NCBI GenBank assembly: GCA_023213315.1
Contig: JAKCPI010014251.1
Location: 1-64,000 of the forward strand
Reading direction: 5' to 3'
Length of the DNA: 64,000 bases
DNA from: Euborellia annulipes
Lineage: Eukaryota > Arthropoda > Insecta > Dermaptera > Anisolabididae
The position numbers and the translations under genes were made by a program. Shown here one piece after another: positions 1 to 64,000 of this stretch (positions are counted from its first letter, which is position 1; each line of letters opens with the position of its first letter). The notes beneath the pieces are model-generated. The model saw only the letters and a list, made by a program, of their open reading frames with translations, made no database searches and was not told where the DNA came from.

Positions 1-89
1 TCAATTTAAAGCATCAAGGAATTGAGCTAGGAGGTTGACATTTTATATTTGAGTTAGGCATCCCCCTAGGGGAGAAAAATATTTTTCTT
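1..89 (+). repeat. HT repeat, internal fragment
   Basis: This is the middle of the HT family, recognised by the block reading AAGCATCAAGGAATTGAGCT and GTTAGGCATCCCCCTAGGGG, which recurs in every full copy of the window. It begins outside the window and is broken at about 89 by a foldback element. Confidence 0.7.
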
Positions 90-296
90 CAGGAATGAAA
101 GTTAGAGAAAACGCAACCAGAATTTTTCTTAAAAAATATATTTCAACAGCTGACGTTTCGGCTTTGGTCAAAGCCATTCTCGGAGCTGTTACTGGTCATC
201 CGAGGATGGCTTTGACCAGGGCCGAAAGGTAAGCTGTTAAAATATATTTTTAAAGAAAAAATTCTGGTTGAGTTTTCTTCTAACTTTCATTCCTGA
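90..296. mobile_element. Foldback element with hammerhead-like cores
   Basis: The two halves are inverted copies of each other: CAGGAATGAAAGTTAGA at the left returns as TCTAACTTTCATTCCTG at the right, with arms of about 90 bp. Each arm carries a hammerhead-like module. On the minus strand (145-190) seven bases on each side (AACAGCT and AGCTGTT) pair perfectly around GAAACGTC, but the CTGANGA box has decayed to CCGAGAA. On the plus strand (200-236) it reads CCGAGGA. The element interrupts an HT copy, so it is younger than that copy. Both motifs look inactivated. Confidence 0.75.
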
Positions 297-330
297 TACA
301 AATTCCACCAGCCATAAAATACCCTTATAC

Positions 331-590
331 CAGCGTTTTCCAAACTGTGAGGCGCGGACTACTCTAAGGGGAGGGGCGAATATTGCCCATCAGGACCAAT
401 TTTCCAAATGATTGCTAATTTTAATATAAATAAGAATGAATTAAAAAAAATATTTTTATATAAATTTATATTTTTTAATATTAAAAATTTTCGTTTTTGT
501 ATTATTTTATAAAATTGGAGGGGGGGTGAGGCGTCATAAGATTAAATATTTTTAAGGGAGGCGTGGTAACATAAAGTTTGGAAACCACTG
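331..590. mobile_element. hAT-like MITE
   Basis: The ends are inverted: CAGCGTTTTCCAAACTGTGA at the left, and the reverse complement of the right end reads CAGTGGTTTCCAAACTTTAT. CAGTGGTTYYCAAACT is a common terminal motif of non-autonomous hAT elements. The interior is AT-rich and non-coding. A clean 8-bp target duplication is not visible, so an old copy is likely. A related right end occurs at 35,620-35,640. Confidence 0.5.
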
Positions 591-660
591 GTCTAAATGG
601 TTTCAATGCCGAAAAAACGCATTTTGAATTTTTTCGTATTTATTTTTAAATTATATTTTT

Positions 661-1353
661 ACTTTTTCTTACCTATAGGTGAATATGTAGCTCTATAGAC
701 TATATGTAGAAATAGAGAAAGTTTTTTTTTTTTTATTTGCGGGATAGTTAGAGAGAGAAAGGTATTGGATTTATGCCAAAAATTCGATGTCGAGATTTTG
801 ATGGATATACACGTTTTGAGGTCCCCCAAAAAGTGGTTTTCACAAGATGGTCTGTTTGTGAACAAAATATCTCGGGAACGAAAAGAGCTAGGAGGTTGGA
901 ATTTTATATCTGAGTTAGGCTTCCCCCTAAGAGATGAAAATAAGCTTTTGTACAAAATCGGTGAAAAAGTACTTGTACTTTACTGATGTATTTTTTTAAT
1001 TTTTTCCGATTTTCTCAAAATTTGCTGCAAGGATTTCTTTTAAAATTCATAAATGATCTATTTTTTAGATGCTCTTTTAAAAAGTATATCAGTAAAATTT
1101 TTTGTGGAAATCGTTTGAAGTACACTTTACTGATACTACTTTTTTTAATTTTTTTCGATTTTCTCAAAATTTGCTGCAAGGATTTTGTTTGAAATTCATA
1201 AATGATCTATTTTTTAGATGCTCTTTAAAAAGTATATCAGTGAAATTTTTCGTGATATTTGTTTGAAGCACACTTTTCTGATGTTGAAGCATTCGTAGCG
1301 TGTCCTTTTGAAATGAGAAAGTTGTGTGCTGTGCGACCAGTCACACCAGATTG
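661..1353 (+). mobile_element. HT element, with internal duplication
   Basis: Full-length member. The left end is the ACTTTTTCTTACC / GAGAAAGT stem, followed by the conserved ATTCGATGTCGAGATTTTGA block. The right end is AGTTGTGTGCTGTGCGACCA then GTCACACCAGATT. A segment of about 140 bp (TTTCTCAAAATTTGCTGCAA through TAGATGCTCTTT) occurs twice in tandem at about 1,010-1,100 and 1,155-1,235, which is specific to this copy. Short frames here are not conserved between copies and I do not consider them genes. Confidence 0.75.
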
Positions 1354-2100
1354 TTTTTTTTTTTGTTTCAAGTACGTCTATATTTTATAACTGAAAAAGT
1401 ATAACAATTGCGTAAAACTTTCCACTTTGTCTAAAGTGAGCATGGAGGTTATTTGTGCAAACGCTTATTGATACTCAATGTCACCCCTAGCGAGGGAAAT
1501 TAAGTTTTGAACCTCTGATCTTTTTAAACTTTGATAAAATAAAAAAAGAGGAATATTTTTTTTTTTTTTTTGGTTAGGCCTATTCATGAGATGGCATGCA
1601 TACACAGGCTTACGTTAAAGGGCAAGCCATGGCTGTGCATAAATACACACACACTCTCTCCCATTTCAATTTTGTATGTGTGTGGGTGTTAATCGATCCC
1701 ATTTACACGATTTTTTTTTGTTTTTTTTTTTTGTTAGTTAATATCACACGAATTACAAATGATGCTAGTCTATTTTCTGATAATCGCTCAACATTTTTGG
1801 ATAACGGACCCCTTATTATTATATTTAGATTTAAGCGTTCAAGAACTTTAATTAAAAAAAAAATTTTATTTTCTTCGAAAAATAAAGTATGTAATTTTAC
1901 ATACCGGTACATTTTTGTTATAAATTGTATTTTTTTCGAAAGCAGCTAGAGGATTTAGGTTTTTGCAAAAAATTTTAGTTTGTTTTTGTTTATGTAATTT
2001 GCTTCCTATACAATCGTAAAATCACAACGTACGTTAAAACACTATTAATTTATGTTAATTTTTTTACTTTCTCTTAACTATGTATATATGTAATATATAT
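1354..2100. other. AT-rich non-coding stretch
   Basis: Contains poly-T tracts and short TG/CA repeats near 1,645-1,690. No gene, tRNA or repeat family that I recognise. Confidence 0.5.
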
Positions 2101-2304
2101 AAAATCTGGTGTGACTGGCATAGCACACAACTTTCTCTTACCTTCGGTAATCGAAAGTTGTGTACTGTGCTTGTCACACCAGATTTTTTCGTGTCGAAAT
2201 ATATTTAGTTCCATCAAAATCTCGACATCGAATTTTTGACATGAATCCAATACTTTCTCTCTATATATATATTACATATATACATAGGTAAGAGAAAGTA
2301 AAAA
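2101..2304 (-). mobile_element. HT element, internally deleted (both ends only)
   Basis: The right-end hairpin (AAATCTGGTGTGACTGGC ... GTCACACCAGATTTT) is joined after about 110 bp directly to the left-end block (ATCAAAATCTCGACATCGAA ... GGTAAGAGAAAGTA). All of the roughly 450 bp interior is missing. This is the structure expected of a MITE-like deletion derivative, and it shows that the two ends are the conserved parts. Confidence 0.75.
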
Positions 2305-2531
2305 GCAGTATTACAACCTCCCACTCCCTGCAGTGGCGTCATTTTCACTTTTTCTTTAGGCGGGGGTAAACTTTTTTTTCTTAAAATTTACTTACAAATA
2401 GGTACTCGAAATTTGTCCAAAATATTTAATAAAAAAAAAAAAAAAAAAACACTTTTTTTCCCATTCACACCCACATTCTTTTCGGCAACTTAGGCCATTT
2501 AAGACTTTAAACGATACTAAAATACTCGTTA

Positions 2532-2942
2532 GATAATCCTCATTAAAAATAGAATTAATATCGAATATGAATGTCTAAATATATAAAGAGAAAATCATTT
2601 GTCTTTCTTCACATTACTTGATTGTATCTTGACTATGAAAATAGCAAAAAATTTTAACAACAAAAAACTCATTTATCATCATATTGTTACATTAGATAGA
2701 ATACGTAGTAGAACCTAACAACCACTATGTATACCAAAGAAGACTTAACTCTCTCCCACTAGAATGTGAGTCTCATCAATAATGAAAATTGTCATCTGTA
2801 TTGTATTATCAACATCCTTATATGTATTCTATTCTAGAGTTCACTGAGGATGGGCGAATAAATTTTGCCGAAACGTCTGGACATTCAAAGGGAATCGAGA
2901 GCGTTTTTATTTCTTGGTCTGCCTGCATTTACAAAATCTTTT
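2532..2942 (+). mobile_element. Hammerhead-bearing retroposon insertion with 15-bp TSD
   Basis: This 411-bp segment sits inside a SINE-1 copy and is flanked by the direct repeat CTAAAATACTCGTTA (2,517-2,531 and 2,943-2,957). It has no terminal inverted repeats and no tail longer than TCTTTT. About 60 bases from its 3-prime end it carries an intact hammerhead-like core. Target duplications of this length with no inverted ends fit target-primed retroposition. The known precedent is Penelope-like elements, whose terminal repeats carry hammerheads. No reverse transcriptase is present, so this would be a truncated or non-autonomous copy. Confidence 0.65.
2839..2882 (+). ncRNA. Hammerhead-like ribozyme motif (candidate)
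   Basis: CTGAGGA at 2,844-2,850 fits the CUGANGA box. One extra T follows, then GG...CC pair as a short stem II, GAAA is at 2,870-2,873 and CGTC at 2,874-2,877. The flanks GTTCA and TGGAC pair (one G-T) as stem I. The predicted cut is after the GTC. Stem III would be only A-U and C-G with no loop, so activity as a dimer is more plausible than as a monomer. The extra base before stem II differs from the textbook core. Confidence 0.5.
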
Positions 2943-3110
2943 CTAAAATACTCGTTATTCGTTAATATTGGAGGTGGGTTGCCATTTGTAATCCAAATAA
3001 AATCATGGGACTGCCTGGGATCCTAACCCCTCGACCCTTGGTATACAAGGCAGGCGCGCTACCAGCTACGCCAAGCCCGAGGTCTTGAAGATAATTTAAT
3101 TTAATTATTA

Positions 3111-3293
3111 GAAGGAGGATAAAAAGAGAGAGAGCAGTTTTATTTTCTTTATTAAACCCTGAGTGGTGACGTTTCGATCCTGTTTAGGGGCTTTTTAGCT
3201 CTGAGGATGGCCCTAAAGAAAACCGAAACGTCAGCATTGAGGGAATAATAAAAGAAAATATAACTAGCTGCTCTCTCTTTTTATCCTCCTTCT
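3111..3293. mobile_element. Foldback element with hammerhead-like core
   Basis: Arms: GAAGGAGGATAAAAAGAGAG at the left and its inverse CTCTCTTTTTATCCTCCTTC at the right. On the plus strand, CTGAGGA (3,201-3,207), an extra T, GG...CC, GAAA (3,225-3,228) and CGTC follow each other, with AGCT/AGC flanks that pair for three bases. The left arm keeps only the GAAACGTC half on the minus strand. Confidence 0.7.
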
Positions 3294-3529
3294 ACTACAT
3301 TAATTAACCAGCTATATTAAAAAAAAAAACTTCCAATATTAATTTAATTAATTGTTTAATTTTGTACAGTTTATATACTCGGGAAGATATATTTCGGAAT
3401 ATTTTATTTAGAATATAATATATCAAATTTTATAAAAATCAGAGCCCTTTCGGGAGGCAAATCTCCCCCCCCCCCCTCCCAAATGCTCCCGTGGCCGCGA
3501 TGTTTTTTATGTGTGTGTGTGTGTGTGAC

Positions 3530-4488
3530 TGTTTGTGTACAATTTAAAGCAAGAAAGAACTAAGCCTCGAGGTTGAAATTTTATATTTCACTTAGGCGCC
3601 CCTCTGAGGGGTGAAAATAAGCTTTTAATTAAAATCGGACAAAAAGTACTAGTACTTTACTGATGTATTTTTCAATTTTTACTTCTCTTACCTATGTATA
3701 TATGTAATATATATATAGAGAGAAAGTATTGGATTCATGTCAAAAATTCGATGTCGAGATTTTGATGGATCTTCACGTTTTGAGGTCCCCTGAATCCAAA
3801 AAAGTGGTTTTCGCGACATGGTCTGTCTGTGGGGGGTGGGTGTGTGGGTGTGTGGGTGTGTGTTCAATTTTAAGCATGAAGGAATTGAGCTACGAGGTTG
3901 AAATTTTATATTTAAGTTAAACACCCCCCGGGACCGCGAAAACAAGCTTTTAATCAAAATCGGCCAAAGAGTACTAGTACTTTACTGATGCACTTTTTCA
4001 GTTTTTTTCGATTTTCTCAAAATTTGCTCCAACGATTTCTTTTAAAATTCAAAAATCAATTGTTTTTTAGATTCTCAATAAAATGTATATTCTCATTTTG
4101 TGATTGAAATCTTCTGAAGACCACTTTAGTCTTGTACTCCATAGAAAAGATAGGAGAAATGGTTGCCATGGTAACAAAATATAAATATTTTGCCATACTT
4201 ATAAATTTTACATCTTGAAAATCGAATGAACCGTACTGTCGGAAACTAAATACATGTCGACACAAAAAATCTGGTGTGACAAGCACAGTACACAACTTTC
4301 GATTACCGAAGGTAAGAGAAAGTTGTGTGCTGTGCGCCAGTCACACCAGATTTTTTTTTGTTTTTCTCAAAATTCGCTCCAACGATTTTGATGAAAATTC
4401 ATAAATCAATTATTTTTTAGATGCTTTTTAAAATGTATATTCTCATTTTGTCCTTGAAATCTTTTGAAGCACACTTCACTTTTGTACT
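3530..4488 (+). mobile_element. HT element split by another HT element
   Basis: The first half (3,530-3,679) runs from the TGTGTG tract through GTACTAGTACTTTACTGATG and stops in TTTTTCAATTTTT. The second half resumes at 4,353 with TTTTCTCAAAATTCGCTCCA and continues to about 4,488. The break falls exactly where all other copies are continuous, so a younger HT copy at 3,680-4,352 has jumped into it. Confidence 0.75.
3680..4352 (+). mobile_element. HT element, full length, nested in an older HT copy
   Basis: Both ends are complete: the left stem ACTTCTCTTACC ... GAGAGAAAGTATTGG, and the right hairpin built from AAATCTGGTGTGACAAGC and its inverse near GTCACACCAGATTT. Length is about 673 bp. The interior holds the conserved GGTTGCCATGGTAACAAAAT block. 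The frames in it are not shared as proteins between copies. Confidence 0.8.
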
Positions 4489-4704
4489 TCTATACCGAAC
4501 GTCGCGGGTTCGGACCCCAGGCAGTCCGATGATTTTATTTAAGTATATCAAATAACAAAAAAAAAAAAAAGTTTTTCTGTATTTTCAATTCTAATATATC
4601 AGCGGAAACTAAATATATGTCGACACAAAAACTCTGGCGTGACATGCACAAAACAAAACTATCAATTACCAAAGGTAAGTAGGAAAGTTGTGTACTGTGA
4701 AACC
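4489..4704 (+). repeat. SINE-1 fragment followed by HT right end
   Basis: 4,489-4,550 is the B-box region and start of the body of SINE-1 (CGTCGCGGGTTCGGACCCCA, then CAGTCCGATGATTTTATTTA), followed by a run of 12 A. From about 4,587 the right-end hairpin of an HT copy follows (AACTAAATATATGTCGACAC ... AAGTTGTGTACTGTG). The two pieces share no intact borders. Confidence 0.6.
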
Positions 4705-4850
4705 AGCAGCTAAGGGCCGGTTTTTTCATCTTTGGGTAGAAAGAAAACCTATGTGTAGTGTGCAATGCAGAAACCCTCTTCCAGGGAATAAACTCTCTTC
4801 AGTATTAAAGGTTTTTTGAAGTTTTCTACTAAATAAAGACATAAAATATA

Positions 4851-5517
4851 AAAAATCTGGTGTGACTGGCGCACAGCACACAACTTTCTCTTACCTTCGG
4901 TATTCGAAAGTTGTGTTCTGTGCTTGTCACACCAGATTTGTTGTGTCGACATATATTTAGTTCCCGACAGTACGGAACATTGGAATTCAGATGTAAAATC
5001 TATAAGTATGGGAAAATATTTATATTTTGTTACCATGGCAACCATTTCTCCTATCTTTCCTATGAAATACAAGAGTAAAGTGGTCTTCAGAACATTTCAA
5101 TTGCAAAATGAGAATATACATTTTAAAGAGAATCTAAAAATTAATTGATTTTTGAATTTAAAAAAAAAATCGTCGGAGCAAATTTTGAGAAAATCGAAAA
5201 AAAACTGAAAAAGTACATCAGTAAAGTACTAGTACTCTTTGGCCGATTTTGATTAAAAGCTTATTTTTCCGGTCCCGGGGGGTGTTTAACTTAAATATAA
5301 AATTTCAACCTCCTAGCTCAATTCCTTCATGCTTAAAATTGAACACACACCCACCCACACACCCACAGAGAGACCATGTCGCGAAAACCATTTTGGATTC
5401 AGGGGACCTCAAAACGTGAAGATCCTTCAAAATCTCGACATCGAATTTTTTGACATGAATCCAATACTTTCTCTCTATATATATATTACATATATACATA
5501 GGTAAGAGAAAGTAAAA
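4851..5517 (-). mobile_element. HT element, full length
   Basis: A reference copy. The minus-strand right end is the near-perfect hairpin AAATCTGGTGTGACTGGC ... GTCACACCAGATTT with the inner stem ACTTTCTCTTACC / GGTATTCGAAAGT. The left end is GAAAGTATTGGATTCATGTC ... TATATAGAGAGAAAGT next to GGTAAGAGAAAGTA. The motif ACTTTCTCTTACC appears at both ends, facing the same way as terminal inverted repeats would. Confidence 0.8.
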
Positions 5518-5737
5518 AGCACTTTAACAGACACTTCACTAACTACCCAAACATGAAAAAACCGGCCCTAAGCCTGCCTAAGATGAGCGGTCTGAGTTGT
5601 TTATGTTATTTCTTCTTTAAATGAAGCGCCTTGTTTTTAGACAACGCAACCAAAGATGACGATCTGAATAACTGGTTGCCTATAGCTCTCTTCTGCCCTA
5701 ACTACGCTGACTCACCAACAATTTTCATTCATTTCAT

Positions 5738-5989
5738 TTTTTTTTTTAAGACTCACACTTTTTTCCCATTCTCACACACATACACACATTCTTTTCGGCA
5801 ACTTGGACGATTTAAGACTTTAAATGATACCCGTTATTTGTAAATATATCAATTGGAGGTCCAGGCATTCTTATTGTAGCCATATGACATCCAAATTACT
5901 AAATAAAATCATCGGAATGCCTGCGGTCCGAACCCGCGACGTTCGGTATAGAAGGCCAGCATCCCAGCCACTACACCAAGCCCGAGGGC
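5738..5989 (-). mobile_element. SINE-1 (tRNA-derived), full length
   Basis: Order on the minus strand: GCCCTCGGGCTTGGTGTAGT, GGTTCGGACC (B box), CAGGCATTCCGATGATTTTA, the palindrome around AAATNNNTTGGAT, GTCCAGGCATT-like block on plus, the CTTTTCGGCAACTTGGAC block, and a T run on plus that is the A-tail. About 250 bp. Confidence 0.8.
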
Positions 5990-6009
5990 ATAATATTTAT
6001 TTAATGTAA

Positions 6010-6420
6010 ACAAATCCTCAAGACCTGGAATATTGAATCTCAGCACAATAGCCCCCAGGCAACTCTACGAGGAGAGGGAGTTGCTGTGACCTCACGTTGT
6101 AAAGAAGTTCCCTCTCAGTGATGCATTCCTCGAAAGGAGTCGGTGCAGAGGGAGTCCCTCCTCAACTAGGACATCCTCCCTAGCATAGAAGAGGTGGGAT
6201 AAAAGGAACCAGAAATAAGGATTAGCTCGTTAGCTAGAAATGAAGACAGGAGGAGGAGTTAGAGATAGGAAATAATGTAATTTCACGGACTGCCAGCAGA
6301 TGGCTACGGCCAGAGGCCGTTTTGATCTGTGTGTGGTGCACGATGCGAATTGTAATATAATATTTGTAACTTTTGATTTTACTACGTATATGTAATATTG
6401 TCCCTTCCGTTTTTCTCTAT
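6010..6420 (+). repeat. Dispersed repeat D, copy 1
   Basis: A GC-richer block (GTGATGCATTCCTCGAAAGG, GAGGGAGTCCCTCCTCAACT, CAGCAGATGGCTACGGCC) that occurs inverted at 20,672-20,960. The two copies are about 80% alike by eye. Composition and the lack of coding frames would suit a solo LTR, but I see no TG...CA border with a target duplication, so the class is open. It contains CCAGCAGATGGCTACGG, close to a CTCF-type site. Confidence 0.5.
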
Positions 6421-6527
6421 CTAAATTGTCAATATCAATTAAAAAAAAAAAAAAAAAAATTATTTCCGGTTATGCCTCAGTGAACGCAACCATCCTTTAT
6501 TCTAAAATATTCAATGGATGAAGATCA

Positions 6528-6766
6528 CTTTTTTTTTAACACTCACACTTTTTTCTCATTCACACAGTCTTTTCGGCAACTCAGGCCATATAAGACTTTA
6601 ACGATAACCGTTATATATGATAATATCTATTGGGGGTCCAGGCATTCTTATTTAAGTCATTTGGTATCTAAATGACTTAAATGAAATCATCGGACTGCCT
6701 GGGGTCCGAACCCGCGACTTTTGGTATATGAGGTTAGCACGCTAACCTCTACACCACGCCCCGTGG
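6528..6766 (-). mobile_element. SINE-1 (tRNA-derived)
   Basis: Complete copy read from GGCCCACGGGGCGTGGTGTA on the minus strand to the T run at 6,528 on plus. The core palindrome AGTCATTTGGTATCTAAATG is intact. Confidence 0.75.
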
Positions 6767-7396
6767 GCCTCGCCTTTTCTTAATTATGAAAAGAAAATTT
6801 TTTTTTTTTTTTTTTTTTTTTAACACTCACACTTTTTTCTCATTCACACTCACACTCACACACACATTCACACAGTCTTTTCGGCAACTCAGGCCATTTA
6901 AGACTTTAGACGATAACCGTTATTGATAAATATACATATAGGGGTCCAGGCATTCTTATTTAAGCCATTTGGTATCCAATTGGCTTAAATAAAAATCATC
7001 GGACTGCCTGGGCTCCGAACCCGCGACGTTTGGTATATGAGGTTAGCTCGCTAACCTCTACGCCATGCCCCGAGGGTGAAAATTATTATTACTACGTATC
7101 CCAATCCAGTGCCTGCTTGTGGATTTGTTTACATTCATGGAATACACAAATGAAAAGAATACAAAAATATTCCTCTGTACATTTCCTATGGGAGAAATCG
7201 TAACTTTTAGGAATTAATAACTCAAAAAGTTATATAATTTGATATTTCTTCTTCTCCCCCAAAAAAATGGGGGGGGGGCCCCCCGGGGGGCCACCCACCA
7301 CCCACCATTTACCCCACAAATATAAAAAAATATTAAAATATAAAATTAATTTTTTTTTATTAATCAAAAAGTTATAGGAATTTTGGGACCTGAGTA
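6767..7396 (-). mobile_element. Helitron fragment (non-autonomous), broken by SINE-1
   Basis: Matches the inner part of the complete Helitron at 7,948-8,530: CTCGCCTTTTCTTAATTATG, then (after the SINE) CCAATCCAGTGCCTG, TTTCCTATGGGAGAAATCGT and AATTAATAACTCAAAAAGTT. It is interrupted by the SINE-1 at 6,797-7,076, with GAAAATT on both sides as the target duplication, and is cut at 7,396 by an HT element. A G/C homopolymer block lies at 7,267-7,295. Its terminal TC and CTAG are missing. Confidence 0.6.
6797..7076 (-). mobile_element. SINE-1 inserted in Helitron
   Basis: Full copy with a long A-tail (T run 6,797-6,820). The flanking GAAAATT duplication and the uninterrupted version of the same site at 33,105-33,120 show that it landed in a Helitron. 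Confidence 0.8.
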
Positions 7397-7812
7397 TTTT
7401 TACTTTTTCTTACCCTATATATGAAATATATAGAAATTATTGGATTCGTGTCAAAAATTCGATGTCGAGATTTTGATGGAACTTCACGTTTTAAGGTCCC
7501 CTGAGTCCAATAATGTGGTTTTTGCGACATGGTCTGTCTGTGTGTCCTTTTGTCTGTCTGAATTCACTTTAAAGCAAGAAGATAATTTTATATTTAAGTT
7601 AGGAATTCCCCTGGGACGTAACAGGAAGCTTTTTTACAAAATCGGCCAAAGAGTACTAGAACTTTACTGATGTTCTTTTTCAATTTTCTTTCCGTTTTTT
7701 TTCGATTGTGTCAAAATCCGCTCCAACGATTTAGTTTAGAATTCATAAGTCAACTATTTTTTAGATGCTCTTATGCTCTTTAAAAAGTATAACAGTGAAA
7801 TTCTTCAGAGTG
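7397..7812 (+). mobile_element. HT element, 3-prime truncated
   Basis: Left-end stem at 7,397 (ACTTTTTCTTACCC), ATTCGATGTCGAGATTTTGA and GTACTAGAACTTTACTGATG are present. The copy stops at about 7,812 before the right hairpin. Confidence 0.65.
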
Positions 7813-7947
7813 TAAATAATTGAAAATGATATTCCACAACTCATTTAAACATACATTATATCGAAAATTAATAATTTATTAAATATGTACATTTTCAGAA
7901 TTTTCTTTTATTTAAAATAAGTTTTTTTTTCATATTTTGGTGCAAAA

Positions 7948-8530
7948 TCTATATATAATAATTGCGGTGTGTCCGTCTGCCTGTCTGTCGTCTGTCACGC
8001 TCTGTTTGGCCTACTTCCCGTTGGAATTTTGAAATGAAATTTTGCAGTCTTATAAAGGACCTTATCGGAGGTCCAGGAAAAATACTCGGGTCCTGAAATT
8101 CCTATAACTTTTTGAGTTATTAATTCTTAAAGTTACGATTTCTCCCATAGGAAATGTATAGAGAAATATTTATGTATTCTTTTCATTTGTGTATTCCATG
8201 AATGTAAACAAATCCTCAAGCAGGCACTGAATTGGAATGGAATAATAATAATTTTCTTTTCATTATTAAGAAGAAAAGCCAATTGGATACCAAATGGCTT
8301 AAATAAGAATGCTAGGACCCCATATATGTATATTTTGAATCAATAACGTTTATCGTAAATGTCTTACATGGCCTGAGTTGCCGATAAGACAGTGTGAATG
8401 TGTGTGTGAGGGTGAGTGTGAATGAGAAGAAGAAAAGGCGAGAGTCCGCCGCAGGCGGGACGGAGCCAGCTGGAGGGAATCCAGGGGTGCGAAGCCCCCG
8501 GCTAGGTGCGAAGCCTGGCGGAGCGGCTAG
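7948..8530 (+). mobile_element. Non-autonomous Helitron, complete ends
   Basis: Begins with TCTATATATAATAATTG and ends with a GC-rich stem (GAAGCCCCCGGCTAGGTGCG) and CTAG at 8,527-8,530. It lies between A and T, as Helitrons do, with no target duplication or terminal inverted repeats. The 5-prime TCTATATATAA with GTCCGTCTGTC and the 3-prime hairpin plus CTAG are established Helitron hallmarks. No Rep/helicase is encoded. A truncated SINE-1 sits inside. Confidence 0.7.
8279..8427 (+). mobile_element. SINE-1, 5-prime truncated, inside Helitron
   Basis: Starts in the body palindrome (CCAATTGGATACCAAATGG) and ends at GAATGAG. It is flanked by the perfect 10-bp repeat AGAAGAAAAG (8,269-8,278 and 8,428-8,437). 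The tRNA head is missing, as expected of incomplete reverse transcription. Confidence 0.75.
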
Positions 8531-9263
8531 TTAATTAAAATACATTTATCTGGACTACTATTAGTCATATTCCGCGACGCTGCCCGCCAGGGCCTAGCGT
8601 GGTAGGGTTGCTGAAGGCGATTAGTTTATATTTAGATATAACTTGCTTATCAAAATTCACTCTGAATATAAACAACGCAAAAAGAAAAGTAAAAAAACAC
8701 AACATTATTTAGAGATGAATAGACTATTATACAAAAATTTCACCTTTTGTTTTTGTGCAAAAATTTTTAATTACTGAACTTTTAAAGAGTTTTGTTAATT
8801 CAATTGAATGGAAAGGCAAAAAAAAAATAAATTGAATTCCACTCCCTCTTTCTTGTAACTGTCAGATTAATTTATCAAATCCAAACATCCCCTCTCTCAC
8901 CGATGTTAAATAATAAAAAAGAATTTGTTGGAAACTTTGTATAAGTTACCTCTCTCTTGTTTTCCAACTGAATAAAAACAATAGACGCCTCATAAAGTCA
9001 ATATTATTAGACTCCTAGGAGAGAGAGAATAACAATCGTTTGTTTATTGTTGCTGATAATATTGTTAGCTTGTGAATTGCTCAAGGGCTTGGCAGCAAAA
9101 AGAAAACAACATGAGCGAGTCACGTTAATAATAATAATAATAATCGTAGTATGTTTACACTCGGGCAAATACTTGTACGTTTGAAAGAAAAAATATTTGC
9201 CTCCTTTTTAATAAAGAAATGGAAAACTTGGAATTTTAATTCCTTTCTAAAAAAAAAAAAAAA
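8531..9263. other. Unique AT-rich sequence, no gene recognised
   Basis: No repeat family found here occurs in this stretch. It includes a (TAA)n tract at 9,127-9,145 and a T-to-A run at 9,250-9,265. Confidence 0.5.
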
Positions 9264-9668
9264 AACTCCGCTGTGACTGGTCGCACAGCATCACTCTTAT
9301 CTTCAGTAATCGAAAGTTGTGTTAAGTGCTTGTCACGCCAGATTTTTTGTGTCGTGTATTTAGTTTCCGATGTTTCAAGATGTAGAATTTATAAGTATGC
9401 GGCCTTCGGGCTTGGTGAAGGAGTTAGCGTGCTAACCTCGTATACCAAAAGTCGCGGGTTCGGACTCCGGGTACCAAATGGCTTAAATAAGAATGCCTGG
9501 ACCTCCAATATGTATAATTAATCAATAACAGATATCGTCAAAGTCTTATATGGCCTGAGTTGTCGAAAAGACCATGTGCATGTGTGTGAGTGTGAATGAG
9601 AAAAATCTGGGGTGACTGGTCATACAGCACCCAATTTTCTCTTATCTTCAATAATCTAAAGTTGTTGT
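9264..9668 (-). mobile_element. HT right-end fragments, split by SINE-1
   Basis: 9,264-9,399 is an HT right end (GTGACTGGTCGCACAGCA ... CACGCCAGATTTTTTGTGTC). A second decayed right end follows at 9,600-9,668 (AAATCTGGGGTGACTGGTCA). A SINE-1 lies between them. Confidence 0.65.
9400..9603 (+). mobile_element. SINE-1 (tRNA-derived)
   Basis: GGCCTTCGGGCTTGGTGAAG, CGGGTTCGGACTCCGG, then a deletion that removes CAGTCCGATGATTT, then the usual body to GTGAGTGTGAATGAGAAAA. Confidence 0.75.
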
Positions 9669-9802
9669 CCCAAAATGAAATTGTGCTAGGTCTCATGTTT
9701 GGGAAAATTCAGGTACTAGTACTTTACTGGTGTACTTTTTTAGTTTTTTCTAATTTTCTCGAAATTCCTTTTAAAGATTTCTTTCCAATTTTAAATATTT
9801 CT

Positions 9803-10447
9803 TATGTAGGTGAAGAATAAAACGGCAGATGTTGTTATAATTTTTTTATTAGTTAAATCTCTAGGCTATCGATTTCGTCCTTATTGACATCATCAGGCCA
9901 GCTGGAAACAAGATATTTAACATAATTTGACAAGAGTAATATACTATAAAAATTGCACACAAAATTCTTTGGTTAAATATTTTATCACAATAGTAACAAA
10001 CAAAATACATATATTATGAACCATATTCTTTTTTAATTTTTTATATATTTTGAAAAATATTATTTGGAGAGGAAGATGAAGGAAGATGAATTCTAAGAAT
10101 GGCAAGCGCATCAGGATTTTTTATATCTTTGAGATCCTGATGCGCTTGCCATTCTTAGAATTCATCTTCCTTCATCTTCCTCTCCAAATAATATTTTTTC
10201 AAAATATATAAAAAATTAAAAAGAATATGGTTCATAATATATGTATTTTGTTTGTTACTATTGTGATAAAATATTTAACCAAAGAATTTTGTGTGCAATT
10301 TTATAGTATATTACTCTTGTCAAATTATGTTAAATATCTTGTTTCCAGCTGGCCTGATGATGTCAATAAGGACGAAATCGATAGCCTAGAGATTTAACTA
10401 ATAAAAAAATTATAACAACATCTGCCGTTTTATTCTTCACCTACATA
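9803..10447. mobile_element. Near-perfect 645-bp foldback element with hammerhead-like cores
   Basis: Arms of about 315 bp meet at a spacer of about 15 bp near 10,125. TATGTAGGTGAAGAATAAAA at the left returns inverted as TTTTATTCTTCACCTACATA at the right. Mismatches between the arms are few, so the inversion or its maintenance is recent. Each arm holds one hammerhead-like core facing outward: minus strand 9,863-9,900 and plus strand 10,349-10,388. No protein is encoded. It is inserted in repeat B. Confidence 0.85.
10349..10388 (+). ncRNA. Hammerhead-like ribozyme motif (candidate)
   Basis: CTGATGA at 10,354-10,360 is the exact consensus box. It is followed by T, stem II GTC-AATAAG-GAC, and GAAA at 10,374-10,377. 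A-T / A-T then close a two-base-pair stem III over CG, leaving ATA at 10,381-10,383 as the cut site. GGC before and GCC after pair as stem I, and CT/AG extend it past a one-base bulge. All invariant residues of the family are present. The one unpaired T between A9 and stem II is non-canonical. The mirror copy lies at 9,863-9,900 on the minus strand. Confidence 0.55.
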
Positions 10448-11499
10448 ATCATATTAACTGCAGAAATGGAGCAATACATATATCATATTTAAATATTTCC
10501 TATTTCTGGGATAGAAAACAAATTACACTAGGTCTCGTCTTCGGGAAACCTCGAGTACTTTACTGGTGTACTTTTTTAGTATTTTCCAATTTTCTTGCAA
10601 TTCCCTTTAAACTTTTCTTTCAAGTTTTAAATATTTTCTTATTTCTTCTACACAAATAAAATTTGGCTTCTTGAGTACTACTGTAGTACTTTACTGGTGT
10701 ACTTTTTTTTTAGGTTTTTCTAATTTCTTGCAATTCCCTTTAACCTTTTCTTTCAAGTTTTAAATCGTTCCTGGGGCCGGTATAGAAAACAAATTGCACT
10801 AGGTCTCGTCTTCGGAAAACCTCGAGTACTAGTACTTTACTGGTGTACTTTTTTTTTAGTTTTTTCCAATTTTCGTTTTAAAGGTTTTATAATGTTCAAA
10901 GCCTAGTGGGCTTGCTTCCTGGTCAAACCCCCCCTTTTTTTTTCTTTACCCTGGACCCACACATTTAACTCTCCACGAATATTAATTTTAATTAATGCGC
11001 AATTTTGTAAATTTAATTTTTTATATCAATAATTACTTACAATGTATTTAATTTAATAATGTCAAAAAGGCCAATTAGTAGAAAAATACCTATTATTTAA
11101 ATTCTATTATTAAAATACTAATTATTAATTAATTTTATTGAAAATAATAATTTTTAATTGTCTCCAGGCTGACGCATTTCCTGCGCAACTCTCTTACGTA
11201 TATCTCATGATTAAAGCTTTCTTGTGAGGCACTGTCTCCTCTAAGTATCCACTCAGTAATGTTGCTATTCCTCAAAGCTCTCCCTGGACTGTTATTTCTT
11301 ATTTTGGTGTTTTTATTGATGTTTCCATTGAGGAGCAAGTTGTCTCGTTATAATTTCTTTCAAATTTTAAATATTTTCCTATTTCTTCTATACAAATCAA
11401 ATTCGCGCCCCTCGAGTATTCGTACTTTACATTACTTTTTTTAGTTTTTTACAATTTTATAATATAAAAAAGACCGAGCTCCGGCTCGGTCACCCCGGA

Positions 11500-11680
11500 A
11501 CTAAGACTTTATACGATAACCGTTGTATAAGATAATATCTATTGGGGGCCAGGCATTTCTATTTAAGTCATTTGGTATCCAAATGCCTTAAATAAAATCA
11601 TCGGACTGCCTGGGGTCCGAACCCGCGACGTTCGGTATAGAAGGTAGACACGCTACCAACTACTCCAAGCCCCGAGGGCA
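11500..11680 (-). mobile_element. SINE-1, 3-prime truncated
   Basis: The head (GCCCTCGGGGCTTGGAGTAG on minus) and B box (GGGTTCGGACCCC) are intact. The GT-rich 3-prime part and A-tail are missing. Confidence 0.75.
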
Positions 11681-11718
11681 GTACGTGCATTTAAATGAGA
11701 AAAATTCATAAACTATTT

Positions 11719-12192
11719 GTTTATTTATATTTTGTTACCATGGCAACCATTTCTCCTATCCTTCCTATGGAGTACAAGAGTAAAGTGGTCTTCAAAAGAT
11801 TTCAATGACAAAATGAGAATATAGGCCTTAAAGAGAATCTAAAAAATAATTGATTTTTGAATTTTAATCAAAATCCTTGGAACGAATTTTGAAAAAATCG
11901 AAAAAAAACTGAAAAACTACATCAGTAATGTATTAGTACTCTCTGGCCGATTTTGATTAAAAGCTTATTTTCACGCCCTAGGTGGGTGCCTAACTTAAAT
12001 ATAAAATTTCAACCTCATAGCTCAATTTCTTCATGCTTTAAATTGAACACACAGACAGACCATGTTGCAATAAACCACTTTTTTGGATTCAGGGGACCTC
12101 AAAACGTGTATATCCATCAAAATCTTGACATCGAATTTTCGACATGAATCTCTCTCTATATATTAACATATATAGAGGTAAGAGAAAGTAAA
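11719..12192 (-). mobile_element. HT element, right end missing
   Basis: Runs from TTTGTTACCATGGCAACCAT to the left-end stem TATAGAGGTAAGAGAAAGTA. The AAATCTGGTGTGAC hairpin is absent. Confidence 0.7.
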
Positions 12193-12786
12193 AAAAAAAA
12201 AATCAATATTTTTGTTATATTTACGAAATTCTTTTTCGTTGATTTGATGACCTTGTAAAGGAAGAGCGAAAGAGATGCCTAGAAAAACATATTTGTTTTA
12301 ACTAATAGAATTTTAGTTAAAACAAATTAAAAAAAAAAAATAGAGATAAGATTAAAATTAAATTTTACCTTCATGCGTAATGAATTCCTTGCGATTGCAA
12401 AATTGAAAAAAAAAATGAGCAAACTTTGTTCTGATTAGATGGGCCGCGCAAGAAGCGCGTGTCTATGAATTTTAATTTTTTTTTTAAACAGAATAGATTC
12501 CTAGGAGCTGAATCTGCTATTTCTTTCTTTTTACTTTTTTTATCTGTATTTAAAAATTTACATAAATATGAAAAATCACTCAGCGTATAAATCCCCTCCT
12601 ACCCTTAGGAAAATATCCTCACTCCGTATTTATTTAACTAGCTAGTAAGTTGAGTTTGTGCTTGCACACCACTTTTTTGTGTTTGTTTTCACATTATGGT
12701 ACATTTCAATTAAGATATAAAATTTATAAACACGGGAAAATATTTATATTTTGTTACCAACATATCTATCATATAAGTACAAATAC
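12193..12786. other. AT-rich stretch with an HT relic
   Basis: Mostly homopolymer-rich sequence with no gene visible. 12,650-12,775 resembles the HT right part in weak form (GATATAAAATTTATAAACAC, GGGAAAATATTTATATTTTG). Confidence 0.4.
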
Positions 12787-12915
12787 CCTCGGGCTTGGTG
12801 TAGTTGGTAGCGCGGCTGCCTTGTATACCAAGGGTCGAGAGTTCGGATCCCAGGCAGTTCGATGGTTTTATTTAAGCCATTTGGATGCCAAATAACGTAA
12901 AAGGCTTAAAAAACG
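12787..12915 (+). mobile_element. SINE-1 head, truncated
   Basis: CCTCGGGCTTGGTGTAGTTG is the A-box region and GAGTTCGGATCCCAGG the B-box region. The body stops after CCATTTGGATGCCAAAT. It is not a tRNA gene, because the acceptor stem does not close. Confidence 0.7.
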
Positions 12916-12920
12916 TTAAA

Positions 12921-13485
12921 GCAATTTTTCAATGCGCCTTTTTTTTAATGAATTAAATTCATAAGGGATTATTGGGACATCGAGCTATAATTTTTTTAAT
13001 GACTTATTAAAAATTATCGTAATTAATTTTTTTGTTATCAAGCAAATACAAAAAAACAATCTGTCCCAATAATCTTTAATTTTTTGTAAATTTAAAAATG
13101 AATTTATTGTTATTATTAATCACATATTAATTAAGAAATTTTTAAAATAAGCTTAGATGATTTATTTAAAAATCAACTGTCAAATTAGTTCAGCATTCTT
13201 CCAATAGATGGCGGGCTAGTCTAACAGCCGATCCCCTAATAGCCTATATTTATATATTTTTATGCTTTTCTAAAAGATACATAATAATATAATAACATTT
13301 ATAAAGTATTTATTGTTAAAAGATCAATGAAAATCAACCAAATGCATTAAATATTATTAGCTACCATTCTGACATCTCTTGGCAAATTTTTGAATTACTT
13401 GATTTTTTTGGGCATACTTTTTATGACACACAACGCCATCTTAGCGGGAAAAACATGCGTAACACCTTCGGTCCTATTTCGCCTT
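12921..13485 (-). repeat. Repeat E, copy 1
   Basis: A segment of about 565 bp that returns inverted at 18,150-18,705. It includes a 110-bp section bounded by ATTATTGGGACA and its inverse TGTCCCAATAAT (12,967-13,078). Close to one end is CCAATAGATGGCGGGCTA, one mismatch from a CTCF core. The conserved GTTTTTCCCGCTAAGA edge is shared by both copies. Class unknown. Confidence 0.6.
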
Positions 13486-14076
13486 AAAAAAGTTGGAGAA
13501 ACGCTTGGAAAAGTCTTTAGAGCTAAGAGCGGATTATGTTGAAAAATAAAAAAAAATCTATCTAAAATAATATTTTTTTCTATCTTTTTCTAAGGACTTA
13601 TTGAACGACCCACGTACGTAACTTAAATATAAAATCTCAACTTCTTAACTCTTTTCGTTCTTGAGATATTTTGTTTTATTATTATTATTATTATTTTTTT
13701 TTGATTTTCTAAAAATAATAATTAATATTTAATTCTGGCAAATCAATGATGAATCATAATTAAGAATGCAGACTGAGAGTTCTTTGCCAGGTGTATGTAG
13801 TTGGTTGGCCACGTCAGAGATGAGCTCACTCAGCACTGAATGGCGCCGCGGCGACCTTGGCTAGATGGAGACTGCGAGTTGACTCACTCTTGAGGACCAC
13901 TCTTCCCTGAAGAGAACACTCACCTTCCTAGCAATGACGTCATGAGGGAATTGCAACTCTTGTAGGTGCATAGTCATTTATTTGACTAGCATTATTTCTT
14001 TCTTTTGTCAGATCACAAGATCATGTGTTGAAAGATTTTATGTCCTAATTTGATAAAAAGTCTATTTTCTATTTAT
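13486..14076. other. Partly GC-rich unique block with a possible minus-strand splice donor
   Basis: 13,740-13,980 is clearly richer in GC than its surroundings and belongs to no repeat family here. On the minus strand GCTAGGAAGGTGAGTG (near 13,930) is a strong donor-like site. It may be an untranslated exon or promoter region. I see no coding frame. Confidence 0.25.
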
Positions 14077-14730
14077 ACTTTCTCTTACCTCTATATGTCT
14101 GTTAATATATAGAGAAAGTATTGGATTCATGTCAAAAATTCGATGTCGAGATTTTGATGGATATACACGTTTTGAGGTCCCCTGAATCCAAAAAAGTGGT
14201 TTTCGCGACATGGTTGTCTTGTTCTGTCTCTGTCTGTGAACAAAATATCTCAAGAACGAAAAGAGCTAGGAGGTTGAAATTGTATATTTAAGTTAGGCAC
14301 CCCCCTGGGACGTGACACGAAGCTTTAAAAAAAAAATCGGCCAAAGAGTACTAGTACTTTACTGATGCACTTTTTCAGTTTTTTTCGATTTTTTTAAAAT
14401 TCCCTTCAACGATTTTTTTTATTAATTCAAAAATCAATTATTTTTTAGATTCTCTTTAAGATGTATATTCTCATTTTGTCATTGAAATCTTCTGAAGACC
14501 ACTTTACTCTTGTATTTCATAGAAAAGATAGGAGAAATGGTTGCCATGGTAACAATATATAAACATTTTGCCATACTTATAAATTTTACATCTGAATTCA
14601 AATGTTCCCTACTGTCGGGAACTAAATATATGTCGACACAAAAAATCTGGTGTGACAAGCACAGAACACAACTTTCGATTACCGAAGGCAAGAGAAAGTT
14701 GTGTGCTGTGCGCCAGTCACACCAGATTTT
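14077..14730 (+). mobile_element. HT element, full length
   Basis: Left stem ACTTTCTCTTACC ... ATATAGAGAAAGTATTGG and right hairpin ending GTCACACCAGATTTT. About 654 bp, with the same block order as the copy at 4,851-5,517 in the opposite direction. Confidence 0.8.
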
Positions 14731-14975
14731 AATAGAGCATAGGTATCAAATTCTATTGCTAGCTCGGGCCCGCCTGCAGCAATACGCACGATAGCAGCCT
14801 CCGTCCGGCTGGTACCTAGGCGTATCACGTCACAACATTTCATTTCCCCATTAGTGTAATGGATAGTGCGCGAAAAGGCGTTTTTGTGGTGCTCTTCTGT
14901 AACTTTTTAGCAACTTTTCGTAAGGGATAGCGTTCATTACGTAAGTTTTTTGTATTTTATCATAGGATATTCTTT

Positions 14976-15210
14976 AGGCTCAGGGGCCCACATCTTGTGG
15001 GTACGTGGATGGCGACCACGAGCTGCCCGAGCTGGGACAGACAGGTCTTTGTATGTCTGTCTCTTCCTTCCTCTTTTCAACAGTCGTCAGACCGTGTGAC
15101 GGGCCGGCCTGTCCTATTTCTTTCGGTCGCAAAAACGCGTGATAGGGTTGGAGGGAAAAAGTGAGGTCCGCCGACCCCGCATTGCGGGAATAAGGCGAGG
15201 ACAGAAGAAG
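14976..15210 (+). mobile_element. SINE-2 retroposon with 17-bp TSD
   Basis: Starts AGGCTCAGGGGCCCACATCT, continues GTGGGTACGTGGATGGCGAC, and ends AGGCGAGGACAGAAGAAG. It is flanked by a perfect direct repeat, ATCATAGGATATTCTTT (14,959-14,975 and 15,211-15,227). Other copies are at 43,390-43,630 and 45,884-46,088. It has an (AAG)n tail and no visible A or B box, so it is either a SINE with an unusual head or the 3-prime end of a LINE. Confidence 0.75.
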
Positions 15211-15227
15211 ATCATAGGATATTCTTT

Positions 15228-15943
15228 CAAGATGTATTGAATGATATATCATTTTATTTTTTTCCGATCTGATTAAACCCTTAAATGTTTCCTCGAAATA
15301 AAAATGGCGTAGTCGGGTAAGATGACGAATGGAGCGTAGGGTAGGATTGCGAGATCTCTACCTCTCTCTCTGGCACCTGGTATCTTCTCATTCTTCCGCC
15401 GCTTCCGATCATGAGGAAAAAAGCCAGAAGAAAACTAGAAAAAAATTACCTCACATGCACCTCACCAATGAAAGGGCCTTCTCATTAGTAAAAAAATAGA
15501 GGGGCGAAAAAGAAAATAAATAAAAAAGCGGCGACAATTGAAGAAAAATCTTCAATAGGCAAGACTAAACTTGCTAATTGCACTAGAAACAATTTTGTAA
15601 GCGACAGCCAAGTCTCGAGTCTCCTGACTCCGAAGAGTCAATTGTCGTCATCGACACCGATGACCCTGAGGAATTCGAAAATCATAAAGCTCCCTTCTGA
15701 TAAGAATTTATCATATGTGGAAACAAGCAGACGTTTTATCACCAATGTTTTAAGGAAGCTCTGCCCTTGGGGGGCCCACATTGACCCTCCGGGACCCCCT
15801 AGTTACGCCCATGTATGCGGGTAAGATGATGAAAAAACTTTTTTTTACAAAAATACATTTTTTTCGAATTTATAAAATTGTCAATAAATATTATTTTAAA
15901 TTAGAATGTTCTAGGAAGATTTTGACGTAACGATGACCAAAGC
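15228..15943 (+). other. Possible decayed LTR-retrotransposon leader
   Basis: TGGCGTAGTCGGGTAAGATG at 15,304 resembles the leader just after a primer-binding site in some Gypsy-like elements. Behind it are broken serine- and acid-rich frames (15,600-15,700). There is no LTR pair, Gag or Pol motif, so this is only a suggestion. A hAT-like end (CCCCCTAGTTACGCCCATG) lies at 15,797-15,816. Confidence 0.2.
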
Positions 15944-16599
15944 AGTGGCAGACCCAGAGGAGTTCGGAAGGGGGGGTAATCTGGTGTGTCTGGTCGCACA
16001 GCACACAATTTTTTCTTATTATCGGTAATTTAAAGGTGCATTCTTTAGTTGTTTACCAGAATATATATACAAATCAAATTTGTATGTATTAGTTTTTAAA
16101 ATTTTATATTAAAAATACAATTTTTTCCCAAAAAAAAAAAAAAAAAATAAAGAATTTTATCTCATGTGTTGGTCCATGAGGGTAATTATGAAAACATTAA
16201 CCAAGTATTTATTAATTTAAACCCGCGCTCTCCCTTGTATCCGCCCTTGGACCATAAGATTAAAAGTCACAAAAAAGTTTAAAGGGGGGGGGGGTCAAAG
16301 CCCTTAACTTCCCCATCCATATTCGGACACTTTCCCCCAAGGGCAGATACAAGAGGGAGGTGGGGCAAAAGGGTAATTACCCCCTCCCCCTGGATTAAAA
16401 AAAAATCGCAAAAAAATTTATTTTTAATGTAAATTTGTAAATATTAATACTTAAAAATTTGATTTGTATTTATATTCTGGCAAATGAGTACAGAATGAGC
16501 CTTTAAATTACCGAAATTAAAAAAAAAAATTGTGTGCTGTGCGACCAGTCACACCAGATCCCCCCCCCGAGAAACACCTCTGGATCCGCCCTTGCTTTC
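15944..16599. mobile_element. Three-layer nested elements
   Basis: Outer layer: hAT-like ends GCAGTGGCAGACCCAGAGG and, inverted, CCTCTGGATCCGCCCTTGC. Second layer: the two arms of an HT right-end hairpin, ATCTGGTGTGTCTGGTCG (15,979) and its inverse GCGACCAGTCACACCAGAT, now more than 500 bp apart. Third layer: a foldback element inserted in the hairpin loop (16,027-16,508), with ends AATTTAAAGGTGCATTCTT and AGAATGAGCCTTTAAATT. Inside that is a further inverted pair, CTTGTATCCGCCCTTGG and CCAAGGGCAGATACAAG. Confidence 0.55.
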
Positions 16600-17022
16600 C
16601 CCTAAATATTATACTTGCTTTAAGATGTTGAAAGAACTCATTTTGAAATAATTAGACAATAATATGGCGTACCAGGGGGTTGGTACATCCAGGACCCGAA
16701 AATTCAAAAAATTTCAGCTAAAATTCAGTATCAGCAAATATGGAAGTTTTATTTTTCTATTCTATTCAAATATTTCCTTGAGAAAATCCAAATAGAATAG
16801 AGAAGGAAGAAAGGAAGGTGAGGGAGGGGGTGGGGGGAGGGGGAAGGAGGATTTATTGGTCGAGGCCAGCTAAAAAACAATCTATTAATTATGTTAAAAT
16901 TAGATATCTTCCTGTTATATAATTATAACAATTACCGAGTAAATTTGATATTTGTTCGGTAAATAGATAAATATTTGTCGATTTTAGTCAGGGACTATCT
17001 GACGTGTAGAAATTAATATTTT
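16600..17022. other. Unique AT-rich stretch
   Basis: No gene seen. A purine/G-rich run lies at 16,802-16,852. Confidence 0.45.
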
Positions 17023-17640
17023 TACTTTCTCTTACCTCTATATATATATATATGTTAATATATAGAGAGAGAATCATGTCAAAAATTCGATGTCGAGATT
17101 TTGATGGATCTTCACGTTTTGAGGTCCCCTGAATCGCGACATGGTCTGTCTGTGTGTCTGTGAACAAAATATCTCAAGAACGAAAAAAGCTAGGATGTTA
17201 AAATTTTATATTTAAGTTAGGCACCCCCCATGGGACGTGACTCGAAGCTTTTTAACAAAATCGACCAAAGAGTACTAGTACTTTACTGATTCACTTTTTC
17301 AGTTTTTTTCGATTTTCTCAAAATTTGCTCCAACGATTTTTTTTTAAAATTCAAAAATCAATTATTTTTTAGATTCTCTATAAAATGTATATTCTCATTT
17401 TGTGATTGAAATCTTCTGAAGACCACTTTACTCTTGTACTCCATAGAAAAGATAGGAGAAATGGTTGCCATGGTAACAAAATATAAATATTTTGCCATAC
17501 TTATAAATTTTACATCTTGAAATTCGAATGTTCCGTACTGACGGGAACTAAATATATGTCGACACAAAAAATCCGGTGTGACAAGCACAGTACACAACTT
17601 TCGATTACCGAAGGTAAGAGAAATTTGTGTGCTGTGCGTT
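17023..17640 (+). mobile_element. HT element, right hairpin truncated
   Basis: Complete from ACTTTCTCTTACC to AATTTGTGTGCTGTGCG, where the final CCAGTCACACCAGATT is replaced by unrelated sequence. Confidence 0.75.
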
Positions 17641-17695
17641 AGGGTACTCCCTTGCTATGCTCATTATGGATGTAACGAAAGGTTGACAGACTTAC

Positions 17696-17788
17696 CTTAT
17701 CGTTAAGTTCGATTTCATAAAGGACATCATCGCCATCATAAGCCGGATTGACTTGGCCGTTGTTGTTGCTATTCTCGGTGGGCTGCAT
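17696..17788 (-). CDS. Candidate first coding exon of an unidentified minus-strand gene
   Basis: On the minus strand an ATG at 17,788 opens 31 codons that run straight into a strong donor, GATAAG|GTAAGTC (cut at 17,696). The peptide starts MQPTENSNNNGQ, passes VNPAYDGDD and ends YEIELNDK: polar and acidic, like a cytosolic N-terminus. The ATG is preceded by a (GGA)n tract. Unlike other frames nearby it lies in no repeat family, uses balanced codons and ends exactly at a donor. Later exons would lie to the left, in or beyond repeat-rich DNA, and I could not find them. No family can be named. Confidence 0.4.
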
Positions 17789-17799
17789 CCTCCTCCTCC

Positions 17800-18149
17800 T
17801 CCTCCTTTGGGGCTATGAACCAAGCAAAAGAGAGCAATTAGCCTTCTTACTTGTGAGAAAGGAAACACGTGGGAAGATAACACTTATTTACAATTCAGAG
17901 TATTTTAACACCACACAATGAAAACATTTTTTTTTTTTTAATTCTACTTTAAAGTGTCATAATTAATTATTTGAAACTCTCTTTGTTGACTGCATAGGCA
18001 AATATATCACCAATTTATTAATTAATTTATATCAAAATTATCATAAATCTGGGAATTAGGGCTAGCGCAGTGTTTGAAATCTCGCTTCTTGTTATAGAGA
18101 TGACTGTTTTAGGATCGTTATTGTATAAAATCAGTATTTGTAAAGGGGG
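17800..18149. other. Region upstream of the candidate exon
   Basis: Unique, AT-rich. If the minus-strand exon is real, this is its 5-prime untranslated and promoter region. It includes a CACGTG box near 17,867. Confidence 0.25.
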
Positions 18150-18705
18150 CAACGGGACCGAATGTGTTACGCATGTTTTTCCCGCTAAGAGGGCGTTGTG
18201 TGCCATTAAAAGTATGCCGAAAAATCAAGTAATTCAAAAATTTGCCAAGAGATGTCAGAATGGTAGCTAATAATATTTAATGCATTTGGTTGATTTTCAA
18301 TGATCTTTTAACAATAAATACTTTATAAATGTTATTATATATTATGTATCTTTATAAAAGCATAAAATATATAAATATAGGCTAATACTATATCGGCTGT
18401 TAGACTAGCCTGCCATCTATTGCAAGAATGCTGAACTAATTTGACAGTTGATTTTTAAATAAATCATCTAAGCTTATTTTAAAAATTTCTTAATTAATAT
18501 GTGATTAATAATAACAATAAATTCATTTTTAAATTTTAAAAAAATCAAAGATTATTGGGACAGATTGTTTTTTGTATTTGCTTGATAACAAAAAAATTAA
18601 TTACGATAATTTTCTAATAAGTCATTAAAAAAATGATAGCTCGATGTCCCAATAATCTCTTAAGAATTTAATTCATTAAAAAAAAACCACATTGAAAAAT
18701 TCCTT
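18150..18705 (+). repeat. Repeat E, copy 2
   Basis: Inverted counterpart of 12,921-13,485, sharing TGTTACGCATGTTTTTCCCG, TTTGCCAAGAGATGTCAGAA, and the ATTATTGGGACA / TGTCCCAATAAT bounded section. A short open frame at its start is not conserved in the other copy. Confidence 0.6.
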
Positions 18706-19135
18706 ATAATAGTCTAGTAGTTTTTAAAGTACGTTTAGACGTCGCTCCTGAACCCCCTTAACAATCCACGTTAATCAATTGTACTATTAGTGCATATTAA
18801 TACGTTAGCATCCCACAGTTGTATCATTAAAACGAGTAGAGATGATGAATGCTAATTAAATTTACCAAATTATATAAGACAATTCTACTATCTATGAGTG
18901 CAAATAAAGAACATTCCGAGATCTTGAAGAGAATCGCGACGTACAACTGAAATGTTATCAAGGAAATTAAAATATCTTATGGTTATGGGTAAAGCCCGGA
19001 TTTTTATCCGGTAAAAACCCCTAAATATGACATATAATATGCAGTAAAAGTATTAAAATATGCAATACATATATTTATATGACAAAAAGATCAAGTAAAT
19101 GGCTTCCAATTAAAGATAAATCATGATTTCTACTA
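18706..19135. other. Unique AT-rich stretch
   Basis: No gene or repeat recognised. Confidence 0.4.
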
Positions 19136-19552
19136 AAAGTTGTGTTCTGCGCTTGTCACGTCAGATTTTTTGTGTCGCCAGCCATTTCTCTTATCTTTCC
19201 TATGAATTGCATTATTAATTTTGAGAAAATCGAAAAAAAAAAAAAAAACTGAAAAAGTGCATCAGTAAAGTACTAGTACTCTTTGGTCGATTTTGATTAA
19301 AAGCTTCGTATCCCGTGCCAGAGGGGTGCCTGACTTAAATATAAAATTTCAACCTCTTAGCTCTTTTCGTACTTAAAATATTTTGATCACACATAAACAG
19401 ACAGACCATGTCGCGAAAACCACTTTGTTTGGACTCAGTGCACCTCAAAACGTGTATGTCCAATAAAATCTCGACATCGAATTTTTTGACATGAATCCAA
19501 TACTTTCTCTCTCTATATTTTAACACTTATATAAAGGTAAGAGAAAGTAAAA
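19136..19552 (-). mobile_element. HT element, internally deleted
   Basis: Part of the right hairpin (AAAGTTGTGTTCTGCGCTTG) and the complete left end are present. The segment around GGTTGCCATGGTAACAAAAT is shortened. Confidence 0.7.
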
Positions 19553-20027
19553 ATACATATCTGGCTTATTAAAAAATATCACTTTCTTAGAGGATCTATA
19601 TAAATATATGACGACGGAGCAGTGGCGTAGCGAGGGGGGGGGGGCAGGGGGGTCATCATGCCCCGGGCGCTGCTCACAAAGGGGCGCCAAATGGTCCGCA
19701 AAAAAAAAAAATTGCTAGATAATTTTTATTTTTATTATAATTGAATTCTGGAAAATATATTTTAAATTTAGTGCCAGTGTAATATAATAATTCTCGCCGA
19801 AAAAAATCTCGCCGAAAATTTTCTCCCGAAAAAAAACGGCCTAAAATCCGAAAAAGTTCCAAAATAAAATATTTTTTGTGTCGACATACATATATATAGA
19901 TGTTTGGCCTCATCAATAAAAAGCACTCACATGTCTTGTTAAATATATAGTTTCCGTCGATATATGAGAATATAGGTAATTGAACCCAGCAGACAGACAC
20001 AGACAATATTTTTTATGCATAAAAAAC

Positions 20028-20240
20028 AGTCACACTTTTTTCGGCAACTTAGACCATATAAGACTTTAAACGATAACCGTTATTTATGAATATAAATGTA
20101 TTGGGGGGTCCAGGTATTCTTATTTAAGCCATTTGGATGCGAAATGACTTTAATAAAATCATCCGACTGTCTGGGATCCGAACCCCTGACCCTTGGTTTA
20201 GAAGGCCAGCATGCTAGCCACTAGACCAAGCCCGATGGTC
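20028..20240 (-). mobile_element. SINE-1 inside the hAT element
   Basis: Head at the right (CCATCGGGCTTGGTCTAGTG on minus), B box GGTTCGGATCCC, body complete to CACACTTTTTTCGGCAAC on plus. The A-tail is reduced. Confidence 0.75.
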
Positions 20241-20262
20241 CGAACCCCACTTATAAATTTCA

Positions 20263-20351
20263 TTACATCTTCTAATATATCGACGGAAACTATATAGGGT
20301 CTATACTTATATCGACACAAAAAATCTGGTTCGACAGTCGCACCAGATTTT
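20263..20351 (+). mobile_element. HT right end, shortened hairpin
   Basis: CTAATATATCGACGGAAACT, then ATCGACACAAAAAATCTGGT, then a short-cut inverse GTCGCACCAGATTTTT. The inner ACTTTCTCTTACC stem is deleted. Confidence 0.6.
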
Positions 20352-20671
20352 TAAAAATATTTTTCGGATTTTCGGAAAGTTTGTTCTCGGCGAGTTTTTA
20401 CTTTCGGCTAGATTTTTTCAGCAAAAAAATTTTCGGCGGTTATACCGCCCCCAATAATTTTGTATATTTTACATATAATATTATATGGTTTTCGAATGGG
20501 GGGGGGGCGCTAAAAACTCCCCGTGCCCCGGGCGCGAGTTAAGCTCACTACGCCACTGCGACGGAGTTGTCTGTCTGTCATTCCCAATCTCTCAAAAAAA
20601 AAAAATATTATATTTGAAATTCCTATCGTGATCCCCATTTAGGTGCTTAAGTGCAAGAATACACACACCTT

Positions 20672-20960
20672 AAACCCAACCGGCCTCTAGGCGTAGCCAT
20701 CTACCGGCACCCCGTGAAGTTACGTTATTTTCTATCTTAAACTCCTCCTTCTGCGTTCGTTTCTAGCTAGTGAACTAATCCTTATTTCTGGTTCCTTTTA
20801 TCCAACCTCTTCTATGCTTGAGAGGATGTCCTAGTTGAGGAGGGACTCCCTCAGCACCGACTCCTTGCGAAGAATGCATCACTGAGAGGGAACCTTCTTT
20901 ACAACGTGATGTCACAGCAACTCCCCTCTCCAGGTGGCTATTGTTGTGGGATCCAAGTAT
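20672..20960 (-). repeat. Dispersed repeat D, copy 2
   Basis: Inverse of 6,010-6,330 (AGTTGAGGAGGGACTCCCTC, GCATCACTGAGAGGGAACCT, GTAGCCATCTACCGGC). Flanks differ completely, so this is a dispersed element and not a local duplication. Confidence 0.5.
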
Positions 20961-21324
20961 TCCTCCCCCTCTCTTTTCAAGCTACTTAAAGTGTGTGAGT
21001 TCTATTAATTAAATGAAGTAGAGAATTAATGGTAGGAAGAAAAAAATAAAAAGAAATAAACACAAACTCTCCCACAACTTTGCATGTTTAAATGTCGTGA
21101 CAATTAAAATAATTTCCTTTTTTTTTTTAAACATGTCATCATAAAAAGCTATAATTAAAAATACCTCTGTCTTAGTAATGAATGAACGGTACAATTTGTC
21201 ATACCGATTAACGATTAATTGGCTGATTAACTAAAATCGTTATGCACTGGAAAACAAGATTTATACATTTACTTTTATTTGTAAAACAACAAGAAATTGA
21301 ATTTTAGTTGCTTTTGTATATTTT
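20961..21324. other. Unique AT-rich stretch
   Basis: No gene or repeat recognised. Confidence 0.4.
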
Positions 21325-21527
21325 GCCCACCAAACCAAATTCATAAATCAGCCATTTTTTAGATGCTCTTTAAAAAGTGAAATTTTTCTTGAAAATTGTT
21401 TGAAGTACACTTAGCTGATGTATTTCAGATTTTTCAAATTCATTTTCCGGGTCTTCCTTCCATAGAGCCAATGTTGAATCCCCATATGGGGATTTGCATG
21501 TTAATTTCGATTCAAAAGGAGGTCTCT
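21325..21527 (-). repeat. Repeat C fragment
   Basis: CCCCATATGGGGATTTGCAT and CTTCCATAGAGCCAATGTTG match, inverted, the copies at 27,255-27,690 and 42,240-42,500. Confidence 0.55.
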
Positions 21528-22122
21528 TACTTTCTCTTACCCTATATATGAAATATATATAGAGAGAGAAAGTATTGCGACCATGTCAAAAATTCGATGT
21601 CGAGATTTTGATGAGTCCAAAAATTGGGTCCCGCAAATTGGTCTGTGTGTGTGTGTCTGGGTTTGTGGACACTTTTGACCATGAATGAAATGAGCTAGGA
21701 GGTTGAAATTTTATATTTAAGTTAGGCATCTTCCGAACTCGTGTAAATAAGCTTTTAAACAAAATCAGCCAAAAAGTACTAGTACTTTACTGATATACTT
21801 TTTCAGTTTCTTGCGATTTTCTCAAAATTCGCTGCACCGATTTTGTTTAAAATTCATAAATGAACTATTTTTTAGATGCTCTTTAAAAAGTATATCAGTG
21901 AAATTTTTCGTGAAGATCGTTTGAAGTACACATTACTGATGTGGAAGCATTCGTAGCTCAGCGCCATCTATGAATCATCGCGTGGTCAAGTTTGGAACTA
22001 AACTACTAAGAGCAACTAAATATATCTCGACACAAAAAAACTCGTGTGCACACGGTTCACAACTTTCTCTTACCGAAGGGTAAGAGAAAATTGTATACTG
22101 TGCGTTAAATCACACCAGATTT
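21528..22122 (+). mobile_element. HT element, beta subfamily
   Basis: Left end as usual. The right part differs from the main type: GATGTGGAAGCATTCGTAGC, GCGCCATCTATGAATCAT and GCGTGGTCAAGTTTGGAACT replace the GGTTGCCATGGTAAC block. Shared with 23,421-24,053 and, in part, 42,119-42,235. Confidence 0.7.
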
Positions 22123-22416
22123 TTCTATAAGCTTAATAATTTTTTAAATAAAAAAAGCAAAATTTTAAAAATCAGTAGTTGGATGATTGCATGTTTGTTA
22201 CAAGCACTGCTCTCAACTCACATACACACACACACACACTCTAATGAGCGTATTTCCGGAAAAATTAAACAAATATGTATAATAGCTATTTTCCCTTCAC
22301 GCACATAATTTATTTTTCCAGGTGTGCTTGCTTTCTCATGGTCAACACACCTCTTTCTTTAAAAAACAAAAAAACAAATTTTGAAATCTCTTACTTTGAA
22401 TGCCTTCTTTAACGAT

Positions 22417-22880
22417 AAAAATCTGGTGTGACTGGTCGCACAGCACACAACTAACTAAGGTACCATGATGGGAAGTGATTCAAAGCTTTTGACCAAAGAG
22501 TACTAGTACTTTACTGATGTACTTTTTCAGTTTTTTTCGATTCTCTCAAAATTCGCCCCAACGATTTTTTTATAAATTCAAAAATCAATTAATTTTTTAG
22601 ATGCTCTTTAAAATGTATATTCTCGTGTTGCCATTGAAATCTTCTGAAGTTCACTTTACTCTTGTACTTCATAGCGAAGATAGGAGAAATGGTTGCCATG
22701 GTAACAAAATATAAATATTTTCACATACTTATAAATTTTGCATCTTGAATTCTAATATATCGGCGGAAATTAAATATATCTAGACACAAAAAATCTGGAG
22801 TGACAAGCATAAAACTCAACTTTCAATTATCAAAGGTAAAGGAAGTTGAGTGTGATTCGACCAATCACACCAGATTTTTT
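22417..22880 (+). mobile_element. HT element with right-end sequence at both termini
   Basis: Begins AAATCTGGTGTGACTGGTCG and ends, inverted, CCAATCACACCAGATTTTTT. The terminal motif that other copies have only at the right is therefore inverted-terminal here, while the normal left end is missing. Confidence 0.65.
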
Positions 22881-23420
22881 ATATGCCGCAACCAAATAAA
22901 TGATTAACATAAATGTACTCTTTTTCTTTAATGAATAATTAATGACGTTTAAAAAGAGAGTCGCACAGATAGTGACTGCAAAAGTAAGAATGAAGAGAAA
23001 AAAAGAAGGTCAGCGAAGCATCAAACCTACTTTAATAGAAACACACATCCTTAGTATATTACATCACACATATCACCTCTCCAATTTCAGGGTCAACATA
23101 CATACAATAAATTAAAAAAATTAAATAAATAACGTATCGTTGAAGAAAAAATAAAATCACATTAATTGATTATGATGACGTCACAGTATCTGCTTTGAGC
23201 AAGAGAAACATAGAGCCTTGGATGAGATGGCGGGGAGAGAACTGGTTGCATATGGTCCAAAGACCTATGATCTTCAATGATTACACGTAAACATGAATAA
23301 TACTAATAGCAAAATTCTTTTTCATTTATTCAAAATCGTGTCGGGGACAGGATTTATTATTAAATAAAAGCATTTGTCTAGTCAATTTATAAAAAATCTA
23401 TATTTTTATATAGGATAGGG
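22881..23420. other. Unique stretch, no gene recognised
   Basis: AT-rich with purine-rich runs. No splice-bounded frame that I trust. Confidence 0.4.
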
Positions 23421-24053
23421 ATCTGCTGTGACTGGTCGCACAACTTTCTCTTACCCTTTGGCAAGAGAAAGTTGTGTACTGTGCTGGAAACACCAGATTT
23501 TTTGTGTCGAGATATATTTAGTTGCTCTTAGCACTTTAGTTCCAAACTTGACCACGCGAGGATTCATAGATGGCGCTGATCTACGAATGCTTCCACATTA
23601 GTAAAGTGTACTTCAAACGATTTCCACGAAAAAATTTCACTAATATAGTTTTTAAAGAACATCTAATAAATAGTGCATTTATGAATTTTAAACAAAATCG
23701 TTGAAGCAAATTTTGAGAAAATCGAAAAAAACTGAAAAAGTACATCAGTAAAGTACTAGTACTTTTTGGCCGATTTTGTTCAAAAGTTTATTTTCACCCC
23801 TTGGGTGAGTGCTTAACTTAAATATAAAATTTCAACCTCGTAGCTCTTTTAGTTTCTGAGATATTTTGTTCACAAACACCCAGAAACACAGACAGACCTT
23901 ATCGCGAAAACCACTTTTTTGGATTCAGGGGACCTCAAAACGTGAAGATCCATCAAAATCTCGACATCGAATTTTTGACATGAATCCAATACTTTCTCTC
24001 TCATATAGAGGTAAGAGAAAGTTGCGTGGTGTGCGAACAGTCACACCAGATTT
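23421..24053 (-). mobile_element. HT element, beta subfamily, with symmetrical ends
   Basis: Right end at 23,421 (CTGTGACTGGTCGCACAACT). At the other border the left-end stem GGTAAGAGAAAG is followed directly by TTGCGTGGTGTGCGAACAGT and CACACCAGATTTT, that is, right-end sequence. It carries ATAGATGGCGCTGATCTACG. Confidence 0.7.
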
Positions 24054-24360
24054 TCTTGTAATAGGTCTAGAACAATGTTACTATTTATTAATTTTTTCTT
24101 TTTAGAAAGTTATTAAAGTACCTATATCATGAATGAATAAATGAATCACACCTCTCTTGCATGGGTAATAAACGAACTGATTAAATTTTATATGACTCTA
24201 GTCATCAAATCAAAAGGAGAGGAGAGGAGAGAATCTTTTAGCTTGCTTTAATTGAATTATTAACCTGCAAGAGAGTGAATTATCAATTGCTTCCTTCAAG
24301 AACATTTCATCTTACTCAACGAGAAATTTATCATAATACAGTAGAAGCAATTAAATAAAA
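24054..24360. other. Unique AT-rich stretch
   Basis: Includes an (AGGAG)n run at 24,209-24,230. No gene seen. Confidence 0.4.
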
Positions 24361-25018
24361 AAAAATCTGGTGTGAATGGTAGCACAGCACACAACTTTCT
24401 CTTACCATCGGTAATCGAAAGTTGTATTCTGTGCTTGACACACCAGATTTTTAGTATCGAGATATAATTAGTTTCCGCCGATAAAAGATGTAAAATTTAT
24501 GAGTATGGGAGAATATTTATATTTTTTTACCATGGCAACCATTTCTCCTATCTTTTCTATGGAGTACAAGAGTAAAGTGGTCTTCAGAAGATTTCAATGG
24601 CAAAACGAGAATATACATTTGAAAGAGCATCTAAAAAATAATTGATTTTTGAATTTTAATCAAAATCGTTAGAGCGAATTTTGAGAAAATCGAAAAAAAC
24701 TGAAAAATTACATCAGTAAAGTACTAGTATTCTTTGGTCCGATTTTGATTAAAAGCTTATTTTTCCGGTCCAGGGGGTGTTTAACTTAAATATAAAATTT
24801 CAGCCTCATAGCTCAATTCTTTCATGCTTAAAATTGGAACACAGACCCACACACACACACACACAGACTGACCATGTCCCGAAAACCACTTTTTGGATTC
24901 AGGAGACCTCAAAACGTGTATATCCATTAAAATCTCGACATCGAATTTTTGACATGAATACAATACTTTCTCTATATATATATATATTACATATATACAT
25001 AGGTAAGAGAAAGTAAAA
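24361..25018 (-). mobile_element. HT element, full length
   Basis: Both ends complete: AAAAATCTGGTGTGAATGGT at 24,361 and GGTAAGAGAAAGTAAAA at 25,001. Main subfamily, with GTTACC-like TTTACCATGGCAACCATTTC. Confidence 0.8.
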
Positions 25019-25486
25019 GATACAATGAAATGAATTTTGTATAATAAATTTTATTCGGGGGGGGGGTGTTGTGTTGTGACAATATTTGTAGGGGGGTTTG
25101 TTTGTATGTGACTAACTGTGACATAGGGAGGGGGGTGGGCTAGAAAATCGTCAAAAAAGGCGTTACGTAATATGTGAGCGACCCCTATCATCATAGGGTT
25201 CAGAGAGGAAGCCCAGTCCCCCGGGTAGGGGAAAAGCCCGCCGAGGGCGGACGACTCGACTAGTAGACATTCTATTACCTTAAGTAGGAAATCAAGAAGA
25301 ATGCATGCATACCAAATCTTATTATTTAAATAAATTTTGATAACCATCAGTATGGGTACAGTCATTTCCTGCGAAATTATTCTAATTACCTGTGTTTAGA
25401 AAAAATAAAAATAAATTTCCCAGTAGATTATATAAATGTTGAATTAAAAAATTCCATTTTTCAATTAATAGTATAAACTGATGGAA
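25019..25486. other. AT-rich stretch with G-rich run
   Basis: No gene seen. 25,180-25,260 is GC-richer (CATCATAGGGTTCAGAGAGG) without a recognisable family. Confidence 0.35.
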
Positions 25487-25880
25487 TCTTATATATATAA
25501 TGTCCGTCTGTCTGTCTGTCTGTCTGTCACGCTCTATTTAGGCAACTTCCCGTTGGAATTTTGAAATGAAATTTTATATGCATAAAGAGGACCTTCTCGG
25601 GATTACAGGAAAATTATTTTCATCCCGAAATTCCGATAACTTTTTGAGTTATTAATTTCTAAAGTTACGATTTTCCCCATAGGAAATGTATAGAGAAATA
25701 TTTATGTATTCTTTTCATTTATGTATTCTATGAATGTAAACAAATCCTCAAGCAGGCACTGAATTGGAATGGAATAGGCTAATAATAATTTTCTTTTCAT
25801 AATGAAGAAGAAAAGGCGAGGGTCCGCAGCAGGCGGGCCCGAGCCAGCTGAGGGGGGTCCAGGGGGGCGAAATCTTCTGT
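25487..25880 (+). mobile_element. Helitron, internally deleted and 3-prime truncated
   Basis: Begins TCTTATATATATAATG, with (GTCT)n and CACGCTCTATTTAGGCAACT, and continues to the GC-rich pre-terminal part (GGGTCCGCAGCAGGCGGGCC). It stops before a terminal CTAG, next to an HT fragment. Confidence 0.6.
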
Positions 25881-26135
25881 TCTGTCACACCAGATTTGTC
25901 GCAAAAAAAAAAAAAAATATTCCTGCTTTTAGTTAGAAATATTAATAAAATTTGTCAATTTATTTTTTGAGAGAAAAGATAAACCCTACTGGGCTTGGGG
26001 AGGGGGAAAGCCCCCCCCCCCCTGAACTCTTTTGGCCATCCATCCAAGAATCTTTATCGTTTAATTTTGCTTGTCAACAAAGGTCTTGGTGGCTATGATC
26101 GTTCAAATTAAAATCATTTCAAAATAAATAATCGC

Positions 26136-26285
26136 CTGAACCCACAATAGATAATATATATTACAAAGGTTATCGTCAAAGTCTTAAATGGCCTAAGTTG
26201 CCGAAAAGACTGTGTGTATGTGTGTGTGAGTGTGAGTGTGAATGAGAAAAAAGTGTGAATGTTTAAAAAAAAAAAAAAAAAAAAA
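26136..26285 (+). mobile_element. SINE-1, 5-prime truncated
   Basis: Only the 3-prime half (CAAAGTCTTAAATGGCCTAA, GTTGCCGAAAAGACTGTG, GTGTGAATGTTT and A-tail). Confidence 0.75.
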
Positions 26286-26501
26286 GATAATCAGCTTTTA
26301 TCGATTAAGCTTAAATACTTTCAATTATTCAAAGTATTAATTATTGATAAGATGGCATTTAAAATGTTTTATTCTTTAAAGAAATTTGATATTCTTTTAA
26401 AATGTTTTCATTTATTTTTTTCTCTGACGTCTTCACCACTCAAATTAATCATCCATTTTAGATAAAATGCACGTAAAATAAATACGTATTTATATAAAAA
26501 A

Positions 26502-26591
26502 AAATCTGGTGTGCCCAGATTTTTTGTGTCGAGATATATTTAGTCTCCCATAGCTCCTTAGTTAACTTGACCACTTGCATTTCATATGTAA
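26502..26591 (-). mobile_element. HT right-end fragment, collapsed hairpin
   Basis: AAATCTGGTGTG is followed at once by CCCAGATTTTTTGTGTCGAG, so the hairpin has lost its whole inner stem. Confidence 0.6.
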
Positions 26592-27252
26592 AGATCTGGT
26601 GTGACTGGTCGCACAGCACACAACTTTCTCTTATCTTCGGTAATCGAAAGTTGTGTACTGTGCTTGTCACACCAGATTTTTTATATGATTAGTTTCCGAC
26701 AGTACTGTACATTCGATTTTCAAGATGTAAAATTTATAAGTATGGCAAAATATTTATATGTTGTTACCATGGCAACCATTTCTCCTATCTTTTCTATGGA
26801 GTACAAGAGTAAAGTGGTCTTCAGAAGATTTCAATCACAAAATGAGAATATACATTTTAAAGAGCAACTAAAAAATAGTTGATATATGAATTTAAAAAAA
26901 AATCGTTGCAGCAAATTTTGAGAAAATCGAAAAAAACTGAAAAAGTGCATCAGTAAAGTACTAGTACTTTGTGGTCGATTTTGTTCAAAAGCTTCGTGTC
27001 AGGTCCCATGGGGGTGCCTAACTTAAATATAAAATTTCAAGCTCCTAGCTCAATTCCTTCATGCTTTAAATTGAACACAGACAGAAAGACAGACAAACAC
27101 ATAGACACACAGACCATATTGCGAAAACCACTTTTTTGGATTCACGGGACCTCAAAACATGTATATCCATCAAAATCTCAACATCGAATTTTGACATGAA
27201 TCCAATAATTTCTCTCTCTATATATTAACATATATAAAGGTAAGAGAAAGTA
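26592..27252 (-). mobile_element. HT element, full length
   Basis: Complete hairpin at 26,595-26,680 and complete left end at 27,180-27,252. It adjoins the fragment above without a gap. Confidence 0.8.
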
Positions 27253-27254
27253 AT

Positions 27255-27690
27255 AATAGAGAATCTTAAATAAATACGAAATTCCATAAGAATTATAAAA
27301 GAAATTTTTAAAATGTGTAAAAAGTTAAGCGGACCCCTTTTGAATCGAAATTAACATGCAAATCGCCCCGGGTTTGGGTAGAAGTGCGCCCTCCTCCTAT
27401 CAAACGTCGCGGGTTCGGACCCAGGCAGTCCGATGATTTTATTTAGCCATTTGGATACCAGATGGCTTAAATAGAAATGCCTGACCCGACAATAGATATA
27501 TTTCTACAACGGTTATCGTCAAAGTCTTAAATGGCCAGAGTTGCCGAAAAGACTGATGAATGTGAGTGGAATGAGAAAAAAGGGTGAATGTTTAAAAAAA
27601 AAAACATGCAAATCCCCACATGGGGATTTATCATTGGCTCTATGGAAAGAAGGAAGAGCCGGAAAATGAATTTGAAAAAATATGAAATTT
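27255..27690 (+). repeat. Repeat C, interrupted by SINE-1
   Basis: Shares AATTAACATGCAAATC, CATTGGCTCTATG and AGAGCCGGAAAATGAATTTG with 42,240-42,500, where the same site is uninterrupted. This gives the empty allele of the SINE insertion. Confidence 0.65.
27365..27602 (+). mobile_element. SINE-1 with perfect 12-bp TSD
   Basis: Flanked by AACATGCAAATC at 27,353-27,364 and 27,603-27,614. Head partly deleted (GCCCCGGGTTTGGGTAGAAG), B box GGGTTCGGACCC intact, A-tail of 11. Confidence 0.85.
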
Positions 27691-27910
27691 GATTCATTAG
27701 GTAAAAATTCTTTTGAAATGATTGATAACAGTGATTCTGAATTCATTCCTTGTAATTGTAATGACGTCGTAAACAATAAATACAATGATCCACGTGCGCA
27801 CAGAACCAATCACCTTTCAAAGGGTTCTCAAGCGAGTGTCTTGATTTTAATACAAATTAAATATTAATTAGTTTTGATTAAAAGGGCGTTTTGTTGTCCA
27901 ATATTGTTTT

Positions 27911-28229
27911 TTACTTTCTCTTACCTTTTTTGGGTGGGGGGGGACTTTATATATGTTAATATATATAGAGAGAAAGTATTGGATTCATGTCAAAAATTCG
28001 ATGTCGAGATTTGGACGGATATACACGTTTTGAGGTCCCCTGAATCCAAAAAAGTGGTTTTCACGGCATGGTCTGTCTGTGTGTCTGTGTGTTTATGTGT
28101 GTGTTAGTGAGCAAAATATCTCAAGAATGAAAAGAGTTTGGCGATTGAAATTTTATATTTAAGAAAGGTATCTTCCTGGCACGTGACACGAAGCTTTTGA
28201 ACAAAATCGGCCAAAGAGTACTAATCGAA
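27911..28229 (+). mobile_element. HT element, cut by a foldback element
   Basis: Complete left end with a G-rich insertion (27,940-27,950) and stops in CGGCCAAAGAGTACTAATCG, a few bases before a hammerhead-bearing arm begins. Confidence 0.7.
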
Positions 28230-28415
28230 TTTTGGAGTTTAGGCTTTCACAGTTGTTATCATTAGTAAAAGAATTAGATTTTCGGTTTAACTGTGGTTTA
28301 TTTGTAACGTTTCGGCCACTCATTCTGTGGCCTTCTTCAGGTACAAGCTAAGATTGTAATATATCTTATCTTATCTTATCTTATTATATTAAACGAGCAA
28401 TGTACGTTTATTTGT

Positions 28416-29535
28416 TTGTTTGTTTATATACCAGGTATATGCATATCAGTTCTCGAAAACGGCTCTAACGATTTTTTTCAAATTTATAATATATACTATG
28501 TGCGGTCCAAATATGCAATTGCGCTAGGTCTCATGTTTGGGAAACCTCGAGTACTAGTACCTTACTGGTGTACTTTTTTTAGTTTTTTCCAATTTTCGTT
28601 TTAAAGGTTTTATAATGTTCAAGCCTAGTGGGCTTGCTTCCTGGTCAAATCCTCCCTCTCTTTTACCCCTCTTCACCCACACATTTAACTCTCCACGAAT
28701 ATTAAATTTTAATTAATGCGCAATTTTGTAAATATAATTTTTTATATCAATAATTACTTACAATGTATTTAAATTAATACTGTCGCCCTCGGGGCTTGGT
28801 GTAGGGGTTAGAGTGGTAACCTCGTATACCGAACGTGCGACGAACCCGCGACCGTCGCGGGTTCGGACCCCAGGCAGTCCGATGATTTTATATAAGGCAT
28901 TTGGATACCAAATGGCTTATATAAGAATGCCTGGACCCCTAATATGTATATATTATAATATAACGGATATCGTTTAAAGTCTTAAATGGCCTAAGTTGCC
29001 GCAAAGACTGTGTGAATGTGTGGGTGCATGTGAGTGTGAATGAGAAAAAAGTGTGAATGTTTAAAAAAAAAAAAAAAAAAAAAATTAATAATGTCAACAA
29101 GACCAATTAGTAGAAAAATACCTATTATTTAAATTCTATTATTAAAATACTAATTATTAATTAATTTTATTGAAAATAATAATTTTTAATTGTCTCCAGG
29201 CTGACGCATTTCCTGGGCAACTCTCTTACGTATATCTCATGATTAAAGTTTTCTTATGAGGCACTGTCTCCTCCAAGTATCCACCCAGTAATGTTGCTAT
29301 TCCTCAAAGCTCTCCCTGGACTGTTATTTCTTATTTTGGTGTTTTTATTGATGTTTCCATTGACGAGCAATATTTGTCTCGTTATAATTTCTTTCAAATT
29401 TTAAGTATTTTCCTATTTCTTCTATACAAATCAAATTCGCGCCCCTCGAGTATTCGTACTTTACTGATGTACTTTTTTTTAGTTTTTTACAATTTTATAA
29501 AAAACACACCCGGAACTAATAGATTATTAAAGCTG
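28416..29535 (+). repeat. Repeat B unit, second copy
   Basis: AATATGCAATTGCGCTAGGT, then CGAGTACTAGTACCTTACTG, GCCTAGTGGGCTTGCTTCCT and CAGGCTGACGCATTTCCTGG match 10,480-11,460 in order. It carries the filled version of the SINE-1 site that is empty at 11,050-11,063. Confidence 0.65.
28785..29081 (+). mobile_element. SINE-1, full length, with TSD and empty paralogous site
   Basis: Best reference copy: CCTCGGGGCTTGGTGTAGGG head, B box GGGTTCGGACCCC, body palindrome CATTTGGATACCAAATGGC, GT-rich 3-prime part and an A-tail of about 23. TSD AAATTAATACTGTC / AAATTAATAATGTC (13 of 14). 28,840-28,860 contains a short duplication of the B-box region. Confidence 0.9.
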
Positions 29536-29540
29536 AATTG

Positions 29541-29590
29541 TACCTGAAGAAGGCCACAGAATGAGAGGCCGAAACGTTACAAATAAACCA
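29541..29590 (+). ncRNA. Hammerhead-like ribozyme motif (candidate)
   Basis: CTGAAGA (29,544-29,550), extra A, stem II GGCC ... GGCC, GAAA (29,571-29,574), CGTT. ATTGTA before and TACAAAT after can pair with a one-base offset. The mirror copy is on the minus strand at about 28,296-28,344. Confidence 0.4.
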
Positions 29591-29636
29591 CAGTTAAACA
29601 GAAAATCTAATTCTTTTACTAAAGAGTAAATGTATG

Positions 29637-29875
29637 TGCCCTCGGGCTTGGCGTAGTTGGTAGCGCGTTGTAACAGTTATACCAAGGGTCGAGTGTTTGG
29701 ATACCAGGCAGTCTGATGATTTTTTGGATGTCAAATGGCTTAAATAAGAATGCCTGGACCCCAATATATATATTATTCATAATAACGCTTATCGTATAAA
29801 GTCTTAAATGGCCTAAGTTGACGAAAAGACTGTGTGAATGGGATAAAAGTGTGAGTGTTAAAATAATAATAATAA
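29637..29875 (+). mobile_element. SINE-1 with 10-bp TSD
   Basis: Flanked by TAAATGTATG at 29,627-29,636 and 29,876-29,885. The tail is (AAT)n instead of pure A. Head GCCCTCGGGCTTGGCGTAGT. Confidence 0.85.
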
Positions 29876-29920
29876 TAAATGTATGGTTTGAAAAGAAGAA
29901 ATTATTGGCTGAGTGATAAT

Positions 29921-30348
29921 CAACAGGAACAGGTAGATGAAGGCAGCCAGCAAAGAACAAAAATTTTATTTAAATATCGTCGACGTTTCGGGAACTCGTC
30001 GCTCCCATCTTCAGGACGATAAATTGTTAATGTTGTTTAGATTGATACATATAGGTCATACAAGAGTAAAAGACTGACTCAGTCTTTTACTCTTGGTCAG
30101 TGCTGATGTTTCGGGCCCATTCAACAATAAATTAAGCCCAGGCACCTACTACGATTCTCATAGACAATTAAACATACATTTAATGGTATATGCAGATTTG
30201 TGTTGCAATTTTGTATGACCTATATGTATCAATCTAAACAACATTAACAATTTATCGTCCTGAAGATGGGAGCGACGAGTTCCCGAAACGTCGACGATAT
30301 TTAAATAAAGTTTTTGTTCTTTGCTGGCTGCCTTCATCTACCTGTTCC
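29921..30348. mobile_element. Foldback element with strong hammerhead-like cores
   Basis: Arms of about 140 bp (29,924-30,063 and 30,210-30,350; CAGGAACAGGTAGATGAAGG inverts at the right end). TGATAAT flanks both sides (29,914-29,920 and 30,349-30,355). The centre has a second, perfect small palindrome, AGTAAAAGACTGACTCAGTC onward (30,065-30,091), and a lone TGATGTTTCGGGCCCATT. Cores face outward: minus 29,974-30,022, plus 30,252-30,300. Confidence 0.8.
30252..30300 (+). ncRNA. Hammerhead-like ribozyme motif (best stem I)
   Basis: TATCGTC before and GACGATA after form a perfect 7-bp stem I. Between them stand CTGAAGA (30,260-30,266), one T, stem II GGGA/TCCC, GAAA (30,285-30,288) and CGTC, with the cut expected after C30,292. 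Stem III is the self-complementary ACGT, which has no loop in one molecule but would give four pairs between two molecules. This is the arrangement expected of dimeric hammerheads. Confidence 0.55.
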
Positions 30349-30350
30349 TG

Positions 30351-31063
30351 ATAATACATGTATGTATTTATACTTACTTTTTTTATCGTGTAAATAATCG
30401 CTTGTTGATACAAACACGCACACACGCACAAACCAATTCTTTTTTTTATTCACTTGAATCACCTGGACATGATTTCAGCACATCACACATATACGTTTAG
30501 ATGATATTGTTTGTTGGTCGTTTAAATTACCGGACGCGAGATCACTGTATTGACTCACTCATTCGCTCACTCAGTCACTCACTGGTTGGCTGCCACTGAA
30601 AGACTGAAAGACCTCGGACGGACCTGAATTCCAAACAAAACAGGTATTTAAACATTGGATTGAGTAGCGCTGCCTGGCGGGCAGGTCACTCGACACCGTC
30701 ATCGTCATCCTCTCTCTTTCTCTCTCTCTCCTTCCTCTCTCAATTCCATACTCTTTTTTTTTTAACCTTTTCGGCTACAGAGATTATTAATTTATTTATG
30801 ATAATACCGATTCCTACCGGGGGACGTTCCACACGCTGATTGCTCGGGGTCACCATGAACAAATTAAAAAAAAAAAACCTCTTCCCTGATAAATTGACAA
30901 ATGTCAATATTTACAATCTAAAAGCCAAGGGGAGTTGGGTTCGAACCTCAAAGTTCGACAAATATTTATTTAAATCATTTGGATACCAAATGGAAGAGGC
31001 TCGTGGCTAATTATAGGGGTTTCCTCGAGGAAATGGACCTAACGATTTTCTCACTAATTCTCT
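30351..31063. other. Unique GC-richer block, possible promoter or untranslated exon
   Basis: 30,520-30,730 is unlike the neighbouring repeats: a (TCAC)n-like series, several initiator-like TCAGT sequences, AAACAAAACAG|GTATTTAAAC as a donor-like site on plus, CCAACCA|GTGAGTG on minus, and a (CT)n run at 30,709-30,745. No coding frame. Otherwise nothing recognised. Confidence 0.25.
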
Positions 31064-31137
31064 TTAAGGTGCGCGTCTCAGGCTGCTAATTTTGAGAGAT
31101 TGCGGCCACAATTTTGAAGCTATCGACCTAAATTTTT

Positions 31138-32342
31138 GACGTGACAACGTCTTACAAATATGTTAGAGGGGCATGACGAAAAAGTTTATCAGCTTGAATA
31201 ACTCCTCTGTCTTAAGAGGTATAATTATGGGAAATATATGGTTAGAAAGAATGAGTTTTCAGCTAAAGATTTCACCATTTATTTTTTTCCTATCATTTAA
31301 TTTTACCGCGCTGCGGTAAATTCTAATTTGAAAGTTTAAACCCCTGTAGATTCCGAACGGCTAATCAGATCAGACTAAATGGGATGTTATTTGGTGCAGA
31401 AAGGAAACCTCTAATAGAATAAATAAAAAAATCCCGAGTAATTAACTCCAAAATTAGTTTTTTTCTCGAAAAACCTCATTTTTAGGCAAAAAAAATCGAA
31501 AAATAGCCCTATTTATGTAACGCCTAGCTACTTGACCATAAAGTACATTAAATCTAAATATAGTTTTAGAAAGAGTGGTCCAATGTCCAGAGGTAATTTT
31601 TTCATTTTTTTGATATGACGTCATTTTACCGCATGAGAGCACTTGGCGGGATTTCGTTTTTCGAAATTTTAAACCCCTGTAGATTCCGAACGGCTAATCC
31701 GATCAGACTAAATGAGATGTCATTTAGTGCAGAAAGATAACCTCTAATAGAATAAATAAAAAAATCCCGAGTAATTAACTCAAAAATTAATTTTTTCTCG
31801 AAAAACCTCATTTTTAGGCAAAAAAATATCGAAAAATAGCCCTACTTGTGCAACGCCTAGCTACTTGACCATAAAAGCTGCATTAAATCTAAATATAGTT
31901 TTAGAAAGAGTGGTCCAATGCCCAGAGGTAATTTTTTCTTTTTTGATATGACGTCATTTTTACCGCATGAGAGACTCGGCGGGATTTCGATTTTCGAAAA
32001 TTTAAACCCCTGTAGATTCCGAACGGCTAATCAGATCAGACTAAATGGGATGTCAGTTGGTGCAGAAAAAAATCCTCTAATAGAATAATTAAAAAAATCC
32101 CGAGTGATTAACTCCAAAATTAGTTTTTTTCTCGAAAAACCTCATTTTTAAGCATAAGTCGCCCTTAATGGATAAAAAAAAGCAACACCTGTCATATATT
32201 GTTTCAATGAAAATGTTTGAACATGTTTATTAATGGGAACAAACTACTAGTAAAAAAAAAAAAAAACAATACTTTGTCTCTTTATATTTCAATATAGGTA
32301 AGAGGAAAAATTTTGAAGTCAAGCAAAAGACGTTGTCACGTT
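31138..32342. mobile_element. Transposon with GACGTGACAACGTCTT ends carrying a tandem array
   Basis: GACGTGACAACGTCTT at 31,138 and AAGACGTTGTCACGTT ending at 32,342 are inverted (15 of 16). The element interrupts a TTAA MITE. Almost the whole interior is a 333-bp tandem array. Each end is itself nearly palindromic (GACGT ... ACGTC). No transposase seen and no family recognised. Confidence 0.55.
31320..32165. repeat. 333-bp tandem repeat, about 2.5 units
   Basis: CCCCTGTAGATTCCGAACGG starts at 31,341, 31,674 and 32,007, giving a period of exactly 333 twice. Units keep AAAAAAATCCCGAGTAATTA and CCTCATTTTTAGGC. Each complete unit has a GACGTCATTTTTACCGC-like block. Units are about 93-95% alike by eye. 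Confidence 0.9.
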
Positions 32343-32530
32343 AAAAAGCCACCGGCTGTGTAGAAGACACAGCCAACACCTAATTTTTTTTTAAATTAAA
32401 GCTATTTAAAATATCTACAACTTATAGAAGCCCTTTTTTTGATTTTCGAAAAAATAATTTTTTTTTTAGATTAATCGCATTAAAGAAAAGATTATTTTAA
32501 AAAATTCGCTCTATATCTTATAGATCAACG

Positions 32531-32844
32531 GTGGCCGGCCATACGGTGGCTCGCGAGCTACATGCGGCTCTTTTTGAGTTTTATTGCGGCTCAATTAAAA
32601 AAAATTGCATAAATTTGGTTCCTCGAAAATTTGTCTTTGAGAGGCCCCGGGGCCCTCGGGGTTCCGGGATGTACGGTATTCCCCCCCCGAAAAAATTCAA
32701 TATAGGCCTATACCTCTGGTACAAAATGTATATAGGCTCCCTCTTCTAGTGACGCCCCAGGCCACCAACTGTCTCGGTACGCCCCTGCAAGGGGCGGATC
32801 CAGAGGTGTTTCTCAAATAATTGGTATCCAATTAATTTGAACCC
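32531..32844. other. Non-coding, with hAT-like ends
   Basis: CTCGGTACGCCCCTGCAAGG and CGGATCCAGAGGTGTTTCTC (32,772-32,812) look like the back-to-back ends of two hAT-type elements. TGGCCGGCCATACGGTGGCT at 32,530 resembles another hAT-like end. Confidence 0.35.
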
Positions 32845-33438
32845 CCCGCTTCCCCCAGCAGGGAGCTACCCCCCTGGACCCCCCAGCGCTGGCTCGGCCC
32901 CTCGGACCCTCGCCTTTCTTAAATATGAGATACGGGCTGCTAGACGGGGGCTACGCCCCCTGGACCCCCACCAGCTGCTCGGATCCGCTGCAGCGGACCC
33001 TCCCTTAAAATGAGAAACGGGCTGGTCTAGACAGGGGGCTATGCCCCCTGGACCCCCAGCCGCTGCTCCCCGCCTGCGGCGGACCCTCGCCTTTTCTTAA
33101 TTATGAAAAGAAAATTATTATTACTAACAACTAAGTATTCCAATCCAGTGCCTGTTGAGGATTTGTTTACCTCCATAGAATACACAACTTCAAAGAATAT
33201 TGAATATTTCTCTATACATTTCCTATGGGAGAAATCGTAACTTTAAGAATTAATAACTCGAAAAGTTATAGGAATTTTGGGACAGTATTTTCGGGTCTCT
33301 ATAACGTCCTCTATAAGACTGCAAAATTTCGTTTCAAAATTCCAATGGGAAGTTGGTCAAAAGAGGTGAAGAGGAAGAAGGAGAAGAGGAAGAAGAAGAA
33401 GAAGAGGAAGAGGAAGAGGCTCGAATTATATATATAGA
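32845..33438 (-). mobile_element. Helitron with three tandem 3-prime ends
   Basis: Read on minus it starts TCTATATATATAATTCG at 33,438 (between A and the element, as expected) and runs through CAACTTCCCATTGGAATTTT. It reaches a GC-rich end with CTAG at 33,027-33,030, a second end with CTAG at 32,940-32,943, and a third, decayed one at about 32,850. Each is preceded by CTCATNTTAAG and GGGTCC plus GGGGGTCCAGGGGG. The usual (GTCT)n is replaced by a (CTTCCT)n tract. Confidence 0.6.
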
Positions 33439-33443
33439 TAAAT

Positions 33444-33525
33444 ATTTCTCGCTTGGGACGGGAAGCGAACCCGGGACTCCAGAAGCAAATGTCTTTTCTC
33501 TGAGCTAGAGGTTACGGGCCATTTG
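33444..33525 (-). mobile_element. tRNA-like head of another SINE
   Basis: On minus, CCTCTAGCTCAGAGAAAAGA resembles an A box and CCCGGGTTCGCTTCCCGTC a B box, spaced as in tRNA. The acceptor strands (GCCCGTA / AAGCGAG) do not pair, so this is not a functional tRNA gene. No body is recognisable. Confidence 0.4.
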
Positions 33526-33800
33526 AAATATTGCAAATATATATTTTGAAATTCCCACCAGAGGCCGCTTGTCGTGGCCATACACGCAGCGAAAAACTGA
33601 CTGAATTCCGGCCTTGAGGAAAATATTATTGAATTTCAATCGTGATTTTTTGAAAAAAAAAAAAAAAAAAAGTACATCAGTAAAGTAATAGTAGTGAACT
33701 CTCTCTGTCCATGGTATGTTATTAATAAAATTTGAGGCATTATCATGATTAAGCTACGTACAATTGTGTATGCCCAATATAAATTGGCGATGATTATATA

Positions 33801-33857
33801 TATATTTTTCAGATATTAACCGAAGATGGTCCCATATGTGACCGAAACGTCGGCCCT
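33801..33857 (+). repeat. Half of a hammerhead-bearing element
   Basis: CCGAAGA (decayed CTGAAGA), T, GGTC ... GACC stem, GAAACGTC. Only one arm exists. A TTAA MITE starts seven bases later and may have replaced the rest. Confidence 0.5.
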
Positions 33858-33863
33858 GGTTTA

Positions 33864-34262
33864 TTAAGGTGCGCGTCTCGAAAAGTCGTTAGAAAGCTTT
33901 TGACTACCGAGTTCCTCTAGGCGGCAAGAGATGGCGTTAGTGTTCCCCATAGCAAAACAAGGGACAAATTGCATTTCATTCTAGACTTTCCAGCTAATTA
34001 ATTAAAGGCAAAAAATTAATTATTTTTTAACACAATGATTACTAATTTAATTATCTACAACTTATAGAGCTCCTTTTTTAAAATATCTTTTATTTAATGC
34101 GATTAATCTAAAAAAATTTTTTTTTTCTAAAATCAAAAAAAGGGCTTCTATTATTTGTAGATATTTTAAATAGCTTTAATTTAAAAAAATTTGAGGTCGA
34201 TAGCTTCAAAATTGTGGCCGCTGGAAAGTCCCAAAATTAGCACCCCGAGACGCGCACCTTAA
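33864..34262. mobile_element. TTAA-flanked MITE
   Basis: TTAA|GGTGCGCGTCTCG ... CGAGACGCGCACC|TTAA, 391 bp between the TTAA sites. Nearly the same element is at 62,835-63,220, and fragments are at 31,064 and 38,005. A TTAA target with inverted ends is typical of piggyBac-type transposons, although the CCY...RGG end is not seen. It carries AAGAGATGGCGTTAG. Confidence 0.75.
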
Positions 34263-34622
34263 TAAATTGAAATATGCCGCTTGCCCATTCTTTCTACCTA
34301 TTTGAATATAAACACAGAGTTTTCAAAAACGGCCACTAGAAGGCGCAGGCGTCCATTTAAGAAGAAAATGACATTTCAGATCGACATATTATAATCGTAA
34401 TTTTTTTCTCCCCTATGTTCTCACAATTAAATATTAATAATTATTGCAATTATAAAAATATACGGAAAAGTATTTGGTAATTATTCTTATCTTTCTTTCT
34501 GATTTGTTATTTTTATTTTATTTGCAAAAAAAATCAATCTAAAATTATAACTTTGTTTTATTTTTATTTCAGACAATTAAAATTTAGCAAATCAAGAATA
34601 TAAAAAAAAAAAAAAATTCATC
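34263..34622 (+). promoter_or_regulatory. Upstream region and 5-prime UTR of the TAP42/IGBP1 gene
   Basis: The only unique sequence between the TE block and the start codon. CCACTAGAAGGCGCAG at 34,333-34,348 differs by one base from the CTCF core CCASYAGRKGGCRS. TTTTTATTTCAG ending at 34,572 is a good splice acceptor, so 34,573-34,622 may be the start of the second exon, with an untranslated first exon upstream. The ATG context is TTCATCATGA. No TATA box or clear initiator identified. Confidence 0.35.
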
Positions 34623-37600
34623 ATGACCTCTTCAGAAAAAGATAGAAAGGTTTCTGATTTATTTGATGATGGTTTTGATTTATATCAAAAAATATGTAAA
34701 TCTGATGAGCCAACCAACAGCGGCAATTTACAGGTGACATCTCCCTCCCTCTTCTCACTTCTTATTTATTAATTTTGGCTTCTCACTTTAATTTATATTT
34801 CAATCTGTTAGTAATTTTATTATTTCATAATTCTATTGATTTGGTTTAATTTTAGAAATGACAAATTGATAAATGCGTAGTTTAAAATAGAAGGAGAAAA
34901 ATCTAAATTTGCAACAATTTTATAAACATTTTAAAATGGGTTTCTAAATCAGAGTTTCCAGAAACATTTGTGTCAAAATAGCATTGGTGTTGAAAAACTT
35001 TTCAAAAAATATGATGGCAAATATATATATATATATATATATATAAAGACCTTGCATGGGGGTTGGGGCCAAAGAGTGAGGCGCTTGTCTCCTGCTGGAA
35101 AATCAGAGTCAAATTTAACGAATAGATCTAATAATAACATAAATTTTAATATTTTTATTCTCATATTCTTGTTCTTTCAAGAGAAACCTTTTCCATCACT
35201 TCCCTTCCTAGGAAAATTTCAATAGGCTCTCACCTACAATAATATTAACACATCAGCATTTGTGATTATTTCATTGCTCTGTTCATTTTTCTATCTAATT
35301 TTTAATATAAATTTTCGTGGTTCAAACGTAAAAGAGCGAAACATCAAAGATTTTCACAATCTTTTTAAAATACATCTTATATTACTTTTTGAAGATTTGA
35401 TTAAAAAAAAAATTATGGTGATGGAGTCAGGAAAATTACAAGACGTTTTCAAATTTCTTTTAAAAAATGTTTCTTTTCGTTTTGCTGTAAGCAGACCACA
35501 AGCTGAATGTTGTTACCACGCCTCCTTTAACGAATATCAAACTTCAGCTATCATTTGTAAAATTGCTCATTGTGACTAATACTCGCGCCTCCCCATAGAC
35601 TAGTCAGTACTTCCCTAGGGAGGTGTTTGGAAAACGCTGGCCTAGTCCTCGGGCCGATTCGTGAGCCGTGAGGGCGAAGGATTTGGATTTTTTGGGATAT
35701 TACTCCTTCTCAGCCATCCGGCCCAGAACCTTCTGCAGATCCCGGCTTACCCTGACTGAGTGTTCCTAATTTTTAAGGCACTTAGGCCACCTCAAAATGG
35801 GCCCTTTGTGTCTGTGAGGTGAGATTTTCTTCCATTTTCCTACCCTAAGAGGAGTCTTCAGCAATGTTTGAATTATTTGCGGCAAGCTGGATTCGAACCC
35901 GTGCCGTGAGGGCGAGAATCTAATTAAAAGAAAATTTGGCTGCAAACGTCTTTAAATATCATCAAATAGAAACAACAAGGCCTTTGTAAACAGGATTATT
36001 TTAGTGTGAACCAGTATTCCAATTAAAATCTCATGCACTTGGTAGATATATTCTTGGTTTAATAAAAAGATGACAATTATAATTTATATATATATATATT
36101 TTCTCTTTATTTCAGAGCGTATAGAGGGTAACAAGTTTGCGCAAAAATCACTTGTTTCGGCAAAATAACGCCTTCATCAGAGCCACATTAACTGCAATAC
36201 AATTACAAATTTTTACAATGATGTATTTTACAAATAGAACAGAATAAATTATTTTACCTCTTCACTAAGTATGTAAAATTTAAACAGAGCCTGCAAGATC
36301 TTGGTTATCACAATTAAAATGAATGAGATATTATAAAATAATTTTCTTTAACCTGTAAGATTAAACATTAATTTAATAAATTTTTTTTACATGTAAAAAT
36401 TTGTAATTGTATTCCAGGTAATGTGACTCTGATGAAGGCGTTATTTCGCCGAAACAAGTGATTTTTGCGCAAACTTGTTAGCCTCTGTACGCTCTGAAAT
36501 AAAGAAATATATATATACCAAGAATGTCTCTACCTGGTGCATGAGATTTTAACTTTGTAAACAGGTAGCGCACAACTTCTGGATCGGTCCGATAGACTTG
36601 AAATTAAAATAAAAGATACGGATTGAAGTAAATTTATTTGTTCAAATGCTTTAAAATGTATTGTTGAAAGTATCAGGAATCAAATAGGTTTAATATCAAA
36701 CACCTGCAAGATTTTAGTCAAATTTTTCTCCTTTTCTCTGCTACACAGATGATGAACTTTCCGATTCGTCCTTAATCAACCATTCTATTCCCAATAAGTA
36801 AAAGATTTATAATTTTTTTTTTCTTCTTTCTTTTTTCAGATGATTGTTAGAAAATCGATAAATCTACTTGAAGATTCAACAAAACTTGTCTCTCTAATAG
36901 GACTTTTTAGTATCAATGAAGATATTGAAGAAATTTCAACAGCTGATCTAAAATTACTTCTTCTCCCAGCTCTATTAGGACAATTAACATTAAAACTTTG
37001 CACTGAAGATCGATTAAATATTATAGAAACAGCTGAGATTTATTTTAAAGATTTTCTTCAAAGATGTAAAGATTATGGAATAACTGATATTGATTTAAGG
37101 AATAATGAGGCTGCAGAAGAGAATTCACAGGATAGTGCAACTGCCCTCGCTCAAATAAATGCTAGGCCTGATCTTATCCGAATGGCCCAAGATAGAAATG
37201 TCAAATTGCAAAGGTAATAAACAGAGTTCATATACTATTGAGAAGATGGGGAAAACCCACTGGGTTTTTTTGGGCTTTTTAATTAATAAAATCCACTGTT
37301 TTTTTTGGGTTTTATTGGGGTTATTCAATGAATGAACATGACTCCGATATATTTATTTCTGAAGAAAAACAAAAAGTGACGCAACCGCTACTACATGAAA
37401 TATCCCACCCAATGCAACATATTCACGGAACACAAGAGAGGCATCGTCCCAGCATCCCTATGCTGTTCAGATCACGACTAACAGAACAAATCAATTTCAT
37501 TCTTCCTTTGTCCCCATGACCTCCCGTGATTGGAACAAGCTCCCTGCGTCTATCTTCCCCAAAACCTACAATCTTCAGACTTTCAAGTCTAACCTCAACA

Positions 37601-37729
37601 GGCATCTTCTCAGTTCCCGCAGTTGAGTTTCCCCTTTATGCTTCTCCCTTTGTTTTTATTTTCTTCCCGGCTGCATGTTACTATTGGTCATTATAGGTCT
37701 TCGGACCTTATGCACCCATTCCAAAAAAA

Positions 37730-37760
<31 letters not shown>

Positions 37761-40700
37761 GTCGTAGACAGATCGTGAAATTAGACAGTTCGTGAACTGT
37801 CTAGACATTTCATGAACTGCAGCCAGATCGTGTAATGGTCAAACAGTTACATGATCTGGCTAAAAATTTTAGACAGTTCATGAAATGCAATTGGGCCTTA
37901 GACAGATCGTGTAATGCTCGAGAATTACATGAAATGTCTAAATTTTTTAGGCAGTTCATGAACTGCCTAACAGCAGTTTTGCCGATCGTGTACTGATTGC
38001 AATTTAATGCAATAAATCTAAAAAAAAATTTTATTTTTTCGAAAATCAAAAAAAGGGCTTCTATAAGTTGTAGACATTTTAAATAACTTTAATTTAAAAA
38101 AAAATTGAATTTGTGGCCGCTGGAATCTCCCAAAATTAGAACCCCGAGACGCGCACCTTAACTCAAGATTTACAAAGTGAGGAAGATTTGGAAAATTTAT
38201 TAATCGATAATAATAATAATATTGAAAAAAATTGACTTTTTTCGAGATCTTTATTTGCTTTACAAACAGTACACGATCGGCAAAACTGCTGTTAGGCAGT
38301 TCATGAACTGCCTAAAAAATTTAGATATTTCATGTAATTCTCGAGCATTACACGATCTGTCTAAGGCCCAATTGCATTTCATGAACTGTCTAAAATTTTT
38401 AGCCAGATCATGTAACTGTTTGACCATTACACGATCTGGCTGCAGTTCATGAAATGTCTAGACAGTTCATGAACTGTCTAATTTCACGATCTGTCTACGA
38501 CATATACAGTTCAAGCCATCTATGCAAAAAAACGACATTAATTATCGAACAACCCAATATATTATAAAATACTAATATCGTTAAAAGTCTTATATGGCCT
38601 GAGTGGCCGAGAAGACCGTGTGTATGGGTGTGTGAATGAGAAAAAAGTGTTAGTGTTTTTTCTAAAAAAAAAAAAGGCGAGGGTCCGCCGCAGGCCAGGG
38701 GGGGGAGCCCTCCTGTCTGGACGCCAAACCCGTGCAAGGCGGGCGGCACATTTTCTCATAATTAAGAAAAGGAGAGGGTCAACCGCAGGCGGGCGATCCA
38801 GGGGGGGGAGGCGAAGCCGTCCAAGACGGGCGCCGAAGATAGTTTTTTTAGACTGGAGCAGAAAGCAGAAAAGATAAATCACACCATACAAAAAAAAAAA
38901 AAAAAAAAAAAAAAAAAACGAAAATCCCCAAAAAAAACCCGGGTTTTTTCCAACCCCGATACTATTGGTTTGATACATATGCTTGCTTATTTATTTTTGA
39001 TTCTTCTTTTCCTAGATATAGAGAACAAAAAGCCCTTGAAGAAGAATTAAGTAAATTACGTCAAGTAATTTCAAATTGCCAATGTGACGAAGAAGTAAGA
39101 AGGAATTATTTTCTTAAACTTATAAAATCATTCGTTAATCAATCACTTGATGAACTCCGATCGATAGAAATGGAGAAACCAATTCTAGCACATATGGCCA
39201 AGTATGTTTTTTTTTTTTTTTTGATTTATTTAAATAAATAAATTTAATATACTGCATTAATAGTTTTTCTTTTTTTATACAGAGTTCGGGGTCCAGGAAC
39301 TTTAGGAAGTCAAGAAGTGTCGCGAAATATTGACAAGCCCTTGTTTAAAACTCCTTTGAATGCAGTTATTATAACTAAGGATGAGGTCCAAAAAAGCGTG
39401 TTTGGTGCCGGTTATCCGAGTCTTCCTCGAATGTCAGTGGCGGAATTTTATGAATCACGAGTCCAAGACGGAACGTAAGTCTATTTTATTACCTTAAAGA
39501 TTTGTGACACAAATCCCAAATAACATTCGAATCAAATCCAACAACAAACAACCATTATAAAATTTGTATTTGAGGCTGGGGTACATATATAGTTAAAGAA
39601 CTAGAAGAAATTAAGTATATTGGGACGATTGAGTTGTTTAGCTCTCGATCACCCTGAAAATGACGACCCCAAAGCTCCAGGAAATAGAGGGAAGTAGGGT
39701 GGATATGGCATCACCTAAATGCTTAATTCTTGAGTCCTTATGGCGCGATGTGCCGGTGAATTATCGTGGGGAAGGATCCATTTGAGCTAGATCTGGTCTT
39801 TTTGGCCCCTTCAATACTTCACAATAGTAATTCGCAGTAACAGTACGTTGCTTATCCACCAAACCACGTGATGGTGAGCTAAACAACAAAATTTCGTGTG
39901 TACTCAACTGACTATCAAAAAGGGGCTTCAGGAAGTGTTTTCAATAGTTGATTCAACGCTGGAATTCTATCTTCCGATCGCACAATTCATAAAGTTAGAC
40001 AAATTAAATTGACTTTGCAGCTTCTTCGCCTAAGACGGATGTTCGGTCAAAAAATTATAAAAACGTTGTTTTTATTTTAAATTTAGTTATTATTGGTCAA
40101 CTGCCTCGTACAAGTATCAGTTTCGATGCACATGAGTAGATGTGATTAATTTTTTAATTTTTTGAAAATAAATTTTAAAATTGTGTATTAATAATATATA
40201 TATACTGTATATACAAAATCTGGTGTGACTGGCGCACAGCACACAACTTTCTCTTACCTTCGGTAATCGAAAGTTGTGTTCTGTGCTTGTCACACCAGAT
40301 TTTTGTGTCGACATGTATTTAGTTTTCGACAGTACGGTACATTCGATTTTCAAGATGTAAAATTTATAAGTATGGGAAAATATTTATATTTTGTTACCAT
40401 GGCAACCATTTCTCCTATCTTTTCTATGGAGAACAAGAGTAAAGTGGTCTTCAGAAGATTTCAATCACAAAATAAGAATATACATTTTAAAGAGAATCTA
40501 AAAAATAATTGATTTTTGAATTTAAAAAAAAATCGTTGGAGCAAATTTTGAGAAAATCGAAAAAAACTGAAAAAGTGCATCAGTAAAGTACTAGTACTCT
40601 TTGGTCGATTTTGTTCAAAAGCTTCGTGTCACGTCCCATGGGGGTGCATAACTTAAATATAAAATTTCAACCTCCTAGCTCTTTTCGTTCTTGAGATATT

Positions 40701-41773
40701 TTGTTCACAGACACACACGACAGACACACAGACAGACCATGTCGCGAAAACCACTTTTTTGGATTCAGGGGACCTCAAAACGTGTATATCCATCAAAATC
40801 TCGACATCGAATTTTTGACATGAATCCAATACTTTCTCTCTCTATATATATTAACATATATATAGAGGTAAGAGAAAGTAAAAAAATGCTAATCAAAATG
40901 TAATAAGACAAAGTATTGTATTATTAAATTGTAGGTCCTGAGGATGATGAATGCATCGAAACTGATACTTGTACAAGGCAGTTGATCAATAATAACTAAA
41001 TTTAAAATAAAAACAACGTTTTTATAATTTTTTGACTGAACATCCGTCTTAGGCGAAGAAGCTGCAAAGCCAATCTAATTTGATAAAAACCTCGTCTGAA
41101 TCAGCATATGAAAATTTTAATTTTTTCCACAATTGACATGCAACTCAAAATCAACAACTTTTTGACTTGACAATCATTATTTTCCAAACATAATAAATGT
41201 GTCCAAAAATGACGAATTTCTTTAAACCTCTATATGGACTTGGGCGATCCAAAAATATACTCCTAGACAGGGTCGGCTCTACGTGTGGGCAAAAGATGCG
41301 TCGCATCGGGGCACTTCCGTATAAGGGCGCCATAAACGCAATATTTATCCCCTTGACTCCTTGCCCTCTTGGGTGAGCAAATTCCTGCACTTCAGGGGCG
41401 GAAATTAAATTTTTTCGCACGGCGGAAAAAATTCCGTGATCCTATAAAAAAGGTAAAATGATTTTCATAAGAATTGAAATTCATGTGATTCTGAAGAGAT
41501 ACTCTAGCTGGGATGGTTACATTAATATCTATAAAATTTTGATTTTTTTTTTTTCTTTACAGTTTTAGGAAACCCTCGGCTGTTCAAATCTCTGTTCTGG
41601 CTGATAAAGCGAAAAATATTGAAGAAACAAAATTGAAAGAAGAAGAAGAGATCGCTCATCAAGAGTCGCTCGTTGAACAAGATGACCCCGAGAATTTGGC
41701 CCGAGCAAGAGCCATGGACGAATATAAGGATGAATTCAAAAGAGGATGGGGGAATAGATACAATAGAAGTTAA
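34623..41773 (+). CDS. IGBP1: TAP42/IGBP1 (alpha4) family phosphatase regulator, complete, five exons
   Basis: Exons 34,623-34,733, 36,840-37,213, 39,016-39,201, 39,283-39,474 and 41,563-41,773 (TAA) join in frame to 357 codons; human IGBP1 is about 340. Every junction is GT/AG. The protein belongs to the family that binds the catalytic subunits of PP2A, PP4 and PP6, protects them and acts downstream of TOR. Visible features: the helical N-terminus starting LFDDGFDLYQKI and ending KLQRYREQKALEEEL; the basic phosphatase-contact region; a middle part with YPSLPRMSVAEFYESRV; an acidic/lysine stretch; and the hallmark end ARAMDEYKDEFKRGWGNR. Introns are 2.1 kb, 1.8 kb, 81 bp and 2.1 kb, and three of them are loaded with mobile elements. 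The start was chosen because it gives the family N-terminus and precedes the first conserved helix. Confidence 0.93.
34950..35640. mobile_element. hAT-like relic in intron 1
   Basis: CAGAGTTTCCAGAAAC at 34,951 and GTTTGGAAAACGCTGG ending at 35,640 are imperfect inverted ends of the CAGNGTTTCCAAAC type. Inside are a (TA)n tract and an open frame of about 105 codons (35,262-35,579) with the phrase MESGKLQDVFKFLLKNVS. I cannot assign this frame to a transposase and treat it as relic coding sequence at most. Confidence 0.35.
35678..35902 (-). mobile_element. SINE-4 (tRNA-derived) with 13-bp TSD
   Basis: GCCGTGAGGGCGA occurs at 35,665-35,677 and 35,903-35,915. On minus the element opens with ACGGGTTCGAATCCAGC, a perfect B box, and continues with a body unlike SINE-1 (CACCTCACAGACACAAAGGG, GTAAGCCGGGATCTGCAG). 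The A-box part is missing, so it is 5-prime truncated. Confidence 0.6.
35995..36552. mobile_element. Foldback hammerhead element with 13-bp TSD (IGBP1 intron 1)
   Basis: A 558-bp element flanked by a perfect direct repeat, CTTTGTAAACAGG (35,982-35,994 and 36,553-36,565). Arms of about 160-200 bp are inverted (TTAAAATCTCATGCAC at the left, GTGCATGAGATTTTAA at the right). Both carry the module CTGATGA-A-GGCG ... CGCC-GAAAC (plus 36,424-36,465; minus about 36,140-36,186). The middle (36,230-36,380) is not palindromic. It is the cleanest example that the foldback unit moves as one piece. Confidence 0.85.
36424..36465 (+). ncRNA. Hammerhead-like motif with G at the cut position
   Basis: CTGATGA (36,429-36,435), extra A, stem II GGCG-TTATTT-CGCC, GAAAC, AAGT, G. 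All core bases fit, but the residue at position 17 is G, which is known to block cleavage. Both arms share it, so the source was probably already inactive or uses another register. Confidence 0.4.
37385..37747 (+). pseudogene. 5-prime truncated LINE (CR1/L2/Jockey-like) 3-prime end
   Basis: The reading frame ITTNRTNQFHSSFVPMTSRD, then WNKLPASIFP and FKSNLNRHLL, ending in TGA (37,624), is the typical C-terminal end of CR1- or Jockey-clade reverse-transcriptase proteins (RTxxYxxSFFPRTxxxWNxLP type). It is followed by a 3-prime UTR and a 25-A tail. Upstream sequence shifts frame, so this is a dead fragment. It lies in intron 2 of the IGBP1 gene. Confidence 0.7.
37761..38501. mobile_element. 741-bp palindromic element with 235-bp arms and repeated TCATGA sites
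   Basis: Arms 37,761-37,995 and 38,267-38,501 are almost identical inverses, from GTCGTAGACAGATCGTGAAA to its inverse at the right end. Each arm is packed with variants of GACAGTTCATGAACTGTC: about nine half or full sites (CAGTTCATGAACTG, CAGATCGTGTAATG, ATTACATGAAATG, CCAGATCATGTAAC). The loop holds a TTAA-MITE fragment. ATAT flanks both ends. No transposase. The identical short frames in both arms merely reflect the inversion. Confidence 0.85.
38005..38161 (+). mobile_element. TTAA MITE fragment inside the palindrome loop
   Basis: GCAATTTAATGCAATAAATC to CCCCGAGACGCGCACCTTAA equals the right third of the MITE at 33,864-34,262. The following ACTCAAGATTTACAAAGTGA to 38,266 is of unknown origin. 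Confidence 0.65.
38565..38860 (+). mobile_element. SINE-1 3-prime part fused to Helitron 3-prime ends
   Basis: 38,565-38,672 is SINE-1 from AAAGTCTTATATGGCCTGAG to its A-tail. GGCGAGGGTCCGCCGCAGGC follows, then CTCATAATTAAGAAAAGG and a second GGGTC...CGCAGGCGGGCGATCC. These are two tandem Helitron-like 3-prime ends (the same arrangement as at 32,845-33,438), without a clear CTAG. Confidence 0.5.
39635..39930 (-). pseudogene. mariner-like transposase relic
   Basis: On minus, interrupted frames give FDSQLSTHEI, then VDKQRTVTANYYCEVL, KGPKRPDLAQ and HKDSRIKHLGDAIS. The order and spacing match the mariner catalytic core (FDxxG... TVxxxYYxxVL ... RPxL ... H.N...). Stops and frame breaks show it is dead. 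It lies in intron 4 of the IGBP1 gene. Confidence 0.5.
40000..41085. mobile_element. Foldback hammerhead element split by an HT element (IGBP1 intron 4)
   Basis: Arms 40,001-40,135 (GACTTTGCAGCTTCTTCGCC ... AGTTTCGATGCA) and 40,935-41,080 (TGCATCGAAACT ... GGCGAAGAAGCTGCAAAG) are inverses. The plus-strand core reads CTGAGGA (40,938-40,944), T, GATG-AATG-CATC, GAAAC. The HT element at 40,215-40,884 sits inside and is therefore younger. Confidence 0.75.
40215..40884 (-). mobile_element. HT element, full length
   Basis: Complete hairpin right end (AAAATCTGGTGTGACTGGCG at 40,216) and complete left end (TATAGAGGTAAGAGAAAGTA). It is the only complete HT copy inside either recognised gene. Confidence 0.8.
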
Positions 41774-41890
41774 TTCCTCCCCCCCCCCCTCCACGACAAA
41801 ATTTATTTTATCAATTATCATTAGAAATATATATATATACGTATATTTATTTTATTTTTTTTTCTATTTCTCTTTATCCAAATTTTTAAG

Positions 41891-41896
41891 AATAAA
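41891..41896 (+). terminator. Polyadenylation signal of the IGBP1 gene
   Basis: AATAAA 118 bases after the stop codon. A second AATAAA is at 42,009-42,014. The 3-prime UTR contains a (TA)n run. Confidence 0.5.
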
Positions 41897-42118
41897 ATCC
41901 TAAAAAAATACTCGATATTTAAGTGCAAATAAATATGAAATGGACGTTGCAGTCTTAGTAAAATAACCATCAGATATAGAATTATTATTCTAGCTAATAA
42001 TTGTAAACGAATAAATGTTTCGAGTTCCGCCACACTCCCTCCACAATTTCGTTCACCGTCTGCTAATAAAATTGGAAACTCAAAAAAGGAAGCTGGTTTT
42101 ATTTTTCTTACCTAATCC

Positions 42119-42235
42119 CCCTTCGGTAAGAGAAAGTTGTTGCACCGTGCTGGTCACACCAGATTTTTTGTGTCGAGATATATTTAGTTTCCCATAGCAC
42201 CTTAGTTTCAAACTTGCGTTTTAAATGTTGACTGC
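42119..42235 (-). mobile_element. HT right end, beta subfamily fragment
   Basis: CTTCGGTAAGAGAAAGTTGT, GGTCACACCAGATTTTTTGT, GTTTCAAACTTGCG. The upstream half of the hairpin is missing. Confidence 0.6.
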
Positions 42236-42239
42236 TTGA

Positions 42240-42500
42240 AATAAACTATGGTTATTTTTCAAAATTTTAACCTCATATTTGGACATTTTATACACAATAT
42301 AGAATCGTAAATAAATACAAAATTTCATAAGAATTGGAAAAATTTTTTTTAAAAGTAAAAAGTTAAGTGGATCCCCTTTTGATTCGAAATTAACATGCAA
42401 ATCCCCATTTGGGGATTTAACATTGGCTCTATGAAAAGAAGAGCCGGAAAGTGAATTTGAAAAATCTGAAATACATCAGTAAAATGTACTTCAAACAATT
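42240..42500 (+). repeat. Repeat C, uninterrupted copy
   Basis: ATTAACATGCAAATCCCCAT then TTAACATTGGCTCTATG; same order as 27,255-27,690 but without the SINE. Confidence 0.6.
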
Positions 42501-42640
42501 TTCACGAAACATTTTACTGATATGGGCGTTCTCTACTAAATGGAAATGGAAACCCATACATTTATGTTTCAATTATCTAAATAAATAGAGGAACAAATTT
42601 ATTTATATTTTCTCTATGTATATCTATTAAAGAAAAAAAA

Positions 42641-42775
42641 TCTGGTGTGAATAATCGCACAGCACACAACTTTCTCATACCTTCGGTAAATGAAAGTTAT
42701 GTTCTGAGCCTGTCCCACCAGATTTTTTTTAAGTCTACATATAGGTTATTTAATTTCCTACAGTGCGGTATACTC
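42641..42775 (-). mobile_element. HT right-end fragment
   Basis: AAATCTGGTGTGAATAATCG, ACTTTCTCATACCTTCGG and CCCACCAGATTTTTTTTAAG. It stops at AGTGCGGTATACTC. Confidence 0.6.
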
Positions 42776-43069
42776 TATATTTTTTTTTAATTTCGTTTGA
42801 TTTTTCATATTCTGAATATGTTCCGTTTGAATTGAACGCATTTTATCCCTTGATTTCGATTAGCTCCGAATTTGCTTTTGTCTTTGTATAAGATCTTGGA
42901 ATTTTTAAAATCTATGTAATGTTAACAAGCGTAACTAGGTGGGGGAGGGGGGGGGGCCCCCCCCCCCCCCGCCCCCGCCCCCCCCCCCCCAAAGGCCCCC
43001 CTTTTTTAAATATACGATTATTTTTTTTTTTTTTTAATTAAAAAAAAATTTTTAAAAAAAAAAAAAAAT

Positions 43070-43390
43070 CTTCTATAAATAATTCGCTAACTGTCAGTCT
43101 GTCCCGCTCTATTTAGGCAACTTCCCGTTGGAATTTCGAAATCAAATTTTTTTTTAAACTTAAAGAGAACCTTCTAGGGATTACAGGAAAATTATTTTCG
43201 TCCCGAAATTCCTATAACTTTTTGAGTTATTAATTCCCAAAGTTACTATATTTTTTTTTAAACGCTCACTTTTTTCTCATTCACACTCACACTCACACAC
43301 ACATTCACACAGTCTTTTCGGCAACTCAAGCCATATAATCCGTTATTGATTAATATACATATTAAGGGTCCAGGCATTCTTATTTAAGTT
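43070..43390. mobile_element. Helitron 5-prime fragment interrupted by SINE-1
   Basis: TCTTCTATAAATAATTCG, GTCAGTCTGTCCCGCTCTAT and CAACTTCCCGTTGGAATTTC (43,070-43,250, plus) match Helitron 5-prime ends. It is followed at 43,252-43,390 by the 3-prime half of a minus-strand SINE-1 (T run, CACACAGTCTTTTCGGCAAC, GGGTCCAGGCATTCTT). A C/G homopolymer block lies just before (42,940-42,990). Confidence 0.55.
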
Positions 43391-43630
43391 TAAAATTACT
43401 CAGGGGCCCACATCTTGTGGGTACGTGGATGGCGACTTCGAGCTTCCCAACAGGCAGATTCTACAGCTCTTTGTATGTCTGTCTCTTCGTCTTTTCAACA
43501 GGTGTCAGACCGTACGACGGGCCGGCCTGTCCTATTTCTTCCGGTCGCCTAAACGCATGATAGGGTTGGGGGGAAATTGTGAGGTCCGCTGACCCGCGTC
43601 GCGTGAAAAAGGCGAGGACAGAAGAAGAAG
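43390..43630 (+). mobile_element. SINE-2 retroposon
   Basis: CTCAGGGGCCCACATCTTGT to GAGGACAGAAGAAGAAG. Same start and (AAG)n tail as 14,976-15,210. No clear target duplication. Confidence 0.7.
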
Positions 43631-43632
43631 AC

Positions 43633-44010
43633 CGATTTTGTTTCAAAGCTTATTTTCTCACTCCAGGGAGGTGTCTAACTTAAATAAAAAAATTTCAGCC
43701 TCAAAGCTCAATTCCTTCATGCTTAAAATTGAACACCCCCCCCCCAAGGCTCTGATTTTTATAAAATTTTATATTATTCTAAATAAAATACTTCAAAATA
43801 CATCTACGAGTAAAGAAACTGTACAAAATTAAACACTTAATTAAATAAAATATCTTTTTGCTAAATTTGAGTAGGCCCTAAAAAAATGTTTGCCCCCCAA
43901 AAAAAAAAATTTGCCCCCCCCCCCCCCTTCCAAGAAAAAGTTTTAATGAAGCCACTGCACAGACGCATGTGACGTAAAAACCACTTTTTGATTCAGGGAA
44001 CCATTATCCA
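43633..44010 (-). repeat. HT fragments around poly-C tracts
   Basis: ACCGATTTTGTTTCAAAGCT ... GCTCAATTCCTTCATGCTTA is the HT middle; 43,975-44,010 (AAAACCACTTTTTGATTCAG) is another HT piece. Between them, sequence shared inverted with 3,350-3,470 (ATTTTATAAAAATCAGAG type). Confidence 0.5.
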
Positions 44011-44640
44011 TAGCTCTCGCAGCTGATTTATTTAATTTTTAAAATCAACCAAGAAACTATTTTTAGTCAATTAAAAATAAAATTAATACTTTTTATTAAT
44101 TTAAAATTCGTATCCTTTTAAAATAGGCAGCTTAAAGAGTTCAAAAATTAATTGTTATAATTTGAGAAAAAAAAAACTTGTTAACTAACCTATTCAAAAA
44201 TGACGCCTAATTTTTTTTTTTTTTTTTTTAATTTTAATTATTATTAAAATAAATTTGAAAAACTTGAAATTAACAAAATAATTCTAGATAATTATTTTCT
44301 AATTCGATCTTTTTTTTAAATTTCAAAAATAAAAATGAATAGAGAAATAAATTTGACTAACGTATTATTTCCCCGGCAGCTCAGTTCCTTTTTCTTCCTC
44401 ACTTCTCTTTGCGACTCACAAAACATTTTACGTTTTCTTTGACATGATATAAACACGAATAGGCATTTTATTCTATTTTGCATGTACGATTCCATTTTCA
44501 ATCAAATAATTTCTTGTTTATTATCTACTTGGATTTAAAAGCATTTTTATATATTCTTTTTTTAATATAAACTTAAATAGATGAAAATAATTAGTTGAAT
44601 TTTATTTTTAAATAAAATTGTTCAATTTGAAGAAGCCAAG
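44011..44640 (+). promoter_or_regulatory. Intergenic region and likely promoter of U2SURP
   Basis: Unique AT-rich sequence between the repeats and the U2SURP ATG. TCAGTTCC at 44,381 fits the arthropod initiator (TCAGTY) and is followed by a pyrimidine-rich tract. The ATG context AAGCCAAGATGG is a strong start context. No TATA box is evident. The TSS assignment is inference. Confidence 0.3.
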
Positions 44641-63612
<18,972 letters not shown>

Positions 63613-63819
63613 GTAAGTTGCATCGATTAATTCTTGTTTTTCTTTTTTATTATTTACCATCAAAAAAAGCTAATAAATTAGCCATTATTATTACGATTAA
63701 CTTTTTCATTTTCACAGAGATTTTTCTTCATTAAAAATATTATATTCTTAGGGGCACAGTGCAATTTTTTTATGTTGAACAAAAAGGATTTCATTCATTT
63801 TCAAATCAGCCTTTGTGAC

Positions 63820-63995
63820 AGCCATGGGCGTAGCCTGGGAATTTGGCTGGGGGGGGGGGAATGGGGCCAGCCATCCTCCGGGGGGCTTGAAAGGCTCCAT
63901 ATTGTCTCAATTTCTCTTGGGGCGGGGAGCCTTCTGGGGGCACGAGGCTTTTGGAGCCCCCCCCCTCCACCCGGGACCCCCTAGTTACGCCCATG
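63820..63995. mobile_element. hAT-like MITE at window end
   Basis: CATGGGCGTAGCCTGG and, inverted, CCCCTAGTTACGCCCATG bound a G/C-rich 170-bp element. Similar CTAGTTACGCC ends occur at 15,797 and 48,725. Confidence 0.5.
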
Positions 63996-64000
63996 AGGTC

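Follow-up and report, generated by a model that had tools for sequence, protein, structure and literature searches.

The window analysed here, i.e., the whole stretch of 64,000 nucleotides from Euborellia annulipes, contains gene exons and a number of foldback elements that carry hammerhead-type cores. At 58.9-63.0 kb lie exons of a gene that encodes CID and cwf21 domains and that we take to be U2SURP-like. A TAP42/IGBP1-like gene is represented by two exons (36813-37217 and 38852-39241, plus strand), between which lies an inverted repeat (37756-38506; 270 nt, 95%) that holds no strict core. tRNA-derived SINE-like repeats were seen by eye at ~28790-28905 (in the loop of E2) and at ~29640-29745 (beside E3). 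Here, E1 to E7 designate the elements inside the window, and L-numbers designate the genomic loci of the same assembly with which they were compared; the genome searched comprised 903 Mb in 25,949 contigs. The features of the elements are collected in Table 1.

Table 1. Foldback elements, hammerhead-type cores, tails, and target-site duplications (TSDs) in the 64-kb window.
Feature	Position	Strand	Basis or remark
Plausible decayed core	200-228	+	fuzzy scan
E1 left TSD, TTTAAATATTTC, 12 bp	9790..9801	.	flank reading
E1, solo-pLTR Penelope-like foldback	9802..10487	.	inverted-repeat search; pLTR matches L061
E1 left-arm hammerhead-type core	9873..9896	-	strict scan
E1 right-arm hammerhead-type core	10354..10377	+	strict scan
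E1 tail, 39 nt, right end only	10449..10487	+	same letters precede the frame in L061
Start codon of Penelope-like frame inside E1 tail	10466-10468	+	
E1 right TSD, TTTAAATATTTC	10488..10499	.	
E2 TSD, AAAGAGTA, 8 bp only	28213-28220 and 29621-29628		
E2 foldback	28221..29620	.	other repeats fill the loop; tail on left end
E2 left core	28310..28340	-	strict scan
E2 right core	29544..29574	+	strict scan
E3 TSD	29872-29885 / 30351-30364		13/14 bases match by eye; exact-match script: 7 bp
E3 foldback	29886..30350	.	tail on left end, 29886-29923
E3 left core	29986..30014	-	strict scan
Weak Rfam Hammerhead_1 match in E3	30254-30298	+	
E3 right core, stem I of 7 bp	30260..30288	+	strict scan
Plausible decayed core	33820-33848	+	fuzzy scan
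E4, older foldback	36104..36505	.	cores 36155-36180 (-) and 36429-36454 (+)
E5 core	40938..40961	+	strict scan
E6, old foldback	57506..58076	.	core 57918-57944 (+)
Plausible decayed core of E6	57625-57652	-	fuzzy scan
E7a core, single arm	60677..60701	-	strict scan; partner arm not identified
E7b TSD, TTATTTGTTG	60834-60843 / 60999-61008		tail on right end
E7b foldback, left arm cut short inside core	60844..60998	.	arms and tail by eye
E7b core	60908-60935	+	same core as L109

A strict core was defined as CTGANGA followed by A or T, a stem II of at least 3 bp, and GAAA, where stem II plus loop span 9-26 nt. Twelve such cores occur in the window, and 30 first-order shuffles contained 0.13 on average and never more than 1. 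A fuzzy scan delivered 23 matches; because its noise amounts to 7.2 per shuffled window, these were counted only if they fitted a known family or arm. With 12 strict cores and a few decayed ones, the count of about fifteen modules given by the sequence-only reading is fair, and the stem II pairs that it named (GTC/GAC, GGCC/GGCC, GGCG/CGCC, GATG/CATC, GAATT/AATTC, GGTC/GACC, and GGG/CCC) are present. Its description of GAAA as usually followed by CGTC does not apply to the window, where CGT follows GAAA in E2 and E3 only and the other cores continue with TCGATA, CAAG, CTGA, CTGT, TATA, or TAAA. The core at 10349-10388 consists of CTGATGA-T-GTCaataagGAC-GAAATCGATA and then GCC, with a stem I of 3 bp (by eye), and the NUH triplet is absent from the E4, E5, and E6 families (by eye). 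The proposed arrangement of one core per arm, pointing outward, is mostly found, but its extension to nearly every foldback element was too strong: core-bearing elements account for six rows (five elements) among the 25 longest of 249 inverted repeats (coordinate comparison). In the left arm of E5 (40000-40130), the 5' half of the core is lost. The cores at 60.68 and 60.91 kb are no pair, being members of two different families. Together with a decayed inverted pair (59.84-59.91 and ~60.17-60.25 kb, by eye), these E7a and E7b cores stand among the exons of the CID/cwf21 gene, presumably in its introns. At its inner end, E7a has a short inverted repeat without mismatches (catgtgactcagtcacatg; 60695-60730), which may mark the inner join to a second arm of very small length.

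E1 is composed of two arms whose inner join overlaps by 2 nt; it stops within the first codons of a Penelope-like frame, and its right end bears ATGGAGCAATACATATATCATA. A single tail combined with a TSD fits E1 (12 bp), E2 (8), E3 (13/14), and E7b (10). The near-perfect palindrome of E1 (9949-10302) scores as a miRNA precursor (MIR2118, mir-1252) below the cut-offs, and the Rfam miRNA matches at 10.06-10.19 kb were rejected as being due to this palindrome. Hairpins of this kind could supply small-RNA silencing.

Insertion of endonuclease-bearing Penelope-like elements (PLEs), in many cases as pLTR-only copies, is the best explanation of the foldbacks. L061, which was reached via E1 copies with wide loops, contains an open frame of 866 amino acids without stops, flanked by two direct E1-type pLTRs (self-comparison). 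A truncated copy in inverted orientation is joined to it head-to-head, and both outer ends abut the 10-bp CAGATTGCAA (by eye). The inverted copy of the frame (L061 4206-6432, plus strand) is 99.8% identical to the open one and is split over two reading frames. The protein matches the reverse transcriptase (RT) domain PF00078 above the cut-off (E=8.3e-8, 32.6 bits, cut-off 29.6), and GIY-YIG PF01541 matches weakly (E=6.5e-4, 20.4 bits vs a curated cut-off of 22.6) at the expected C-terminal place. A 47% relative carries the source name GIY-YIG domain-containing, although Pfam returned nothing for it at 0.001; among named relatives, beetle proteins are closest to the PLE frame. Direct pLTRs with an inverted copy (in L061), a one-sided tail, and a short TSD, by which PLEs are recognized, were thus all found. 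Moreover, a core accompanies the PLE frame in 18 of 34 stretches taken around other such frames (17 sense and one antisense, with about ten different cores), where one base is always extra by the stem II register, the scan having allowed three registers. The lone antisense core probably belongs to an adjacent inverted copy. The link to retroelements in the earlier reading was accordingly right, and PLEs are the group that it had named.

The kind of PLE is a known one, because both its pLTR structure (PMC3846280) and hammerheads without helix III (PMC6155905, PMC7761336) have been published. In the parts of these sources covered, rotifer Penelope is described as pLTR-ORF-pLTR with an inverted pLTR, a 31-bp tail on one of them, and an 8-10-bp TSD (PMC3846280). 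Like Penelope of Drosophila, Pen of Adineta vaga, and Poseidon of Anolis, the elements described here have one RT/GIY-YIG frame (GIY-YIG matching weakly in L061), pLTRs in direct and in inverted orientation, a tail on one inverted pLTR (optional and 31-bp in those PLEs), and a TSD. The outward cores, one per arm, are therefore not a new kind of foldback, as the sequence-only reading had supposed, but the inverted-pLTR structure of Penelope-like insertions. Unlike in those PLEs, as far as that account goes, pLTR-only pairs are very many here, TSDs are mostly 12-13 bp (vs 8-10), the tail is near-strictly confined to one end where both ends are readable, and the arm lengths are coupled (PMC3846280). 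The cores resemble the minimal type I hammerheads of PLEs, in the published descriptions covered, in having CUGANGA and GAAA, an open stem I, a hairpin stem II, and an almost absent helix III (PMC6155905, PMC7761336), and they differ by an extra A/U after A9. Metazoan retrozymes are likewise non-autonomous repeats with type I hammerheads; according to the source as covered, theirs are small, tandem, and circularising, whereas inverted pLTR arms with TSDs are found here (PMC7229834). Assignment to the metazoan retrozymes (tandem repeats of 170-400 nt) was therefore rejected, as the arms are inverted and their ends abut TSDs.

Genome-wide, the pattern CTGANGAW N10-30 GAAACGTC gave 49,062 matches in 903 Mb and its reversed-pattern control 17; the pattern itself fixes the GUC triplet in all 49,062 cores counted. 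Across 82 different cores among 100 matches listed, the stem II run had a mean of 3.49 bp, and re-pairing of the 3' halves gave a mean of 1.94 and a maximum of 2.37 in 2000 re-pairings. When the extra base was forced into pairing (canonical register), the mean run fell to 0.16 bp. Matches to CTGANGAWGG...CCGAAACGTC numbered 31,339 with the extra base and 222 without it (controls 0). Stem I, which played no part in selecting the cores, pairs at 42 of 48 positions in 16 families, compared with a shuffle mean of 24.3 and a maximum of 37 (0 of 5000 shuffles equal), and its changes employ C-G, A-T, and T-A. This comparison covers the 16 of 28 clusters with CGT after GAAA, the other 12 having been left out, and since the families are related to one another they are not independent trials. 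Changes on both sides of both stems around a fixed core are as expected of a selected RNA fold. The co-variation of stem II that had been claimed from the window is thereby confirmed by re-pairing, and the claimed selection on a hammerhead-type RNA fold is supported, as stems I and II co-vary between families.

The fit to the hammerhead family is closer in some parts than in others. Stem III consists of the self-complementary ACGT only (in the CGTC families), i.e., a type I stem III was not found; this ACGT could pair between two copies, as is stated for PLE hammerheads in the parts of reviews covered. Minimal type I hammerheads of PLE pLTRs were reportedly described by Cervera & de la Pena in 2014 and by Lunse et al. 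in 2017. One extra A/T is present between A9 and stem II, and hammerhead alignments, in the part of the source covered, allow one or two nucleotides to be inserted beside CUGAnGA (PMC10085705); since such insertions are known, the extra base alone does not exclude membership in the family. Rfam, which the earlier reading had proposed as a check, reported no hammerhead over the whole window, either at the gathering threshold or at E<=5, and a search with L111 alone also gave no hammerhead match. E3 searched alone (81 nt), the best window copy, scored 15.8 bits against RF00163 (cut-off 34), in an alignment that places stem I, CUGA(N)GA, GAAAC, and GUC and lacks loop III. Minimum-free-energy folding was better than in shuffles for E3 (z=-3.4) and L111 (z=-2.6), and no better than in shuffles for E1, E2, and E4.

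Among the matches listed, of which many are single arms, arm pairs are head-to-head in 30 of 30 cases; these represent about 26 loci, C6609/C6610/C24646 and C15847/C15848/C15849 being probable duplicate contigs. TSDs were evaluated in 37 foldbacks, namely 15 of E3, nine of E1, and 13 from the generic core pattern (taken of 17 core pairs less than 700 nt apart among the first 100 matches listed). An exact TSD of at least 9 nt was found in 30 of the 37 and one of at least 11 nt in 28, compared with 4.6% and 1.9%, respectively, of 1449 mis-paired flanks. The length is 12-13 nt in 20 of the 30, and the G+C content is 11%; the TSDs of L053, L055, and L108 are simple sequence. All 30 TSDs abut one arm end directly and lie 18-41 nt farther out on the other arm, although the search would have taken zero offset on both arms.

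Exactly one tail is present in 40 of 41 E3 foldbacks with distinct flanks (automatic rule), or 39 of 40 given that L121 and L122 are alleles; the sole exception, L142, has a tail of ~17 nt on one end. The same holds for 11 of 11 E1 pairs read (of 14 known) and for 10 of 13 generic-pattern loci, the remaining three being unscored. By rule, two arms were recognized in 50 of 84 E3 loci, several of which are one element seen twice. The other 34 have no readable second arm (14 with the tailed arm, 17 with the tail-less arm, and three with no arm recognized), so a two-armed product is not established for all insertions. At least four of these 34 (L034, L116, L145, and L162) have two cores or arms by other evidence; L034 was dropped with them even though two arms, a TSD, and a single tail were seen. 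The remaining loci may lack a second arm, or may have one that has decayed, is very short, or lies beyond the stretch. Left out of the counts were L122 (as an allele), L142 (tail cut short), L003 (stretch stopping short of the right end), L170 (divergence of both arms, ends unreadable), the E1 pairs C21851 and C13059, and L064/L065 (duplicates of L005/L001).

Although near-identical in sequence, the arms of E1 and E3 are cut at differing, mostly unique points, and most foldbacks were therefore formed afresh at each insertion. The inner joins of E1 overlap by up to 8 nt; those of E3, whose inner ends were mapped by anchored extension, lie between -5 and +8 nt in 28 of 31 elements and hold 25-31 nt extra in the other three. 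Eight E3 elements whose inner ends are unexplained by the references (join gap >40 nt) were left out. Five loci (L138, L140, L144, L150, and L166) have the exact E3 core, and the match of their inner ends to the reference breaks off 1-3 nt upstream of that core, which may point to either a second subfamily or exchange at the hammerhead. L129 and L155 occupy different sites and have the same inner junction, one tail base being different; the joins are thus not fully random, and this junction may be either a microhomology hot spot or the result of whole-foldback copying. Of 64 arm ends (32 E3 elements), none is 3 nt or less away from the predicted hammerhead cut, which argues against cleaved RNA as the usual template, in agreement with the cleavage-dead insertion reported for the anole element in the source as covered (PMC11167929). 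Ten of the 64 ends fall 2-6 nt upstream of the core, where a TCGTC/GACGA microhomology (by eye) helps joining. The use of two RNA templates per insertion was also considered and not retained, as it is favored only by L053, whose arms differ at one SNP site that is also polymorphic elsewhere; the arms of L103 are 84-85% alike and old, with no closer relative of either arm that settles the number of templates, and those of L102 come from two subfamilies, with the TSD absent.

The lengths of the two arms are coupled. The tail-less arm reaches farther inside in 22 of 31 E3 elements and the tailed arm in nine, in some by more than 100 nt. A tail-less arm longer by 5-40 nt occurs in 16 of the 31, compared with a re-pairing mean of 5.5 (16 being reached in 0 of 50,000 re-pairings) and with three elements in the mirror class. 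In the first E3 and E1 elements, every small difference in length had been in favor of the tail-less arm, and this was predicted before 54 new loci were examined. Among the 17 usable new elements, the tail-less arm is 5-40 nt longer in eight (re-pairing mean 3.3, P=0.002; mirror class 3), or in seven of 16 without L155 (P=0.004); the sign of the difference alone in the new set (8 vs 3) is not significant.

We consider it likely that the PLE foldbacks arise by priming from both strands of the target, in five steps taken as a whole. The two arms would have been copied separately from PLE transcripts of one kind, as 5'-truncated cDNAs that each turn the RNA-3' side outward, which is why the pLTR hammerhead would lie near each outer end and point out. 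To judge from the TSDs, the RT/GIY-YIG protein would make a staggered cut, usually of 12-13 nt, in AT-rich DNA and leave two 3' ends. Each would prime reverse transcription at an internal position of the RNA shortly downstream of the hammerhead, the two start sites being separated by some 18-41 nt; the upstream site, presumably used on one strand, would give the tail-less end and the downstream site, on the other strand, the tailed end. Two reverse transcriptions would then proceed in tandem, probably on a single shared RNA, the tail-less one leading, and would halt near each other. The outer ends and the coupled arm lengths are the observed parts of these two steps. Subsequently, the cDNA ends would be joined via a few nucleotides of microhomology or a few extra bases, yielding the palindrome, and such joins are observed. 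The hammerhead, as a fold under selection, probably acts in RNA processing or protein binding; that role would not be to make the template end, since the cDNAs do not end at the cleavage site. By arithmetic, both E1 and E3 have their two start sites downstream of the predicted cut, at ~58-65 and 91-104 nt, compared with 85-92 in the anole element (PMC11167929). In the part of that study covered, the anole protein cut and extended both strands in vitro, RNA was used from an internal start at two adjacent sites, matching the tail, the targets were AT-rich, and cleavage-dead RNA inserted equally well (PMC11167929). Reverse transcription primed independently on the two cut strands is consistent with the outer ends, the TSDs, and these in vitro results. 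Against it stand the 34 of 84 E3 loci in which the rule recognized no second arm, the GIY-YIG match below its cut-off, and the nine of 31 E3 elements with a longer tailed arm. The coupling suggests that a single RNA is copied by two reverse transcriptions in tandem, of which that begun at the upstream (tail-less) site leads; the same pattern would arise if the tailed cDNA were always trimmed during joining. The rule of one start site per strand rests on genomes, since the anole enzyme, in the account covered, shows no strand difference in vitro (PMC11167929). A more specific proposal is coordinated two-strand target-primed reverse transcription, in which each two-armed insertion would use both start sites, one per strand, tandem reverse transcriptions would run on one RNA with the tail-less one ahead by about a polymerase footprint, and the foldback would be the normal short product of a plain mRNA beginning in the pLTR; we put this forward tentatively, at slightly less than an even chance.

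Two other origins of the foldbacks have to be weighed. Self-priming, in which an antisense PLE transcript or cDNA folds back and one arm templates the other, is the explanation preferred by Arkhipova et al. 2013 in the part of their paper covered (PMC3846280), and it would account for palindromic inner joins with short loops and for near-identical arms. The tail is present on one arm only and absent from the arm that would have been its template, so the tailed arm was not copied from the other. Furthermore, self-priming expects the same arm to be longer both outside and inside, and the tail-less arm is the longer one inside in most E3 elements (16 vs 3 at 5-40 nt), an argument that does not touch the nine elements with the tailed arm longer inside. 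The single TSD that directly borders the two outer ends in 30 of 37 foldbacks also speaks against self-priming, which we regard as rather improbable. It is very improbable that these are foldback DNA transposons (FB/MITE-like) that a transposase moves whole and that bear a ribozyme-like motif by chance. Long inverted repeats and TSDs are what such elements would show, but the outer ends are asymmetric, the motif lies in pLTRs beside RT/GIY-YIG frames, and no fixed junction recurs across sites in E1 and E3 apart from the one common to L129 and L155. Because the inner joins differ while the arms are nearly identical, foldback units are not as a rule copied whole.

For the core itself, it is possible, though on balance doubtful, that the stem-loop is a protein-binding signal for the PLE reverse transcriptase and its likeness to a hammerhead a relic. 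The reduced stem III, the extra base at the A9/stem II junction, the families without an NUH triplet, and the absence of E3 arm ends at the cleavage site would all fit, as would the anole hammerhead, which in the account covered cleaves only with its protein and whose cleavage-dead RNA still inserts (PMC11167929). On the other hand, GUC-bearing cores are abundant (GUC being set by the pattern) and stem I co-varies, one- or two-nucleotide insertions near CUGAnGA are known (PMC10085705), the anole hammerhead does cleave, and dimeric cleavage of small PLE variants has reportedly been described (Lunse et al. 2017).

As underlined by these cores, one genome can carry ~49,000 cores of hammerhead type, in a form not reported by Rfam for the stretches searched. 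For PLE integration, the structural account (self-priming) and the biochemistry of 2024 (both strands extended) stand unreconciled in the literature covered, in which the near-strict one-tail rule and the coupled arm lengths have no precedent and are thus new here. The foldbacks of this genome are many recorded products of the reaction and help to separate self-priming from both-strand models, with the prediction that one start site is used per strand and that two polymerases work in tandem.
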